Origin: Marinomonas primoryensis
Lineage (GTDB): Bacteria; Pseudomonadota; Gammaproteobacteria; Pseudomonadales; Marinomonadaceae
DNA: 64,000 nucleotides
NCBI RefSeq assembly: GCF_013372285.1
Contig: NZ_CP054301.1
Location: 854,001 to 918,000, forward strand
Direction: 5' to 3'
Below the pieces are notes generated by a model. That model had not been told where the DNA came from, searched no databases, and saw only the letters and a program-made list of their open reading frames with translations. The stretch's first letter is position 1, and the number at the start of each line of letters is the position of its first letter. The position numbers were made by a program, and so were the translations under genes. Positions 1-64,000 of this stretch are shown piece by piece.

Positions 1-70
1 TTTCTATTTACTTTCCTATGGTGCGATAAACTGCGCCATAGCCGCGATTATATTGCCGCTATGGCGATCT
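1..70. repeat. Overlapping inverted repeats of a CTATGGCG-type motif
   Basis: Three copies of one 8-base motif lie here: CTATGGTG at 16-23, its inverse CGCCATAG at 34-41, and CTATGGCG at 59-66. The first and second copies can pair (with one G-U), or the second and third can pair perfectly, so the two hairpins exclude each other. The stretch lies just downstream of the leftward membrane-protein gene. It could end that transcript, but no clear T-tract follows. Function unknown. Confidence 0.35.
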
Positions 71-90
71 TCTCGATCTATATTTAATAA

Positions 91-972
91 TTAATATAAG
101 CTACTTGCTGGCCATACTAACCATAAGCTTAACCCACTTATCAAGCCGCTGATGATGATCTGAATAGCAATAATAACGATGCTTTGTTTGCTGTTCATTT
201 TGGGACTTAACAAAATGGAGATAGGCGTTACAAAACTACTCGCTGCCAGCATTAGCATGACGCCCAAGGGGATGTCTGCTAGCACATGACTTTGTGTTAT
301 CAGTCCGCCCAGAATTAACAAGGCCGGAATACTGGTGTGGTTTTGCAGCGTTTTTGTTAAATAGCTAATAATAACATAGCCAAATACAGCGGCACCAAAG
401 GCCCCTAATAATTGTCCTATTAACAGGCTTCCGCCAATCGATATCACAGGTGCCGCGCTGCCTGCGACTATAATAAGTCCAATCAGTAAAAGTAGTGGAG
501 GCAGGTTCAGGTTGTGCTTGCTTCTTACTTGCTGCTGTATAGAGCCTTGTATTTTTTCAGATAGGACTTGGTAAAGTAATACGACAATCGCACTGCCGAC
601 AGCCCAGCTAAGGCTCGCAATGAGTCCTGAGTGTTGTAGTACAGGGTTTAATAATAGATAGAAGGACAATGCAAACAACACACTGTTTATTATATTGCGC
701 AGTGTGGATTGTTTCATCATGGTTAAGCATAGTACCGAAGCGATACCGGCCAAAGCCGTTATGTTGTAATAGTCTATTGCTTGACTCGGTGGGAAACTCA
801 AGCCTGAATGAATCAGGCTGAGTCCGACTATAAAACCACCGAGATAACCAAGATAAGGCGAGGCATGTAACCATCGGCCAGCAACAACACTCACTATTAG
901 AGCGGCAAGAAAAGGGTAAACTGCTGTGTGTAATAGCATTAAAATAGTAGCGTTGCTGGCGTTTTCGTACAT
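91..972 (-). CDS. Polytopic membrane protein of unknown function
   Basis: This 293-residue protein is almost entirely hydrophobic, with roughly eight or nine predicted membrane segments separated by short loops and a short polar stretch near residues 140-155. I do not recognise a family, and no catalytic or transport motif stands out. The ATG at 972 is preceded by a good AAGGAAAG ribosome site. The gene starts 20 bases after the yceI stop on the same strand, so the two are very likely co-transcribed. In some bacteria YceI lipocalins are paired with membrane cytochrome b561 proteins, but the haem-ligand pattern of that family is not evident here. A role with YceI is inferred from position only. 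Confidence 0.75.
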   Translation of the reverse strand: MYENASNATILMLLHTAVYPFLAALIVSVVAGRWLHASPYLGYLGGFIVGLSLIHSGLSFPPSQAIDYYNITALAGIASVLCLTMMKQSTLRNIINSVLFALSFYLLLNPVLQHSGLIASLSWAVGSAIVVLLYQVLSEKIQGSIQQQVRSKHNLNLPPLLLLIGLIIVAGSAAPVISIGGSLLIGQLLGAFGAAVFGYVIISYLTKTLQNHTSIPALLILGGLITQSHVLADIPLGVMLMLAASSFVTPISILLSPKMNSKQSIVIIAIQIIISGLISGLSLWLVWPASSLY

Positions 973-992
973 GATTACTTTCCTTAAATGAA

Positions 993-1532
993 TTACTGGC
1001 GAATGCCTTCTACATAAATTTCAATTTCTGTTTTATCGGTTACACCAGGAATGAAGTAGGTGACACCGAAATCACTACGCAAGATAACCGTTTTTGCTTC
1101 GAAGCCTGAACGGTAGCCGCCCCACGGATCTTTACTTTCACCTATTTTATTAACATCAAGGCTGACGGCTTTGGTGACGCCATGTAGAGTCAAATCACCT
1201 GTTAACGTATTTCCATCAAATGTTGTACTTTTGAATGTCAAAGAAGGGAATTGTTTTACATCTAAGAAGTCAGGGCTGCGAAGGTGCTTATCGCGTGCTT
1301 CATGATTGGTGCTAACACTGTCTGCTTTTATGTTGAGAGACGCGCTTCCTGATTTACCGTTTTCAGCGTACGAAAATTGACCTTCAAACTCGTTGAACTG
1401 ACCTACGGTAGTGCTGACACCCAAATGCCCAATTTTAAATACAACACTGGAATGGGCAGGGTCAATTTTATAATCGGCTGCCATAGTGATGCTTGATAAA
1501 AGCGTTAATGCACTGATAGTTATTATTTTCAT
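993..1532 (-). CDS. YceI family periplasmic lipocalin-like protein
   Basis: This 179-residue secreted protein has a short signal peptide ending near residue 18 (cleavage plausible between TMA and ADYKID). The mature part carries typical YceI features: YKIDPAHSSVVFKIGH at the start, then a beta-barrel with a GHLGVS segment, DHLRS-like and SLTFKST stretches, and a late 'LRSDFGV'. YceI proteins are periplasmic lipocalin folds that bind isoprenoid or other hydrophobic ligands, and some respond to base or osmotic stress. It is the first gene of a leftward operon with the membrane protein, behind an AGAGGAA ribosome site. The LysR gene diverges from it, which suggests control by that regulator. Confidence 0.92.
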   Translation of the reverse strand: MKIITISALTLLSSITMAADYKIDPAHSSVVFKIGHLGVSTTVGQFNEFEGQFSYAENGKSGSASLNIKADSVSTNHEARDKHLRSPDFLDVKQFPSLTFKSTTFDGNTLTGDLTLHGVTKAVSLDVNKIGESKDPWGGYRSGFEAKTVILRSDFGVTYFIPGVTDKTEIEIYVEGIRQ

Positions 1533-1615
1533 TCTGATATTCCTCTATTTAATTCAAGATGGGGGTAGTCTAATTTGTTTTGGTTTAATAAATAAACTAC
1601 GATAAAAGCAATTCA

Positions 1616-1642
1616 TTATTATCAAAAAAGAAATGATAATAA
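1616..1642. promoter_or_regulatory. Perfect dyad in the yceI/LysR intergenic region, candidate LysR operator
   Basis: TTATTATCA at 1616-1624 and TGATAATAA at 1634-1642 form a perfect 9-base inverted repeat separated by 9 bases. It lies about 30 bases before the LysR-type gene start and 84 bases before yceI. LysR-type regulators commonly bind T-N11-A dyads in divergent promoters and repress their own gene. That this is such an operator is inferred. Confidence 0.5.
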
Positions 1643-1670
1643 GAAAACTTTTGATATCTTGGGAAATAGA

Positions 1671-2570
1671 ATGGATAAACTTCAAGCAATGAGGGTATTT
1701 TGCCGTGTTCATGAAGCAGAGAGTTTCAAGCTCGCTAGTGACTCCTTAGGTATCTCTCGTCCTATGGTGACGCGCTATGTTAATTTTATTGAGGAGGAGT
1801 TAGGCACAAAGCTCTTACAGCGAAATACTCGTAATATCAGCATCACTTATGCTGGACGGAAATACTACCAGCATTGTGTTGCAATATTGGATGCAATTGA
1901 AGAAGCGGAAAGTGACATTGGAGAATTGACGCAGAAGCCAAAAGGGCTGCTAAGAGTGAGTGTCCCAATGGATTTTGGCTTGTCACACCTTGTTCCGTTG
2001 TTAGGTTGCTTTGGTCGCCTTTATCCCAATATTGAATTAGACATAGATTTTAGTGACAAACGCGTAGATATGACAGAATCGGGCATTGATCTAGCGATTC
2101 GGGGAGGAGATCTTGGAGGGGATCAGTTTGTCGCGCGTCCACTGTGCGATTTCAAGGGATTTGTTTGTGCATCACCAGATTATATCTTGGAGCATGGTGA
2201 ACTTGAGTGCTTAGAGGATTTGGATAATCATACTTGTCTTTCGTATGGCAATTCTTTGGTACCAAATCGCTGGTCATTGACGGATGAAGAGGGCATATCT
2301 CGTGTCGTTTCTATTTCTGGTTCCATTAGTGCGAATAATGGGAGTGCATTAACTCGGTTTGCTTTGGCAGGTTTAGGGATAATATATCAGCCGGATTTCT
2401 TAGTGGCTAAATACATTGAGTCTGGGGAATTGGTTAATATGTTGCCGAACTATAAAGGTTATGAATTGTGCTTTTATGCTATTTATCCACAAAGAAAGCT
2501 GATGCCAAGAAAAACGCGTTTGTTATTAGATTTTTTGCAGGAGAGACTAGCCAACACAACATTTTATTGA
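1671..2570 (+). CDS. LysR-type transcriptional regulator
   Basis: This 299-residue regulator has an N-terminal winged helix-turn-helix (about residues 1-60: LASDSLGISRPMVTRYV, then LGTKLLQR) and a type-2 periplasmic-binding-like effector domain (about 87-295). The start at ATG 1671 (MDKLQAM) is preferred, because the upstream in-frame TTG at 1659 adds only MGNR. The pattern 'RPLCDFKGFVCASPDYI' and overall length match the large AaeR/DmlR-like LysR subgroup. It diverges from yceI, and a perfect dyad lies between them, so it probably regulates the yceI operon and itself. The ligand cannot be told from sequence. Confidence 0.9.
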   Translation: MDKLQAMRVFCRVHEAESFKLASDSLGISRPMVTRYVNFIEEELGTKLLQRNTRNISITYAGRKYYQHCVAILDAIEEAESDIGELTQKPKGLLRVSVPMDFGLSHLVPLLGCFGRLYPNIELDIDFSDKRVDMTESGIDLAIRGGDLGGDQFVARPLCDFKGFVCASPDYILEHGELECLEDLDNHTCLSYGNSLVPNRWSLTDEEGISRVVSISGSISANNGSALTRFALAGLGIIYQPDFLVAKYIESGELVNMLPNYKGYELCFYAIYPQRKLMPRKTRLLLDFLQERLANTTFY

Positions 2571-2602
2571 TGTGTTGACTGGTTATCTGGTTTGGTAATA
2601 GG

Positions 2603-4519
2603 TTAGTTTAAATCGCTGAACTCATTTTCCACATTGAGAGATACCGGTATATCATAGCCTGGAAGGCGAATTTCTTTGTCCGTTACCGTTAGCTCTTCAC
2701 CGCCTAAAACATTAAAACCGAATTTGTAAATAGGCAGGCTTTCACCACGAATCATAGCTTGATTATACGCTTCTGCGTTCGCTATAACGTCAGCGTTTTT
2801 GACGAGGTAATCACTGATTTGTGCTTCACTATAACGTTTTTTTAGCATCTTCATGACTTGGTTAGGGGACAATAAAACAGCTGTAGCATTGTTTCCCCCA
2901 AAACCTTTTGAGTTTAATAGTGCCCCATCAAAGTAGTCTTTCCCATATGCTTCATGTTTGAGCTGAAATTTTAGACCGTCTTGATAGACATCATCGGCGA
3001 TGGCGTGTGACGTGGTAATGCCAGGTAAGATGCCATCTTTCCATACGCCCAAAGACAAATGAAGTTGATCCCCACCAGCCGTGCCTTGAGAATGGCCAAG
3101 GAAAGCTTTCATTGCCACAACTGGAATGGCAGTGGCGCCAAAGCTGGTGGCGGCTTTACTTAGAACATGAGATTCAGTAATACGGTTTTGCGGTGTGCTA
3201 GTGCCGTGAGCCTGGATAAAGGTTCGTTGTGTTAAGCCGTCATTGCCAATGATGTTTTGTAGATAAGCCATGGCTTTGCTCATCGTCAAATAATTACCAA
3301 TACCGGGTGCTGAAATGGACTTTTTATGTCCGTCTGCGTATGAGTATACCGCTGGAATAGCACCAAATATTTCAGCTCCTAATTCAATCGCAAGCTCATC
3401 ATCCATTAAAAGTGTCCACTGACTGGATTCACCAATCGTAAAACCGCAGTTTTGAGCAAAAGGACGGCAGCTACGAGTATGATCTGGTTCTTTTTGATTG
3501 CTGATTTGGTCAAGGGCTAGCAGTGCGGTATCTTCTGCTAAGGCACCCATTGTTCTAAAGCCTTCAATGATTTCCGGTGTAATAGGTGCATCGCTACCAC
3601 CAACCATAGCAACACGAAACTTGCCAGATTTAATACCGTCGATCGCTTTCTCTAAATTGAAAAAATAGGTGGCACACGCACCAATAGAAGTGCCCACGTT
3701 GCCAACACTGCCTAAAATATAGGCATTAACAAAGTCGGCGGGCATTTGAGCGTAACCAAGAGGAAGGTGCTTTGATGTAGTGCGTTTCCCCATTAAAGCG
3801 GATTTAAGCATGCCACCAAAACCAAGGTCATCCATTTGACCAATTGAGTTAGCAGCATAGACCGCCATTTGGTCTGGTGCGACTTTGTTACGAATGATTT
3901 CCCAGTCAATACCGCTGCTTTTAACCGCATCAGAGGCGCCATAAACCGTCATTTGTAAGCCGCGAGGATGGTTTCGACTTTGGTATAGTTTTGATGGGTC
4001 GAATCCTGTTGGCAGTTGTCCGGCCGCTTTTACAGAAAGTGGCTTTGTGTCTTTAATAAAGGCTTCTAAAGTACCATCAACGACGACTTCACTTAAGCCG
4101 TTCGAAAGCTCCGTGACTTGCCAATTGGTAGGGCGATCATTTGGGAGAGAACGTGTTTTTATAGTGAAACTAAGTTTTTCTTCGGCGTGATTCGAATGTA
4201 GAGTCATTGACTTGTGTAACACCACATTATCAACATCAAATAAACTAGGGTGAATACGACGGATTAAGGTGCGGGCGAGTAATGTTTCACCAATGCTATC
4301 TATCAGTGCAGTAGCATCTAAAGCCTCCCCACCGTTGGTGTACCAAAGACCATTTTTGTGCTCAGCCATGTTGGTAATAGTGGCAAGATCGAGTAAAACA
4401 TCCTGCTGGATTAGGCTTGGAAGAAGATCGAAGACAATTCGGCGATATGCTTGATGTGAAGAGGTACGACCAGCCGAATTGATTCCGCCAAAGCCAACAA
4501 TAACAGGTAAACGGGCCAA
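2603..4519 (-). CDS. fabY: Beta-ketoacyl-ACP synthase, FabY type
   Basis: This 638-residue protein has a thiolase-fold condensing-enzyme core. The catalytic triad is visible as Cys282 in TSIGACATYFF, His438 in IQAHGTSTPQN and His476 in AFLGHSQGTAGG. The long N-terminal extension, the total length and the opening MARLPVIVGFGGINSAGR match FabY, the initiating ketoacyl synthase described in Pseudomonas aeruginosa, which condenses acetyl-CoA with malonyl-ACP to acetoacetyl-ACP in place of FabH. It acts in the cytosol in type II fatty-acid synthesis. It is convergent with the LysR gene and seems to stand alone. Whether the genome also has fabH cannot be seen here. Confidence 0.85.
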   Translation of the reverse strand: MARLPVIVGFGGINSAGRTSSHQAYRRIVFDLLPSLIQQDVLLDLATITNMAEHKNGLWYTNGGEALDATALIDSIGETLLARTLIRRIHPSLFDVDNVVLHKSMTLHSNHAEEKLSFTIKTRSLPNDRPTNWQVTELSNGLSEVVVDGTLEAFIKDTKPLSVKAAGQLPTGFDPSKLYQSRNHPRGLQMTVYGASDAVKSSGIDWEIIRNKVAPDQMAVYAANSIGQMDDLGFGGMLKSALMGKRTTSKHLPLGYAQMPADFVNAYILGSVGNVGTSIGACATYFFNLEKAIDGIKSGKFRVAMVGGSDAPITPEIIEGFRTMGALAEDTALLALDQISNQKEPDHTRSCRPFAQNCGFTIGESSQWTLLMDDELAIELGAEIFGAIPAVYSYADGHKKSISAPGIGNYLTMSKAMAYLQNIIGNDGLTQRTFIQAHGTSTPQNRITESHVLSKAATSFGATAIPVVAMKAFLGHSQGTAGGDQLHLSLGVWKDGILPGITTSHAIADDVYQDGLKFQLKHEAYGKDYFDGALLNSKGFGGNNATAVLLSPNQVMKMLKKRYSEAQISDYLVKNADVIANAEAYNQAMIRGESLPIYKFGFNVLGGEELTVTDKEIRLPGYDIPVSLNVENEFSDLN

Positions 4520-4659
4520 TTGAATTTCCTCGTTTTGAAGAGTGGGTAAAATATTACGGTATTGTAATGAAGGGGGTGACGCTTAGCCACCCTACATAAA
4601 GTAATTTCGTAACAATAAATTGAGTTTTATTACATTCAAGCTTGAACTATTGCTGAGAA

Positions 4660-5526
4660 TTACTGAATCTCTGGCTTTGGTTGATAACGGTTGAAACGCC
4701 AAAGCTTGTTATAATTAATCAAACCTTCTATTTCTTCAATGTAAGCTTGACCTCGCTCAGAATAGTGTTCTAAACCGTGAACAAGGTATAGCCCTGTAAT
4801 GTCTTCTTTTTCTTGTCGCAATTTTAGGCGGGCTGCTCTGAGTTTTTTGTAGGCGGCATTTGAATTCAGATTATCGATGTAAGCAAAAACAGATTCACGT
4901 GCGTCATTGAATTTTCTCACTTCATGATCCGCGTCGCTGTCTCTTGACTCTGGTACTAGGCCACAACCTTTTCTAAAACACCATTGCCCAAAATAGTTGT
5001 TTCCTTTCGTTGCAAAACGAGACGTTCCCCATGCAGACTCATTCGCTGCTTGGGCCAAGACTAAGGAGACAGGGATAATGTCTAATCGATTGAGTAATGC
5101 TTTTATGTCGTCTTTTGAGTAGTTATCAAGTTTTTTAAGTTTATGGTCTTTTCGAAGTGTCGATATCCATTTCTTGTTTTTGGTTGATAACTTTTTATTA
5201 CTGCTAAGTATCGTGTTTAGGCGTTCACGATCTCTTAAAATAAGATCGTTTTTTTCATTTACAAAGGGTGTTAGATAATGAAAGAACGCTTTTTTACGTT
5301 CTTTAACATCTGTAATGGCGGCAAAATCAGGGTTCTTGTCTTGAATAGGGTGAGACTTAAAATAGTTTTTTTCATCTGACGTCGCATCAGAATCTTGTTC
5401 CAAAGCGCTTAAATCTGAAGTGTCGTCACGTTCTATATCTAGATCATCGCTTTTAAATGGCCCAGCTTTTATCCACAAAATAAATATGAGTGCAAAAGAG
5501 ATAGTCCAAAGTATTTTCTTTTCCAT
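4660..5526 (-). CDS. Bax-like membrane-anchored glucosaminidase domain protein
   Basis: This 288-residue protein starts with a single hydrophobic segment (residues 5-21) that would act as an uncleaved anchor or signal. An acidic, charged linker follows. The C-terminal half (about 130-280) is a glucosaminidase/Bax domain: QAANESAWGTSRFA carries the likely catalytic Glu163, followed by GNNYFGQWCF and FNDARESVFAYIDNLN. Such domains hydrolyse the glycan strands of peptidoglycan, and E. coli Bax is the closest well-known type. The protein would act in the periplasm, facing the wall. The gene is monocistronic in appearance. The substrate is inferred from the family. Confidence 0.8.
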   Translation of the reverse strand: MEKKILWTISFALIFILWIKAGPFKSDDLDIERDDTSDLSALEQDSDATSDEKNYFKSHPIQDKNPDFAAITDVKERKKAFFHYLTPFVNEKNDLILRDRERLNTILSSNKKLSTKNKKWISTLRKDHKLKKLDNYSKDDIKALLNRLDIIPVSLVLAQAANESAWGTSRFATKGNNYFGQWCFRKGCGLVPESRDSDADHEVRKFNDARESVFAYIDNLNSNAAYKKLRAARLKLRQEKEDITGLYLVHGLEHYSERGQAYIEEIEGLINYNKLWRFNRYQPKPEIQ

Positions 5527-5707
5527 AAAGAACCACGAGTCTCAAATATTTATATTTCTTAAAAGGCGTTACTTGATAGTTAATCGCCTGCTACTAGATA
5601 GAGAGCTAATTAAAAGTAGACCTATTATCCTCAAAACAGGTCCACTTTAACAGACTTTAACTTAGGCTTCTTGAATTTGCCTTAATTCCTTTTTAGTTAT
5701 TTTATCG

Positions 5708-6679
5708 TTAAGTGAACAGTTTAGCAGGTCCTACTGGAACTACTTGAGTGGGATTGATTGTTTTGTGACTGTAATAATAATGGCGTTTAATATGTTGCAG
5801 GTTAACTGTGCTCGCGACGTTAGGGGTATCGTACAGCCGTTTCATATAAGCGTTGAGTTTAGGGTAGTCCAAAATACGCTTTATATTACATTTAAAATGG
5901 CCAAAGTAGACGGCGTCGAAGCGAATTAGAGTAGTAAAAAGGCGCCAATCTGCTTCTGTTTGCTCGTCTCCAAATAAAAACATGCTGCTCGACAGTTGTT
6001 GCTCTAAAAAATCGAGTGTTTCAAATAAAGGGGTTAATGCTTCTTCATAAGCTTTTTGAGTCGTGGCAAAGCCGCATTTGTAGACGCCATTATTGACCGT
6101 GTGGTAAATGCGTTCGTTTAGCGTATCTATGTCTTTGGTCTTGTCAGCTGGATAGAAGTTAAGGAAATTCCCAGTGAGGTCATTAAAGGCATGGTTTAAA
6201 ATACGGATTATTTCCGATGACTCGTTTGACACTATCGTGTTGCGTTTTTTATCCCATAAAATGGGGACTGTCACTCGTCCGCTGTAATCTGGTTTGGCTT
6301 TTGTATAAAGTTGATGAGCAAAGTCAAAGTGGTGTAATGGGTCTCCAGCGGCAATGTTAGTGTCTTTGAAGTTGCTGTCTTTTTTAAATTCCCAGCCGTT
6401 GTCTAGCATGTCAGGGTGAACGCAACTAATACTGATAATTTCTTCTAACTGCTTTAGTTTGATAAAAATCAAAGTACGGTGGGCCCAAGGGCAAGCGAGA
6501 GAGACGTACAAGTGATAACGTCCTGTTTGAGCTGGAAAATGGTTGGAGTTGTTTGGATCGTACTCACTGTCTGCGTAGATCCAGTTTCTAAACTCAGACT
6601 CACTTCGAATGAATTTTCCTTGGCTTGCTTTAGTGTCGTACCACTGGTCAACCCATTTACCGTCTACAAGTAATCCCAT
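5708..6679 (-). CDS. yqjG: Glutathionyl-hydroquinone reductase (Xi-class glutathione transferase)
   Basis: This 323-residue protein is close in length to E. coli YqjG. The thioredoxin-fold N-terminal domain carries the Xi-class active-site motif SLACPWAHRTL with Cys63, followed by the typical CVHPDM and a conserved NNESSEIIR-like segment (VSNESSEIIRILN). The C-terminal helical domain includes DWRLFTTLIRFDAVY and YPKLNAYMKRLYD. The enzyme uses glutathione to reduce glutathionyl-hydroquinones, in quinone detoxification in the cytosol. It is a single gene with no evident operon partner. Assignment to the family is firm; the physiological substrate here is not known. Confidence 0.9.
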   Translation of the reverse strand: MGLLVDGKWVDQWYDTKASQGKFIRSESEFRNWIYADSEYDPNNSNHFPAQTGRYHLYVSLACPWAHRTLIFIKLKQLEEIISISCVHPDMLDNGWEFKKDSNFKDTNIAAGDPLHHFDFAHQLYTKAKPDYSGRVTVPILWDKKRNTIVSNESSEIIRILNHAFNDLTGNFLNFYPADKTKDIDTLNERIYHTVNNGVYKCGFATTQKAYEEALTPLFETLDFLEQQLSSSMFLFGDEQTEADWRLFTTLIRFDAVYFGHFKCNIKRILDYPKLNAYMKRLYDTPNVASTVNLQHIKRHYYYSHKTINPTQVVPVGPAKLFT

Positions 6680-6790
6680 CGTTTTTTTCCTTTAATTTAT
6701 AATTCACATTATTATTAATGAAAATTAATCGTTTTAGGGGCAAGATATTGGTCGTATTTAATCGAATGATTCGATGGGTTTGATTTTTCT

Positions 6791-7945
6791 ATGTCTGAAC
6801 GTTTAGGTTCATTGTTAGTTCCATGCTTTATTTTACTAGTCAGTGTTTATGCTAGTTTGTATGTTGGCCAGTTGCCACCCTTATGGTTTGGTATATTGCC
6901 CTTGTTGCCGATCATCTTAGCAAGTGTCGCGATCCTACTGGCTTGGCATTTTAACAAAGGCCGAGTGTTAATTCTTGTTCTGTTGCTTTTGATTCCAAAA
7001 TTGTATGGCGATTCCAATGAAGAAGCGTCATTAACGGCGTATTTGGTGGTTTCCTGTTTTTGTATTGCCTTGTTGGCGTTTGTACCGGAGAGAGGTTTCT
7101 TTAATCGATTTGCCGTCAATCGTATTCTCTTTGTCGTGATGTTGGTGAGTTGGTGTTACGCGATTGAGCGTAGTTGGGTATCTTTTGCTTTTTTAGATCA
7201 CGCTTTTTTAAACACAACAGTGAGTTGGTCTACCGTTTTACTTTGGTGCGTATTGCTTATTAGTACGTCCACGATAGGTTTTGCTTGGTGGTTAAGTGGT
7301 GATACTTTTCGAGCCAGTGGATTGATTAGTATTGTTAGCTTGTTGATCATAGGTCATTTTGCGTCTTCAGATACTCAGTTTGACGCCCTGTTATCGGCGC
7401 AATTTTTATTGTGGATTTGGTTTTTGCTGATGGAAAGCCATCGAATGGCGTATCTAGATGATATGACCAAGCTGCCAGGAAGGCGGGCTTTGAATGAGCA
7501 ATTAGTCGGTTTGTCTAAACGGTATGCTATTGCGATGGTCGATGTGGATCATTTCAAAAAATTTAATGATACGTATGGGCATGATATGGGAGATAAAGTC
7601 CTGAAGAGTGTTGCCACTCAATTGAAATATTTTGCCAATCCAGGGCGCGCTTTTCGTTATGGCGGTGAAGAGTTTACGATTGTATTTCGAGGTAAGCAGC
7701 TTGCTGAAGTCGAAGAGACTCTTGAGCTGGTTCGTGAAGGCATTGAAGATGCTTTGGTTGAAGTGTTTGATCCTAAAAAGAAACAAGACATAGACGTGAA
7801 TGTAACGGTCAGCCTAGGTGTCGCTTTTGCAACGCTTGGTGAATCCCCTGATGCGGTTTTAAAGCGAGCAGACGAAGCTCTGTATCAATCTAAAAAGAAG
7901 GGAAGGAACCGTGTATCTAAGTCTTTGTCCCCTAAAAATAGCTAA
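6791..7945 (+). CDS. Membrane-bound GGDEF diguanylate cyclase
   Basis: This 384-residue protein has six or seven membrane segments in residues 1-215, a short linker and a C-terminal GGDEF domain (about 222-380). The active-site loop is GGEEF at residues 291-295, preceded by DVDHFKKFNDTYGHDMGD, so cyclase activity is expected (two GTP to c-di-GMP). I see no RxxD inhibitory site just before the loop, so product feedback may be absent. The membrane part matches no named sensory domain that I can identify. The gene stands alone, and the candidate structured RNA begins about 80 bases downstream. Confidence 0.92.
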   Translation: MSERLGSLLVPCFILLVSVYASLYVGQLPPLWFGILPLLPIILASVAILLAWHFNKGRVLILVLLLLIPKLYGDSNEEASLTAYLVVSCFCIALLAFVPERGFFNRFAVNRILFVVMLVSWCYAIERSWVSFAFLDHAFLNTTVSWSTVLLWCVLLISTSTIGFAWWLSGDTFRASGLISIVSLLIIGHFASSDTQFDALLSAQFLLWIWFLLMESHRMAYLDDMTKLPGRRALNEQLVGLSKRYAIAMVDVDHFKKFNDTYGHDMGDKVLKSVATQLKYFANPGRAFRYGGEEFTIVFRGKQLAEVEETLELVREGIEDALVEVFDPKKKQDIDVNVTVSLGVAFATLGESPDAVLKRADEALYQSKKKGRNRVSKSLSPKNS

Positions 7946-7991
7946 TTGCAAAAAAAATTGATCAATCGGTCAACTTTTTCTCTCTGATCTA

Positions 7992-8019
7992 TTGCACTGC
8001 AAATTTAGCTGTTTATAAT
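7992..8019 (+). promoter_or_regulatory. Sigma-70 promoter for the structured RNA
   Basis: TTGCAC at 7992-7997 and a perfect TATAAT at 8014-8019 are separated by 16 bases. Transcription would start near 8026, just before a run of hairpins that ends in an intrinsic terminator at 8239-8261. No coding sequence intervenes. Confidence 0.6.
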
Positions 8020-8025
8020 TGTTCT

Positions 8026-8260
8026 TAGATTTTATAAGTGATTGTGTTTGAGGTGTTTTTTTAAACCTCGACACAGTCATTTTCGGTTCCAGTAACCGGC
8101 GATGGAATTCTCCATCGGTCAAGAACATTGATAAGTGGCGTATTAGCCCGTTTATCAATCACAGAGCCAACGTGGTGTAGCAGTTAGCCTAATGACGAAT
8201 GCCTATAGTCATTAACGTCTCTGCTACGAGGGGAAATGGGGAGCTTCGGCTCCCTTTTTT
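8026..8260 (+). ncRNA. Candidate structured small RNA of unknown family
   Basis: The roughly 235-base stretch has no credible ORF but contains six consecutive inverted repeats. They are TGTGT/GAGGT pairing with ACCTC/ACACA (8043-8075); CGGTT with AACCG (8084-8098); GATGGA with TCCATC (8101-8116); ATTGATAA with TTATCAAT (8127-8159, with an inner GGC/GCC); a long arm GTAGCAG with CTGCTAC (8177-8227) enclosing TAATGAC/GTCATTA; and the terminator GGGAGC-TTCG-GCTCCC with seven Ts (8239-8261). A strong promoter lies immediately upstream. It does not resemble 6S RNA, tmRNA, RNase P RNA, SRP RNA or a riboswitch I know. It could be a trans-acting sRNA, or an attenuating leader for the TetR gene that starts 127 bases after the terminator. 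Confidence 0.55.
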
Positions 8261-8261
8261 T
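8239..8261 (+). terminator. Intrinsic terminator of the structured RNA
   Basis: A 6-bp GC-rich stem GGGAGC/GCTCCC with a TTCG tetraloop is followed by seven Ts. This is a textbook rho-independent terminator on the plus strand. It lies upstream of the TetR gene, so that gene needs its own promoter or read-through. Confidence 0.85.
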
Positions 8262-8387
8262 ATACAAAATTTTCTTATCGCTTCGTGCCAATTCTAAAGA
8301 ATGTTATTCTTTCTCGGTATTGCGCAGGATGGTAAGACGATACATAAACACCTCTCCCTTTATAGCTATTTTCAGCGAGGACAACCC

Positions 8388-9038
8388 TTGACCGAAGTGA
8401 AACGACCAAAAGATCAGTTGAAAGCGCATATTAGAGCTCAAAATCAAACGCTTATTTTAGAAACATCTGAGCGTGTTTTTGCGCGTCAAGGACTCGCTAA
8501 AACGACAACTCAAATGATTGCCGATGAAGCTGGGTTGCCTAAAGCCAATATTCATTATTACTATCGTTCCAAAAAAGATTTACTAGAAGCGGTATTAGAG
8601 CGCATTCTGCGACTTTGGTTGGACTCAGTTAGTGAATTCAATGTTGAGGAAGGGCCAAAGCACAATCTGACACGTTATATCAGTGAAAAAATTGATCAAT
8701 CTCGTATCAATAAAAATGCTTCTAAAATTTTCGCGATGGCACTTATTGGAGAAGAAACGTTTGTTTTAGAGTATCTTCGAAACTTATTTGTGACTGAGTT
8801 GAGTCGTGAAAAAGCGACGATTCAGATTTGGGTTGATAAAGGCCTAATGGCTTCCGTTCCAACGGAGCATCTTTTTATTAGTATTTGGGCGATGACGCAA
8901 ACCTATGCGGACTTTGATGCGCAAGTGAAGATCATGCTACAAAAAGATCAATTAGTAGAAGACGACTACGAAGAAGCCAAGCAATTTATTACGCGTATGA
9001 TCTTGGCTGGCTGTCAAGTAATGGAGGTTGAGGTATGA
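8388..9038 (+). CDS. TetR-family regulator with RutR-like C-terminal domain
   Basis: The preferred start is TTG 8388, which has a good AGCGAGGA ribosome site 7 bases upstream and gives 216 residues. The longer frame from 8301 would add 29 unlikely residues. The N-terminal helix-turn-helix is clear (TTQMIADEAGLPKANIHYYY), and the C-terminal ligand domain, with PTEHLFISIWAMTQTYADF, resembles E. coli RutR, which senses pyrimidines. The downstream LysE-type exporter overlaps it by 4 bases, so this regulator likely controls that exporter. The ligand is unknown, and a pyrimidine is only one possibility. Confidence 0.85.
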   Translation: MTEVKRPKDQLKAHIRAQNQTLILETSERVFARQGLAKTTTQMIADEAGLPKANIHYYYRSKKDLLEAVLERILRLWLDSVSEFNVEEGPKHNLTRYISEKIDQSRINKNASKIFAMALIGEETFVLEYLRNLFVTELSREKATIQIWVDKGLMASVPTEHLFISIWAMTQTYADFDAQVKIMLQKDQLVEDDYEEAKQFITRMILAGCQVMEVEV

Positions 9039-9655
9039 CATTAGAAAGCGGTATTACTTTTTTCTTCGCCATTTTAATTTTTGCTGTGACGCCAGGTCCT
9101 GGTGTCTTTGCTGTTATTGCGAAAAGCATGACGAAGGGCGCTCGCGCCAGTGTTTCTCTTTGTGTTGGTATGGTAATGAGTGACATTGTTTATTTAGTTA
9201 TGGCGTGTTTTGGGTTGGCTGCGATTGCGTCTACTTGGGAAGGCGTTTTCTTAGTAATTCGTTATGTTGGCGCGGCGTATCTTATCTATTTGGGTTGGAA
9301 AATGTGGGTGTCACCTGTATCAACATCCTCTACAGATTTTGCACAGCTTGAATCTAAAAGTGAAATGGCGAGTTTTATGCAAGGTTTTATGATTTCAGCA
9401 TCGAATCCTAAGGTCATTCTTTTCTATGTCGCTTTTCTACCGACCTTTATGGATTTAACGATCTTGAGTGGTTTTGATATCGTGATTGCGTCTGTTCTCG
9501 CTTTTACTGCACTCATGTTAGGTATCAATCTTATTTCTGTGTGTGCTTCACAAGCGAGACGTTTGATGAAATCTGAACGCTCTATGAGAACATTAAACCG
9601 TACGTCGGGCGGTATCATGGTAAGTGCGGGGGCTTTTCTCGGCTTGAAGAGCTAG
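9035..9655 (+). CDS. LysE/RhtB family amino-acid exporter
   Basis: This 206-residue inner-membrane protein has about six membrane segments. It shows the LysE/RhtB hallmarks: the early TPGPGVFAVI motif, GARASVSLCVGM, and the later SASNPKVILFYVAFLPTF. The family exports amino acids or related small metabolites with proton antiport. Its start overlaps the TetR stop by 4 bases, so the genes are translationally coupled. The exported compound cannot be told from sequence, although the RutR-like regulator hints at a nitrogen-containing metabolite. A strong hairpin terminator follows. Confidence 0.88.
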   Translation: MTLESGITFFFAILIFAVTPGPGVFAVIAKSMTKGARASVSLCVGMVMSDIVYLVMACFGLAAIASTWEGVFLVIRYVGAAYLIYLGWKMWVSPVSTSSTDFAQLESKSEMASFMQGFMISASNPKVILFYVAFLPTFMDLTILSGFDIVIASVLAFTALMLGINLISVCASQARRLMKSERSMRTLNRTSGGIMVSAGAFLGLKS

Positions 9656-9692
9656 CAGATATGAATGCGTTAATTTGATAGTTTGTTGTATA

Positions 9693-9730
9693 AAAAAACC
9701 TCTCTTTTCGAATGAAAAGAGAGGTTTTTT
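9693..9730. terminator. Bidirectional intrinsic terminator between lysE-type gene and upp
   Basis: AAAAAACCTCTCTTTT pairs with AAAAGAGAGGTTTTTT around a 6-base loop (CGAATG). The A-tract and T-tract on either side let it work in both directions between these convergent genes. Confidence 0.9.
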
Positions 9731-9756
9731 ACTAAATGAAGAATGATTTAAGGCGT

Positions 9757-10413
9757 TTAGCGAGTGCCGTAAATGCGGTCACCAGCATCGCCAACACCTG
9801 GGCGAATATAGGCGTTTTCATCAAGCCCACGGTCGATTGAACCAATGTACATTGCGACATCTGGATGCGCTTTTTTGAACGTTTCAATGCCTTCAGGTGC
9901 CGCAAATAGGCAGATGAATCGAATGTCTGAAGCGCCCATTTCTTTCATTTTGTCGATTGCCATAATGGCTGAGTTGCCTGTTGCCAGCATGGGGTCGACA
10001 ACAATGATGGTGCGCTCATTAACGGAATGAGGCATTTTTAAGTAGTACTCTACAGGCTGCTTCGTTTCAGGATCGCGATATAGGCCGACGTGTCCAACTC
10101 GTGCGGAAGGCGATAGTTTGAGCACGCCCTCAGCGAGTCCGTTACCGGCTCTCATTATGGTAACGATACAAAGCTTTTTACCTTTTAGAACCGGACACAT
10201 GGCTTTTTCTAATGGCGTTTCAATTTCAACATCGACGGTTTCTAGATCTCGTGTTGCTTCATAGCCAATGAGTGTTCCTAGTTCTTCAACTAACATACGA
10301 AATTCACGTGTACTGGTGTTTTTATCACGAAGACTGGTGAGTTTGTGCTTAACAAAAGGGTGTTTAATCACAAAAATGTCGTTGTAAGCCTTAAGGAGTT
10401 CATCGCGGGTCAT
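9757..10413 (-). CDS. upp: Uracil phosphoribosyltransferase
   Basis: This 218-residue cytosolic salvage enzyme makes UMP from uracil and PRPP. The PRPP-binding loop [12 protein letters not shown] is clear, as are the RAGNGLAEG region and the uracil-binding C-terminal segment [16 protein letters not shown]. It is slightly longer than the typical 208 residues because of an N-terminal extension ([15 protein letters not shown]). The ATG at 10413 has a strong AAGGAAAGG ribosome site. No uraA permease gene is adjacent. It shares the downstream bidirectional terminator with the exporter gene. Confidence 0.95.
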
Positions 10414-10692
10414 TGGCCTTTCCTTTTTTACTGTGTATAGGGGAGTGTATAAATGAGCGAGTTGTATCTTAATCGTGATTCCTATAATAGCACTAAGTGG
10501 GTACTGACCAAATAACTAATCCTGTCCTTGAGGTCGGTTTATTGAAGTGAGTAAGCATTTTGAAAAATGATAGGTGCCGTTGTTTTCGAGAATATTGTCA
10601 TTACATAGAGTGTAATCCATAAAAAATAGCGATGAGCTTTCTTAGATCCTGTTTTTTTGAAGTGCAAACACAGATTTATCGAGAATTCAATT

Positions 10693-13131
10693 ATGAGTGA
10701 TGACGAGCAGTATTCAGATCTACAGGAAGAAAATAGTGTAATGGCCGAAGAGGAGAGTGTGGTAATTACTGACCCTAAAGGGCTTGCTTTACCTGATGAT
10801 GTCTTACCTGAAACATTATTTATTTTACCCATTTCAAGCCGTCCTTTTTTTCCTGCCCAAGTCCAGCCAGTGATGGTGGATGCGGAGCAATGGGAAGATA
10901 CATTAGAACGTATTGCGGAACATCCTCAGGCCGTTGTTGGTCTAGTTTATGCCGACAAAGAAGGAAAAAAATCGCCTTCAGTGGATGAGTTTCGTTCGAT
11001 AGGTTGTGTGGCAAGAGTGCATAAAGCCGAGAAACAGAACGATAAACTGACGTTTTTGGCTCAAGGGGTGAAGCGCTTTGAAGTTATTGAATGGCTCAGT
11101 GAGACGGCACCCTATTTAGCAAGGGTTCGCTATATTAATGACGTGAAATCCAATGATGACGAATCGAAGGCCTATTCCATCGCGATCCTTGATGCCATTA
11201 AGCAGTTGATTCGTTTAAATCCTTTATTCAGTGAAGATCTAAGGCAATATCTCGGTCGATTCTCATTTAATGAGTCAGGTTTGTTGGCCGACTTCGCCGC
11301 TTCTATTACATCGGCGGACGCAGAAGAACTGTACGATGTGTTGGCGACGATACCGGTCCATGCTCGTATGCATCTTGCGCTTACTCTATTGAGAAAAGAG
11401 CTCGAAATTGCGCGGTTACAAAATGAAATTAGCGCAGAAGTAAACGATAAAATCAGTAAGCACCAGCGAGATTTTTTTCTGAAAGAACAACTAAAAATTA
11501 TTCAAAAAGAATTAGGTATATCGAAGGATGATCGCACGTCTGACGTAGAGACATTTAAAGCAAGGCTAGAAGGAAAAACGTTACCTAAATCAGTCAATGA
11601 CAAGATTCAAGATGAGCTGCATAAGCTAAGTATTCTCGAAGCTGGGTCGCCAGAATATGGCGTTACGCGCAACTATTTGGATTGGTCGACGTCTTTGCCT
11701 TGGGGCGTTCATTCTAAAGATAATTTAGATATTAAGTTGGCTAGAGAAGTGCTTGAATCTCATCACGCTGGTTTAGGAGACATAAAAGACCGTATCGTTG
11801 AGTTCTTGGCTTTAGGCGCACATCGAGGTGAAATGGGTGGCAGTATTTTGTTACTGGTTGGCCCGCCTGGTGTTGGTAAAACGTCTATCGGGAAGTCGAT
11901 TGCGGAATCGTTGAATCGTAAGTTTTATCGTTTCAGTCTTGGCGGAATGCGTGATGAAGCGGAGATTAAAGGTCATCGACGGACTTATATTGGCGCTTTA
12001 CCGGGTAAATTTGTACAAGCCTTGAAAGACGTTGAGGTAGAAAACCCCGTTATTATGTTGGATGAAATCGATAAAGTGGGCTCGTCCTTTCAAGGTGATC
12101 CTGCCTCTTCTTTGCTTGAAGCCTTGGACCCTGAACAGAATAGCGAGTTTTTAGATCATTATTTAGACATGCGAATCGATTTGTCAAAAGCCCTGTTTAT
12201 TTGTACGGCGAATCAGTTGGATACCATTCCTTCTCCATTATTAGATCGAATGGACGTTATTCGGCTTTCTGGCTATATAGGGGATGAAAAACTGGCGATC
12301 GCCAAGCAACACTTGTGGCCTAAGCTTTTGAAGAAAAATAAATTGCTTAAGAAGCAACTAAATATTACCGACGCCGCGTTGCGTCATATTATCGAGCATT
12401 ATGCTCGTGAAGCGGGCGTTCGTGGTTTGGATAAGCTGCTACAAAAAATCTTGAGAAAAAGTGTTGTCGAGCTAATGACGGGCGAAAAATCCCATATTAA
12501 CGTTGGCGTCAAAGACGTTGAAACGTTGTTAGGCATGCCTTACTTCCGACCAGAGAAAACACTGCAAGGTGTTGGTGTGGTAACAGGCTTGGCTTGGACT
12601 TCTATGGGCGGCGCAACCTTACCCATCGAAGCGAATAGAGTGCATGAATTAACGCGTGGTTTGAAACTCACTGGCAAACTGGGGGATGTGATGAAGGAAT
12701 CGGCTGAGATTGCGTATTCCTATGTTTTTTCTCACGCTAAGAGTTATCAAAAAGCGCCTGAGTTTTTTGATAAGAGTTTGGTTCATTTGCATGTGCCTGA
12801 AGGGGCAACGCCAAAAGATGGGCCAAGTGCTGGTATCACTATGGCAACGGCTTTATTGTCTTTAGCAAGAAATGAGCCAGTGCGCAGAGGGCTAGCGATG
12901 ACTGGAGAGTTGACGTTAACCGGCCAAGTGTTAGCGGTTGGCGGTATTAGGGAGAAACTCATTGCCGCTAAACGTAGTAAAATTACCGAAATAATTTTGC
13001 CAGAGCCTAATCGTCGCGACTTTGAAGAATTGCCTGAATCGGTAAAAGAAGGCATGACAGTGCATTTCGCGGAGCGCTTTCCGGATGTTGAAAAAATCGT
13101 GTTTAACCGAGCAAATGGTCATCTACATTAA
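10693..13131 (+). CDS. Lon-family ATP-dependent protease (AsrA-like)
   Basis: From ATG 10693 the protein has 812 residues: an N-terminal substrate domain (LPETLFILPISSRPFFPAQ), AAA+ module and C-terminal S16 peptidase. Walker A GPPGVGKT is near residue 390, Walker B is VIMLDEIDK, and the catalytic serine lies in PKDGPSAGITMA, with the lysine in EKLIAAKRSK. The opening PFFPAQVQPV resembles Pseudomonas AsrA, a second Lon paralogue, more than classic Lon. Classic lon sits beside clpX and hupB, which are absent here. The frame could start 12 codons earlier, at 10657. I saw no clear sigma-32 promoter upstream. Confidence 0.88.
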   Translation: MSDDEQYSDLQEENSVMAEEESVVITDPKGLALPDDVLPETLFILPISSRPFFPAQVQPVMVDAEQWEDTLERIAEHPQAVVGLVYADKEGKKSPSVDEFRSIGCVARVHKAEKQNDKLTFLAQGVKRFEVIEWLSETAPYLARVRYINDVKSNDDESKAYSIAILDAIKQLIRLNPLFSEDLRQYLGRFSFNESGLLADFAASITSADAEELYDVLATIPVHARMHLALTLLRKELEIARLQNEISAEVNDKISKHQRDFFLKEQLKIIQKELGISKDDRTSDVETFKARLEGKTLPKSVNDKIQDELHKLSILEAGSPEYGVTRNYLDWSTSLPWGVHSKDNLDIKLAREVLESHHAGLGDIKDRIVEFLALGAHRGEMGGSILLLVGPPGVGKTSIGKSIAESLNRKFYRFSLGGMRDEAEIKGHRRTYIGALPGKFVQALKDVEVENPVIMLDEIDKVGSSFQGDPASSLLEALDPEQNSEFLDHYLDMRIDLSKALFICTANQLDTIPSPLLDRMDVIRLSGYIGDEKLAIAKQHLWPKLLKKNKLLKKQLNITDAALRHIIEHYAREAGVRGLDKLLQKILRKSVVELMTGEKSHINVGVKDVETLLGMPYFRPEKTLQGVGVVTGLAWTSMGGATLPIEANRVHELTRGLKLTGKLGDVMKESAEIAYSYVFSHAKSYQKAPEFFDKSLVHLHVPEGATPKDGPSAGITMATALLSLARNEPVRRGLAMTGELTLTGQVLAVGGIREKLIAAKRSKITEIILPEPNRRDFEELPESVKEGMTVHFAERFPDVEKIVFNRANGHLH

Positions 13132-13149
13132 GTAATCCTTAAAGTAAGC

Positions 13150-13179
13150 ATTTTCTCAACAGGTTATACATGAGAAAAT
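13150..13179 (+). repeat. Stem-loop after the lon-family gene
   Basis: ATTTTCTCA at 13150-13158 pairs perfectly with TGAGAAAAT at 13171-13179 across a 12-base loop. It sits 19 bases after the stop codon and just before a stronger terminator hairpin, so it may protect the mRNA end or help termination. Confidence 0.45.
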
Positions 13180-13183
13180 ACAC

Positions 13184-13214
13184 AACCGGACAAGCATTGC
13201 TTGTCCGGTTTTTT
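13184..13214 (+). terminator. Intrinsic terminator of the lon-family gene
   Basis: AACCGGACAAGC pairs with GCTTGTCCGGTT around a 3-base loop and is followed by a run of six Ts. It ends the lon-family transcript before the MATE gene. Confidence 0.9.
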
Positions 13215-13257
13215 ATTGTTTGTCGTGCAGTTGATGTGTCATTTTTAGGGGAAACGA

Positions 13258-14640
13258 ATGCCTGGTCCGGCAAAACTTACGCAAGGCTCAACGTTTAAAC
13301 ATGTTGTTTATATGTCTGCCACTGGTGCGTTTGGTTTGATGTGCATGTTTTTGGTAGACCTTGTCGACATGCTTTTTCTTTCTATGCTGGGCGAGAAAGA
13401 AGCCGTGGCGGCGGTAGGTTTCGCCAGTACTATTATGTTTTTTACTATTTCGTTGAGTATTGCGGTGTCTATTTCTGCTACCGCTTTAGTTTCAAAAGCC
13501 GTCGGAGAGGGAAATATTGAACTAGCAAAGCGTCGCGCAGTGAATGTGTTGGCGTTTGGTATTTTCTTTTCTTCCGCGGTTGTCTGGTTGTTATGGCCTA
13601 AAATCCCCCATATTTTATTGTCTATTGGCGCGACAGGTCGAACTCTCGACCTAGCGACAGGTTATTTGCAAATCCTAGTGATCGGTATGCCGGCGGTGAT
13701 GATAGGCATGATTGGCTCTGGAATTATGCGAGCCTTAGGCGATGCTCGTCGTGCTATGTACGCGACTTTGGTTGGCGGTTTAGTGAATGCGTTGTTGGAT
13801 CCTATTTTTATTTTTGCCTTCGGACTGGGTGTGCAGGGCGCTGCTATTGCCTCTTTGATTGCGCGTTTCTCTATGGTCGCGGTGTCTTATTATGGTGTGG
13901 TGCACATTCATAAAATGCTAGGTGAATTTGACCTGATGGACTTTTTTAAAGACGTTAAACCTATTTGCTTGATTGCCATTCCTGCCATGCTAACCAATAT
14001 GTCTTCGCCATTGGCAAACGCTATTGTTATGGAGCATACCTCATCGTTTGGCGATGATGCTGTGGCCGCCGTGGCGGTGATTGGTCGTATTATTCCGGTG
14101 GTTTTTGGGGGGATATTTGCGTTGTCTGGTGCGGTTGGGCCTATATTGGGTCAAAACTATGGGGCAGGCCGTTTTGACCGTATGCGCAGTGCTATGAGTA
14201 GTGCGGTGATTTATGCCTTTGCTTACTGTTTAGTGTTGTGTTTTTGCCTTTATCAGATGCAGGATTGGCTTGTTTCTGTGTTCCATGCAACACAAGGGAG
14301 TGCGGATTTAATTCGGTTTTTTGCCACCTTTGTGTCCTTCAGTTTTTTCTTTCAGAGTTTGCTGTTTATTGCGATTGCCGTCTTTAATAATTTAGGCAAA
14401 CCGTTTAACAGTACCTTGTTGAATTTTGGTCGCGCAACCTTAGGTACATGGCCGTTGATTACTGTATTTTCTCTGTTTATGGGCGCTGAAGGAATACTCT
14501 TTGGGCAGGCGATTGGGTCGGTACTATTTGGGTGTTTAGGTTTTTACATGGCAAGAAATTACATTACTGAGCTTGAGGCTAAAGAAGCGAGTGAGATTGT
14601 GCTCAGTAATAACCTTCATGGTTACGATGAAATTCTTTAA
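13258..14640 (+). CDS. MATE family efflux transporter
   Basis: This 460-residue protein has about twelve membrane segments in the two six-helix halves typical of MATE (MatE) transporters. Helix 1 has FLVDLVDMLFLSMLGEKEAVAAVGFAST, and the second half includes LSGAVGPILGQNYGAGRFDRM, a strongly conserved MATE stretch. The family expels cationic drugs or metabolites using a sodium or proton gradient. The start has a GGGGAAACG ribosome site. It is monocistronic and convergent with the TlyA-like gene, with only 10 bases between the stops and no visible terminator. The substrate is unknown. Confidence 0.92.
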   Translation: MPGPAKLTQGSTFKHVVYMSATGAFGLMCMFLVDLVDMLFLSMLGEKEAVAAVGFASTIMFFTISLSIAVSISATALVSKAVGEGNIELAKRRAVNVLAFGIFFSSAVVWLLWPKIPHILLSIGATGRTLDLATGYLQILVIGMPAVMIGMIGSGIMRALGDARRAMYATLVGGLVNALLDPIFIFAFGLGVQGAAIASLIARFSMVAVSYYGVVHIHKMLGEFDLMDFFKDVKPICLIAIPAMLTNMSSPLANAIVMEHTSSFGDDAVAAVAVIGRIIPVVFGGIFALSGAVGPILGQNYGAGRFDRMRSAMSSAVIYAFAYCLVLCFCLYQMQDWLVSVFHATQGSADLIRFFATFVSFSFFFQSLLFIAIAVFNNLGKPFNSTLLNFGRATLGTWPLITVFSLFMGAEGILFGQAIGSVLFGCLGFYMARNYITELEAKEASEIVLSNNLHGYDEIL

Positions 14641-14650
14641 ACCGATTTTT

Positions 14651-15415
14651 TTATACTTCTGTTCGTGTTGCCCACAGCAAAAACTCTTGATTGCCATCGC
14701 CACCTTTTATAGGGCTGTCGATATAACATTTAACATCGAACCCTAACGTTCTAACGAAAGCTTGCATGTCTTTGGCGAGTTGGTTCACTCGTTGCTTGTC
14801 TTTCACTATCCCGCCTTTACCAATAAATTCCTTTCCTACCTCAAACTGAGGTTTTACAAGCGTGATCAAATGCCCTGTTTTGCTAAGTAAATTAGGTAAT
14901 TGTGGCAAAATTTTGGTCTGTGAGATGAAGGACACATCCATAACAACCAGATTAAAACCGTTTTCAGGAAAGTGTCCACCTAGATCTTCAATCGATAAGT
15001 TGCGTGCATTAATGCCTTCTAAACAGACGATGTTTTGATTGTCACGTAGGCGCGGGTCTAACTGGCCGTGCCCGACTTCTACGCCTACGACACAAGCGGC
15101 GCCATGTTGTATAGAACAATCGCTAAAGCCGCCCGTAGATTGGCCGATATCTAATACATGAAAACCTTCGATGTTTAGTTGGGTGTGTCGTAAAGCGCCT
15201 TCGAGCTTTAGGGCGCCACGCGAAACATATCGATCTGCATGGTTTGAGGTAATGTTGACTTCAACGTCGAAGGTCAGTTTTAAGCTGGGTTTGGTGACTT
15301 TTATCCATTGCTCGTTTTGTTTGTATGATACTCGTCCTTCACTGATAAAAGTTTGTGCCTGAGAGCGAGACTTTGCAAGGCCTTGCTCGGTGAGGATTAG
15401 ATCAATACGCAACAT
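14651..15415 (-). CDS. TlyA-like S4-domain rRNA methyltransferase / haemolysin A homologue
   Basis: The start is set at the Met of MLRIDLIL (15415), giving 254 residues. The longer frame from 15472 adds a hydrophobic leader not seen in this cytosolic family. Residues 3-65 form an S4 RNA-binding domain (QGLAKSRSQAQTFISEGRV). The rest is an FtsJ/RrmJ-type Rossmann methyltransferase with SAM motif HVLDIGQSTGGFSDC, then VVMDVSFIS and LVKPQFEVG. TlyA of mycobacteria 2'-O-methylates rRNA. In proteobacteria the substrate is not settled, and the old haemolysin label is doubtful. Confidence 0.9.
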   Translation of the reverse strand: MLRIDLILTEQGLAKSRSQAQTFISEGRVSYKQNEQWIKVTKPSLKLTFDVEVNITSNHADRYVSRGALKLEGALRHTQLNIEGFHVLDIGQSTGGFSDCSIQHGAACVVGVEVGHGQLDPRLRDNQNIVCLEGINARNLSIEDLGGHFPENGFNLVVMDVSFISQTKILPQLPNLLSKTGHLITLVKPQFEVGKEFIGKGGIVKDKQRVNQLAKDMQAFVRTLGFDVKCYIDSPIKGGDGNQEFLLWATRTEV

Positions 15416-15531
15416 AAAAAAACTCTGTAAGAAGATAATATTCACGAATATTAGCAAAAAATGAATAATCAAAGTAGATTTAAAGAAAGAAGAAAAAGTC
15501 TATTTTATGATCGCCAACGATTGTCTAAGGA

Positions 15532-16374
15532 ATGCTTGTGCTATTAAAAACGCTAATAAATACAAATGAGCTGGCCACGTTGCTTGGTCAGTCTAATGTG
15601 GTTGTATTGGACTGTCGATTTTATCTAACCGATCATAGTAAAGGTCAATCAGAATACGCTAAAGGGCATATTCCTAGCGCTATTTTTGTCGACGTTCATC
15701 ACGAGCTTGCTGGTCCAGAAAATGAATTGACGGGTAGACACCCCTTGCCTGACGAGACTGATTTTTCTAAGCAATTGCAAGTTTGGGGGATTGATTCTGC
15801 CAGTCAAGTGATTGTATATGATGATATGGGCGGAGCCATTGCTGCTCGTGCTTGGTGGATGCTTAGCCAACAAAATATAGATGTTCAGGTTTTAAATGGT
15901 GGTTTTCCAGCGTGGTTGAAAGAGGGAAGAGGCGTTTCATTATTGTCTGAAACAGCAAAGGTAGCGTCGCACCCGATTAAAATCTCTTTCCCTTGGAGTA
16001 TTGCTGAGCAGTCTATTGTTGAAAACTTCGAAACAAATCAATTTCAGTTGGTGGACGCTAGAGCATCGGATCGTTTTAATGGCGAAAATGAAACGCTGGA
16101 TCCTGTTGCGGGGCACATTCCAGGAGCGATTAACCGTCCTTTTACGGATAACCTAGACGCAGACAGTTGCTTTAAACCGGCTGAACAGTTGCACGTAGAG
16201 TGGAAGGACTGGCTATCGAGTAGTAGTGATGCGTATGTGTACTATTGCGGTTCCGGTGTTACGGCGTGTCATAATGTTTTAGCGTTGAATTACGCAGGTA
16301 TAGAGGCAAATCAGGTGTACGTTGGGTCTTGGAGTCAATGGTCGAAGAGGATGTTGCGCGCTGTTGCTCAGTAG
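15532..16374 (+). CDS. sseA: Two-rhodanese-domain sulfurtransferase (3-mercaptopyruvate type)
   Basis: This roughly 280-residue protein has two rhodanese domains. The N-terminal one is inactive (it includes VVLDCRFYL and GHIPSAIFVDVHHELAG), and the C-terminal one carries the catalytic Cys239 in YYCGSGVTACHN. The CGSGVT loop is the signature of 3-mercaptopyruvate sulfurtransferase rather than thiosulfate sulfurtransferase (CRKGVT). The enzyme moves sulfur from 3-mercaptopyruvate to thiol acceptors or cyanide. The AAGG ribosome site is very close to ATG 15532 and better spaced for GTG 15538, so the true start may be two codons later. Confidence 0.88.
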   Translation: MLVLLKTLINTNELATLLGQSNVVVLDCRFYLTDHSKGQSEYAKGHIPSAIFVDVHHELAGPENELTGRHPLPDETDFSKQLQVWGIDSASQVIVYDDMGGAIAARAWWMLSQQNIDVQVLNGGFPAWLKEGRGVSLLSETAKVASHPIKISFPWSIAEQSIVENFETNQFQLVDARASDRFNGENETLDPVAGHIPGAINRPFTDNLDADSCFKPAEQLHVEWKDWLSSSSDAYVYYCGSGVTACHNVLALNYAGIEANQVYVGSWSQWSKRMLRAVAQ

Positions 16375-16381
16375 AGAGAGA

Positions 16382-16405
16382 CGCCCTTCTCGTACGAGAG
16401 GGGCG
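16382..16405. terminator. Stem-loop between convergent genes
   Basis: CGCCCTTCTCG pairs with CGAGAGGGGCG around a 2-base centre, with one wobble pair. It lies between the convergent sulfurtransferase and small-protein genes. A T-rich tract follows after several bases on the plus strand, so termination is plausible but not textbook. Confidence 0.5.
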
Positions 16406-16413
16406 ACAACCGT

Positions 16414-16731
16414 TTATTTTTGAGTGACCCCTGCCATGAAAATTTGTACTTCTTGGTGCGTTTCGCCCCAAATATGTGACTTAATGGAAAGTAAAAAATG
16501 TTCCGCTTCTTTTAAGGTGACAACCCCATCTACTAATTGAATGCCGATTCCCTCTTGAGTAAAGAAAAAATGCCATGTGTGTTTATCAATGATGACCTCG
16601 CCTTCACCGTTATTGTAGCTGACTTGCTGGAAGGGATAATCACTAGGTATAAAGCAGGAAAGTTCTTGTCCTGAGGCGCCATAGTTAAGATCAGGAATGT
16701 AACCTTGACGATCTACCAGTTCAAACTTCAT
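16414..16731 (-). CDS. Small conserved-looking protein of unknown function
   Basis: This 105-residue soluble protein has no signal peptide or membrane segment. It is rich in beta-prone stretches (VIIDKHTWHFFFTQEGIGIQLV) and I do not recognise it. A coding role is supported by the well-placed ATG with AAGGAG on its own strand just upstream, an uninterrupted frame of normal composition and the lack of any competing frame. Its stop is near a stem-loop shared with the convergent sulfurtransferase gene. No function can be proposed. Confidence 0.7.
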   Translation of the reverse strand: MKFELVDRQGYIPDLNYGASGQELSCFIPSDYPFQQVSYNNGEGEVIIDKHTWHFFFTQEGIGIQLVDGVVTLKEAEHFLLSIKSHIWGETHQEVQIFMAGVTQK

Positions 16732-16811
16732 ATGGAACTCCTTGTTTTTTATTAAGATTAGCTGAGGTGTTCTTTATTTGCTGTCTTTCTTCATGTAATT
16801 AATAAAAAAAG

Positions 16812-16817
16812 TATAAT
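16812..16817 (+). promoter_or_regulatory. Possible -10 element upstream of ugd
   Basis: A perfect TATAAT sits 83 bases before the ugd start in AT-rich DNA, but no convincing -35 hexamer is spaced correctly. I offer it as a weak promoter candidate. Confidence 0.3.
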
Positions 16818-16899
16818 TTAGCATTTTTTAATACGATTCAAGCTGTAAAATAGCGTCTTTTGAATACGATTTCTATCTTTAAGTATAAGGTACAACTTA

Positions 16900-18069
16900 A
16901 TGAAAATAGCAGTGGCAGGCACAGGGTACGTGGGGATTTCTAATGCCCTGTTATTAGCAAAGCATAATCAAGTAGTTGCATTGGACATCGTTGCCGCTAA
17001 GGTAGACATGCTTAATAAGAAGCTGTCACCTATTGAAGATCGAGATATAGAACGCTATCTCCTTGAAGAAAATCTTGATTTTATCGCCACGCTAGACAAG
17101 GAAGAGGCTTATCTAGGTGCAGATTACGTGATCATTGCGACGCCGACAGATTATGATCCAGAGACTAATTATTTTAACACCAGCCATGTTGAGTCCGTAA
17201 TTCAGGACGTTATACGCATCAATCCTAATGCCATTATGATCGTGAAATCGACGGTTCCTGTTGGCTTTACAAAATCAGCCAGTCAGCGTTTTCTAACGAG
17301 CAACCTCATGTTCTCTCCTGAGTTTTTACGCGAAGGTAAGGCGCTGTATGACAATTTATACCCTTCTCGTATTATTGTTGGTGAAGAATCTGATCGTGCA
17401 AAAGTCTTTGCTAACCTCCTTGCTCAAGGGGCAGAAAAAGAGAACATAGACATACTGCTAACTGGCTCCACAGAAGCTGAGGCTATTAAGCTGTTTGCTA
17501 ATACCTATTTGGCAATGCGAGTTGCTTTTTTTAATGAGTTGGATAGCTACGCTGAATCCCATCAGTTAGATAGCCGTCAGATTATCGAGGGAGTGGGGCT
17601 TGATCCTCGTATAGGAAATCATTACAACAACCCTTCTTTTGGCTATGGCGGATACTGTTTGCCGAAAGACACGAAGCAGTTGCTTGCTAATTATGACAAG
17701 GTACCTAACAACCTCGTTCGAGCGATTGTTGATGCCAACGTGACGAGAAAAGACTTCGTGGCGAAATCTATTCTTAAAGATAACCCTAAGATAGTGGGAA
17801 TCTACCGATTGGTGATGAAGGTGGGCTCAGATAACTTCAGGGCTTCTGCTATTCAAGGTGTCATGAAGCGAATTAAGGCCAAAGGCGTGGAAGTCGTTGT
17901 ATATGAACCCGCTCTTTTGGAAGATAATTTCTTTAACTCGAAAGTGATTAAAGATTTGGAAGAGTTTAAGGCCATGTCAGATGTGATCGTCGCGAATCGA
18001 ATGACGGATGATATGTTAGATGTAAAAGACAAAGTGTATACACGTGATTTATTTGGTGTAGATTCTTGA
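16900..18069 (+). CDS. ugd: UDP-glucose 6-dehydrogenase
   Basis: This 389-residue enzyme oxidises UDP-glucose to UDP-glucuronate with two NAD+, supplying precursors for capsule, exopolysaccharide or modified LPS. It has the NAD-binding loop [10 protein letters not shown] (residues 7-16), the central [10 protein letters not shown], the substrate segment [23 protein letters not shown] and the catalytic Cys253 in [15 protein letters not shown]. The length matches the short bacterial Ugd class. A PbgA/YejM-like envelope gene follows 57 bases downstream on the same strand, possibly in one transcript. Which polymer uses the glucuronate cannot be told from this window. Confidence 0.95.
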
Positions 18070-18126
18070 TTTTATTTTATTTGATTTCTGGTTTTAATAT
18101 TTAAAATGATTTTCTAGGTTTTTATT

Positions 18127-19956
18127 ATGACTTTTGGAAGCAAGTGTTCTGTTTTTGGTTATTTTCTAATAATAAATATATTTTTCTCCATTCTTTTGGC
18201 GATTAGATATTTTTCATTTTTACCTGAACTTCCCTCTGATATTTTTGGTGTCTCTTTTATTCTCACTAGCTTAATAGGGCAGATGGCCTTATTGGGCGGA
18301 ATATTGGGTTTCTTTACATTGTTTTTTGTCTTTTTGCCTAGAAAATTCTTTTATCTAGTTGTTAGTCTTTTAGCGTCTACCTCGTTATTTGTACTATTGA
18401 TTGATACCTTTGTTTTCGCTCAATATCGTTTTCATATCAATGAGGTCGTCCTTAAGCTGGTATTATCCGGCGATGTGGTCGATTTTTCTATTGTAACTTG
18501 GCTTATCGCTGTTTTTAGTTTTCTTATTATATTTTTAATTGAATATGCCTTATTGCATTTTTTAGGTGCTCGTTCAGGAAGGGGAGTCAAAAAAAGGTAT
18601 TTTGTATTCTTTTTTGTTTTATGTTTTTTTGTGAGTAATTTTATCCATATATGGGCTGCAGCAAATGCTTATCAGCCTGTTACCATAAGCAAAAGTTATT
18701 TGCCTCTTTTTCAACCTGCTACGGCAAATGGATTGATGCGTAAGTACGGCTGGATTGATGATGAGGCATTAGAGCAACAGAAAGCATTGTCTTATAAAGT
18801 GAGCAGTAATCTTAATTACCCAATTGGAGAGCTAAGTACTGTCGCTATTGATAAGCCTGTCAATATTATGTTTTTGGTGGTGGACTCATGGCGTTTTGAT
18901 ACTTTTAATTTGGATAATTCACCTAATATATGGGCTTATGCTCAAAATGGTGTTTCTTTCACAAATCACATATCAACAGGGAATGCGACTCGAACAGGGA
19001 TTTTTGGTCTTTTTTATGGCTTGCCAGGAACATATTGGCAAAATATGTTATCGAATCAAAAATCGCCTGTTTTTATGGATCATCTTCAAGCATTGGATTA
19101 TCAGTTAGGTATTTTTACTTCTGCTTCTTTAACTGACCCTGAGTTTAATCAAACTGTTTTTACTAAAGTGAGTAACCTACGTTTAAGGTCTGAAGGACGT
19201 TCTCCTTCTGAAAGAGATAAAAACCTGACAGAAGATTGGTTGCAGTGGTATCAACATAGAGATAAGTCTAAGCCCGCTTTTTCGTTTCTTTTTTACGATG
19301 CCCCACACGGCTACGACTTCCCACAAGATTATGATAAAAAATATGAGCCTATGTTGGATGAAGTTAATTACCTGGTTCTTAATAAGGATACGGACCCAAC
19401 TCTATTCATGAATCGCTATAAAACGAGTGTTCGTTATGTTGATGATTTGGCTAAAAGGGTGTTTGACGAGTTGAGGGCAACGGGGGATGTGGACAATACG
19501 GTTGTGATTATTACCGGCGATCATGCTCAAGAATTGAATGACAATAAATTAAATTACTGGGGTCATAATAGTAATTTTACGGCAGCACAAACTCATGTAC
19601 CTTTTGTGATAGTTGGGCCTGATATTAAAATGAAATCACAGGGAAAAGAGAAGCAATCGATAACGAGCCATGAAGACGTTGTACCTACATTAATGAAACA
19701 TTATCTTGGCGTCACAAGTCCTCTAGAAGCTTATTCAGGAGGCATTGATCTTTTAGATAAAGCGGAGAGTCGAGACTGGGTACTGTCTTCAAGTTATGCT
19801 AGCTATGCGATGATTACTCATGACACCATTTTGGAGGTGGGTGCTGGTGGTCAATATACAATATATGACCTAACCAACCGAATAAAAAAAGAGGCAGAGC
19901 CTAACTATGTCTATTTAAAAGAAGCACTAGAAAGTGTGAGTCGTTTTAGGAAATAG
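18127..19956 (+). CDS. PbgA/YejM-like inner-membrane sulfatase-fold protein
   Basis: This 609-residue protein has five membrane segments in about residues 10-180 (DUF3413-type) and a large periplasmic alkaline-phosphatase/sulfatase-fold domain from about 235 onward. Shared features with E. coli YejM (PbgA/LapC) include the linker HIWAAANAYQPVTISK, ISTGNATRTGIFGLFYG, and DNTVVIITGDHAQELND. The sulfatase Cys motif (CxPxR) is absent, as in YejM. In enterobacteria, YejM senses periplasmic LPS and restrains LapB/FtsH turnover of LpxC. A similar role in lipid A homeostasis is inferred here. It sits between ugd and the LPS-core cluster, which fits an envelope role. Confidence 0.82.
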   Translation: MTFGSKCSVFGYFLIINIFFSILLAIRYFSFLPELPSDIFGVSFILTSLIGQMALLGGILGFFTLFFVFLPRKFFYLVVSLLASTSLFVLLIDTFVFAQYRFHINEVVLKLVLSGDVVDFSIVTWLIAVFSFLIIFLIEYALLHFLGARSGRGVKKRYFVFFFVLCFFVSNFIHIWAAANAYQPVTISKSYLPLFQPATANGLMRKYGWIDDEALEQQKALSYKVSSNLNYPIGELSTVAIDKPVNIMFLVVDSWRFDTFNLDNSPNIWAYAQNGVSFTNHISTGNATRTGIFGLFYGLPGTYWQNMLSNQKSPVFMDHLQALDYQLGIFTSASLTDPEFNQTVFTKVSNLRLRSEGRSPSERDKNLTEDWLQWYQHRDKSKPAFSFLFYDAPHGYDFPQDYDKKYEPMLDEVNYLVLNKDTDPTLFMNRYKTSVRYVDDLAKRVFDELRATGDVDNTVVIITGDHAQELNDNKLNYWGHNSNFTAAQTHVPFVIVGPDIKMKSQGKEKQSITSHEDVVPTLMKHYLGVTSPLEAYSGGIDLLDKAESRDWVLSSSYASYAMITHDTILEVGAGGQYTIYDLTNRIKKEAEPNYVYLKEALESVSRFRK

Positions 19957-19983
19957 ATAGGCTAATAGGATTCATTTTTTTAG

Positions 19984-20022
19984 AATAATAGCCTGAGACT
20001 TTTAGTCTCGGGCTATTATTTT
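19984..20022. terminator. Bidirectional intrinsic terminator
   Basis: AATAATAGCCTGAGACT pairs with AGTCTCGGGCTATTATT around a 3-base loop (one wobble), followed by a T-run on the plus strand and preceded by A-rich sequence. It separates the YejM-like gene from the convergent glycosyltransferase, whose stop codon (20002-20004) falls inside the hairpin. Confidence 0.88.
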
Positions 20023-21051
20023 TTTATAGAGTGACAAGTATCTTTCCGCCATTCTTTGTGGAGTATAGTTTTCGAGTTGTTTTTTTGCGCCTTCAACTAG
20101 TGTTGCTTGAAGTTCTTTGTCTTCAGAAAGTCTTATTATCGCATTTTTCAGTGCTAAGCTATCGTTTGGTGCGACAAGTAATCCTGTTTCGTTATCAATA
20201 ACAATGTCTGGAATGCCGCCGACATTTGAGGCAATGATAGGGACGCCAGCGTCCATTACATCTAATAGAGTTGAGCCCAAACCTTCATTCCGAGAGGGAA
20301 AGGCAAAGAGGTCGAAGAATGGTAAATAGTCCCCAATCTTTGGTTTAAATCCCATCCATGTAATATTTTTATTCCCTTTGGATAAAGACTCGAGTTCTTC
20401 TTTATCTGCACCGTCTCCGAAAAAGACGATATGTAAATTCGGATGACTTTCTTCTAATAGGCTAGCAGCTTCAATAAGAACCTTTTGGCCTTTATGTTTA
20501 TCTACTAGTGCACCCACATGACCAACGATAATTTTGCCTGGAAAGGTATTCCGAAATGCTTCCCCTTCTTTTTGGTTGGTTTCTAAGTGAGCGAGTGTGC
20601 TGGGTATTTGATACACCTTTCCCCATTGTTTATTGCGAATTTGGTTTGCAATAATAGTGGATATACCAACCAATGCTGAAGCATTGCAATACGTTTTTTT
20701 GTTGAACCATTTTTCTTTGATGGGAGTGTCGACTCGCCGAGTAATGATGTATGGCGTATTTTTTAGTGCTTTGTGTAGGTAAGCCCAATGAACGGCTTTG
20801 GCTTCATGTGCATGAATGACATCAACATAAGGTGTTGAATAGTGACCAGATAACTGGTGATTTGCTGTAACGAATGTCAGGCCTTTAACGTCTTCAAGTC
20901 TAGAGCGAAGAGGTGAATTTTCGCGGCAAGCAAGTAGTTGTTTGGTTTTAAAGTGCTTGGACAGTGCCCTAATGAGAAGCTCTGTTTGCCTTTCTCCACC
21001 GCGGAAGCCTTTGGCTAGATTTACATGAAGTACTGTTAGCGTTTTGCTCAA
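20002..21051 (-). CDS. GT4-family glycosyltransferase, likely LPS core
   Basis: This 349-residue GT-B glycosyltransferase opens with an N-terminal domain containing HVNLAKGFRGGERQTELLI. Its C-terminal nucleotide-sugar domain includes VGHVGALVDKHKGQKVLIEA and FPSRNEGLGSTLLDVMDAG, the latter containing the E-x7-D/E donor motif. No signal or membrane segment is seen, so it should act at the cytosolic face of the inner membrane. It is the last gene of a leftward LPS-core operon, 18 bases after the WaaE-like gene. It probably adds a hexose to the core, but neither donor nor acceptor can be named. Confidence 0.85.
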   Translation of the reverse strand: MSKTLTVLHVNLAKGFRGGERQTELLIRALSKHFKTKQLLACRENSPLRSRLEDVKGLTFVTANHQLSGHYSTPYVDVIHAHEAKAVHWAYLHKALKNTPYIITRRVDTPIKEKWFNKKTYCNASALVGISTIIANQIRNKQWGKVYQIPSTLAHLETNQKEGEAFRNTFPGKIIVGHVGALVDKHKGQKVLIEAASLLEESHPNLHIVFFGDGADKEELESLSKGNKNITWMGFKPKIGDYLPFFDLFAFPSRNEGLGSTLLDVMDAGVPIIASNVGGIPDIVIDNETGLLVAPNDSLALKNAIIRLSEDKELQATLVEGAKKQLENYTPQRMAERYLSLYKKIIARD

Positions 21052-21069
21052 AGTGTGTCGCCTGTTTTA

Positions 21070-21855
21070 TTACCAAATATTTTTGAAGTCATCTTGTTTT
21101 GTGACGCTAGGATCTCGCTGGTATTCGAGCAGCTTTGCGTATTTTAGATAGCTATTGACGGCTGCACTTAACGCTACTGTCATTCCATCTACGCCGCCCA
21201 TAAATCCTCGCTGAAAAACATATTTACGGATAAAGGCATTTAGGCCATGGGTAAAAGGAGAGAAAGAGTTGGCTCGCTTTCCTTTTGCATACATGATTTT
21301 AGCGGCTCTTCCGCTGAAGTTACGACCGGGCTTGGCAAATAATTCACCAATATTTTTAAATGAAAAGTGAATGATGTCAGCATCGATGTGTTTTATCTTT
21401 TTAGTCTGTACGCTGGCGTGCTGTTTTACATCGGCAAAACGTGTTTTTTCTGTATTGTATAATCGAATGCAGCGATCAGGATACCAACCGCAATGTTTGA
21501 TCCATCGATTACCAATCATGTTTTGTCTACGAAATGAATAGCCTTCAAGACTGGTGGATTCTAAGCTTAGTTGCTGAATGGCATGTGTCATTTCTGGTGT
21601 TAAGCGTTCATCTGCATCTAGGCTTAATACCCAAGCATTTCGGGTATGGTTCAGTGCGACATTTTTTTGGATGCCATCGCCTAAGTAAGGTTGATTGATG
21701 ATGGTTGCACCTAAGCGCCTTGCAATCTCAATGGTATTATCAGTACTTCCTGAGTCAACCACGATAATTTCATCGCAAACAGTCTGCATTGATTCTATAC
21801 AAGCCGCGATGTTTTTTTCTTCATTGAGAGTAATGATGTTGCCTGAAATTTTCAT
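21070..21855 (-). CDS. WaaE/KdtX-like GT2 glycosyltransferase
   Basis: This 261-residue GT-A fold enzyme is of family 2. ITLNEEKNIAACIES and VVDSGSTDNTIEIARRLGA form the nucleotide-binding part, and LSLDADERLTPEM gives the metal-binding DxD. The arrangement and the segment KHCGWYPDRCIRLYN match the WaaE/KdtX branch, whose best-studied member adds beta-glucose to heptose I of the LPS inner core. The start codon overlaps the upstream small gene by 4 bases, so the genes are coupled. Its position in a heptose/core operon supports a core-sugar role; the exact sugar is inferred. Confidence 0.85.
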   Translation of the reverse strand: MKISGNIITLNEEKNIAACIESMQTVCDEIIVVDSGSTDNTIEIARRLGATIINQPYLGDGIQKNVALNHTRNAWVLSLDADERLTPEMTHAIQQLSLESTSLEGYSFRRQNMIGNRWIKHCGWYPDRCIRLYNTEKTRFADVKQHASVQTKKIKHIDADIIHFSFKNIGELFAKPGRNFSGRAAKIMYAKGKRANSFSPFTHGLNAFIRKYVFQRGFMGGVDGMTVALSAAVNSYLKYAKLLEYQRDPSVTKQDDFKNIW

Positions 21856-22226
21856 GCTTGGCTCTTTAATAAGTTAACAGCGTATTCCGTCACGCTTTTG
21901 GTGGTAATTGTTTTTATGTCATGCCCTTTTTGTGGGAGCACTTTAACCGACTTTGGATGAGTGAGGAACCATTCAGTATAAGGAAGGCTTACATTCAGAG
22001 ACAAAGGACGAGTGCTTTTTAGTGCTTTTAGTTCTTCAAATTTACTATTTGAATCAATACACTCTTTTACCCAAGGTAGCTGGTTATAAATCCAAGCAAC
22101 ATAGCTTTTTGGTGAGAGCGTGAGAGGCTCTTGATGACAGTGATTCTGACAGAAGTAAGCCAATACCGGAAACGTTGTTATTTGAGCACCAAGATGGTGC
22201 CTATTTCTAAGTAATACAAGATTCAT
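21852..22226 (-). pseudogene. Short GT9-like (heptosyltransferase N-terminal) protein or remnant
   Basis: This 124-residue protein opens with MNLVLLRNRHHLGAQITTFP, which looks like the N-terminal strand-loop of GT9 heptosyltransferases (compare WaaF just upstream: [16 protein letters not shown]). It ends with a short tail, PKSVKVLPQKGHDIKTITTK. GT9 enzymes have about 320-350 residues, and here the nucleotide-sugar-binding half is missing. The frame is intact and starts 2 bases after the waaF stop. It may be an in-frame deletion remnant or a shortened protein with its own job. The GT9 resemblance rests on my reading of short motifs. Confidence 0.5.
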
Positions 22227-22228
22227 TA

Positions 22229-23227
22229 TCAGACGACAGCTCTTATCACCATGTCAGGAGTGAGTTGATTTTGACAGTTTGTATGCCCTAATGGGCAAGC
22301 TCGTTTAAAGCATGGCGAGCATTCAAGATGGAGATTATGAATGATTTTGTTGTCAGTCAGTGGTGGTGTAAATAGCTCGCTGGTGGAACCATAAATACCA
22401 TGTACTTCGGTGCCAACGGCCGCCGCGATGTGCATAAGACCAGAGTCATTACTCACAACCTTTTCTGCTGCTGCTAATAGGTCGATAGCGTCCACCAGCT
22501 GTGTTTTTCCGCACAAGTTGACGGCAAATTCACCAAGATGCTCAACGATGCTGTCTCCGTCGTTTTGGTCTTTCGGTCCGCCCAATACCCAAATTTGGTA
22601 ACCTGCTTCAATGGCGCTTTTAGCCAATTCGTGAAAATAGGCGATAGGCCATTGTTTCGAAGGACCAAATTCTGCACCAGCCATAAGTGCGATAGCAGGT
22701 CTGTTCGATAGATTGTGTTGTTGATAAAGGTTTTTCTGGTTTTCTGGGTCAACACGCAAAGAGGGAAATGGTATGTTTGTGGGCGGATAAGCCTGTTCCT
22801 TTGGCACACCTAAAGACGTAAAGCGTTTTACTGTTTGATTTAAAATGCTTTTATCTAGCTTGCGATGCTCATTCAGCAAAATATAGCGCTGTTCGCCTGT
22901 AAAACCTACACGATGAGGGACATTGGCGAAAAATGGAACTAATGCCGACTTCCACGAGCGGGGCATAATGATCGCATGGTCATAATGCTCTGAACGAAGC
23001 GAGTGGCCTAGTTTACGGCGCGTACTAATGCCCCATTCACCATGACCTGTGGGTAGGGTGATTGCATTACGTATTTCTGGCATTCTAGCCAAAATAGGCG
23101 ATGACCATTTCGGGCCAATAACATCGATGATAGCCTCTTCATCACGTTGCTTTAGCGTAATAAAAAGGCTTTGTGCCATCACCATGTCGCCAACCCAAGA
23201 TGGGCCAACAATTAAATATTTAGCCAT
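22229..23227 (-). CDS. waaF: ADP-heptose:LPS heptosyltransferase II
   Basis: This 332-residue GT9 enzyme transfers L-glycero-D-manno-heptose to the first heptose of the inner core. It shows the N-terminal [16 protein letters not shown], the central [21 protein letters not shown], and the donor-site segments [13 protein letters not shown] and [24 protein letters not shown]. The C-terminal [17 protein letters not shown] is characteristic of WaaF. The start overlaps the end of hldD by 8 bases, so the heptose-nucleotide maker and user are coupled. It acts at the cytosolic face of the inner membrane. Confidence 0.95.
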
Positions 23228-24167
23228 TCGAATCGAGCCAACCTAGGTAATCTTGAACGCCTTGCGCCAATCCGCGGAAATCCCCTTTGTAACCAATGTC
23301 ACGTAACTTGGTTATATCGGCTTCGGTAAAGCTTTGATAGGCGCCTTTTAAATGTTCTGGAAAAGGGATGTATTCGATTTCGCCTTTCCCATAATGTCCG
23401 ATAACGGTTTCAGCAATGGTTCTAAAAGGCTCTGCTTTACCGGTACCTAGGTTAAAGATACCAGACTTGTTTGGATTCTCTAGGAACCAAAGTTTGGTAT
23501 TAACCAGATCTTCAACGTAAATAAAATCACGGCTTTGGCCTCCTGCTTCATAGCCGTCATAAGCCCCAAACAATTTTGGATTTTCATCAGCGAGTACTTG
23601 GTTACGAAGATGAAAGGCAACACTAGCCATGCTGTCTTTATGTTGCTCTCGAGGCCCGTAGACATTGAAGTAACGAAAGCCAACAATCTGACTTTTTGCC
23701 TTAGGCAGAACGGCACGAATGTATTGATCAAATTGAAATTTGGAGTATGCGTACATATTAAGAGGTTTTTCGTTTTCACGAGACTCTTGGAATACGGGAC
23801 CAGAGCCATAAACAGAGGCTGAAGACGCATAGGAAAATGGCGCTTCATGTTTCAAGCAAAAATCCAATACGGCTTTTGAATACTGATAATTAACGTCCAT
23901 GACAAATTTACCATTCCATTCTGTGGTGGCTGAACAAGCCCCTTCATGGAAAATGGCGATGGGTTTAATGTCAAGAGTGTCGTTTTTAATTGCGTCTAGG
24001 AAATCGTACATATCTATATAATCTGCAATATCAAGATCAGAGAGATTAAGGCACTTTTTCCCATCCGTTAAATCGTCAACTAAAAGGATATTTTTGATGC
24101 CTTTTTTATTTAACGCCTTGATGATGTTGCTGCCAATAAAGCCGGCGCCGCCAGTAACTATATACAT
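23220..24167 (-). CDS. hldD: ADP-L-glycero-D-manno-heptose 6-epimerase
   Basis: This 315-residue short-chain dehydrogenase-fold epimerase performs the last step of ADP-heptose synthesis, turning the D,D- into the L,D-isomer for LPS core. It has the NADP-binding [14 protein letters not shown], the catalytic Tyr-Lys pair in YAYSKFQFD, and HldD-typical stretches such as [13 protein letters not shown] and [18 protein letters not shown]. It is the second gene of the leftward operon, followed by waaF. The partner kinase/nucleotidyltransferase hldE is encoded on the opposite strand 1.3 kb away. Confidence 0.96.
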
Positions 24168-24235
24168 AATACATTTGTCCTAATGTGGAAGGCGTTGTCA
24201 TTGCTGATGTTTTGCCTGAGATCAGTGAGCCAAAT

Positions 24236-25384
24236 CTAAAAAGAATCCTGAAAACCATTGTTCGCTTTCGCCCATGCTATCACTTCTGTTAGGCCGAGAA
24301 AAATATGATAGCTGCTGGTGCCAGGAAGCGGAAAGTCTTTTGGTATATTGTCTTCATTGAGATACTCATTCCAGCGACCATTTTTCAAAAAATAGTGTTG
24401 CTGAGCAAAGTCGAGTGCTTTCTCTAAGCGGTCTATTTTTTCTTCTTTGCCAATGGGTATGACGGTTATTGCTTTAAGGTATTCTGTGATCGGCCAGACC
24501 CGCTTTTCTTTATCAATGGGCTGATAGTTATTGCCATCTATTTGGTTATAAATGCCCCCATTTTTCGCGAGCCCGTGCCTGGCGGCCGTTAACCATAATT
24601 GCTGGGCTAACTCGGTATAGTCGGAGTTGGGTAGTATTCTATTCGCCTGATAAAGCAACCACACCCACTCGAAGTGATGCCCCGGTTCTACTTGGCTACC
24701 TGTTTCAGGGTGAAGATGCCAATCTGAGCTGAAAAATTCACGCAGTGTCTTTGTGTCTTTGTGATAGAAGTGCTGAAGAGACAATGAGAGAAGCGACTGG
24801 ATAGTGTCTTTATAATCGCTATCCTGCGTGGCGTTAAAGGCCGCAATATAGCCTTCTAGTAAGTGCATATGTGGGTTTTGTCGGCGGATTTGGTTGGTGT
24901 CGACAGGATGTGACTCATAAAAACCACCAGATTCTGCTTGCATGTTTTCTAGCAAAAAACGGTGTGTTTTTTTCATATATTGAAGTGCGCGATCATCCTT
25001 TGTTACTTGATAGTAATGACTAAACGCCAATAAAACAAAGGCGAGAGCATAGGCATCAGATTGCTTGTCTTTTATTGAAAGATCGTCGTTTAACGAAAAG
25101 GTCCAGCGTTCATCAAGGAAGTAATGTGAGGTGATAAAGTCGAAAAGTGGGGTTAGCGTTGCTTGCCATTCAGGAGTGTTTTTTATCTGGCATGCATGGC
25201 TAAAGGTATAAAGTTGTCGGCATTGAGTGAGTAAGCGAATTCGACCCACTGAGTTTTTTGTCCAGTCGTGAGTCATACTTTCATAGCTAAAGCCTTGTTC
25301 TTTATTGATGCCATAAAGCGACCAGTTGCTTAGCAGCTCATCAAATAAGAATGATTGGCTAGATAGTAGAGCGGAATTCAGCAT
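24236..25384 (-). CDS. N-acylglucosamine 2-epimerase (AGE) family protein
   Basis: This 382-residue soluble protein is predicted to be an (alpha/alpha)6 barrel of the AGE / cellobiose 2-epimerase / YihS-like superfamily. Repeating helical segments include SDAYALAFVLLAFSHYYQ, RRQNPHMHLLEGYIAAF, EPGHHFEWVWLLYQA and WPITEYLKAI, with His and Glu residues in the usual pocket positions. Members isomerise mannose, fructose or N-acylated sugars. It is the first gene of the leftward LPS-core operon, so it may supply a sugar for the core or surface polymer. The substrate is not known. Confidence 0.82.
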   Translation of the reverse strand: MLNSALLSSQSFLFDELLSNWSLYGINKEQGFSYESMTHDWTKNSVGRIRLLTQCRQLYTFSHACQIKNTPEWQATLTPLFDFITSHYFLDERWTFSLNDDLSIKDKQSDAYALAFVLLAFSHYYQVTKDDRALQYMKKTHRFLLENMQAESGGFYESHPVDTNQIRRQNPHMHLLEGYIAAFNATQDSDYKDTIQSLLSLSLQHFYHKDTKTLREFFSSDWHLHPETGSQVEPGHHFEWVWLLYQANRILPNSDYTELAQQLWLTAARHGLAKNGGIYNQIDGNNYQPIDKEKRVWPITEYLKAITVIPIGKEEKIDRLEKALDFAQQHYFLKNGRWNEYLNEDNIPKDFPLPGTSSYHIFLGLTEVIAWAKANNGFQDSF

Positions 25385-25474
25385 AGTATAAAAGCCTTAT
25401 TTCGTATGTTTTAGGTATGTCCAACTTGGTGAGGGAGTATGATAAGATGAGCGAATCTAAAAATCGATTATTAT

Positions 25475-26908
25475 GTGCCTATGAACTCTTCGTATCTGAA
25501 TTTTAAAGACAAACACATCCTCGTCGTTGGGGACGTAATGTTAGATCGCTACTGGCATGGTGGCACCTCTCGTATTTCTCCTGAAGCACCAGTTCAAGTG
25601 GTGAAAGTGTCCAATATTGAAGATCGCCCTGGTGGGGCGGCGAACGTTGCACTTGGTTTAGCCAAGTTAGGTGTGTCGGTGACATTGGTTGGTGTGGTCG
25701 GTAATGATGAAAATGCAGATATTCTAGCGCGTTGTTTGGAAGAAGTGGGCGTTACGTGTCGATTTGTTCGCTCTGAAAATCTGCCAACGATTACAAAGTT
25801 GCGAGTGATGAGCCGTCATCAACAACTTATCCGTTTGGACTTTGAAGAACGCGAAGACAGTCTTTCTCAGAATGAGGCGCTAGCAAGTGTCGTAGAAGAG
25901 TGTCTGCCTGAATCGGATGCGGTTATTTTTTCAGATTATGCAAAAGGCTGTCTTGCCGATGTTCAGACCCTTATTGCCTTATCGAATACAGCGAATGTCC
26001 CTAGTTTTGTTGACCCAAAAGGCAATGATTTTTCGATTTATCGAGGGGCTACGTTGGTTAAGCCAAACCTACTTGAGTTCGAAACGATTGTGGGTAAATG
26101 CAGCTCAACGAAAGAGTTAGAAGACAAAGCGACAGCACTTCGTAAGCAGTTTGGCTGGAAGGCCTTACTCGTAACTCGTGGTGAAGATGGCTTGATTTTA
26201 CTGAGTGATGACAAACCGCCTTTTTCATTGGCGACGGCAGCAAAAGAAGTCTTTGACGTCACAGGGGCTGGCGACACCGTTGTGGCGGTTTTAACGGCCG
26301 TTTATGTTACCAGTAAACGGTTCATAGATGCAGTCGAATACGCCAATCAGGCAGCGGGTTATGTGGTTGGAAAATTAGGCACGGCATCCATCAGTGCTGA
26401 GCGCCTTGAGGCCATTATGTTTCAGCGTTCGCACACGTCGAATTTTGGTGTGCTCTCTCCAGAAGACTTACTTGCACAAATTAAGTTAGCGCAAATGAAC
26501 GGTGAAAAAATCGTTTTTACAAATGGTTGTTTCGATATTCTTCATCCAGGACACATCGCTTACATGAAGCAGGCCAAGGCACTTGGAGATAGATTAATTG
26601 TCGCGGTTAATACCGATGCATCTGTAAAGCGCCTTAAAGGGGAAAAACGTCCGATTAACCATTTGGTTCACCGCATGTCTGTACTTGAAGGGGTGGGGGC
26701 GATTGATTGGGTAACTTGGTTTGACCAAGATACACCAAAAGAAATAATTGAATTTTTAACACCAGATGTACTGGTCAAAGGCGGCGATTATACTGTTGAT
26801 AAAATCGTTGGCGCTGATCATGTGTTAGCGCATGGCGGTGAAGTGAAAGTTCTAACTTTTGTTGATGGTTATTCAACCACTGCTATTATCAAAAAAGCGA
26901 ATCTGTAA
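25475..26908 (+). CDS. hldE: Bifunctional heptose-7-phosphate kinase / heptose-1-phosphate adenylyltransferase
   Basis: This 477-residue fusion works in ADP-heptose synthesis. The N-terminal ribokinase-fold kinase (about 8-320) has GDVMLDRYWHGGTSRISPEAP and the FDVTGAGDTVVAVL active site. The C-terminal nucleotidyltransferase (about 345-477) has FTNGCFDILHPGHIAYM with the HxGH motif. Translation may begin at GTG 25475 or at ATG 25481, two codons later. It diverges from the hldD-waaF operon. The stop codon touches the ATG of msbA (TAAATG), so the lipid A exporter is co-expressed. Confidence 0.96.
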   Translation: MPMNSSYLNFKDKHILVVGDVMLDRYWHGGTSRISPEAPVQVVKVSNIEDRPGGAANVALGLAKLGVSVTLVGVVGNDENADILARCLEEVGVTCRFVRSENLPTITKLRVMSRHQQLIRLDFEEREDSLSQNEALASVVEECLPESDAVIFSDYAKGCLADVQTLIALSNTANVPSFVDPKGNDFSIYRGATLVKPNLLEFETIVGKCSSTKELEDKATALRKQFGWKALLVTRGEDGLILLSDDKPPFSLATAAKEVFDVTGAGDTVVAVLTAVYVTSKRFIDAVEYANQAAGYVVGKLGTASISAERLEAIMFQRSHTSNFGVLSPEDLLAQIKLAQMNGEKIVFTNGCFDILHPGHIAYMKQAKALGDRLIVAVNTDASVKRLKGEKRPINHLVHRMSVLEGVGAIDWVTWFDQDTPKEIIEFLTPDVLVKGGDYTVDKIVGADHVLAHGGEVKVLTFVDGYSTTAIIKKANL

Positions 26909-28699
26909 ATGCAAGATAAAGAGAATATTGAGATCGAAGAAGAAGCTCAAAAAGTGCCAGTTTCCGGTGTGAAAACATACTTACGTCTACTGAGCTATGT
27001 TCGTTCATCTTGGGGATATTTATTACTAAGTGTCATTGGTTATGTCCTTTACGCTGCAATGGAGCCTGCGCTAGCGGCTTTGTTAAAACATATTGTGGAT
27101 GTTGTATCTGCAGGCAATATTTCTGATAGCCGATTAATGATCCCTTTGGCAATTTTGGCCGTTTTTATTACTCGAGGTATAGGGACATTCTTGGGTAACT
27201 ACTTTATGGCGAAAGTAGCGAATAACGTCGTATTCGATATACGTACCAGTATGTTTAATAAATTGGTGCTTCTTCCTTCTAATTATTACCATTCTATTCC
27301 TACTGGTCGCTTGTTGGCCAAACTGACGTATGACACAGAGCAAGTAATTGGTTCTATTACTCAGGCAATACGAGTCTTGCTGCGAGAAGGTTTAACGGTC
27401 GTTGGTTTATTGGGTTACATGATTTACATGAACTGGCGTTTGTCTTTGTTGTTTCTGTTGGTTGTCCCTCTCATTGGCTTGGTTGTTTCTTATGCTTCCA
27501 AGCGTTTTCGTAAATTGAGCACCCGAATTCAAAATGCGATGGGTGGCGTTACAGATGTCGCTTCTGAAGCCATTAAAGGGCACGAAGTTGTTAAAATATT
27601 TGGTGGCAGTGAATATGAAATCGAGCGATTTCGTGGCGCGGCCAGTGAAAATCGTCGTTCCCAGCTAAAAATGGAAATGACTAAATCACTAAATATTCCT
27701 ATTGTTCAATTTATTTTAGCAATAATGATGGCCATTTTAATATGGTTTGCTTTGAGCCCAACGATTAGTTCGCATATGTCTCCTGGCGACTTTATTGCCT
27801 TCCTTACTGCGGCAGGGATGTTGGGTAAACCTATTCGCCAATTAACCGATGTGAACAGTATTTTGCAAAAAGGCATTGCAGCGTCTTACAGTATTTTTGA
27901 CTTCTTAGATTTACCGGAAGAGGTGGATAAGGGGCAAACACCAGCGACGCGTTTGAAAGGAAATATTGAGTGGCGTTCGATGTCATTTAAATATCCCGGT
28001 GCGGATAAATTGGCGCTGAAAAATATCACTTTGTCCTTACCAGCTGGGAAAACCTTAGCATTGGTTGGGCGCTCTGGTAGTGGTAAATCCACTATGGCAA
28101 ATTTGATACCTCGTTTTTACGACTTTGACGATGGTCAATTAAACATTGATGGTGTTTTCCTCAATGATTATAAACTGACAGAGTTGCGCTCTAATATCGC
28201 CTTGGTAAATCAACAGGTTGTGCTCTTTAATGGTTCAATTCGCGACAATATCGCATACGGTTTTTTGCGTAACACCAGTGAAACAGAGGTTATTGAAGCG
28301 GCTAAAGCAGCGAATGCTTGGGATTTTATTCAAGAACTTGAGCATGGACTAGACACCATGGTTGGTGAAAATGGTGTACTTTTATCGGGTGGGCAGCGTC
28401 AGCGCATTGCCATTGCGAGAGCCATTTTAAAAAATGCGCCTATTTTAATTTTGGACGAAGCAACGTCCGCCTTGGATACTGAATCAGAGCGAGCCATTCA
28501 GGTCGCATTGGATGGTTTAATGACTAATCGAACAACTATTGCTATTGCCCACCGCTTATCAACCATAGAAAATGCCGACATCATTGCTGTCGTTGATCAT
28601 GGTGAGATTATTGAGCTAGGTTCACACAGTGAGTTGTTGGCGATGAACGGAGCTTATGCACAACTTCATAATCAACAATTTAGCGAAACGCCGGCTTAA
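26909..28699 (+). CDS. msbA: Lipid A/LPS core flippase
   Basis: This 596-residue half-transporter ABC exporter flips core-lipid A across the inner membrane as a homodimer. Residues 1-330 hold six membrane helices, with FMAKVANNVVFDIRTSMFNKL and HSIPTGRLLAKLTYDTEQV typical of MsbA. The nucleotide-binding domain has Walker A GRSGSGKST, signature LSGGQRQRIAIARAI, Walker B ILILDEATSALD and the His switch in AIAHRLSTI. It follows hldE with no gap and precedes waaA by 2 bases, so synthesis, core priming and export are in one operon. Confidence 0.95.
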   Translation: MQDKENIEIEEEAQKVPVSGVKTYLRLLSYVRSSWGYLLLSVIGYVLYAAMEPALAALLKHIVDVVSAGNISDSRLMIPLAILAVFITRGIGTFLGNYFMAKVANNVVFDIRTSMFNKLVLLPSNYYHSIPTGRLLAKLTYDTEQVIGSITQAIRVLLREGLTVVGLLGYMIYMNWRLSLLFLLVVPLIGLVVSYASKRFRKLSTRIQNAMGGVTDVASEAIKGHEVVKIFGGSEYEIERFRGAASENRRSQLKMEMTKSLNIPIVQFILAIMMAILIWFALSPTISSHMSPGDFIAFLTAAGMLGKPIRQLTDVNSILQKGIAASYSIFDFLDLPEEVDKGQTPATRLKGNIEWRSMSFKYPGADKLALKNITLSLPAGKTLALVGRSGSGKSTMANLIPRFYDFDDGQLNIDGVFLNDYKLTELRSNIALVNQQVVLFNGSIRDNIAYGFLRNTSETEVIEAAKAANAWDFIQELEHGLDTMVGENGVLLSGGQRQRIAIARAILKNAPILILDEATSALDTESERAIQVALDGLMTNRTTIAIAHRLSTIENADIIAVVDHGEIIELGSHSELLAMNGAYAQLHNQQFSETPA

Positions 28700-28701
28700 T
28701 T

Positions 28702-29928
28702 ATGTGGCTGTATCAAGCTCTATTGGTTTTATTTACGCCATTAATTTTATTAAAAATTCGGCGATTTAAAAAAACGTATGTACATTATCGGGCGCAAGAA
28801 GCCTTGGGCTTTTGGCCTGCGGTTAAGGCTGACCTTTGGATTCACTGTGCCTCAGTCGGAGAAGTTCTTGCGGCTCGGCCTCTGGTACTTCAATGGCGAG
28901 AAAAATTTCCAGCGCGTCGTCTTTTAATTACCACCATGACGCCAACAGGCGCAGAGCAGGTAGTCAAAGAGTTTCCTTTTGCTGAGCATAGATATTTGCC
29001 GATGGACTGGAGTAGCAGTGTTAGCAGGGCGCTGAAAAAACTTGATTGTAAGCATCTATTGATTGTTGAAACAGAGCTTTGGCCTAATTTATTAAAACAC
29101 GCTAAGCAGTGTGGTTTGCGTATCGATGTCGTGAATGCGCGCTTGAGCGATCGTTCCTTTCAGCGTTATCAAAAATTCTCTCTTGTTTCTCGCCCTTTAT
29201 TTAAATTACCTGATAGCTTTTTAGCTCATGCGCAAGCGGATGCTGATCGTTTTGAGGCGCTTGGTGCAAAAAAAGTATTGGTTACCGGAAGTATTAAATT
29301 TGACCTCGCGGTTGCTCCTGAGGTTTTGCAGGCTAATTGGCGTCGGCAGCTTGGTTCGCGTTTTGTCTGGATGGGGGGAAGTACTCATCATGGCGAAGAT
29401 GACATGTTATTGCGTATACATAAAGTGCTTTTGCAAAAGTATCCAGATGCTTTATTAATCTTGGTTCCTCGTCATCCTGAGCGCTTTGATGCGGTTTATG
29501 TTTTGGCGAAGCAGTCTTTTGAGCGGATTGCGCTACGCAGTCAAACTCCACCAGATCAATGGTGTGATTTTGATGTGGTGATTGGGGATTCTATGGGTGA
29601 AATGATGAATTATTATCAAGCTTGCGATGTCGCTTTTGTCGGTGGGAGCTTGATTAAGCGCGGTGGTCATAACCCCATTGAGCCTGCGCTACTGGGTAAA
29701 GCGATTATTGTTGGGCCTCATACCTTTAATTTCTTAGATATCACTAATCAACTGTTGCAGGTGAATGGCGCCGTGCGGTGTGAGGATGAAGCGCACTTAC
29801 AAAGTGCTGTCGTTACTCTTGCTGGTCAATCTTCTCAGCGATATCGGCTAGGGCAAATAGCGTTGCGTTTTGCTGAGAAGAATCAAGGCGCAGTGACACG
29901 GGTTCTTGCGGAAATAGACTTCCGCTGA
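28702..29928 (+). CDS. waaA: 3-deoxy-D-manno-octulosonic acid (Kdo) transferase
   Basis: This 408-residue GT30 enzyme attaches Kdo to lipid IVA. An N-terminal hydrophobic segment (about residues 5-17) anchors it to the inner membrane. Family hallmarks are WIHCASVGEVLAARPLV with the catalytic Glu, TTMTPTGAEQV, VETELWPNLL, and FVGGSLIKRGGHNPIEPALLGKAI in the C-terminal donor domain. It is the last gene of the hldE-msbA-waaA operon. Whether it adds one or two Kdo residues cannot be read from sequence. No terminator is obvious before the TPP riboswitch, which begins only 25 bases after the stop. Confidence 0.95.
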   Translation: MWLYQALLVLFTPLILLKIRRFKKTYVHYRAQEALGFWPAVKADLWIHCASVGEVLAARPLVLQWREKFPARRLLITTMTPTGAEQVVKEFPFAEHRYLPMDWSSSVSRALKKLDCKHLLIVETELWPNLLKHAKQCGLRIDVVNARLSDRSFQRYQKFSLVSRPLFKLPDSFLAHAQADADRFEALGAKKVLVTGSIKFDLAVAPEVLQANWRRQLGSRFVWMGGSTHHGEDDMLLRIHKVLLQKYPDALLILVPRHPERFDAVYVLAKQSFERIALRSQTPPDQWCDFDVVIGDSMGEMMNYYQACDVAFVGGSLIKRGGHNPIEPALLGKAIIVGPHTFNFLDITNQLLQVNGAVRCEDEAHLQSAVVTLAGQSSQRYRLGQIALRFAEKNQGAVTRVLAEIDFR

Positions 29929-29953
29929 GGGACTCTTTACAATGCACGCACAT

Positions 29954-30062
29954 TATCTCATGGGGTGCTTTGTCTTACATTAAGAAGACAGAAGCTGAGA
30001 AGCGAATTAATCGCTAACCCACCGAACCTGATCCAGATTATGCTGGCGTAGGAATCGAGATA
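29954..30062 (+). promoter_or_regulatory. TPP riboswitch (THI element) controlling thiBPQ
   Basis: The conserved THI-box cores are all present in order: GGGGTGC (29962-29968), CTGAGA (29995-30000), ACCC (30017-30020), GAACCTGATC (30024-30033) and GGCGTAGGAA (30045-30054). P1 is TATCTC (29954-29959) with GAGATA (30057-30062). A variable arm AGCGA/TCGCT lies at 30001-30015. The element precedes thiB by about 100 bases, so thiamine pyrophosphate should shut off thiamine uptake. Confidence 0.95.
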
Positions 30063-30112
30063 GCAAGTTTCGCTACAGTAATATCGTAGATTGAAAACAG
30101 TACTCTTGATAA

Positions 30113-30160
30113 GCGTACCTTGCCATTTCCCTGTACGCCGCTCACTTATTGTTAGGAGCG
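30113..30160 (+). promoter_or_regulatory. Likely expression platform of the TPP riboswitch (ribosome-site hairpin)
   Basis: GCGTAC (30113-30118) can pair with GTACGC (30133-30138), and CGCTC (30139-30143) can pair with GAGCG (30156-30160). The second hairpin buries most of the GGAG ribosome site at 30055+101 to 30158 of the thiB TTG start. No T-tract terminator is present. Regulation is therefore probably at translation start, which is an inference from the pairing. Confidence 0.5.
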
Positions 30161-30165
30161 ACACC

Positions 30166-31191
30166 TTGAAAAAACTTTCCTTTAGTACACTTCTCACCAC
30201 GTCTTTAATGACTTTAAGTGCAACCTTAGGCGTGGCGTTTTCTTCTGCTACGTTGGCGGCAGAAACGCTTAATGTTTATACGTATGACGCTTTTGCCTCT
30301 GACTGGGGCCCAGGCCCAAAAATAAAAGCCAACTTTGAGAAAGAGTGCGGCTGTGAACTGAATTTCGTGGCACTCGATTCTTCTGTTGGTATTTTGTCTA
30401 GAGCTCAATTTGAAGGGAAGTCTTCTCAGGCTGATGTGTTGCTAGGTCTAGATCTGAATTTAATGGAAGCGGCGAAAAAGAGTGGCTTGCTTGCTGAGCA
30501 TAATGTTAATACTTCTGCTGTGACCATTGCTGGTGGTTGGAAGGATAAGGTGTTTGTACCATTTGATCAGGGCAATTTTGCCTTTATTTATAACTCTGAA
30601 ACATTAAAAAATCCCCCCACAAGCCTTAAAGAAATTGTTGATAATCAAAATCTACGAGTGATTTATCAAGACCCTAGAACCAGCACGCCGGGTTTGGGGT
30701 TGTTGTTGTGGGTAAAATCGGTTTACGGTGATGGCGCTGCAGATGCGTGGGGGCGGTTGGCAAGTCATACCGTTACTGTGACGAAAAGCTGGTCTGATGC
30801 TTATGGTTTGTTCTTGAAAGGTGAAGCGGATGTTGTGCTGAGTTACACCACATCTCCGGCTTATCATATCGTCGCGGAAGGTGTCACTAAGTATAAAGCG
30901 GCGCAGGCCAGTGAAGGTCTTTATCCACAAATTGAAGTGGCGGCCATGATGAAAAGTGCACCTAATCCTGAGCTGGCAAAACGTTTTATGCAGTTTATTC
31001 TGCAGCCTGGATTTCAATCAACGGTGGCGACGGGTAACTGGATGTTGCCTGTTGTTAAGTTAAATGAAGCGTTGCCGGCAGCGTTTGATAGTGCATTACA
31101 ACCCACTAAGGTACTTACTTTGCCAGCGAGCGATGTGGCTAAAAATCGTAAGGCTTGGGTGAATGAGTGGCTGAATGCCACGACACGATAA
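30166..31191 (+). CDS. thiB: Thiamine-binding periplasmic protein
   Basis: This 341-residue ABC solute-binding protein is for thiamine and its phosphates. The start is TTG 30166, 7 bases after TTAGGAG. This places a standard signal peptide at the N-terminus (MKKLSFSTLLTTSLM to ATLAAE), whereas the longer frame from 30091 would run through the riboswitch platform. The mature protein begins LNVYTYDAFASDWGPGPKIK, characteristic of ThiB/TbpA, with later DQGNFAFIYN and QDPRTSTPGLGLLLW. It is the first gene of thiBPQ behind a TPP riboswitch. Confidence 0.95.
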   Translation: MKKLSFSTLLTTSLMTLSATLGVAFSSATLAAETLNVYTYDAFASDWGPGPKIKANFEKECGCELNFVALDSSVGILSRAQFEGKSSQADVLLGLDLNLMEAAKKSGLLAEHNVNTSAVTIAGGWKDKVFVPFDQGNFAFIYNSETLKNPPTSLKEIVDNQNLRVIYQDPRTSTPGLGLLLWVKSVYGDGAADAWGRLASHTVTVTKSWSDAYGLFLKGEADVVLSYTTSPAYHIVAEGVTKYKAAQASEGLYPQIEVAAMMKSAPNPELAKRFMQFILQPGFQSTVATGNWMLPVVKLNEALPAAFDSALQPTKVLTLPASDVAKNRKAWVNEWLNATTR

Positions 31192-31202
31192 GCTAGGTTC
31201 GA

Positions 31203-32825
31203 TTGCTTTCTTTTCGTGCTATTAAAGGCCTACTTCCGGCGTTACTGGGAGTGGTTTTTTTCTTATTAATGGGAGCGGCCAGTTTGGCGGCTCTTTTGCG
31301 TTATAGTGACATCAGTAGCTGGTCTGAGTATTTATACGAGCCCTACTTGTGGCGTGTGGTACGTTTTTCCTTGTGGCAGGCCTTGCTGAGCAGTGGTGTT
31401 AGTCTGTTGATCGCTATTCCGGTAGCGTCTTGTCTTATTCATCGCCAGTTTCGTGGTCGAGCTATTTTATTGCAGCTTTTTGCCGTGTCTATGGTCGTAC
31501 CAACCATTGTGGCTATTTTAGGTTTGGTGGTGGTTTACGGTCGTACTGGCTGGTTGAGTCAAATTTTTGGCCTACAAATTCCTTTGTATGGGCTAGTGGG
31601 TATTTTACTGGCCCATGTGTTTTTTAATATGCCTTTAGCAGTGCGTTTGCTGCTACAAGGTTATGATTTGATTCCCTCCGGTCAGTGGCGCCAAGCTTCT
31701 CAGTTAGGATTTTCACGTTGGTCTGCATTTCGTTTGATTGAATGGCATTATATGAAAAAAGTACTGCCGGGTGCGTTTGTACTGATTTTTATGTTGTGCT
31801 TTTCCAGCTTTGCCGTGGTGTTGAGCTTGGGCGGTGGACCAAAGTCTAGCACCTTAGAGGTGGCTATTTATCAGGCGTTAAGATTTGATTTCGATTTGAA
31901 TAAAGCAAGTTTTCTATCCTTGTTGCAAGTGACTATTTGCACTTTGTTTGCGGTGGTTGTTTATCGCATCGCACCTATTAATCAACAAGATGTCAGTGTA
32001 TTAGCGGTAAAGAGCTATCCGGTGAAAGATTCCTTTTTAGCGAAAGGCGCAGACTGCATGGCTTTATTGTGTGTGTTGGTTCTGGTTATTCCGCCATTTT
32101 TAGCTATTTTTGATCCGATCTTTTCCCCTTTATTTTTAACGACCCTATTGTCATCTGGATTGTGGCAGGCGGTGTTGGTCTCTTTAAAAATAGCCTTACC
32201 CGCTGCGATAATAAGCTTGTCGTTGGGTGTGTGTTTCGTTGTGCTGGCACGTTTTTGTATGACACGACAATACTTGAGTGTTTTACCGAGCAAGCTTGAA
32301 CACCTTGGAAATATGATTTTAATGGTGCCAGGGTTGGTTATCGCGACGGGATTATTTTTGTGGCTACGTGATCTAGGTTGGGGTTTCCAATCCAGTTATT
32401 GGATCGTGGTTTGGGTGAACGCTGTGATGGCGCTGCCTTTTGTATTGCGTGCTCTAATGCCTGTGTTGTATCAACAGGAGCGCCGTTTTCGTAACCTATA
32501 CTTAAGTTTGGGTATTCAGTCTTGGTCACGGTGGTGTCTGGAATGGCCTTTAATTCGCGCTAGTGTCGCGCAAGCATTTGGTTACGCGCTTTTGCTCTCT
32601 CTTGGTGATATGGGCGTGATCGCGTTATTTGGCAGTCAGGGATTAGTGTCGTTGCCTTTGTATCTTTTCCAATTGATTGGCTCGTATCGTTTAGAAGAAG
32701 GGGCTTGTGTTGCTGTGGTGTTGATTTCCCTTTGTTTGATTTTATTTTATTGCTCATCTCGCCTTATTGGTGGAAAGACAGTCAGTGGAAAAATGACGGG
32801 AGGTAATTTCCATGTTAACCATTAA
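31203..32825 (+). CDS. thiP: Thiamine ABC transporter permease
   Basis: This 540-residue permease is a fusion of two MetI-like domains, with about twelve membrane segments. EAA-loop-like stretches occur in both halves: QASQLGFSRWSAFRLIEWHY near 170-190 and YLSLGIQSWSRWCLEWPLI near 430-450. ThiP pairs with ThiB and ThiQ to import thiamine across the inner membrane. The start is TTG 31203, 11 bases after thiB, with a weak TAGG ribosome site. The 3' end overlaps thiQ by 14 bases, so translation is coupled. Confidence 0.93.
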   Translation: MLSFRAIKGLLPALLGVVFFLLMGAASLAALLRYSDISSWSEYLYEPYLWRVVRFSLWQALLSSGVSLLIAIPVASCLIHRQFRGRAILLQLFAVSMVVPTIVAILGLVVVYGRTGWLSQIFGLQIPLYGLVGILLAHVFFNMPLAVRLLLQGYDLIPSGQWRQASQLGFSRWSAFRLIEWHYMKKVLPGAFVLIFMLCFSSFAVVLSLGGGPKSSTLEVAIYQALRFDFDLNKASFLSLLQVTICTLFAVVVYRIAPINQQDVSVLAVKSYPVKDSFLAKGADCMALLCVLVLVIPPFLAIFDPIFSPLFLTTLLSSGLWQAVLVSLKIALPAAIISLSLGVCFVVLARFCMTRQYLSVLPSKLEHLGNMILMVPGLVIATGLFLWLRDLGWGFQSSYWIVVWVNAVMALPFVLRALMPVLYQQERRFRNLYLSLGIQSWSRWCLEWPLIRASVAQAFGYALLLSLGDMGVIALFGSQGLVSLPLYLFQLIGSYRLEEGACVAVVLISLCLILFYCSSRLIGGKTVSGKMTGGNFHVNH

Positions 32826-33516
32826 TCTTCAATATAATTGGGAGACCTTTCACGCGGATTATCAGGTGAATATTGCGCCAGGCATGACAACCTTGCTTGG
32901 GGGGAGTGGCGAAGGGAAAAGTACCTTATTGCATCTCTTGGGAGGTTTTCTAGAAGGGCGTGGTGAGTTGAGTTTTAATGGCGACTCTTTATTGGCGTTG
33001 CCGGCCTATGAAAGGCCTATCTCTACATTATTTCAGAGTGATAACCTGTTTCCACAATTGACGGTTTGGCAAAATGTAGCGATTGGCTTATCGCCTTCTT
33101 TATTTTTGAATATTGAACAACAAGAGAAAGTGGACTGGGCATTAGGAAAAACACAGCTTGTTGATAAAAAAGGGCGTTTTCCACAAGCTTTGTCTGGAGG
33201 TCAAGCTCAGCGAGTTGCGATTGCTCGGGCGCTGGTGCGCAAAAAGCCCATTTTGTTATTAGATGAGCCTTTTAGCGCCTTAGACCCTGCATTGCGTGAA
33301 GAAATGCTTTATTTGGTCAATGATGTCACTCAAGAGCTTGGTTTAACCACCTTGTTGATATCCCATTTGCCTCGTGAAGCGAGCCTTGTTGGCGGGCGAG
33401 TTATCTTAATAGAAGGAGGGCGAGTGGTGGCTCATGAACCTGTCTCTGTATTGGATCAAGAGAATGCCCCCCCGCTTTTTTCCGATTATCTTGGTGCTTC
33501 TCACCGTTCGACTTGA
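32812..33516 (+). CDS. thiQ: Thiamine ABC transporter ATP-binding protein
   Basis: This 234-residue ABC ATPase energises ThiBP. It has Walker A GGSGEGKST, Q-loop FQSDNLFPQLTV, signature LSGGQAQRVAIARAL, Walker B ILLLDEPFSALD and the His switch in LLISHLPREA. The length and the short C-terminus fit ThiQ. It is the last gene of the operon. I see no hairpin terminator just after the stop, and an AT-rich gene-poor stretch follows. Confidence 0.94.
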   Translation: MLTINLQYNWETFHADYQVNIAPGMTTLLGGSGEGKSTLLHLLGGFLEGRGELSFNGDSLLALPAYERPISTLFQSDNLFPQLTVWQNVAIGLSPSLFLNIEQQEKVDWALGKTQLVDKKGRFPQALSGGQAQRVAIARALVRKKPILLLDEPFSALDPALREEMLYLVNDVTQELGLTTLLISHLPREASLVGGRVILIEGGRVVAHEPVSVLDQENAPPLFSDYLGASHRST

Positions 33517-34003
33517 TCGCATGTTTCCTAGGCTTTAGTGGACTAAATTATCGACTTTGATATGATTAGAAAGTTGTAGAAATTTTTAATCAATCTGTGG
33601 GTGAGGTGCTTTAGCTAAGGGGCTTAATTCAAGAATAGACTCTGGTGTGAAAAAGTGAGAAAGAACAAAATCCTATAATGATAGGGAAGGTATATAATAT
33701 TTAATTAGCTGATGTGTGCTCAGTGCTGTAAAAAAATACGATAAGTGAGAGAACTGAAATACCTACTTGCTACTTATCGAAATTTTAGGGTTAGAGTGAT
33801 GATGATTTTCGTGAATGATCTACCAGGTATTTTTTATTGCCAAAAAATTAAAACTTACTGCATCATTGGTTGGTTTTTTAGTAATAAAATGAGCTTGACT
33901 GGATTAATAATTACTCTGATGTCTCTTGATTTTATAAATGAGTGATTTTTCTATTGACGAATTTTCTCATGATATTTATTAAGTTATTTATACTATAAGA
34001 TTT
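33517..34003. other. AT-rich gene-poor stretch
   Basis: About 490 bases contain no gene I can support. An open 66-codon frame at 33745-33945 starts with GTG, has no clear ribosome site and an odd composition, and is probably chance. A small dyad CCTAT-AATG-ATAGG lies at 33673-33686. The AT content rises here and stays high through the following glycosyltransferase-like gene, suggesting the edge of an acquired segment. Confidence 0.5.
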
Positions 34004-34915
34004 ATGAAGAATAGGTTTGAAATGATATCTAAAATAGTCAAAAAAATAAAACAAAGAAAGTTGATTATACGTAATATGAGAGACATTAATTCACTTATAA
34101 GAACAGAGGTGAAAATAGAGCAGTTGCAATATATGGCGTTAAACTCAGATAGGCCTTTAATTGCAGACGAATGTCAACTTGGTAGTCCAGTAATTGTAAG
34201 CTTAACAACTTTTTCAAAAAAAATCCATGAAGTGCATTTAGCTATAGAGTCCATTGCTCAGCAGTCGATTAGACCTGATAAAATAATACTTTGGCTAGAT
34301 GAAGATGAGTTTGCAATGGAAAATATTCCAAGTATATTAATAAAACAAATTAATAGAGGCCTTGAAGTTAAGTTTTTTTCTAATATAAAGTCTTATAAAA
34401 AAATAGTTCCAACATTAATTATTTTTCCTGATTCTTATATTATAACTATAGATGATGATGTTCTATATGCTAACAATATGATAGATATCTTAGTAAAAGA
34501 GCAGAATCGCTTCCCCAAAATGATAATTGGCCATAGAGGTCATAGAATGACTTTTGATGGAGCTAATTTACCGAAACCATACAAGCAGTGGGATTATGAT
34601 GTTAATGATGACATAGGTTCCCACAATATAATGCTAACAGGGTGTGGTGGTATAATATACCCACCAAAATCATTGCATCTCGATGCTACAAAAATTGATA
34701 TATTTCAGAAATTAAGTCCAAATGCTGATGATTTATGGCTTAAAGTAATGGCGATTAAAAACGATACTCGATGTAAGAAAACAGAGCATTCAGATGGTGG
34801 TCTTGCATTAAAGGGTCACAGAAATATAGGGTTGGCACAAATGAATGTGAAAAATGGAGGGAATGATCAGCAATTAAAAAAATTGATAGAATATTATAAA
34901 ATTAAGTTTGATTAA
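34004..34915 (+). CDS. Glycosyltransferase-like protein in an AT-rich island
   Basis: This 303-residue soluble protein has a probable GT-A fold. VIVSLTTFSKKIHEVHLAIES is a typical nucleotide-sugar-binding start, SIRPDKIILWLDEDEF follows, and YIITIDDDVLYANNMIDIL gives a DxD-like metal site. Further along, GCGGIIYPPKSLH and SPNADDLWLKVMAIK resemble capsule or LPS glycosyltransferases. Codon use is far richer in AT than neighbouring genes (many ata, aaa and tta codons), and no partner genes flank it. It therefore looks horizontally acquired. The ATG lacks a strong ribosome site, and an alternative Met lies six codons on. Donor and acceptor are unknown. Confidence 0.75.
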   Translation: MKNRFEMISKIVKKIKQRKLIIRNMRDINSLIRTEVKIEQLQYMALNSDRPLIADECQLGSPVIVSLTTFSKKIHEVHLAIESIAQQSIRPDKIILWLDEDEFAMENIPSILIKQINRGLEVKFFSNIKSYKKIVPTLIIFPDSYIITIDDDVLYANNMIDILVKEQNRFPKMIIGHRGHRMTFDGANLPKPYKQWDYDVNDDIGSHNIMLTGCGGIIYPPKSLHLDATKIDIFQKLSPNADDLWLKVMAIKNDTRCKKTEHSDGGLALKGHRNIGLAQMNVKNGGNDQQLKKLIEYYKIKFD

Positions 34916-35128
34916 ATAATTAATTTTCGATTATTTTAAAGATTCTCTTGAGTCTTGATTATGTATAATGAATATTCCTTTTGATTTTTTCTTTCCTGAA
35001 ATTGTAAATAATACGGTTTTTACCCTTCCCCTCAATTATGTTTCGAGCTTGTTACTGGCAATATTGGTGTAACATGAATGATTGAGTTAAATTTTCTCTC
35101 TGCTTCGCTTATATAGAACGAGTCCCTA

Positions 35129-35995
35129 GTGTTAGATGAAAATGAGCTATTAAAGAAAGGCATTGTGATGACAATCGCTTATGCATTCGTTATGTCAGTT
35201 ACCGCATTGGCGGCGAAACAAGCTCAGACCATGATTACGGTGTCGACTTTGGTTTTCTGGCAAAGCCTATTTTGTGTTTTGATTTTGTTACCGCAAATGC
35301 GTGGACGTTGGCAAAAACGGCCTTTATCTGTCTGGAAAATTCATTTTTTACGCAGCTTTGGTGGTTTTGTTGGCTTTCTCTTTTATTACTGGGCGCTGAA
35401 TCATATCCCTTTGATTGAGGCTTCTTTGTTACGTACTTGTGCGCCATTGTGTGTGCCATTTGTTGTTTTGATGTTGCATAGAACTAAGATTCCTAGGGCT
35501 AGATGGTTGCCTCTAGTGATTGGTTTTATTGGTGTCGCTTTTGTTATTCAGCCTACGCCCAGTCATTTGAATCCTTGGCATTTAATCGGTTTTATATCGG
35601 CAATAGGCTTAGCGCTTTCAATGGTGACAACGCGAATGTTGTCTCATCAAGTGTCAGGTCAGGAAACCTTATTTGTGTATTTTCTGGTGTCGACATTACT
35701 GTCGCTTCCGCTGGTATTTATCCAAGGAGATTCCTTGTTGTTGCCGGTTGAGGTTTGGCCTCTTGTTGCTGTGGTTTCTATTACGCTTTACGTTGGTATG
35801 TATCTTTATAACAAGGCGTATACCTATGCGCCGGCGAGTATTGTGTCTCCTGTTAGCTATATTGGTGTTGTGTTTAGTGGTTTCTGGGGGCTAATTGTCT
35901 GGAAGCATGTGCCTGATGGTTTCGCCATTCTAGGGATGCTGTTTATCTTTTTAAGCATCTTGATCAGTACTCGAATGGCGAAAAAATTGGGTTAA
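35129..35995 (+). CDS. EamA/DMT-superfamily transporter
   Basis: This 288-residue protein has ten predicted membrane helices arranged as two EamA repeats. Repeat 1 includes SVTALAAKQAQTM and the RSFGGFVGFLFYYWALNHIPLIEASLL region; repeat 2 includes YLYNKAYTYAPASIVSPVSYIGVVFSG. The family moves amino acids, nucleotides or other small metabolites, and the closest pattern is the RarD/S-adenosylmethionine-carrier-like branch. GTG 35129 opens the frame. ATG 35168, behind an AAAGAAAGG ribosome site, may be the real start and would remove 13 residues. The stop overlaps the convergent EamA gene by 4 bases. Confidence 0.85.
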   Translation: MLDENELLKKGIVMTIAYAFVMSVTALAAKQAQTMITVSTLVFWQSLFCVLILLPQMRGRWQKRPLSVWKIHFLRSFGGFVGFLFYYWALNHIPLIEASLLRTCAPLCVPFVVLMLHRTKIPRARWLPLVIGFIGVAFVIQPTPSHLNPWHLIGFISAIGLALSMVTTRMLSHQVSGQETLFVYFLVSTLLSLPLVFIQGDSLLLPVEVWPLVAVVSITLYVGMYLYNKAYTYAPASIVSPVSYIGVVFSGFWGLIVWKHVPDGFAILGMLFIFLSILISTRMAKKLG

Positions 35996-36885
35996 GTCGC
36001 GGGCTTTAGTTTTTTATTTAATATTGTTGCGACAAAAATACCAGAGAAGATCAGTGCGATGCCAACATAGTGAAAACGGAACAAACTTTCCCCTAAAAAT
36101 AGCACAGACAATCCGATGCTGAATACGGGGAGAAGGTGAATGAAATGGCCCGCCGTCGCAGCACCGAGTTTTTGTATGCCAGTGTTCCAACATAGGAAAG
36201 CGCCAATTGAAGCGAATACACTCATATAAAGAATGCTTAGCCAATTTTCTGTGGTGAAGCTGCTGAGCTGACTGTCACCAAAAAGAAAGAATAGCGGTGC
36301 CTGACAGAGAGTGCCGATTAAAGCGGTACAGGCAAAAAAACCGATCAATGACATTTCTTTTGGTCGTCTGACAATCATCACTGAATAAATGGCCCAGCTA
36401 ATAGCGGCGACAATGATCCATAAATCTCCATGTGAAATGCTGAGGTGCAAAAAGGTATCTAGGCTGCCACGACTCACTATGGTGACAGCACCCACAGTAG
36501 AAATCATTATGCCAGTATTCTGTAACCAAGACGTTTTGCTTCCAAGCAGCAAGCGGGCGGTAATGAGGATCATAACGGGCATGATTGAATTTAACAGTAC
36601 CGCGTTTGTGACGGTGGTCGATGTTAGGCCTATATACAAAAATAGATTGTAATTACAGATGCCAAGCCAGCCAAAAAGAACCAGTAGAGGCCAGTTCTTT
36701 GCAATGATTTCTCGTTCTCGCCACAGCTTTTTATAGGCAAAAGGTAAGATAATGAGGCAGGCAAGACTCCAGCGTAAGAAAGAAATCGAAAAAGGGTCAA
36801 TTCCATCAGAAACGGTCAGACGACCTAAAATGTAATTGCCTGACCAGAAAAAAATGGGAAGTAATAGATAGATAAACGCTGGCAT
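35992..36885 (-). CDS. EamA/DMT-superfamily transporter
   Basis: This 297-residue ten-helix membrane protein has two EamA repeats. LPIFFWSGNYILGRLTVSDGI at the start and LLGWLGICNYNLFLYIGLTSTTVTNAVLL belong to repeat 1. SWAIYSVMIVRRPKE and GAFLCWNTGIQKLGAATAGHFIHLLPVFSIGLSVLFLGE belong to repeat 2. It is convergent with one EamA gene and lies 11 bases after another on the same strand, so it probably forms a two-gene operon. Substrate unknown. Confidence 0.87.
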   Translation of the reverse strand: MPAFIYLLLPIFFWSGNYILGRLTVSDGIDPFSISFLRWSLACLIILPFAYKKLWREREIIAKNWPLLVLFGWLGICNYNLFLYIGLTSTTVTNAVLLNSIMPVMILITARLLLGSKTSWLQNTGIMISTVGAVTIVSRGSLDTFLHLSISHGDLWIIVAAISWAIYSVMIVRRPKEMSLIGFFACTALIGTLCQAPLFFLFGDSQLSSFTTENWLSILYMSVFASIGAFLCWNTGIQKLGAATAGHFIHLLPVFSIGLSVLFLGESLFRFHYVGIALIFSGIFVATILNKKLKPAT

Positions 36886-36896
36886 TGTGTGTCCTT

Positions 36897-37802
36897 TTAT
36901 ATTTTTTGTTGCTTTGTTCTTTTTGCCCAGTTTTGTATAAATAGGCCAATTAGAATGCAGGCTAACCCAACCAGTGTTGAGTTTAAAATAGGTTCACCTG
37001 CAAACTGAGATAACCAAACAATGGATAATAGCGGCGCAAGGAAAATTAAGTTGGCGACTTGACTCGCGTTGGATGTCAGCTTTAATGCCTTATTCCATAA
37101 GACAAAGCTAAGCCCCATTTCAAACAACCCTATGTAAACAGCGCCCCATAGTCCACCTGTATCCCAATGGCTTAATTCACCTGTTACCGCTGAAAAGACA
37201 ATGATAAGCGGTAAAGCGAAGGTGAAGTTTAATGTTAACCCGATTAAGCTTGGGCGTTTATCTTTGGTGTTTAGCAGCCAATAAAATGCCCAGATAACGG
37301 TACTCAGTAGCGCGAAAGCAACGCCTGTGACATTCGAAAACTCCAGAGAACCAATTTGTCCACGAGTGGAAATGTAGAGCACACCAAAGTAGCAGGCTCC
37401 TGCCGCAATGTAGTCTGCCATTTTCAAGCGTTGCTTAAGAATAGGAACGGCCATAAAACTCAACATAATAGCCCAAGTGTAGTTAATGGCTTGAGCTTCC
37501 TGAGCTGGCAGCGTGTTATAGGCTTGAAGCAATATTAAGTAATAAAGAAAAGGGTTAATGGCGCCAAAAAAAAGAGAAGATTTCCAGGACTGTCTAGCGT
37601 AAGAGAGTAACTGTGTTAACTCTCCTTTAAGGGCGAGCAGAGAAACCAGAAAAACCAGAGAAACTAGGTTTGCGATAAGCAAAAGTTGTGTTGGTGATAA
37701 ATGCTTTAGTGATATTGAAAACGCCGTCGCAACCGTGGACCAAAGTAAGACAGCACCTAAACCGAATATCATAGCTTGAGTGTTTTTTGAAAATTTGTTC
37801 AT
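36897..37802 (-). CDS. EamA/DMT-superfamily transporter
   Basis: The start is placed at the Met of MNKFSKNTQAM (37802), which gives 301 residues with ten membrane helices. The frame extends to 37886, but the extra 28 residues are polar and overlap the end of the mipA-like gene. Typical repeat features are LLWSTVATAFSISLKHLSP and LILLQAYNTLPAQEAQAINYTWAI in the first half, and IGLFEMGLSFVLWNKALKLTSNASQVANLIFLAPLLSI in the second. It probably shares a transcript with the next EamA gene. An alternative start (MELDL) is five codons upstream. Substrate unknown. Confidence 0.85.
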   Translation of the reverse strand: MNKFSKNTQAMIFGLGAVLLWSTVATAFSISLKHLSPTQLLLIANLVSLVFLVSLLALKGELTQLLSYARQSWKSSLFFGAINPFLYYLILLQAYNTLPAQEAQAINYTWAIMLSFMAVPILKQRLKMADYIAAGACYFGVLYISTRGQIGSLEFSNVTGVAFALLSTVIWAFYWLLNTKDKRPSLIGLTLNFTFALPLIIVFSAVTGELSHWDTGGLWGAVYIGLFEMGLSFVLWNKALKLTSNASQVANLIFLAPLLSIVWLSQFAGEPILNSTLVGLACILIGLFIQNWAKRTKQQKI

Positions 37803-37869
37803 GAGATCCAGTTCCATGGTTTTAAAAAAGCATGCCTGCTGATTATTTGGAGTCTTTAGCTGGTAAGTA

Positions 37870-38598
37870 TTAAAAGGAAAGCACAATGCCTGCTAACACA
37901 GAGGTGACGGTATTGTCTTCGATAATAGGGCTTTTTAAAATAGTATTGTGGTATTGGGTTTGGTGTACGCCCAGCATGAGATTGACGCTTTGAGTTAATG
38001 GGTAAATACCTCTCACCCCATAGGTAATACGAGAAATTGAGGGTGAATCATAGGCCGCAATCACGCCACCCGTTTTTATTGATTCACTTTGTGAAACGCC
38101 AAACAGATGGTTGCTCATTTTACTGTCCATATAACGATAAGTGATGGACGGAATGATTTTCCAGGCAGCAACAAGGATTGGGTAACCTGCCGAAATTTGT
38201 GCATAAAAGCCATCGTGTTTACCACTTACGTCTTGTGCTAATTTTGTGGTAATGGGACCTATTTGATAAGAGGCAAAGGCCATGATGCTGTCGTCTCTAT
38301 CATCGAGTAATCTTATATTGGCGTCGTCAGAATCGTCTGGGTCAAACCCTGTCCTTTCGTAAGATAATCCAACGGCAAGGTTCTGTGCGGGGGTTTTAGG
38401 TAATAAATGATAGCCTATTTCCGGTAGGCGAAAATAGAAGCGTTCGCCGGTGTAGGATAGGTTTGGGAGGGCCCTTGATTCAGAGCCTGTGTCCTTGTAA
38501 AGGGATTCTGATTGGGCTCCTATAATGCCTAAGCTGCTGTCAGCCTGAGCCGAGAAAGGGGCAAGTAACAGTAATGCTAGTGACGCTTTCTTTATCAT
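37870..38598 (-). CDS. MipA/OmpV family outer-membrane protein
   Basis: From the Met of MIKKASLAL this is a 242-residue secreted protein with a signal peptide ending near AQA-DSS. The mature part alternates hydrophobic and polar residues as in small outer-membrane beta barrels, has an N-terminal YTGERFYFRLPEIGYHLLP, and ends in LSF, a terminal aromatic typical of BAM substrates. This matches the MipA/OmpV family (MltA-interacting scaffold or porin-like proteins). The frame could start four codons earlier. It precedes the EamA pair on the same strand. Confidence 0.8.
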   Translation of the reverse strand: MIKKASLALLLLAPFSAQADSSLGIIGAQSESLYKDTGSESRALPNLSYTGERFYFRLPEIGYHLLPKTPAQNLAVGLSYERTGFDPDDSDDANIRLLDDRDDSIMAFASYQIGPITTKLAQDVSGKHDGFYAQISAGYPILVAAWKIIPSITYRYMDSKMSNHLFGVSQSESIKTGGVIAAYDSPSISRITYGVRGIYPLTQSVNLMLGVHQTQYHNTILKSPIIEDNTVTSVLAGIVLSF

Positions 38599-38771
38599 AC
38601 CAATAACCATATTTTAGGAGAATTGTCATGATTCTATGGTCTTCAATCTCGGCTGTAAAACAATCTATTAAATATCAATGTTTTTTTTTCAATAAAAGTC
38701 TTCATTCGTATCGGTATTGTGGATTAAAGAGATTACATACAATGCTTTTCCTATGTGGGCTTGATTAACGT

Positions 38772-38800
38772 TTACTTATTGCACACTAGTGCTATATAAT
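38772..38800 (+). promoter_or_regulatory. Promoter of the rpsF-rpsR-rplI operon
   Basis: A perfect TATAAT at 38795-38800 is preceded by a weak TTACTT (38772-38777) with a 17-base spacer, and by a GC-rich discriminator-like GCGCGT just downstream, as is usual for ribosomal protein promoters under stringent control. The start site would be near 38807. Confidence 0.6.
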
Positions 38801-38806
38801 GCGCGT

Positions 38807-38878
38807 CCCTGTAAATCTATACTCCTTGTCTCAAGGCTTCATAACAGGGGAAGCGTGGAGACTAGAACCCATAAGGAG
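38807..38878 (+). promoter_or_regulatory. Structured rpsF leader
   Basis: CCCTGT (38807-38812) pairs with ACAGGG (38844-38849), enclosing a small hairpin CCTT-GTCTC-AAGG (38824-38836). The ribosome site AAGGAG at 38873-38878 follows. S6:S18 complexes are known to bind rpsF leaders and repress translation, but I do not see the diagnostic CCG bulge clearly, so autoregulation here is inferred. Confidence 0.4.
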
Positions 38879-38885
38879 AGCTTAA

Positions 38886-39290
38886 ATGCGTCATTATGAA
38901 ATCGTCTTTCTGGTTCACCCAGATCAAAGTGAACAAGTACCAGCAATGGTTGAGCGTTACACGAACCTAATCACAGAAGATGGTGGTCAAGTTCACCGTC
39001 TAGAAGATTGGGGCCGTCGTCAATTGGCTTACCCAATAAACAAAATTCACAAAGCACACTATGTTCTTATGAACGTTGAGTGTTCTGATAGTGTTTTGTC
39101 TGAACTAAACGACACTTTCCGCTACAACGATGCAATCATCCGTAACTTGGTGATTCGTTGTAAAGATGCGGTTACTGACGTATCTCCTATTAAAGCTTCT
39201 GAAGGTCGTGAAGATCGTCGCCCAGCTCCTCAACGTGAAGAGCGCAGCCACGAAAACACTGACGAAGTAGCTGAAGAATCTGAAGATTAA
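38886..39290 (+). CDS. rpsF: 30S ribosomal protein S6
   Basis: This 134-residue ribosomal protein of the small-subunit platform partners with S18. The core [39 protein letters not shown] and [11 protein letters not shown] match S6 throughout. The C-terminal tail (from about residue 100) is long and charged and ends EEVSED-like with several Glu, as in species where RimK adds glutamates. A strong AAGGAG ribosome site precedes the ATG. It is the first gene of the rpsF-rpsR-membrane protein-rplI operon. Confidence 0.98.
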
Positions 39291-39315
39291 TCAATTTTTT
39301 TATTAGGAGACACTC

Positions 39316-39546
39316 ATGGCTCGTTTTTTTCGTCGTCGTAAATTCTGTCGTTTTACAGCAGAAGGCGTTAAACAGATCGATTATAAAGATCTAGAAACAC
39401 TAAAAGGTTATGTTACTGAAACTGGTAAAATCGTACCTAGCCGTATTACTGGCACTAAGGCTCGTTACCAGCGTCAGCTAGCGACTGCGATTAAACGCGC
39501 TCGCTATATCGCTTTACTTCCTTACACTGATAGCCATTTTAATTAA
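39316..39546 (+). CDS. rpsR: 30S ribosomal protein S18
   Basis: This 76-residue protein begins [25 protein letters not shown] and ends [15 protein letters not shown], matching S18 along its full length. It binds with S6 to the 16S rRNA platform. Its single Cys in KFCRF is the usual S18 position. It lies 25 bases after rpsF behind a TTAGGAGA ribosome site. Confidence 0.98.
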
Positions 39547-39567
39547 TCGGTTGGAAGAAGTGCTTTT

Positions 39568-40428
39568 ATGAGTGGTTTAGCTAAATGGGTAATGAAAAAA
39601 CGTCTAAATGCCATAATTGGTGTGATGGTGTTTGGCCTTATACCTATGATGTTTTGGCTGGCCGCCGCAATCTTAGGGTTGGTGGTGCTTCGCAAAGGTG
39701 TAAAAGAAGGAATACCTGTATTAGTTTGGGGTTGTCTTCCAGCACTCGTGTTGTGGATGATTCAAGGTGATGCAACGGCACTTATGGTGTTAGTTGATGT
39801 GATGTTGTTGAGCTATTTGCTTAGGTCGACAATGTCATGGAGTTGGGTGTTATTAGCGGGCAGTATTTTAGCCGTTATTAGTACGCAGCTTCAGCCTCTT
39901 TTGATGACCGATATTTTGAATTTGGCTGTGGCCTTAGTTCAGAAGGTTTTGGTCTCTGAGGGTGTTGAAGCCCCTGATAGAAATTTAATTTTTAGCCAGG
40001 CGGTGATGGCAGTGTCCATCTTCCAAGTGGTGATCGCTGTTATTTCTTTGTTTTTGGCAAGAAAATGGCAGTCAGGGCTCTACAACCCAGGCGGATTACG
40101 TGCTGAGTTTCATCAGTTAAGATTGCCGATAGCGTTTAGTCTAGTGTTGGGTGGAATGATTCTAATAGGTGAGAGCTTAGGCGGATCCTTTATTGTTCTA
40201 TCTCAAGCGGCTATTCCTGCTTTGGTGTTGCCGGGGCTTGCCTTAGTGCATGGTGTTTTAGCAAAAAAAGAAATTGGGATTGTTGGACTGATTGCATTTT
40301 ATCTTGTGGGATTTTTTGTTCTGAATGTCTATTTTGCAAACGTTCTTGTCGCACTTTGTGTGATTGATAGTTTTGTGAATATTCGTTCTAGAATCCAAGG
40401 TAAAGCGTCCAACTCAAGTGATGACTAA
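39568..40428 (+). CDS. YybS-like (DUF2232-type) membrane protein of the rplI operon
   Basis: This 286-residue protein has about eight membrane helices, a short basic N-terminus (MSGLAKWVMKKRLNA) and a polar C-terminal tail. A membrane protein of this size between rpsR and rplI is also found in Pseudomonas, which supports orthology more than any motif I can see. The gene starts 21 bases after rpsR and ends 22 bases before rplI, so it must be co-transcribed. Function is unknown. A helix-rich central region (residues 130-180) carries the only long polar loop. Confidence 0.8.
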   Translation: MSGLAKWVMKKRLNAIIGVMVFGLIPMMFWLAAAILGLVVLRKGVKEGIPVLVWGCLPALVLWMIQGDATALMVLVDVMLLSYLLRSTMSWSWVLLAGSILAVISTQLQPLLMTDILNLAVALVQKVLVSEGVEAPDRNLIFSQAVMAVSIFQVVIAVISLFLARKWQSGLYNPGGLRAEFHQLRLPIAFSLVLGGMILIGESLGGSFIVLSQAAIPALVLPGLALVHGVLAKKEIGIVGLIAFYLVGFFVLNVYFANVLVALCVIDSFVNIRSRIQGKASNSSDD

Positions 40429-40450
40429 TGATTAATTAGAGGTGATCGAG

Positions 40451-40894
40451 ATGGAAGTTATTCTACTCGACAAAGTAAACAAGCTAGGTGGAATTGGTGA
40501 CGTTGCCGTCGTTAAACCAGGCTATGCTCGTAACTTTTTGATTCCGAACAAAAAAGCTGTAATGGCGACTAAAGCTAACTTGGCTAGCTTTGAAGAGCGT
40601 CGTATTGAACTTGAAGCAAAGGCAGCTGAACGTAAAGTAGCTGCTGAAGCTCGTGCTGAAACACTAGAAGGTAAAACTTTCACTATCGCTGCAAATGCTG
40701 GTGATGAAGGTAAACTTTTTGGTTCTATCGGTACTCGTGATATCGCTGACGCTATCTCTACGCAAGTAGCAGTAGAAAAAGCTGAAATCCGTCTTCCTGA
40801 AGGCGCGATTCGTCACACTGGTTCTTTCGAAGTAGACATCCAGCTTCACTCTGAAGTTGTTGTTACTGTTACTTTGGCGGTAATCGCAGAGTAA
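40451..40894 (+). CDS. rplI: 50S ribosomal protein L9
   Basis: The start is ATG 40451 ([13 protein letters not shown]), giving 147 residues. The frame is open from GTG 40442, but the family always begins with MxVILLxxV, and AGAGGTGAT provides the ribosome site. The N-terminal domain ([28 protein letters not shown]), the long connecting helix and the C-terminal rRNA-binding domain with [15 protein letters not shown] are all present. L9 binds 23S rRNA at the base of the L1 stalk and helps maintain frame. A strong terminator follows. Confidence 0.98.
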
Positions 40895-40916
40895 TTTGTT
40901 TTGCAAATTACTTGTT

Positions 40917-40957
40917 AAAAAAGGGCGTCTTGTTTATTGCAAGATGCCCTTTTTTTA
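40917..40957 (+). terminator. Intrinsic terminator after rplI
   Basis: AAAGGGCGTCTTG pairs with CAAGATGCCCTTT (one mismatch) across a 7-base loop and is followed by at least seven Ts. It ends the ribosomal operon 23 bases after rplI, so dnaB has its own promoter. Confidence 0.92.
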
Positions 40958-41013
40958 TGAGCGTGATATGCTGATATTTCTATGTTTTTTCCGTTTTTGT
41001 ATGGGTATTTTTC

Positions 41014-42390
41014 GTGCAACAAAATGATTCTGAAGTCGCTTCTATTAAATTACCACCTTATTCTATTGAGGCTGAGCGTTCTGTTGTGGGCGGCTTGATG
41101 CTTGACCCAGAAGCTTGGGAGAAAGTATCTGAGCTGGTGATCGCCGATGATTTTTATCGTCCCGAGCATAAGCTCATTTTTACTGTCATTGCGCGTCTAG
41201 CGGATGAGTCTGAGCCTATTGATGTTGTAACCATTGGAGAACGCCTAGATAAGCGTGGCGACTTAGAATCCATTGGTGGCATGGCGTATTTGATTGAAGT
41301 CGCTGAAGCCACTCCGAGCTCCTCTAATATTGGTTCTTATGCGGACATTGTTCGCGAACGCTCGATTTTGCGCCGTCTTATTTCAACGACTAACGACATT
41401 TCTGCTCGAGCGTTTCATCCAGAAGGTATGACGGCGGCTGAAGTTTTAGATGAAGCAGAAAGGAAGATTTTTCAAATTGCAGAAGGTGGGGAAAAGAAAG
41501 GCGGCCCTAGAATTGTTTCTGATATTCTTAGTGCGACGGTTGATAAGATAGATGAGCTTTACCATCAAGAAGGTGCGATTACTGGTTTGAGTACCGGTTT
41601 TACTGATCTAGATGCCATGACGGCGGGCATGCAAAAATCGGATTTGATTATCGTAGCGGGTCGTCCTTCCATGGGTAAAACGACCTTTGCAATGAATCTG
41701 GTGGAAAATGCCACCATGATTAGTGATAAGCCGGTCATTGTGTTCAGCTTAGAGATGCCATCAGAGCAGTTGATGATGCGTATGTTGTCCTCGCTTGGTC
41801 GAATTGATCAGACACGTATGCGATCTGGTCAATTGGTTCAAGAGGATTGGGATAAGTTAATGTCTGCTGTGAAGATGCTCAAAGATCGTAAGCTATTCAT
41901 TGATGATACAGGTGGTATTAGCCCGACCGAGATGCGTTCTCGAGTGCGCCGAATTGCGCGTGAACATGGCGGTGTTGCTATGATCATGGTCGATTATCTT
42001 CAGTTGATGCAAATTCCAGGTTTTACGGAAGGTCGAACTAATGAAATTTCTGAAATCTCTCGCTCGCTTAAGGCATTAGCTAAAGAGATGGAGTGTCCTG
42101 TAGTGGCGCTTTCTCAGCTAAACCGTAGTCTGGAGAATCGTCCTAATAAACGCCCCGTAAACTCGGATTTGCGTGAATCGGGAGCGATCGAGCAGGATGC
42201 AGATGTAATATCGTTTGTTTATCGTGATGAGGTGTATCACGAGGACACACCGCATAAAGGTATCGCAGAAATTATTATTGGAAAGCAACGTAATGGCCCA
42301 ATAGGTACCTGTCGCTTAGCGTTTGTTGGTAAATATACCCGCTTTGAAGATTTGGCACCCGATGCTTATCGGGATTTTGATGACGAATAA
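41014..42390 (+). CDS. dnaB: Replicative DNA helicase
   Basis: This 458-residue hexameric 5'-3' helicase unwinds DNA at the replication fork. The N-terminal collar domain (about 15-120, LPPYSIEAERSVVGGLML) interacts with primase. The RecA-like C-terminal domain has Walker A GRPSMGKTT, the conserved FSLEMPSEQLMMRML, MVDYLQLM and SQLNRSLENR. The start is GTG 41014 (MQQNDSEVASIKLPPYS), with only a weak ribosome site. The usual rplI-dnaB neighbourhood is preserved. I see no intein insertion. Confidence 0.97.
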   Translation: MQQNDSEVASIKLPPYSIEAERSVVGGLMLDPEAWEKVSELVIADDFYRPEHKLIFTVIARLADESEPIDVVTIGERLDKRGDLESIGGMAYLIEVAEATPSSSNIGSYADIVRERSILRRLISTTNDISARAFHPEGMTAAEVLDEAERKIFQIAEGGEKKGGPRIVSDILSATVDKIDELYHQEGAITGLSTGFTDLDAMTAGMQKSDLIIVAGRPSMGKTTFAMNLVENATMISDKPVIVFSLEMPSEQLMMRMLSSLGRIDQTRMRSGQLVQEDWDKLMSAVKMLKDRKLFIDDTGGISPTEMRSRVRRIAREHGGVAMIMVDYLQLMQIPGFTEGRTNEISEISRSLKALAKEMECPVVALSQLNRSLENRPNKRPVNSDLRESGAIEQDADVISFVYRDEVYHEDTPHKGIAEIIIGKQRNGPIGTCRLAFVGKYTRFEDLAPDAYRDFDDE

Positions 42391-42481
42391 GGTCTGTATG
42401 GTGTATTTTGTAGTACTTACAAATGATAACAAACAGTGAAAGGCGTTATAAAAATAACTAATATGGAATTGAGAGTTGTCT

Positions 42482-44044
42482 ATGCGCAAAATGCCAGTAA
42501 CAAATAAAGAGATTGATTTCCCAGAAAGTTCTTCTTTGGTGTCCAGTACGGATGTGAAAGGACGCATTACATTTGTTAATGATGCTTTTTGTGATGTAGC
42601 GGGTTACGAGCGTGAGGCGTTAATCGGTGCGCCACATAACATTATTCGTCACCCTGATGTGCCTTCTGCTGTTTTTGCTAACATGTGGGCTGATCTCAAA
42701 CAGGGTAAGAGTTGGATGGGGTTAGTGAAGAACCGTTGTGGAAATGGTGATCATTATTGGGTAAGTGCCCATGTCAGCCCGTTATTAGATGGTCGTAAGG
42801 TAATTGGTTATGAGTCTGTTCGTCGTAAAGCGACTCGAGATGAAATTTTGCATGCTCAGTCTGTCTATGATCGGATTAACGCGGGTAAGAATTTGGTACC
42901 GTCGTTCACAAAAGTGGCAGCCCATTTAGATAATGCTTCTTGGCCTTTGATGTCTTGTTTTATTTTATTGGCCTTGATTGGGTTATTGTCTAGCTCGGTG
43001 GCGTTACAGGTGGCTGGGCCTATTCTTGCGCTGTTGGGGATTTGTTTAGCGTATCAGCAGAGTAAGTCATTGAATGCGGTTGTATTTGGCTTGTCACCTG
43101 AAGCGCACAATCCAATAGGGCAGTATTTGTACTGTAAAACCGTCGGTACTAAGGCTGCAATTAAATTTGCGAAGATTCATCAAGAAGCCGCAGGCAACAC
43201 GTTTCGCTATCGTTTAAAAGAAGGTGCGCAACAGCTTCAGCACAGAGCGTCCGAAGCGAAAGCGAGTGTGTCGACGAATCTTGCTAACTTTAATAAACAG
43301 CGTAATACGTTTCAGGAAGTGGTAGCTGCCAGCTCTCAACTGCTTTCTAGTGTCACTCTGGTGGCGGAGAATGTTCATGTAGCCGTTGAAGCGACGGAGT
43401 CTGTAGGTGTGGTTTCTCGAGAGAGTCGTTTATTAGCTCAGCAAACTGGCGAAACGATGCGTCAGGTTTATCAAGATATTTCCGATGCGAAAAAGGTAGT
43501 AGCCATACTGGCAGAGCGCAGTGATAGCATCAACGAAGTGGTTAATTCCATTAGTGGTATTGCAGAGCAGACAAACTTGCTTGCTTTAAATGCGGCTATT
43601 GAGTCTGCCCGCGCTGGTGAAGCTGGACGAGGTTTTGCGGTGGTCGCTGATGAAGTTCGAGCGCTGGCAATCCGGACACAAAATGCAACGCAAAGTATTC
43701 ATAGCATGACGGAAGAGTTAAAGAAAAATACGGCAGATGTGACGAATACTATCGATAAAGGTACGGCGGTTGCGCAAGAAGGTGTGGATAGCGTTAATAA
43801 AGTAGCTCAAAAAATGGGTGATATTGAGACCGCTATTAAACAAATTGTCGAAATGACCGCTCAAATTAATGTCTCTTCAGAAGAGCAGGCCAGCGTAGCC
43901 CGTGATCTTAATGAAAAAATGCGAGAAGTAGATGCTCTTAGTATCAATAGTATAGAGCGCGCAGAAAATATTGTGATAAATATCAGTCATATTGAAGAAG
44001 AGGCCTACGAGCAAGGCAATCTTGCTGAACGTATGAAGCAGTAG
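42482..44044 (+). CDS. Aer-like PAS-domain methyl-accepting chemotaxis protein
   Basis: The start is ATG 42482 ([15 protein letters not shown]), giving 520 residues. A PAS domain (about 20-120: [37 protein letters not shown]) is followed by a hydrophobic anchor (about 150-190) and a cytoplasmic signalling domain whose hairpin tip is [23 protein letters not shown]. The layout and opening motif match Aer, the FAD-PAS energy/redox-taxis receptor that signals to CheA/CheW. There is no C-terminal CheR-tether pentapeptide. It is monocistronic, with a strong terminator downstream. Confidence 0.92.
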
Positions 44045-44069
44045 TTTTTATGTTTCTGTAATAGATCAT

Positions 44070-44106
44070 TAAGGCCCTTTGAGAGTGATTTTTCAAAGGG
44101 CCTTTT
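44070..44106. terminator. Bidirectional terminator between the Aer-like gene and bioA
   Basis: AAGGCCCTTTGA pairs with TCAAAGGGCCTT around a short loop and is followed by a T-run. It lies between the convergent aer-like and bioA genes and could serve both. Confidence 0.9.
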
Positions 44107-44124
44107 TGTGTCTTGAGTGTAAGG

Positions 44125-45423
44125 CTAACAAGGCTCTTCGCTGATAACGTGATAAATAGCTTTACCAAGTGTTTGGATTTGATCCTTGGTGATGACGTAA
44201 GGCGGCATTAGATAAATGAGCTTGCCAAAGGGGCGAATCCATACGCCAAGTTCAACGAATTTAGGTTGTATTTCATGTAAATTGACGGCATTTTTTAACT
44301 CTACAACGCCTATTCCGCCAAGGCATCGTATCTCTTTAACTTGTTTAAGGTGTGTGCAGGGCGCCAGTGCCTCTCTCATCCATGTTTCTAATTGAGTGAT
44401 CTTTTCAGGGATATTGTATTCACTTAATAAAGACAAGCTGGCATTTGCGGCTGAGCAGGCAAGTGGGTTTCCCATGAAAGTGGGGCCGTGCATAAATACG
44501 CCGTCATTGGCGCTTATTCCAAGAGCGACTTTATTATTAGTTAATGTTGCTGCTAGTGTCATATACCCCCCAGTGAGTGCTTTACCGACACACATGATGT
44601 CTGGACAAATGTTAGTGTGGTCTGTGGCAAAGAGCTTTCCGGTGCGCCCAAATCCTGTGGCGATTTCATCAAAGATTAAAAGAATGTCGAATTCGTCGCA
44701 TAGTGTGCGTATGTGGTTAAGGTATTGTGGATTATAAAAGCGCATCCCTCCCGCATTTTGCACAACGGGTTCAATGATGAATCCTGCAATGTGCTGATGA
44801 TGCTGTTGAAAGGTTTCTTTAATCTCATCTAAGTATGCTGTTTTGACTGGCTCATGAATGCCAGTTGGTGGTGGTGAGATGAAAAACTGTTGAGTGAGTG
44901 CGGCATTAAATACATTGTGCATGCCATTTTCTGGGTCGCATACAGACATGGCTGCGAAGGTGTCGCCATGATAGCCACTTTTTGGGGAAACGAAGCGTTG
45001 CTTGTCTGGTTTTCCTTGAGTGTTCCAGTATTGGATGGCCATTTTAAGCGCGACTTCAACGGAAACGGATCCTGAGTCCGAAAGGAATACGCGTTGCAGG
45101 TCATCTGGCGTAATGGCAATGAGCTTTTCGGCAAGTTCGATTGCGGGTTTGTGTGTGAGCCCACCAAACATTACATGAGAAAATTGGGCGAGTTGATGCT
45201 GGATAGCGCTATTTATTGCTGGATGGTTGTAGCCGTGAATTACGCTCCACCAAGAAGACATTCCGTCTATGAGAATACGTCCGTCGCTGAGTGTTATCTC
45301 ACAGCCTGAAGCACTTTCGACAAGAAAATGCGGGCTGGGTTTACTCATTGAAGTGTACGGGTGCCACAGAAGTTGCTTGTCTAAATCTAGGTATTCTTGT
45401 TGTGTTTTCATGATGTTGGCCAT
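44125..45423 (-). CDS. bioA: Adenosylmethionine-8-amino-7-oxononanoate aminotransferase
   Basis: This 432-residue class III PLP aminotransferase converts KAPA to DAPA in biotin synthesis using SAM. It has LLWHPYTSMSKPSP at the start, the PLP region SDSGSVSVEVALKMAIQYW, DEIATGFGRTGKLFA and the PLP-binding Lys in CVGKALTGGYM. Translation could begin at Met5 (MKTQQEYLDL). It lies 65 bases after the comF-family gene on the same strand. The remaining biotin genes run the opposite way, from beyond comF. I saw no BirA site directly upstream of bioA. Confidence 0.95.
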   Translation of the reverse strand: MANIMKTQQEYLDLDKQLLWHPYTSMSKPSPHFLVESASGCEITLSDGRILIDGMSSWWSVIHGYNHPAINSAIQHQLAQFSHVMFGGLTHKPAIELAEKLIAITPDDLQRVFLSDSGSVSVEVALKMAIQYWNTQGKPDKQRFVSPKSGYHGDTFAAMSVCDPENGMHNVFNAALTQQFFISPPPTGIHEPVKTAYLDEIKETFQQHHQHIAGFIIEPVVQNAGGMRFYNPQYLNHIRTLCDEFDILLIFDEIATGFGRTGKLFATDHTNICPDIMCVGKALTGGYMTLAATLTNNKVALGISANDGVFMHGPTFMGNPLACSAANASLSLLSEYNIPEKITQLETWMREALAPCTHLKQVKEIRCLGGIGVVELKNAVNLHEIQPKFVELGVWIRPFGKLIYLMPPYVITKDQIQTLGKAIYHVISEEPC

Positions 45424-45488
45424 TACTTTGTTGCGTGCATACTAAACAATGGTATGGGTAATGGCTAGGTCGTTGTTGTGGTTGGCGG

Positions 45489-46235
45489 CTAGTGTTCTTT
45501 GTCGGGTGTTCTGGCAATCACCCACACGTCGACGCGCTCCGCTCCCGCTTTTAACAATAGTTTTGCGCAGTTTTCTACTGTGCTTCCCGTTGTCATGACA
45601 TCATCAAATAGAGCAACATGCTTTGCAATTGGAGTGTCCACTTTATAGCTGTTTTGAGGGCTTTTTAGGCGTTCTTTTCGACTTAAAGAATGCTGGGCTT
45701 GAGTGTTTTTGATTTTTTGTATCGGATTGTGTTTTGGTAGGGTTGGGCATTCTTTTCCTATGTGCTGCTGTAGGCTTTTAATTAAGTGGGTGGACATCGC
45801 TCTTGTTTGGCAAAATCCGCGTTCTTTGATTCGGCTTGGATGACTTGGCACATAAAGTATTTGTTCCGGCCAGTTGCCAGATGAGTATGTTCTGATTAGA
45901 TGGTTGCTCAATAGGTATGTTAGTGGCCGAATGTAATGGTTTCCTTGGTTGAATTTGATGTTATGGATGAGTATTTTTACGATGCCTTCAAATCGATAGG
46001 GGGCGATACAGGAGTGATAGGGTGGCGGGAGTGTTTGGCATTGCCCGCATAGGTTGCTGATTGTGTGTGTTGGGCGTTTGCAGTGATGGCAGTTGTTTGT
46101 GTTGAGTGGAAGTCCTTCTTGGCAGTGAAAGCAAAGCGTGTTTTCACTTTTTGCGTTACAAAGATAGCATCGATTTAAAAATAACCTCTTGTAAACTTCA
46201 TATATTTTTTTAGTTGACAGTTTCTTCCAGTCCAT
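45489..46235 (-). CDS. ComF family phosphoribosyltransferase-like protein
   Basis: This 248-residue protein has two parts. The N-terminal zinc-ribbon-like region (about residues 22-68) has CYLCNAKSENTLCFHC, CHHCKRPTHT and CGQC. The C-terminal type-I phosphoribosyltransferase domain has the PRPP loop ALFDDVMTTGSTVENCAK. ComF/GntX proteins are needed for DNA uptake in naturally transformable bacteria, and their biochemical action is unknown. The gene sits between bioA and bioB, an arrangement also typical of Pseudomonas. Its 5' coding end contains the bioB promoter and a BirA-like operator. Confidence 0.9.
   Translation of the reverse strand: MDWKKLSTKKIYEVYKRLFLNRCYLCNAKSENTLCFHCQEGLPLNTNNCHHCKRPTHTISNLCGQCQTLPPPYHSCIAPYRFEGIVKILIHNIKFNQGNHYIRPLTYLLSNHLIRTYSSGNWPEQILYVPSHPSRIKERGFCQTRAMSTHLIKSLQQHIGKECPTLPKHNPIQKIKNTQAQHSLSRKERLKSPQNSYKVDTPIAKHVALFDDVMTTGSTVENCAKLLLKAGAERVDVWVIARTPDKEH
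46189..46220. promoter_or_regulatory. BirA-type biotin operator upstream of bioB
   Basis: TTGTAAACT (46189-46197) and AGTTGACAG (46212-46220) with a 14-base spacer match the bacterial BirA operator TTGTAAACC-N14/15-GGTTTACAA at 8 of 9 and 6 of 9 positions. The right half overlaps the TTGACA -35 of the bioB promoter, the expected geometry for repression by biotinyl-AMP-bound BirA. It lies inside the first codons of the comF-family gene. Confidence 0.6.
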
Positions 46236-46241
46236 TAGTAT
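46214..46241 (+). promoter_or_regulatory. bioB operon promoter
   Basis: A perfect TTGACA at 46214-46219 and TAGTAT at 46236-46241 (16-base spacer) fit a sigma-70 promoter. Transcription would start near 46248, about 25 bases before the bioB ATG. It overlaps the 5' end of the divergent comF-family gene. Confidence 0.6.
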
Positions 46242-46273
46242 TACTCCATTGAATTTCTTTGATCGAGGATACT

Positions 46274-47341
46274 ATGTCTTTAAGTACGTCTGTAGCAACC
46301 ACCAATAAGCCGCGTTTTGACTGGACTCACGCTGAAGTTAAGGCGCTTTTTGATCTGCCATTTATGGATTTGATATTTCGTGCTCAGACTGTTCATCGTG
46401 AGAATTTCACGCCAAATGAAGTGCAAGTCAGTACTCTTTTGTCGATCAAAACGGGGGCGTGCCCTGAAGATTGTAAATATTGCCCGCAAAGTGGACATTA
46501 TAATACTGAGCTTAAAAAAGAAAAATTAATGGAAGTTCAAAAGGTGCTGGAAGAAGCGGCCCTGGCGAAAGAAAAGGGTGCAAGTCGCTTTTGTATGGGG
46601 GCGGCGTGGAAGCACCCTTCCGAAAAGGATTTTCCTTATGTTCTTGAGATGATCAAGGGGGTTAAATCTTTAGGGTTGGAGTCATGTGTGACATTGGGCT
46701 CGTTAAATGATGATCAGGCGAAGCGCTTATCGGAAGTGGGTTTGGATTATTACAACCACAATTTAGACACCTCCGCAGAATTTTACGACAGTATTATTAC
46801 GACAAGAACGTATCAAGATCGCTTGGATACGTTATCAAGAGTACGAACGTCGGGCATTAAGCTTTGCTGTGGTGGCATTATGGGGATGGGTGAAGAGCAA
46901 AAGGATCGAGTGGGTCTATTGCGTCAACTTTCTCTTATGTCTCCTCATCCTGAGAGTGTTCCTATTAATATGCTGGTGAAAGTAGAAGGAACACCGATGG
47001 AAAATGTCGACGATCTTGATACCTTCGAGTTTATTCGGACAATCGCTGTGGCGCGAATTATTATGCCAAAATCCCACGTTCGTTTATCGGCGGGTCGCCA
47101 TGGGATGAATGAACAGACTCAGGCCTTGTGTTTTATAGCGGGTGCAAACTCAATTTTTTACGGTGAAAAATTATTGACGACAGGCAATCCTGAAGCGGAT
47201 AAAGACATGGCCTTGTTCGCAAATTTAGGTATTAACCCTGAAAAACGCGAAGAACATTCAGATGAGGCAGTTGCTGAAGCCATTGTCACTCAAGCGGTGA
47301 AACAAGAAGAATCCAAGTTGTTTTATGAAGCCAGTGCCTAA
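46274..47341 (+). CDS. bioB: Biotin synthase
   Basis: The start is ATG 46274 ([17 protein letters not shown]), behind ATCGAGGAT, giving 355 residues. The frame from TTG 46259 is less likely. BioB is a radical-SAM enzyme that inserts sulfur into dethiobiotin. The SAM cluster motif is CPEDCKYC (Cys63, Cys67, Cys70). [25 protein letters not shown] and [18 protein letters not shown] follow the family, the latter including the conserved Arg near the [2Fe-2S] cluster. It heads the bioBFHCD operon and overlaps bioF by 17 bases. Confidence 0.97.
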
Positions 47342-48506
47342 GTCGCCGGATTGGATGTTGTCTGCGCTTGAAGAGCGTCGACAACAGAACTTGATGCGCC
47401 GAACAGTGACTATGGACGGTCCTCAAATTCCTCATGCTAAGATTAATACTCAAGATTACACCGCTTTTTGTTCTAATGATTACCTTGGTTTGGCAAATCA
47501 TCCTGCGTTGATTAAAGCGTTGCACGATACCGCTCAGAAGTATGGTGTCGGTGGTGGCTCGTCGCATTTGGTGTGTGGCCACCTGACGCCTCACCAGCAA
47601 CTTGAAGGTGCCCTCGCAGACTGGCTTGGTTACGAGCGAGTGATGTTGTTTAGTACTGGTTACATGGCGAACCTCGGTGTGATATCGGCGCTGGCTGGCA
47701 AAGGTCGGCCTGTTGTTCAAGACAAACTCAATCATGCTTCGTTAATCGATGGTGCGTTATTGGCGCAAGCGTCAATGCGTCGTTATTTGCATGGTGATGT
47801 GGCGAGTGCTGAAAAGCTATTATCTAGATCGACTGATTCCGGATTACTCATTACGGATGGTGTATTTAGTATGGACGGTGATGTGGCGCCTTTGTCGGAG
47901 TTATCTAGTTTGGCTATCAAACATGATTGGATGTTTATGGTCGATGATGCTCATGGCTTGGGGTGTCTTGGTGAGGATGGGCGGGGGTGTTTGTCATTAG
48001 CGAGTTTGGATGCTGAGCGGCTGCCTATATTGGTGGGAACGTTTGGAAAAGCTTTTGGAACGGCAGGGGCTTTTGTGGCGACGTCACATGAGTATGCGGA
48101 TTATTTAACGCAATTTGCGCGTCCTTATATTTATACCACAGCGATGTCGCCAGCTATGGCGGGAGCAACGTTAGCGTCTTTACGCATCATTCAATCATTA
48201 GAAGGGCAGGAAAGGCGTGATAGATTATCTGCGCATATTGCGTATTTTCGTCAACGAATGCAGTCGTTACCGGTTGTCTTGATGGCGTCGGAGACCGCGA
48301 TTCAGCCTATACTAATGGGTGACAGCAAAACCGCGCTTCAAATTAGTGAACGGCTAAAGTTTCTCGGTGTCTGGTGTACAGCGATTCGACCTCCAACCGT
48401 CCCAATAGGCAGTGCCCGTTTAAGAATTACCTTAAGTGCGGCCCACTCTGATGCAGATTTAGTGCTACTATGCGACTCACTCGAACACGTTTTAATCGCC
48501 AAATAA
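47325..48506 (+). CDS. bioF: 8-amino-7-oxononanoate synthase
   Basis: This 393-residue PLP enzyme condenses pimeloyl-ACP (or -CoA) with alanine to form KAPA. It has [52 protein letters not shown] and the PLP Lys in [16 protein letters not shown]. The ATG overlaps bioB by 17 bases, and 12 bases separate it from bioH. It acts in the cytosol as part of the operon bioBFHCD. Confidence 0.96.
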
Positions 48507-48518
48507 TAGAGGGACAGC

Positions 48519-49322
48519 ATGCGAGCACGTATTGAAACTGAAGCTTTTGGGAACTCGTCTAATCAAGCTATTTTTATGGTGTCTGGTTGGGCAATGCCAA
48601 AAGACGTTATGCATGCTTTTGCTTTGCGCCTGAGTCAGCGTTTTTATGTTGTGCTGGCGAATTTACCCGGAATCTCTCTTGATGAGCAATGGATTTCTCG
48701 CTCTCGCATTGGGCCTAATTACGATATCGATGCTTTATCAGAGCAACTGATCGAAGTTGCACCTAAAGAGGCGTGGTGGATTGGCTGGTCACTTGGCGGT
48801 ATGGTGTCTGCTTATGTGGCGGCGCGCCGCTCTAGCCAGGTTCTTGGTTTGATCACGTTAGCGGCCTCTCCTAGCTTTATCAAAAGAGAAGAATGGTCGC
48901 ATGGTATGGCGATTGAAGACTTTGATGCGTTTGCTGAATTCGTTGAGCAATCGCCAGAACAAGGGCTTCAGAAATTTGTTATGTTGCAGGCAAAAGGGGC
49001 GAAGAATGAACGTGCCTTAGTGAAGCAGTTGCAATCCTTTTTGCCGATGAAAACATTAAATCGTGTGGCTCTGATTGGCGGGCTTAGGTTATTAAAGTCT
49101 CTTGATGTTCGTCGTGAGTGGTCCCTTTTAGATGTTCCTAATTTACACCTTTTAGGTGGCAAGGATGCGCTGGTTTCTAGTAAAACCTTGGAACAACAAG
49201 CTGATGTAAATCCTTTGCAGCAATGTGTTGTATTGTCAAATTGTGCACATCAACCTTTTCTTGAAGAGGAAGAGGCTTGTGTGCGTCACATAGAAAACTT
49301 TATCGATGCTAATAACACGTGA
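48519..49322 (+). CDS. bioH: Pimeloyl-ACP methyl ester carboxylesterase
   Basis: This 267-residue alpha/beta hydrolase releases methanol from pimeloyl-ACP methyl ester and so ends BioC-shielded chain elongation. The nucleophile elbow is WIGWSLGGMV (Ser91), with the acid in LLGGKDALV and the base in SNCAHQPFLEE. The sequence diverges from E. coli BioH, but its place between bioF and bioC, as in Pseudomonas, supports the call. Its end overlaps bioC by 17 bases. Confidence 0.9.
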   Translation: MRARIETEAFGNSSNQAIFMVSGWAMPKDVMHAFALRLSQRFYVVLANLPGISLDEQWISRSRIGPNYDIDALSEQLIEVAPKEAWWIGWSLGGMVSAYVAARRSSQVLGLITLAASPSFIKREEWSHGMAIEDFDAFAEFVEQSPEQGLQKFVMLQAKGAKNERALVKQLQSFLPMKTLNRVALIGGLRLLKSLDVRREWSLLDVPNLHLLGGKDALVSSKTLEQQADVNPLQQCVVLSNCAHQPFLEEEEACVRHIENFIDANNT

Positions 49323-50124
49323 TATCCCTGCGCTTGATTACAAACGACAGCTAGCGAAACGTTTTGATCGAGCTTCCCTCTCTTATGATTCTTATGCTGA
49401 ATTCCAAAAAATTGTTTTAGAACGGCTTTTGGCTATGTTGCCGTTAAGCAGAGCGAATGCGGTTCTTGATCTTGGTACGGGAACCGGTCAAGCGCTGGAA
49501 GCCTTGTCTGAAAAATTATCCCCAACGTGTTGTGTTGCACTGGATTTGTCTCAACAGATGTTGGCGGTGGCCCGCGAACATTTTTCTTCTTTGCAAAATA
49601 CCCATTATGTTCGTGCCGATGCTGAGCAGCTGCCTTTTCAACCGGTGTCATTCGATCTGATTTTTTCGAGTCTTGCTATTCAGTGGTGTTTAACGCCGAA
49701 AAATTTATTTGACGAGCTGTATCGTGTCACTAAGCCTGGTGGGTACGTGGTTTTTTCAACGTTGCTTGAGGGGTCTATGCCAGAAATTAGTCAAGCTTGG
49801 TTAGAGTTAGATGATAAAAAGCATGTGCATCAGTATATGGTCGCTGAGTCGTTGTTCGATTGTGTTAAAGCGGGTCGTTTTAATATTTTATCTTCCGATT
49901 GTTCTGATGTATCTATGTGGTTTGACTCACCAGAGAGTGCTGTTTATTCATTGAAAAAAGTAGGGGCAAGTTTCATTTCTTCTGACGTGAGTCATGCCTT
50001 GCCGCCGAGTAAATGGAAACACTTCTTGAATGAGTATGAAAAACAACGCTGTGATTTAGGAATTCCATTGAGCTATCAAGTGGCTTTTGTTGTGGCTCAA
50101 AAGCCCATTTTTATTCAGGAGTGA
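49306..50124 (+). CDS. bioC: Malonyl-ACP O-methyltransferase
   Basis: This 272-residue SAM-dependent methyltransferase caps malonyl-ACP to prime pimelate synthesis. It has KRFDRASLSYDSYAEFQ at the start, SAM motif I AVLDLGTGTGQALEAL, then DAEQLPFQPVSFDLIFSSLAIQWC and LYRVTKPGGYVVFSTLLEGS, as in BioC. The ATG lies inside the end of bioH, so translation is coupled. bioD follows after 3 bases. Confidence 0.95.
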   Translation: MLITRDIPALDYKRQLAKRFDRASLSYDSYAEFQKIVLERLLAMLPLSRANAVLDLGTGTGQALEALSEKLSPTCCVALDLSQQMLAVAREHFSSLQNTHYVRADAEQLPFQPVSFDLIFSSLAIQWCLTPKNLFDELYRVTKPGGYVVFSTLLEGSMPEISQAWLELDDKKHVHQYMVAESLFDCVKAGRFNILSSDCSDVSMWFDSPESAVYSLKKVGASFISSDVSHALPPSKWKHFLNEYEKQRCDLGIPLSYQVAFVVAQKPIFIQE

Positions 50125-50127
50125 TGT

Positions 50128-50808
50128 GTGAAAAAACGTTTTTTTGTAACCGGTATTGATACAGATGTTGGTAAAACTTATGTCACGGTAGGTTTGCTTG
50201 AAGCCGCAAAGCGAGCTGGCTTGAAATCGTTTGGTCTTAAGCCGATTGCAGCAGGTGCCGATCGAGTAGAAGGAAGTTTACGTAATGACGATGCGTTGCG
50301 TATCCAAAAGGCGAGTAGTGTTAGTTTGCCTTATGAACAAGTGAATCCTGTTGTACTGGAAGAACCTATCGCGCCTCATATTGCGGCAATGCGAGAGGGT
50401 CGTCTTGTCACTGCTTCTCGCTTGGAAGGATTCATCAAAGGCGCGCTATTAACGCCTCATGAGCTGGTTTTAGTGGAAGGTGCGGGAGGATGGCGAGTGC
50501 CGTTAAATGATAGAGAATGGTTATCCGATGTGGCTAAGTTGTTAGGCTTCCCTGTTATTCTCGTCGTCAATATGAAATTGGGTTGTTTGAATCATGCAAT
50601 TTTAACCGCTGAAGCGATTACACGAGACGGTTTAACACTGGCAGGTTGGATTGCTAATAATAGTACGTCAGAAAGAATGCCATGTTATGAAGAGAACCTT
50701 GCCAGTCTTGCCTCTATGTTACCCGCGCCTTTGCTGGGTGCTTTGTCATGGAGTCAGGAAGAGGGTGAATCACAACAAGAGTTTGATGCAATATTGTCTG
50801 CACTGTAA
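50128..50808 (+). CDS. bioD: Dethiobiotin synthetase
   Basis: This 226-residue ATP-dependent carboxylase-type ligase closes the ureido ring of dethiobiotin from DAPA and CO2. The P-loop is FFVTGIDTDVGKTYVTVGLL, with KPIAAGADRVEG and the EGAGGWRVPLNDREWLSDVAKLL segment characteristic of BioD. The start is GTG 50128, 3 bases after bioC. It is the last biotin gene; a 105-base gap separates it from the flagellar locus. Confidence 0.96.
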   Translation: MKKRFFVTGIDTDVGKTYVTVGLLEAAKRAGLKSFGLKPIAAGADRVEGSLRNDDALRIQKASSVSLPYEQVNPVVLEEPIAPHIAAMREGRLVTASRLEGFIKGALLTPHELVLVEGAGGWRVPLNDREWLSDVAKLLGFPVILVVNMKLGCLNHAILTAEAITRDGLTLAGWIANNSTSERMPCYEENLASLASMLPAPLLGALSWSQEEGESQQEFDAILSAL

Positions 50809-50838
50809 GTTCTGCATTATAAAATTCTACGTTAATGC

Positions 50839-50869
50839 TTGAAAGTAAGCGGTAACTACGCATTATAAT
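50839..50869 (+). promoter_or_regulatory. Candidate promoter of the FleQ-like/fleSR operon
   Basis: A perfect TATAAT at 50864-50869 is preceded by TTGAAA at 50839-50844, with a long 19-base spacer. No sigma-54 GG-N10-GC element is seen. A weak sigma-70 promoter is the best reading. Confidence 0.4.
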
Positions 50870-50876
50870 AGGGTGT

Positions 50877-50893
50877 GGTAAGAGTTGCTTACC
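50877..50893. repeat. Perfect inverted repeat at the expected transcript start
   Basis: GGTAAG (50877-50882) and CTTACC (50888-50893) form a perfect dyad with a 5-base centre, followed by TTTT. It lies just after the TATAAT box and before the FleQ-like gene. It may be an operator at the start site, or a weak bioD terminator. Confidence 0.4.
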
Positions 50894-50913
50894 TTTTAGG
50901 TTGAGGTGGTGTT

Positions 50914-51384
50914 GTGAAAGCTTGGTTGTGCGGTTTAGATGACGAAGAGGTTTCGAGTGTTTCCAGCATCTTGACCTTTATAGGAATAGAACACAGTACG
51001 TCATTGACCGCGTTTCATTTGCCTGATTTTGTCGTGCTGGGAAAGGCGGTTCAGTCTTTTGAATTGGATGAAATGATTCCTATCGTCTCACTTAGTCATA
51101 CTATGGATGTTATGGGAGATTATAACGTTTGGCTTTGTCCTTTGCCTTGGCGTTCTCAGACGCTGTCTTCTGTGTTGAAAGACATTAAGCGTTTACACAC
51201 CTTTCCTCAGGCATCGGGTGTGAATTTAAATTTACATATCCGTCACCTCGAAGCACTTCTTATTCGTCAAGCTTTAGTATCTACTCAAGGTGTAGTGTCT
51301 AAAGCTGCGCAAAACCTACAAATACAACGCACAACGCTTATTGAAAAAATGCGTCGCTATAATATTGATAAATCGGAGTTTTAG
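50914..51384 (+). CDS. FleQ-like protein lacking the AAA+ domain
   Basis: This 156-residue protein has two parts. Residues 1-105 resemble the FleQ N-terminal receiver-like domain. Residues 110-156 are a Fis-type helix-turn-helix very close to the FleQ C-terminus: LIRQALVSTQGVVSKAAQNL and QIQRTTLIEKMRRYNI. The roughly 240-residue sigma-54-interacting AAA+ core, with Walker A and GAFTGA, is wholly absent. It sits exactly where fleQ lies in Pseudomonas, directly before fleS, which starts in its stop codon. It should bind DNA but cannot activate sigma-54 or bind c-di-GMP through the AAA+ site. It may antagonise or assist a full FleQ encoded elsewhere. Confidence 0.8.
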   Translation: MKAWLCGLDDEEVSSVSSILTFIGIEHSTSLTAFHLPDFVVLGKAVQSFELDEMIPIVSLSHTMDVMGDYNVWLCPLPWRSQTLSSVLKDIKRLHTFPQASGVNLNLHIRHLEALLIRQALVSTQGVVSKAAQNLQIQRTTLIEKMRRYNIDKSEF

Positions 51385-52538
51385 TGACAAAAGATGAAGA
51401 AATAGCGGAGTTGAAAACCGCTTTTAAGGCTTTCTCTGAGTCGTCTGATGTGTTGGCAAAGTCTTACTTAGACCTTCAGCAGGAAGTTGTTCGATTATAC
51501 GATCAACTGGAAAAATCAGAGCAGGCCAAGCGTCAAGAGCAGGATAAAAATCGAGTATTGGTGCTGCAGTTTCAGCAATTGTTTGAGTCTATGCCTGTTG
51601 GTGTGTTGCTGCTAAATGAAGAAGGTTTGGTGGTGATGGCCAATCCTGTTGCTGACCGTTTATTTAATTTGCCATTGGTTGGTCAATCATGGGGAGAAAT
51701 TGTGCCACTAAGCTTTCGTCCGCAAAAGAACGATGGTCACGATGTGAGTATGGTAACGGGTCGTAGAGTGCGTGTAGAGACGGCCTCACTAGGAAATGTG
51801 CCGGGCCAATTGGTTATATTGGTTGATCAAACAGAAGCGTATTTGTTACAGACAAAACTGACTCATCATGAGCGCTTATCAAATATGGGCAAAATGGTGG
51901 CGGCATTGGCTCATCAAATTAGAACACCACTTTCTTCTGCAATGTTGTATGCAGGACATTTACAAAAGCCAGATTTGGCACCTGTTATGCGTCAAACTTT
52001 TGCTAATAAACTAGTAGACCGTTTGGCAAATATTGAAAAACAAATCCGTGATATGCTGATTTTTTCTCGTAGTGAGATAAAGCTGGATGGCATAGTAAGT
52101 GTCAGTGTTTTTATTAAGGAATTAACCAATCACTGTGAAGAAATTTGTGAGCAAAAAAACATGCAGTTCGTGGCAACGGGTGCGGATTTTTTAGCCACAG
52201 ATTGTATTCAATGCAACAAAGAAACGTTAATGGGAGCATTGTTGAATCTGTTGAATAATGCCGTGGATGCGCAGTCGGAAGGGGAAGTGGTTCGACTTGA
52301 TTGGCGCAATAGTGACGGCTATGTGACACTGTCGTTTAAAGATCATGGTTTGGGAATGTCGAAAGAACATTTAGAACATGTTCAAGAAGGGTTTGTAACA
52401 ACGAAACAACATGGAACTGGGTTGGGCTTGATGGTTGTTAAGGCTATTGCAAGGGCTCATCATGGAAAATTTGAAATAGACAGTATAGAGGGTGTCGGTA
52501 CAACTGCCAGTATGACACTTCCTCTTGTAAGGGTATGA
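51384..52538 (+). CDS. fleS: Flagellar sensor histidine kinase FleS
   Basis: This 384-residue cytosolic kinase has a coiled coil (about 5-60), a PAS domain (about 63-165), an H-box with phospho-acceptor His177 in MVAALAHQIRTPLSSAMLY, and a GHKL ATPase domain with LLNLLNNAVDAQ, KDHGLGM and GTGLGLMVVKAIARAHHG. There are no membrane segments, as in Pseudomonas FleS. The start GTG overlaps the previous stop by one base. It pairs with FleR, whose gene follows at once, to control mid-stage flagellar genes (basal body and hook). The stimulus is unknown. Confidence 0.93.
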   Translation: MTKDEEIAELKTAFKAFSESSDVLAKSYLDLQQEVVRLYDQLEKSEQAKRQEQDKNRVLVLQFQQLFESMPVGVLLLNEEGLVVMANPVADRLFNLPLVGQSWGEIVPLSFRPQKNDGHDVSMVTGRRVRVETASLGNVPGQLVILVDQTEAYLLQTKLTHHERLSNMGKMVAALAHQIRTPLSSAMLYAGHLQKPDLAPVMRQTFANKLVDRLANIEKQIRDMLIFSRSEIKLDGIVSVSVFIKELTNHCEEICEQKNMQFVATGADFLATDCIQCNKETLMGALLNLLNNAVDAQSEGEVVRLDWRNSDGYVTLSFKDHGLGMSKEHLEHVQEGFVTTKQHGTGLGLMVVKAIARAHHGKFEIDSIEGVGTTASMTLPLVRV

Positions 52539-52539
52539 A

Positions 52540-53886
52540 ATGTCCGATGTTAAGTTATTGATAGTAGAGGATGACAAGGGTCTTGCGGAAGCGTTAGAAG
52601 ACACTCTAATGTTAGCAAGTTACCAGTGTAAAATAGTTTATAGTGCAGAAGAGGCAGTAATTGCCTTGAAACATGGCCAGTTTGATATGGTGGTGTCAGA
52701 TGTAAATCTACCAGGAATGGATGGTTATGGGTTATTGCACCATGTTATCGATACCTACCCTGAGCTGCCTATTATGCTAATGACGGCCTACGGTGATATT
52801 GCCCATGCGGTAGAGGCTATGCGTGATGGCGCGGTTGACTATTTACTTAAGCCTTTTCAAGAAGAAGAGCTATTGAATGCCATTGCAAAATATACCGTTA
52901 AGGCGGCTCCTTCATCAAACCCTCAACCTATTGCGAAAGACCCTTCGAGTATCGCGTTATTGGAGTTGGCAAAGCGTGTTGCTGTAACAGATTCAACTGT
53001 CTTGATTTGCGGTGAGAGTGGAACTGGTAAAGAAGTACTTGCTCACTATATTCATCAGCACTCAAGCCGCCCCAATGCGCCTTTTGTGGCAATCAACTGT
53101 GCTGCGATTCCTGAGAATATGCTAGAGGCGATTCTTTTTGGTTATGAAAAAGGGGCGTATACGGGGGCAGTTTCTTCTCAGGCAGGTAAGTTTGAACAGG
53201 CGAATGGCGGTACGTTACTACTTGATGAAATAACTGAAATGGATGTTAGTTTACAGGCAAAATTACTACGTGTTTTACAAGAGCAAGAAGTTGAGCGTCT
53301 TGGTGGTAAAAAATCTATTCCGTTAGATGTTCGCGTTATTGCAACCACGAACCGCGATCTTGCGGATTATGTTCGTGAAGGCGGATTTAGAGAAGATTTA
53401 TACTATCGGTTGAATGTTTTTCCATTGCGTTGGGTGCCGATTCGCGAGCGTAAAGGTGATATTTTACCCATCGCTCATCACTTACTCGCAAAACATGCTG
53501 GAAAAATGCGTATTTCTGGTGCTCTCTTAAAACCATCTGCTCAAAGTAAATTAGAGTCTCATCCTTGGCCTGGTAATGTTCGTGAGCTTGATAACGTTAT
53601 TCAGCGCGCGTTGATTTTAAGCCCTAATGCACAAATCAACGAAGATCATATAGCGTTTGATATGATGAGTTTGGCGCCTACTGTGAGTGATATGACAGAA
53701 GAGGAAGATAGTGCCGCTTCCATTCTTGGTAAAGGGGTTCAGCAGCATGAGTTTCGCATTATTGCTCAAGCATTAGTCGATGCAAATGGTAAGCGTAAAG
53801 CTGTTGCCGATAAACTGGGGATAAGCCCTAGAACTTTACGCTATAAAATCGCCAAAATGCGAGAAAGTGGTATAGACGTCGATTGA
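52540..53886 (+). CDS. fleR: Sigma-54-dependent flagellar response regulator FleR
   Basis: This 448-residue regulator has a receiver domain (residues 5-115, phospho-Asp54 in VVSDVNLPGMDGYG), an AAA+ core (about 135-370) with Walker A GESGTGKE (158-165), and a Fis-type HTH at the C-terminus (KRKAVADKLGISPRTLRYKI). The sigma-54 contact loop reads GAYTGA (205-210) rather than the usual GAFTGA, a conservative change found in some active members. Phosphorylated by FleS, it activates class III flagellar genes. The gene begins 2 bases after fleS. I found no well-spaced sigma-54 promoter before fliE. Confidence 0.94.
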   Translation: MSDVKLLIVEDDKGLAEALEDTLMLASYQCKIVYSAEEAVIALKHGQFDMVVSDVNLPGMDGYGLLHHVIDTYPELPIMLMTAYGDIAHAVEAMRDGAVDYLLKPFQEEELLNAIAKYTVKAAPSSNPQPIAKDPSSIALLELAKRVAVTDSTVLICGESGTGKEVLAHYIHQHSSRPNAPFVAINCAAIPENMLEAILFGYEKGAYTGAVSSQAGKFEQANGGTLLLDEITEMDVSLQAKLLRVLQEQEVERLGGKKSIPLDVRVIATTNRDLADYVREGGFREDLYYRLNVFPLRWVPIRERKGDILPIAHHLLAKHAGKMRISGALLKPSAQSKLESHPWPGNVRELDNVIQRALILSPNAQINEDHIAFDMMSLAPTVSDMTEEEDSAASILGKGVQQHEFRIIAQALVDANGKRKAVADKLGISPRTLRYKIAKMRESGIDVD

Positions 53887-53952
53887 TTTTTGTATCTTGT
53901 TTTAATTGGCTTTATGCTAAGCTGTGTGTATGTGTTTTTTTAGGTGAGTAAG

Positions 53953-54315
53953 ATGATTTCTGGTCGACCAGACATTAATCAAGTGTTATCCCAAATGAGG
54001 GATATGCAGTCGCAGGTTAGAGCGCCTAGTTCACCTGTACCTAGTATCGAAAAAATAGGCGGCGAAGGTGACGGGGTTCAAGGTGTTGAACGTGCAGATT
54101 TTGCAGAAATGTTGAAAAATGCAGTCAATAATGTAAACACCTTACAAAAAGACGCAACACAGTTAGCCCAATCTTACGAACGCGGTGACGAAGGGGTTGA
54201 TTTACCTCAAGTTATGATTGGTTTACAAAAATCGAGTGTGTCATTCGAAGCAATGACTCAGGTGCGTAATAAACTTGTAGACGCGTATGAAAAAATCATG
54301 AATATGCCGATTTAG
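53953..54315 (+). CDS. fliE: Flagellar hook-basal body protein FliE
   Basis: The start is ATG 53953 (MISGRPDINQ), behind AGGTGAG, giving 120 residues. The frame from GTG 53944 is three codons longer. The C-terminal half, ADFAEMLKNAVNNVNTLQ to MTQVRNKLVDAYEKIMNMPI, is the conserved FliE helix pair with the invariant NKLVDAYxxIMxMP end. FliE joins the MS ring to the rod and is an early export substrate. It opens the fliEFGHIJ run 66 bases after fleR. Confidence 0.94.
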   Translation: MISGRPDINQVLSQMRDMQSQVRAPSSPVPSIEKIGGEGDGVQGVERADFAEMLKNAVNNVNTLQKDATQLAQSYERGDEGVDLPQVMIGLQKSSVSFEAMTQVRNKLVDAYEKIMNMPI

Positions 54316-54342
54316 GCATAATAAACCGCTTGGCGCTTTTTA

Positions 54343-56016
54343 ATGGATAATGTCCCTGCAGAACAATCGGAGCAAAAGCTCTATCTAGAGTTAGTTACCG
54401 GCTTTAACAAGCTGACGGTGATTCGTCAGCTTGCGTTAATGGTTGGTTTGGCTGCATCCATCGCAATAGGGTTGGCGGCTGTGTTATGGAGTAATGGCCC
54501 AGACTACAAACCTGTATTAAGTAGTATTACTGACTACAATGCAGATCAAATAGTAGAAATTCTTAGCGTTAACAATATTCCCTTTAAATTAGATCAAAAC
54601 ACAGGCGCTTTGCTTGTTGAGTCTGATTTTTATCATCAAGCTCGTCTTAAATTGGCGGGTTCAGGCATTGTTTCCGACAATATTGTTGGCATGGAAATAA
54701 TGGACCAGGAGCAAGGTCTTGGTACTTCTCAATTTGTCGAAACAACACGTTATCGACGAGGTCTTGAGGGTGAGTTAAGTCGAACTATCTCCAGTTTACA
54801 AAGTATTAAAAGTGCTCGAATTCACTTAGCAATACCAAAAGAATCTGTTTTTGTCCGAGATACTCGAAAGCCTTCTGCGTCTGTATTTTTAGAACTTTAC
54901 CCCGGACGGCGTTTGGACAAGAGTCAAGTTGAGGCGATTGTTAATTTAGTTGCTTCTAGTATTTCTCAGTTAAGTGATAAAGACGTCACTGTTGTTGATC
55001 AGCGCGGCACTTTATTGACAGAAAAAGACTCAGACTCTGAGTTGTCTGTGGCTGGGAAACAATTTGATTATGCTCGTAAAGTAGAAGAAGTTCTGTTGCA
55101 GAGAGTGAATAGCATTCTTGGCCCAGTTGTAGGGCAAGGGCGTTTTAAAGCAGAAGTATCAGCTGATGTTGATTTTACGGCAATCGAAAAAACCGCCGAG
55201 CAGTTTAACCCAGATTTATTGGCGCTACGCAGCGAACAAACATTAAAAGAAAATAGAGGGTCTGGAGCCAGCGCTAGTGGTATTCCAGGAGCACTTACGA
55301 ATCAGCCTCCAGGTGCGGTTACTATACCTGAAGCAGTGGATGAGAATGGCGCTCCGATAGGTGGTGGCTCAGGCTCGAAAAATGGTCAGTCTCGTGAAGA
55401 GACAACACGGAACTTTGAGCTAGATCGAAGTATTAGTTATACCAAACGACAGCAGGGGATGGTAAGGCGTTTATCTGTGGCGGTTGTGGTTGATGATTTG
55501 GTAAGTCTTAATCCTGATACTTCTGCGATTATACGTACACCTTGGAATGATGATGAGCTGGGGCGTTTAACGTTATTGGTTCGTGATGCTGTTGGTTATG
55601 ATCCATCACGTGGCGACAGTGTCAGTGTTATTAATTCGCCCTTTGCTATACCAGATCCAGTAGAAGCCGTTGCTGAAATTCCGTTTTATAAGCAGGCGTG
55701 GTTCTTGAGTTTGTTACAACCAACGTTAGTGGGGATATTTGTACTAATATTGCTATTAGTTGTTGTTCGTCCAATTTTGAAAGCGCTGAGTGATCAGAAT
55801 AAAATTGCGGTTGCTGATGATACTGAGGCCGCTATATTCTCGGATGAAACGGATGAGATTTCAGACGATCAGGTGTCACTTGTTAGTGCTGAAGATATAT
55901 TAGTGCCAGGTTCTCCAGAGAAGATTGATCGTCAATTAAATGCGATTCGCGGTCTAATTGCAGAAGAGCCAGAGCGTGTTGCTCAAGTGGTTAAACAATG
56001 GGTGATGGAAAAATAA
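54343..56016 (+). CDS. fliF: Flagellar MS-ring protein FliF
   Basis: This 557-residue inner-membrane protein forms the MS ring. It has TM1 at about 30-50, a periplasmic region with the ring-building motifs (YKPVLSSITDYNADQIVEIL, GLGTSQFVETTRYRRGLEGEL, SARIHLAIPKESVFVRD), and TM2 at about 457-478. The C-terminal cytoplasmic tail (QLNAIRGLIAEEPERVAQVV) binds FliG. It is followed directly by fliG, whose ATG comes right after the stop codon. Confidence 0.97.
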   Translation: MDNVPAEQSEQKLYLELVTGFNKLTVIRQLALMVGLAASIAIGLAAVLWSNGPDYKPVLSSITDYNADQIVEILSVNNIPFKLDQNTGALLVESDFYHQARLKLAGSGIVSDNIVGMEIMDQEQGLGTSQFVETTRYRRGLEGELSRTISSLQSIKSARIHLAIPKESVFVRDTRKPSASVFLELYPGRRLDKSQVEAIVNLVASSISQLSDKDVTVVDQRGTLLTEKDSDSELSVAGKQFDYARKVEEVLLQRVNSILGPVVGQGRFKAEVSADVDFTAIEKTAEQFNPDLLALRSEQTLKENRGSGASASGIPGALTNQPPGAVTIPEAVDENGAPIGGGSGSKNGQSREETTRNFELDRSISYTKRQQGMVRRLSVAVVVDDLVSLNPDTSAIIRTPWNDDELGRLTLLVRDAVGYDPSRGDSVSVINSPFAIPDPVEAVAEIPFYKQAWFLSLLQPTLVGIFVLILLLVVVRPILKALSDQNKIAVADDTEAAIFSDETDEISDDQVSLVSAEDILVPGSPEKIDRQLNAIRGLIAEEPERVAQVVKQWVMEK

Positions 56017-57030
56017 ATGAGTGATCCAGGCCAAGGTTCAGAATTGAGTTCGGTTGAGAAGGCGGCAGTGCTTCTTATGTCGTTAGGTGAATCAGATGCC
56101 GCCCAAGTCCTTAAACATATGGGGCCGAAAGAGGTTCAGCGGATTGGTTCTACAATGGCTCAGTTAGCCAATGTCCAGCGTCATCAAGTTGAAAAAGTGC
56201 TTGATGACTTTTTGGTTTTGGTTGGAGATCAGACTGGTTTAGGCTTAGGCGCTGATGGCTATATTCGTAATATGCTAAGAGAAGCGTTGGGCGAAGAGAA
56301 AGCCGGAAGTTTGATTGACCGAATTCTACTTGGAGGAAATACCACTGGTTTGGATACCCTTAAGTGGATGGAGTCACGAGCGGTTGCCGATGTTATTCGT
56401 TATGAACACCCTCAAATTCAAGCCATCGTTATTTCCTACCTTGATCCAGATCAGGCTGCTGATATTCTAGCCAACTTCGACGAGCGAGTCCGCTTGGATA
56501 TTGTATTACGCGTGGCTGCATTAGAGACGGTTCAACCTGCAGCATTGCTAGAGTTGAATAATATATTAGAACGTCAATTCTCTGGTAATCAGTCTACTCA
56601 ATCGACGACGATTGGTGGTATACGTACTGCGGCCAATATTATGAACTTTATTGACAGCTCAGTGGAATCTGAATTGATGGAGTCGATTCGTGATGTTGAT
56701 GAAGACTTAGCAAATACGATTCAAGATTTGATGTTTGTCTTTGATAACTTATTAGAGGTTGATGATCGCGGTATTCAAGTTATTCTGCGTGAAGTAGAAT
56801 CTGAGACCTTAATTCTTGCATTAAAAGGTGCGGATCCGGACATGCAGGAAAAAATCTTTAAGAATATGTCATCTCGCGCCGCCGATATGCTCAAAGATGA
56901 CTTAGAGGCAAAAGGACCTGTTCGTGTAAGCGAAGTAGAAGTTGCGCAAAAAGAAATACTGGCCGTTGCCAGACGCCTTGCTGATAATGGGGAAATTGTT
57001 CTCGGCGGCGGCGGCGAGCAGATGGTCTAA
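56017..57030 (+). CDS. fliG: Flagellar motor switch protein FliG
   Basis: This 337-residue rotor protein binds FliF at its N-terminus, FliM in the middle and the MotA stator at its C-terminus. It contains VEKAAVLLMSLGESDAAQVLKHM, the central IRYEHPQIQAIVISYLDPDQAA with the EHPQ motif, and the C-terminal torque helix LKGADPDMQEKIFKNMSSRAA with the conserved charged residues. The ATG directly follows the fliF stop. It ends in a glycine-rich tail. Confidence 0.97.
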   Translation: MSDPGQGSELSSVEKAAVLLMSLGESDAAQVLKHMGPKEVQRIGSTMAQLANVQRHQVEKVLDDFLVLVGDQTGLGLGADGYIRNMLREALGEEKAGSLIDRILLGGNTTGLDTLKWMESRAVADVIRYEHPQIQAIVISYLDPDQAADILANFDERVRLDIVLRVAALETVQPAALLELNNILERQFSGNQSTQSTTIGGIRTAANIMNFIDSSVESELMESIRDVDEDLANTIQDLMFVFDNLLEVDDRGIQVILREVESETLILALKGADPDMQEKIFKNMSSRAADMLKDDLEAKGPVRVSEVEVAQKEILAVARRLADNGEIVLGGGGEQMV

Positions 57031-57037
57031 TTAGAGT

Positions 57038-57847
57038 ATGTCTGATCAGAAAAAAGATAAAGACGAACGTAAGTTAACGGCTTATGAACGCTGGGAGCTT
57101 CCACATCTAGAAGATAATAAACCACGGAAGGATCACTCTGGCCCTGCTATTCTTGTGCAGAAAGAGGCTGTTGTTACTACGGAAGAAGTGGATCAAGATA
57201 CATTAGTCTATGAGCCTCTAACTGCTTCTCAGTTAGAGGAAATTCGCTCTGCTGCCTATGATGAGGGCTTCATTCAGGGTGAAGAAGATGGGCATAAAAA
57301 AGGCCATTCTGATGGCTTCGCGAAAGGCGAAGTGGATGGCTTCGAGAAAGGCCACGAAGAAGGTCATCTGTTGGGCGTTGAAGAAGGAAAGGTACAGGCT
57401 CGAGCTGAAGCTAAAATTCAGCTAGAAACGCTTGAAGCTTTGTTGGCGAATGTAGTCAAAGAAATAACTCTTCCGTTGGAAGAAAGTCGGGCCGCCGCTG
57501 AAAATATTTTGTATCAATCGATGACGAGAATCATCGAAAATGTATGTCTTTCAAAAATGGCTCAGGATGGGCATCAGGTATTAAAAGAGCAGCTTTCTAG
57601 GGTGTTTGATGAAATAGGTGAGTATGAAGGTCGTATAAAGCTGCGTCTTCATCCTGATGATGTTGCTATTTTAGATGAACTTGGCGTTAAAGAGCGATTA
57701 ACCTTACAGCTTGAGAACGATGATACGCTGATTAGCGGTGGTTTTGTCATTGACTCTAAATCCTTTCACATAGATGGGCGAGTTGAGCAGCGGCTAGAAG
57801 CGGTTTGCAGCGAACTTAGTCATCTTTCTCTATCAGATCAGGACTAG
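57038..57847 (+). CDS. fliH: Flagellar export regulator FliH
   Basis: This 269-residue soluble protein holds the export ATPase FliI in check and brings it to the export gate. It has a proline-containing N-terminus, then a run of about eight GxxxG repeats (about 75-125: [17 protein letters not shown] and onward), the hallmark helix-repeat of FliH. A C-terminal domain follows, with [13 protein letters not shown] and [16 protein letters not shown]. It lies 7 bases after fliG and 5 bases before fliI. Confidence 0.93.
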
Positions 57848-57852
57848 TCGCC

Positions 57853-59184
57853 GTGTCAACGATTGAAGAGCGATTAAGTAAACTTAGTGGAGTTTCTGTC
57901 GCATCCTTTCCTCCTCAACTTGAGGGGAAGGTAACTCGAATGGTTGGTCTGACCATGGAAGCGGTAGGTTGCGTTGTTGCATTGGGTGACCGTTGTTCTG
58001 TTCAAGTCCGAAAGAATCGATGGGTTGAGTCTGAAGTGGTTGGTTTTACTGGCGATTTAACCTATCTCATGCCAACCGAAGCGATTGAAGGTATTTCTCC
58101 TGGGGCGAGAGTTCGTCCATTACTGGGTGACAGTAAAATGCCTGTTGGCGATGAGTTGCTTGGTCGAGTGGTAAATGGGTTGGGTAAGCCTCTTGATGGT
58201 AAGGGGCCTATTAAAACTAAGGACTCAGTGACGCTACATGGCGATGTCATTAACCCATTACAACGTAAGCCAATTAGTGAGCCGTTGGATGTTGGCATCA
58301 AAGCCATCAATAGTCTACTAACAGTCGGAAAGGGCCAGCGATTAGGCCTTTTCGCCGGCAGTGGCGTGGGTAAAAGTATGTTGCTTGGCATGATGACCAA
58401 ATTTACCGAAGCGGATATTACCGTCGTTGGTTTAATTGGTGAGCGTGGTCGAGAAGTAAAGGAGTTTATTGATCAAATATTGGGTGAAGAAGGCCTTGCC
58501 CGTTCCGTTGTCGTTGCTTCCCCTGCTGATGATTCTGCGTTGATGCGTTTACGAGCCGCTATGCTGGCAACACGTATTGCAGAGTATTATCGTGATCAAG
58601 GCAAGAATGTGTTGTTGTTGATGGACTCTCTTACTCGCTATGCTCAAGCACAACGTGAAATAGCCTTGTCGGTAGGTGAGCCCCCAGCAACAAAAGGTTA
58701 TCCACCTTCTGTATTTTCAAAACTTCCTCAGCTGGTGGAGCGTGCCGGTAACGGCTGTGAAGGCAGTGGTTCGGTAACGGCGTTTTACACGGTATTAACC
58801 GAAGGCGATGATCAGCAAGACCCGATCGCGGATGCCTCTAGGGCGATTCTTGATGGTCACATTGTTTTGTCTCGGCGTTTAGCAGAAGAAGGGCATTATC
58901 CAGCCATCGATATTGAAGCCTCAATTTCTCGGGCCATGCCACACATAGTTAGTGAAGATCATTTGTATGGCGCAATGAGAGTGAAGCAGCTCTATTCTAA
59001 ATTTCAGCAGAATCAAGATCTTATTTCGGTTGGTGCGTACGCAAAAGGCAGCGACCCAGATCTGGATCAGGCCATTATTCAGATGCCTGAGATCCGAAAA
59101 TTTCTCCAGCAGTCTCTTACTGAGAGTTTCACTATTGATCAGAGCTTAGAGGCTTTGGTTACGGCAATGACAAAAGGGCAGTAG
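57853..59184 (+). CDS. fliI: Flagellum-specific export ATPase FliI
   Basis: This 443-residue F1-like ATPase of the type III export apparatus forms a hexamer at the base of the flagellum. It has Walker A AGSGVGKS (168-175), [47 protein letters not shown], and [21 protein letters not shown], all typical of FliI. The start is GTG 57853. It works with FliH and FliJ, encoded on either side. Confidence 0.97.
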
Positions 59185-59237
59185 ACGATAGCTTGTAAAA
59201 AAGCCTATTATTTAGCTAATTTTCAAATGGGTCAGGC

Positions 59238-59672
59238 ATGAAAAAGTCACGACGAATGCAGATATTAGTCGATCTTGCTAAAGGTAAAGAAGACTCGGCT
59301 GCTCAGCAACTGGCTCGTGATAAAGCCAAAGTGCAACACGACCTGCAAAAATTGAGTGAATTGCGAGAGTACGCTGGGCAGTATGAATCAGAACGTAATC
59401 TTCTCGGTTTGAGTGCTTATCTGACAACGAATTATCAGCACTTTGTTGATCGAGTTCGCCAGGCGATTGTTCAGCAAGAATCCGCTGTTGGGCGATCTGA
59501 ACAGCAAGCAGATATGAGTATGCGTCGCTGGTTGCAAGCTAGGTCGAAAACCAAAAGTATGGATTGGTTGAAAGAGAAAAATCACAAAGCAGAGTTGGTT
59601 GTTGAGGAAAAGCAAGAGCAACGTCAAAGTGATGAATTTGCGATGCGTCGTTTTTTAGACAATATGCGATAG
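59238..59672 (+). CDS. fliJ: Flagellar export chaperone FliJ
   Basis: This 144-residue protein is nearly all helical and highly charged, with long coiled-coil segments (about 10-60 and 75-140), as in FliJ. Residues such as RRMQILVDLAKGKEDSAAQQLARD and the C-terminal EEKQEQRQSDEFAMRRF fit the family. FliJ acts as a stalk in the FliI ring and shuttles export chaperones. The call rests on length, coiled coil and position after fliI, because this family is weakly conserved. Confidence 0.9.
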   Translation: MKKSRRMQILVDLAKGKEDSAAQQLARDKAKVQHDLQKLSELREYAGQYESERNLLGLSAYLTTNYQHFVDRVRQAIVQQESAVGRSEQQADMSMRRWLQARSKTKSMDWLKEKNHKAELVVEEKQEQRQSDEFAMRRFLDNMR

Positions 59673-59722
59673 CGTTTAGAGGCTATTTAATACAGCAACT
59701 TAGCTTATTGTTAGGATGAAAT

Positions 59723-61609
59723 ATGGTGCGACTGGATAATGGACTGACCGATTTATCTTTGTCTGTTTCTCAGGTAGAAATAGCACTGCGTGATTATGCT
59801 TATTCCCCTCAGTTTGGTTTAGAAAAACTTCGTCTCGCTCTGCTTTCCATGCCAAAAAACACGGATTTAAATACCTCTAATAACGCTTATCATGATAGGT
59901 TTTCTTCTTTTCTTGATGCTGTTGATGGGCTTTTGGCATCAGGCTCTCCTTATTCGGAGTACTATCATACCGCGTTTTTTTCTGCGGCAGACGCGCTTTT
60001 TCAGGTTGCGATTGGAAGTCAGTTTGGCTTAGATCGCATGTTACAATTAGATCACCTTTTGTCTCTTGAGCGTTCCTGTTGGGTTGCTATTTTACCCTTG
60101 TCTGATGATAAAACACGCTCGCCAATGTATGTAGATTATGAAGCCCGATTAGTGGAGGTATCTGCCTCGACAGATCCAATTAGCGTAGATGTGTATTTGG
60201 AAGCGCTTTCTTCATCTGGACGTGTGTCGTTTCAACTGGACGCAATAAAGGGGGCTTTTTTAGAGGGGCGCTTTTTGCTTGCTAGTGTGCAGTCTCTTTC
60301 ATGGTTACAAGCTAGATTTCCTTTGCTTCAATGGCAGCAAGCCTTTGGCAATAATGAGGAAGAATCTTTAAAAGAGCTGTGTAAACTAAATTTTCTACCT
60401 CTCTTTCAAAACGTGTCTTTAAAAAGAGATTATCGCTATCGTCTTTTAGGCTTGTCTGAAGATCGTCTTAAAACACTATTTTATCAAATGTTTGGATCGC
60501 TTTTTCCTTCGGATTTATTCAATGTGGAGCAGCGAGACCGTTTTGTTCCAGCGTCGCAGAATGTCATACCGTTTGAATATGATGCAGGCGTTGCTTATTT
60601 TCCGATACGTCATGGTGGATCGGTTTATGTTGGTAGTGAGTCAATCAAGGGGGATGGTCAAAAACTATCGTATCTGGCGTGTTTAGGGCACGATTTCTTA
60701 TCTTATTTCTTGTATGAAATTGATACCAGTTTTGGGCGGTTTGTTTTTGATGAAGCTGAGTGTCTTGGGGCTTATGTTGTTTCTGAAAAAGACCTATTTG
60801 TTCTTGGTGGGGACCTATGGCTTGGTGTTGAAGGAGCGGTTAAAGCTCAAGTTGTTTTGGATATGCCTTTTTTATCGTCAAACGATACGGCTTACTGCAT
60901 TTTACCCAGATATATTGCGCAAGTGTTGGTGGTCAAACAGGGTGAATTATATTTTGCGGTACCTTATTCCACTCTTGATAAAATAGAAGGTGTTTGTTCC
61001 CGAATGCCAGCGCCCCATTCTTGGGTGAAAAATATTTGGCTTAATCCGCAAAATATACCTTTGTTAGAGCCTTGTCTGGTAAATATAGATGAACCCTCTC
61101 TGGAGTATGGCTGGCCCGAAGAAAATAAACCAACACATCCTTCCAAGAATGGTTATTATTTGGGGAGGGTCTGTGGCAGGATGTTTTGTGTGAAAGCGGA
61201 ATTAGTGTCGGCGCTATTACCTTATCAATCGCCTTTTTCGCTTACTTTTTTTGATGGGGGTGAACGGAATTTGGCGTCATTTATTATTAATGATGGATAT
61301 TGTTTTGATAAGGTTGTTTCCAAAATATTTTTGGATGGGTTGTTGAGTATGTCGCATGAAGTGCCTGGTTTTTCAGTCATTCTTGAATGTCTGGGAGAGT
61401 CAGTTGTACTGCCTTTTACCACTTGCGATTGGCGTACTTCACTACCAAGCGGAGAATACGTTAGGGAGTTTAGTTTACCTCCTAAACTAATAGGGGGTGA
61501 CGATGAAATGAGTCATTACTCTTCTATGCAAGATGACATTATTGTTATTGATAAAAAAAATTATTTATCCTTCGTTGCTGGCGTTTGGCCATCTTCATCA
61601 TTAGCTTGA
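59723..61609 (+). CDS. Large unknown protein with weakly CheW-like C-terminal repeats
   Basis: This 628-residue soluble protein has no signal peptide or membrane segment. Residues 1-115 are mostly helical. From about 395, YIAQVLVVKQGELYFAVPYS resembles the start of CheW folds. A second similar unit from about 476 (GYYLGRVCGRMFCVKAELVS, then NLASFIINDGYCFDKVV) looks like a repeat. No histidine kinase ATP-binding motif or Hpt histidine motif is clear. It has a good TTAGGATG ribosome site and lies 50 bases after fliJ, with the chemoreceptor-like gene following. A scaffold role in a chemosensory-like complex is speculative. The reading frame and base composition match its flagellar neighbours. 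Confidence 0.7.
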   Translation: MVRLDNGLTDLSLSVSQVEIALRDYAYSPQFGLEKLRLALLSMPKNTDLNTSNNAYHDRFSSFLDAVDGLLASGSPYSEYYHTAFFSAADALFQVAIGSQFGLDRMLQLDHLLSLERSCWVAILPLSDDKTRSPMYVDYEARLVEVSASTDPISVDVYLEALSSSGRVSFQLDAIKGAFLEGRFLLASVQSLSWLQARFPLLQWQQAFGNNEEESLKELCKLNFLPLFQNVSLKRDYRYRLLGLSEDRLKTLFYQMFGSLFPSDLFNVEQRDRFVPASQNVIPFEYDAGVAYFPIRHGGSVYVGSESIKGDGQKLSYLACLGHDFLSYFLYEIDTSFGRFVFDEAECLGAYVVSEKDLFVLGGDLWLGVEGAVKAQVVLDMPFLSSNDTAYCILPRYIAQVLVVKQGELYFAVPYSTLDKIEGVCSRMPAPHSWVKNIWLNPQNIPLLEPCLVNIDEPSLEYGWPEENKPTHPSKNGYYLGRVCGRMFCVKAELVSALLPYQSPFSLTFFDGGERNLASFIINDGYCFDKVVSKIFLDGLLSMSHEVPGFSVILECLGESVVLPFTTCDWRTSLPSGEYVREFSLPPKLIGGDDEMSHYSSMQDDIIVIDKKNYLSFVAGVWPSSSLA

Positions 61610-61624
61610 AAGTGATTATTGACT

Positions 61625-63517
61625 ATGAATACACAGCATTCACCTTTTGGTGCTCCAAGAAAAGAGCTGATTAATAGTCTGCAAAAAGGCGTTTTCGCCT
61701 TGTTGTTTATACTGTTATTGGCCTTTTCAGGCATGTACATGTTGATGACTATTAACTTGGAGCGGCAACATGCGCAGCAAGAAAAGCTAAGCGGGCTTTT
61801 GGAGTTGGTTCATAGTGCTGAAAAGCATTGGTTGGAATGGTTGTTGGTTGGTGATAAACAAATTTATAGCCAAAATAGTGTATTAGCTTCTTCCCCAAGT
61901 TATCTGCATCAGATGCTAGTGGGCGAATATCGCTTGATAAAAAATCATCTTGATGGTTTTGGGTTGATGTCTGATGTGGATGTGTCGGACTCGCTTATTT
62001 TGTTAAGTGGTCTTTCTCAAAAAGAGCTAGATTCTGTGCCTTTGACGGAAATAGAACGAGGCGCAGTGTATTCATCTTTTGAGTTTCTAGAAACGCTTGA
62101 TGATGCGCTTTTGCAAATTAGCGTTGATTTGGATTATGAGCGTCAGTTTTTTGTTGAAAGGTTGATTTGGGTTCCTGTGGTCATTTTTTTACTGATTGCT
62201 GTTATCGTCATGATGCTGACGGTTCGTTTTGGACGCCAATTACGGTCTGGGTTTTCTAGTCTTCATTATATTTTAGATCGCCATAAGCATGGTCATGTCT
62301 CGATACTCGCACCACGAAATGTGGTGGATGAATTTACTGATCTGAGTCATTTGGTCGATAGTGAATTGGCCTCAAGGAATTTCGATCTTGATCAACAGGG
62401 CGAGAACCTTAGCTTGATTGAGAAGGCCTTGTCTAAAGTGAATGATCCTTTTTTTGTAACGAATCATGAAGGGGATATTGTATGGTTGAGTGCAGGTGCT
62501 GAAAGGCTTTGGTTTAGAAATACATCTGTATTTGAGTCTCTGTTTGGTATCGATTCTGGTTTAGATGATCCAATTGGCGAGCGCGTTGCTGATTCTATTT
62601 TATTGTTAGATCAGGACTTGAAGTTGGATTTATCTGATGGCATTTTCTGGCTGAGTGTTGATCGTTTTATTTCTGGCTCGGACGTGGAGTCTGATAGTTT
62701 CCAGAGTATTATTTACATTCAATCAAAATCTGAAATGGCAGAGTTTGATGTTTTACATCACAGCCTGAAGTTGATGGAAAAAGATGTTTGGAATTCATCG
62801 ATTAGAATATTAAGGCAAGACTCTCCATATATAGGTTTTGCTAAATCATTAGAAATGGTGCGTCGAAAAGTAGTGATGCTCTTCGACTCTCTGAACCTTG
62901 TCTCTGAACGAACAAATAGCGTTGAAAAAATTACTAAACTACAACAAATAGCATCCCTAATTGACGAAAAAACAGACCACAATGAGCAATCAGAAAAAAA
63001 TATCGTTGTTAGTGAAGTGCCATTTGAAGGGTTTCAGGTTGAGCTAAATGATGTGGCTTGGCTGTCTGAACAAGTCCGAGATTCATTAATATTAGGGTAT
63101 GAACTTGTTTTACAGCGTTTAGCGTTGGTTGAGAAAGACTTATCCTCTAATGTATTTTTGTTGAGTGACGTCGATCGTTGCCTTAACGAGGTTAGGGCTG
63201 GAGTGTTGTCTAGTCTTGCCGCGACAGAGGGTGAAAGTGAAAAAGTCCGTCACCGTTTCGCTATCGATGTAGAGCATGATATTAGTAAGGTCCAAGATCA
63301 AATAGAAGGCATGAAGTCTATGGCGGCTTCAACCCTGTCACTGCTTGAGTCGGATCGTAGTGTTGGTGTGGCTCGTTTGAATAGAGCAAGAGAGTCTATC
63401 AATGAGATGATTGAGCAAATTCATGGGTTGATGACGAAAACGGCATCAAGTATTTCGGAAGATACGATTTATGACGTATCTATAGAAGAATCTAATGATG
63501 AGTGGGATGAGTTTTAA
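61625..63517 (+). CDS. Membrane PAS protein built like a chemoreceptor but without the signalling hairpin
   Basis: From ATG 61625 the protein has 630 residues. TM1 (about 22-43), a roughly 135-residue periplasmic helical domain, TM2 (about 181-201), a HAMP-like linker and a PAS domain (about 262-370: NDPFFVTNHEGDIVWLSAGAE) follow in order. The C-terminal half is helical and coiled-coil, but the MCP hairpin with its [18 protein letters not shown] motif is absent. The last five residues are EWDEF, which fits the xWxxF CheR/CheB tether of some receptors. The gene starts 15 bases after the previous one. Function unknown; the family is not recognised. Confidence 0.72.
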   Translation: MNTQHSPFGAPRKELINSLQKGVFALLFILLLAFSGMYMLMTINLERQHAQQEKLSGLLELVHSAEKHWLEWLLVGDKQIYSQNSVLASSPSYLHQMLVGEYRLIKNHLDGFGLMSDVDVSDSLILLSGLSQKELDSVPLTEIERGAVYSSFEFLETLDDALLQISVDLDYERQFFVERLIWVPVVIFLLIAVIVMMLTVRFGRQLRSGFSSLHYILDRHKHGHVSILAPRNVVDEFTDLSHLVDSELASRNFDLDQQGENLSLIEKALSKVNDPFFVTNHEGDIVWLSAGAERLWFRNTSVFESLFGIDSGLDDPIGERVADSILLLDQDLKLDLSDGIFWLSVDRFISGSDVESDSFQSIIYIQSKSEMAEFDVLHHSLKLMEKDVWNSSIRILRQDSPYIGFAKSLEMVRRKVVMLFDSLNLVSERTNSVEKITKLQQIASLIDEKTDHNEQSEKNIVVSEVPFEGFQVELNDVAWLSEQVRDSLILGYELVLQRLALVEKDLSSNVFLLSDVDRCLNEVRAGVLSSLAATEGESEKVRHRFAIDVEHDISKVQDQIEGMKSMAASTLSLLESDRSVGVARLNRARESINEMIEQIHGLMTKTASSISEDTIYDVSIEESNDEWDEF

Positions 63518-63547
63518 GGCTTGCCATTAAGATTCGAGGAGCAAGCT

Positions 63548-63850
63548 GTGGTTGAAAGTTTTTTTGATAAAAAAACAGAGTGCCTGACAATCAAAGTAAA
63601 AGGTCGTTTTGATTACAGCTGTCACAAAATGTTTAAAGAGGCTTTTACAGCGTCTAATGCGGTAAAATCTTATGAAGTTAACTTGGCTGAAGTGACATAC
63701 TTAGATAGTTCAGCTCTTGGCATGCTGCTGTTACTGAGAGATTATGCTGGTGGAGAGAAGGCTATGATTCGTTTGGTTCATGTGAAAGGTGTGGTTATTG
63801 ATACCCTTAAAATTGCGAATTTCCATCGGCTTTTTGACATCACTGAGTAG
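63548..63850 (+). CDS. STAS-domain protein (anti-sigma factor antagonist type)
   Basis: The start is set at GTG 63548, 7 bases after a GAGGAG ribosome site, giving 100 residues. The longer frame from TTG 63521 runs through that ribosome site. The STAS fold is clear: CLTIKVKGRFDYSCHKMFKEAF, then YEVNLAEVTYLDSSALGMLLLL, where DSSALG carries the serine that is phosphorylated in SpoIIAA-like proteins. In Pseudomonas a STAS protein and a response regulator with a PP2C phosphatase (HsbA/HsbR-like) control flagellar and biofilm output. A response-regulator gene follows 6 bases on. Confidence 0.9.
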   Translation: MVESFFDKKTECLTIKVKGRFDYSCHKMFKEAFTASNAVKSYEVNLAEVTYLDSSALGMLLLLRDYAGGEKAMIRLVHVKGVVIDTLKIANFHRLFDITE

Positions 63851-63856
63851 TCGATA

Positions 63857-64000
63857 ATGGAACGAGTTTTAACCATATTAATTGCAGATGATAACCCTTC
63901 TGACCGTATTTTACTTAAAACGATTTTGAGTCAATTTGGACATAAAGTTATATCGGCTGTTGATGGGCAAGATGCCATTGATAAATTCGATCCTCAACTT
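63857..64000 (+). CDS. Response regulator receiver domain, cut by the window end
   Basis: The first 48 codons are in the window: MERVLTILIADDNPSDRILL and onward to DGQDAIDKFDPQL. They show the receiver-domain acidic pair (ADDN) and the loop after strand 2. The phospho-Asp lies just beyond the window. The gene begins 6 bases after the STAS gene, so the two form one unit. Next to a STAS gene, the likely full architecture is receiver plus PP2C-type phosphatase, as in HsbR, but this is inferred and cannot be seen. Confidence 0.85.
   Translation, partial: MERVLTILIADDNPSDRILLKTILSQFGHKVISAVDGQDAIDKFDPQL

Follow-up and report, generated by a model that had tools for sequence, protein, structure and literature searches.

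Organization of the Locus

The window analyzed here is the whole stretch of 64,000 nt at positions 854001-918000 of the contig (G000:C1), within a single contig of 4.07 Mb, and at its end the four same-strand genes predicted to follow fliJ are all present (Table 1). When ATG is taken as the initiation codon of P632 and GTG as that of the STAS gene, the predicted gaps of 50, 15, 30 and 6 bases are reproduced exactly. GTG is preferred for the STAS gene because many relatives have 100-aa versions of the protein. The fourth gene, of which only the start had been seen, was read beyond the window in the genome contig; its product has the receiver-PP2C-ATPase architecture of the HsbR/CrsR type, and the gene is followed by fliK, fliL and fliM. 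That is to say, the interval between fliJ and fliK in this genome contains P628, P632, STAS and HsbR only, with no HptB gene among them. Moreover, the order fliJ-P628-P632-STAS-HsbR-fliK was found repeatedly across the genus Marinomonas, so that a chance arrangement was dismissed.

Table 1. Features of the fliJ-fliK slot (gene positions in the window; domain positions in residues of P628).
Feature	Position	Strand	Remarks
fliJ	59238..59672	+	Pfam FliJ 5e-23; upstream boundary of the slot
P628 (628 aa)	59723..61609	+	Likely CheA-derived scaffold
P628, P1-like helical domain	about aa 4-131		Without family-wide kept His
P628, ferredoxin-like (P2-like) domain	about aa 132-212
P628, CheW/P5-like barrels	about aa 290-570
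P632, membrane receptor-like	61625..63517 from ATG (630 aa), or TTG at 61619 (632 aa)	+	Likely derived from an F7 Aer2-like receptor
STAS anti-sigma antagonist, HsbA/CrsA-like	63548..63850 from GTG, or TTG at 63521	+	STAS_2 1.4e-8
HsbR/CrsR-like regulator (start only)	63857..64000	+	Receiver-PP2C-ATPase, 569 aa; ends outside the window at G000:C1:919566

Predicted Domain Architecture of P628

P628 had been described as a protein with CheW-like repeats. Probable CheW-like folds do appear in the C-terminal part of the predicted structure, but the best structural match of the model is CheA P1, the Hpt fold that forms the N-terminus, and the CheA P5/CheW folds only come next. P628 is better interpreted as CheA-derived, with a P1-like and P2-like N-terminus and a CheW-like C-terminus, than as a series of CheW repeats. 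A fusion of a P4-less CheA to CheW, an idea taken from protein lengths, was also considered; the CheW match is weak.

CheA is defined by its kinase. In P628, no HATPase_c, that is, no P4 kinase domain, was detected with Pfam in the 28 members scanned, and profile comparison of CheA P4 with P628 gave no significant match. No His of the P1 domain is kept family-wide in the wider alignment of 37 rows, in which the best His columns reach 15/37 and 14/37. His82 is found in 27 of 28 close relatives, and the exact alignment column of the CheA phospho-His in P628 could not be fixed. Outside P1, no significant sequence link with CheA was obtained: comparison of the P2 and P5 regions with the profile of F7 CheA revealed no significant homology. 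P628 gave no significant match in Pfam (28 relatives scanned), NCBIfam or PDB sequences either, and PHROGs searches with P628 and P632 returned nothing usable. As far as the CheA survey in PMC10782961 describes the family and its domain variants, every CheA homologue has a HATPase domain; P628 shares the predicted order of P1-like, P2-like and CheW-like parts, but differs in lacking a detectable HATPase domain and a family-wide P1 His.

Receptor-Like Features of P632

P632 looks receptor-derived, in agreement with its prediction as a two-TM PAS protein laid out like a chemoreceptor. In the AlphaFold model (pLDDT 72.1), a helical sensor is flanked by a pair of long helices interpreted as TM, and a HAMP-like part, a PAS domain and a long helical hairpin are present as well; the labels "PAS" and "two-TM" are based on this model and a profile match, not on Pfam. 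HAMP and PAS precede the hairpin as in F7 Aer2-like receptors: hhalign matched P632 to F7 Aer2 receptors with P=3e-5 over 175 columns of the TM-HAMP-PAS part, and among the structural matches of the PAS domain the third and fourth are Aer2 PAS. The structural search with the whole protein was unspecific, the hairpin fitting iSH2 coiled coils equally with Tsr. The MCP signalling domain PF00015 was not found, no other Pfam family reached E 0.004 in any of the 51 members scanned, and there was no significant NCBIfam or PDB sequence match.

The P632 of the window ends in DEWDEF, which fits the F7 receptor pentapeptide x-[HFYW]-x2-[HFYW]. This bare pattern occurs in 13/71 P632 family rows, 12/14 Aer2, 0/11 McpA and 6/67 P628 rows, and with the stricter W-x-[DE]-[FYW] the same row sets give 12, 12, 0 and 0. 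P632 was also considered as an McpA-like receptor, in view of its position before STAS; this is the less likely assignment, for hhalign to McpA was not significant and the pentapeptide is absent from the McpA rows. dN/dS was determined for three comparisons, of which one approached saturation with dS above 1.2; the values were 0.12, 0.11 and 0.10 for P632 and 0.31, 0.29 and 0.15 for P628, the highest value of the latter being similar to that of fliK; therefore, both genes look constrained.

The STAS and HsbR Output Pair

The STAS assignment was confirmed by Pfam, while the match to TIGR00377 (7.5e-12) lies below the cut-off of that model. The DSSALG region is intact, and its Ser is presumably the phospho-site. 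HsbR, next to the STAS gene, carries the Pfam domains Response_reg, SpoIIE/PP2C and HATPase_c_2, the last with 24.6 bits and thus below its cut-off of 27.4. In the residue columns examined, the expected catalytic residues are present and the receiver is intact.

Retention and Loss across Marinomonas

Of the 48 Marinomonas genomes compared, 47 have P632, 46 the HsbR ATPase, 43 P628 and 39 STAS. The receiver phosphate pocket, PP2C and STAS have been lost repeatedly, while the ATPase has never been lost where HsbR remains. For example, at 9 of 45 loci the HsbR receiver has no acceptor Asp or lacks its pocket, and P632 is present in all nine. The constancy of the four-gene module, which was to be judged by whether the large genes occur without the STAS/regulator pair, holds in part only: P628 and P632 are both kept without an intact STAS in five genomes (L084, L107, L109, L110 and L111), and M. 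ushuaiensis retains P632 alone, but the HsbR ATPase is present in 46 of the 47 genomes with P632. The persistent partner of P632 is thus the ATPase (anti-sigma) part of HsbR and not STAS.

Relation to Known Chemosensory Clusters

Certain other families of the order have an F7 cluster between fliJ and fliK, STAS-CheY-CheA-CheW-Aer2-CheR-CheD-CheB-STAS-HsbR-HptB, which was seen at this position in three genomes examined. The original prediction regarded the two large genes as an addition to a Pseudomonas-type STAS/regulator pair; with an F7 cluster in the same slot of some relatives, a reduced chemosensory cluster is the likelier reading.

Stage 1 F7 clusters, as outlined by Ortega et al. 2020 (PMC7184735), share with the Marinomonas locus the position in a flagellar cluster, the terminal pair of STAS and serine phosphatase, a receptor-like protein that ends in the F7 pentapeptide and another CheA elsewhere in the genome. 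Their arrangement cheY-cheA-cheW-aer2-cheR-cheD-cheB between two STAS genes was not found in the fliJ-fliK slot: the locus lacks CheY, CheW, CheR, CheD and CheB as well as the leading STAS, a protein without recognisable P4 replaces CheA, and the receptor has no recognisable MCP signalling domain. In Shewanella oneidensis, as described in PMC9855816, CrsR-CrsA likewise combines a STAS protein and an anti-sigma-domain regulator in an operon with chemosensory genes (Che1); unlike in Marinomonas, six Che proteins (CheA1, Y1, W1, R1, D1 and B1) and two receptors are retained. The HptB-HsbR-HsbA system of Pseudomonas aeruginosa, as described in PMC6482189, is similar in its HsbR-type protein with phosphatase and kinase/anti-sigma domains and in its STAS partner, and FlgM and RpoS genes are present in the window genome too; the Marinomonas system differs in having no HptB at the locus and two extra conserved genes. 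Among the open-licence papers listed, no title or abstract opening points to the Marinomonas locus or to a conserved kinase-less CheA.

Proposed Working Mechanism

The best explanation, which has about an even chance of being correct, is that the four genes are what is left of a stage 1 F7 cluster after reduction, namely a CheA-derived P628, an Aer2-derived P632 and STAS-HsbR as the original output pair, and that they work by contact. The ancestry itself is likely, being supported by synteny and fold and weakly by P628 sequence, and the module probably supplies a sigma-factor switch with an input that derives from a chemoreceptor and has no kinase. The sensing parts of P632 would be its helical domain in the periplasm and its PAS in the cytoplasm, the P632 hairpin would be recognised by the barrels of CheW-like fold in P628, and the P1/P2-like part of P628 may dock on the receiver region of HsbR. 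This contact, and not phosphotransfer, would bias HsbR between its PP2C and kinase/anti-sigma ATPase states, so that the free sigma factor (putatively RpoS, and FliA through FlgM) would be set via STAS and directly via the ATPase, in a direction yet conjectural. As to the predicted chemoreceptor-derived sensor feeding a partner switch instead of a CheA cascade, the STAS/PP2C-ATPase pair does adjoin and the full CheA cascade lies there in some relatives, while the flow of signal is what we infer.

A bolder version can be put forward only tentatively: a phosphorelay-free chemoreceptor system, in which a pseudo-CheA without phospho-His and kinase domain mechanically links the receptor hairpin to the anti-sigma ATPase. 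Marinomonas would have been converted stepwise, losing HptB and P4 first, then the receiver phosphate pocket, then PP2C and STAS, with receptor and ATPase staying. If a CheA-like scaffold, found across the genus and with no recognisable kinase domain, does join a receptor to a sigma switch, components of chemosensory systems can be reused for signalling by contact. The series of losses from species to species would make this change accessible to experiment, and flagellar gene clusters would be linked to the poorly known F7 output.

Alternative Explanations

It is also conceivable, though unlikely, that after loss of the F7 cluster P628 and P632 are decaying leftovers without a role in controlling HsbR, kept by drift or a minor flagellar role, and that HsbR-STAS is driven by a hybrid kinase and a stand-alone Hpt elsewhere, as in Pseudomonas. 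The fast evolution of P628 (fliK-like dN/dS; identity to the window protein mostly 22-56% among BLAST-found relatives), its split over two reading frames in M. pontica, the solitary P632 of M. ushuaiensis and the intact HsbR receiver of the window would all agree with this. However, almost every species has intact reading frames for both genes, whose dN/dS is far below 1, and P632 persists even where the receiver phosphate pocket, STAS or PP2C has been lost. The genome does encode ten Hpt matches, two of them on small ORFs, but these two score 55 and 32 bits with the HptB profile, against 132-157 for the locus HptB proteins that are its training set; together with a hybrid-kinase-sized ORF they gave the top scores, and none of the three was accepted as an HptB orthologue.

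A kinase-driven module is a still more improbable solution: P632 and P628, the latter as a CheW-like adaptor, would be coupled to the single CheA encoded in this genome (G000:C1:933 kb), which lies within the flagellar region, 15-20 kb downstream, and would phosphorylate the HsbR receiver. The probable CheW-like folds of P628 fit such coupling, and cross-system pairing has a precedent in Shewanella, where, according to PMC9855816, McpA belongs to the F7 operon but has the F6 CheA3 as its working partner. The retention of P632 at all nine loci whose receiver lacks the acceptor Asp or pocket argues against it, as does the want of a recognisable MCP signalling domain in P632. It is very improbable, finally, that the slot was refilled after loss of the F7 cluster by a new multi-CheW-like protein, P1-like at its helical N-terminus by convergence, and an unrelated PAS sensor. 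Helical bundles readily match each other, and outside P1 the P628 sequence shows no significant tie to CheA, but its P1-, P2- and P5-like parts stand in CheA order at the cheA place of the full cluster, and P632 carries the F7 receptor pentapeptide.

The Four Genes after fliJ

The original prediction read the four genes behind fliJ as a chemoreceptor-derived sensor feeding a partner-switching circuit rather than a CheA cascade; the gene set is real, and this interpretation is right in part only. The intergenic gaps it gave are exact when the inner starts (the ATG of P632, the 630/632-aa membrane protein, and the GTG of the STAS gene) are used.

Locus layout and one further domain (window positions)
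Feature	Position	Strand	Remark
fliJ	59238-59672	+	upstream of P628
P628 (628 aa)	59723-61609	+	after fliJ
P632	ATG 61625 or TTG 61619, to 63517	+	
STAS gene	GTG 63548 or TTG 63521, to 63850	+	
Receiver gene (HsbR)	from 63857, past the window end	+	
Canonical MCP signalling domain	43436-43939		in a 523-aa open frame

The window is part of one 4.07-Mb contig, and the receiver gene, read beyond the window end, encodes a 569-aa HsbR-type regulator, in which Pfam recognises Response_reg (1.3e-18), SpoIIE/PP2C (1.3e-29) and an ATPase (HATPase_c_2, 2.7e-5) under the family cut-off. On its 3′ side lie fliK, fliL, fliM and further flagellar genes.

No significant match to P628 or P632 was found in Pfam, NCBIfam or PDB sequences, nor in Pfam for the 28 P628 and 51 P632 family members scanned. 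In the P632 model (pLDDT 72.1) two long helices flank a helical sensor; a PAS domain is present, as is a hairpin of long helices, which showed no specific MCP likeness in structural comparison. The best Foldseek chains are two sensor histidine kinases, followed by Aer2 PAS at ranks 3 and 4, and the P632 profile matches the Aer2-like receptors of F7 chemosensory clusters over TM-HAMP-PAS (P=3e-5). The P632 of the window ends in DEWDEF, six residues identical to the end of Aer2 in genome G006. The C-terminal pentapeptide pattern of PMC7184735 occurs in 12/14 Aer2, 0/11 McpA, 13/71 P632 and 6/67 P628 rows, the last by chance; the stricter W-x-[DE]-[FYW] is found in 12 Aer2, 12 P632 and no McpA or P628 rows. 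Near-misses (NDEWDEL, NDELDEF) are frequent in P632, as if a CheR tether were in decay at a locus without cheR.

Distribution in Marinomonas

In the protein database P628 has at least 27 relatives and P632 at least 53. Few of the matches listed are named, and most of these are Marinomonas; two P628 relatives listed come from MAGs labelled Gammaproteobacteria and Oceanospirillaceae, and all 24 named P632-encoding contigs are Marinomonas. The P628 profile matched 9 of 293 genomes of the order, all in this genus. It failed to match four of the 13 members of the genus that the search listed: in G193 and G213 an iterated profile found a divergent P628, and in G253 and G292 there is no room for the gene.

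In the genus sample of 48 genomes (44 loci, L068-L111, plus the window's genome G000, G150, G292 and G308), P632 is kept in 47, the HsbR ATPase in 46, P628 in 43 (including L096 at E=5.9e-5 only, the contig-cut L089 and L075 in two frames) and STAS in 39. Of the module genes G292 (M. ushuaiensis, L013) retains just P632, and G308 none. G308, filed in the genus, has no P632 match and no clear flagellar HsbR; its two matches to the CheA dimerisation domain are separated by 29 kb.

Ancestry of the fliJ–fliK Slot

The HsbR search covered 94 relatives, and 60 neighbourhoods were examined, 44 of the genus and 16 picked by HsbR score from 46 relatives outside it; for G016 the second-best HsbR place was used, the best being at a contig end. 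HptB adjoins HsbR in 14 of the 16 outgroup loci and is present in none of the 45 Marinomonas loci. F7 genes precede STAS-HsbR in five of the 16 (L112, L116, L118, L120, L122), and in three of these fliJ is directly upstream and fliK downstream (L116; L112 with L191; L122 with L192); L118 has a fliJ-like ORF some 4 kb upstream, and the L120 locus is truncated by the contig end. In L116, Pfam reads STAS, CheY, CheA (Hpt, dimer, HATPase and CheW domains), CheW, a PAS-PAS-HAMP-MCP receptor, CheR, CheD, CheB and STAS, with an Hpt protein after HsbR, and the slot of L122 holds a McpA-like gene and lacks Aer2. Other reductions before STAS-HsbR-HptB are CheY, CheD and a 308-aa protein that gives no Pfam hit (L117:6913-9451) and a lone CheR (L123:8263-9476). 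Nothing recognisable lies between fliJ and STAS in L114, L115, L119 and L125 (4/16), and five loci (L113, L121, L124, L126, L127) are cut short or have no flagellar genes nearby.

HsbR identity is 39–42% for loci with F7 genes against 40–41% for some without (G034, G045), so it does not separate the two, and the case for descent is made by the slot and the proteins inside it. On these, the Marinomonas module probably derives from an F7 cluster. The McpA-position protein of the L118 cluster (L118:7719-8903) has no Pfam match and its L122 counterpart has PF00015, so receptors at this position degenerate elsewhere too.

Erosion of STAS and HsbR

HsbR residues were checked in the 44 genus loci and the window. 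The three ATPase residues are intact in 45/45, and the PP2C core is absent in five (L107-L111), all of which also lack STAS and which fall on three branches of the FliI tree; these short HsbR forms (219–345 aa, ATPase intact) are possibly stand-alone anti-sigma proteins. In two further genomes (L087, L084) HsbR is full and STAS is missing or, judging by the remnant, broken. The receiver has lost its acceptor Asp in L088, L092, L101, L106, L107 and L110, its acidic pair and Lys in L109 and L111, and is absent in L108: nine defects in 45, or about five events by the tree. The Asp is kept in 25 of 27 comparison rows (HptB-carrying outgroup loci, complete F7 clusters, the window and others), the exceptions being L127 and L146. 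Among the nine genomes with the receiver pocket lost, P632 is present in all and P628 in eight.

Possible Mode of Action

The window's genome encodes RpoS, FlgM and one CheA, which we take to be F6-type from its position next to fliA (the genes in that region being named from the sequence). For P. aeruginosa, PMC6482189 describes HsbR as a regulator of RpoS whose kinase/anti-sigma domain phosphorylates HsbA; HsbA without the phosphate binds FlgM. In Shewanella, PMC9855816 places CrsR-CrsA, a pair of the HsbR-HsbA kind, in the F7 (Che1) operon, for which action on RpoS is proposed.

The economical reading is an F7 input stripped of its kinase and adaptation enzymes, in which the receptor P632 and P628, as a CheA-derived scaffold, would now act on HsbR by contact. 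This contact is a hypothesis; the repeated loss of the phosphate pocket with P632 kept in all nine genomes fits it and does not prove it. Decay of P628 and P632 fits as well, for P632 stands alone in M. ushuaiensis and P628 evolves fast. Some kinase may also still act on the HsbR receiver of the window, which is intact.

A second F7 cluster is present at another place in some Marinomonas genomes (L138-L146, in G321, G301, G193, G293, G327, G307, G299, G312 and G325), in the order McpA-like, STAS, HsbR-like, CheY, CheA, CheW, Aer2, CheR, CheD, CheB, which is the stage 2 order. Measured against the HsbR of L116, theirs is diverged (24–27%); the CheA frame of L141 is split in two, and L146 has a short HsbR.
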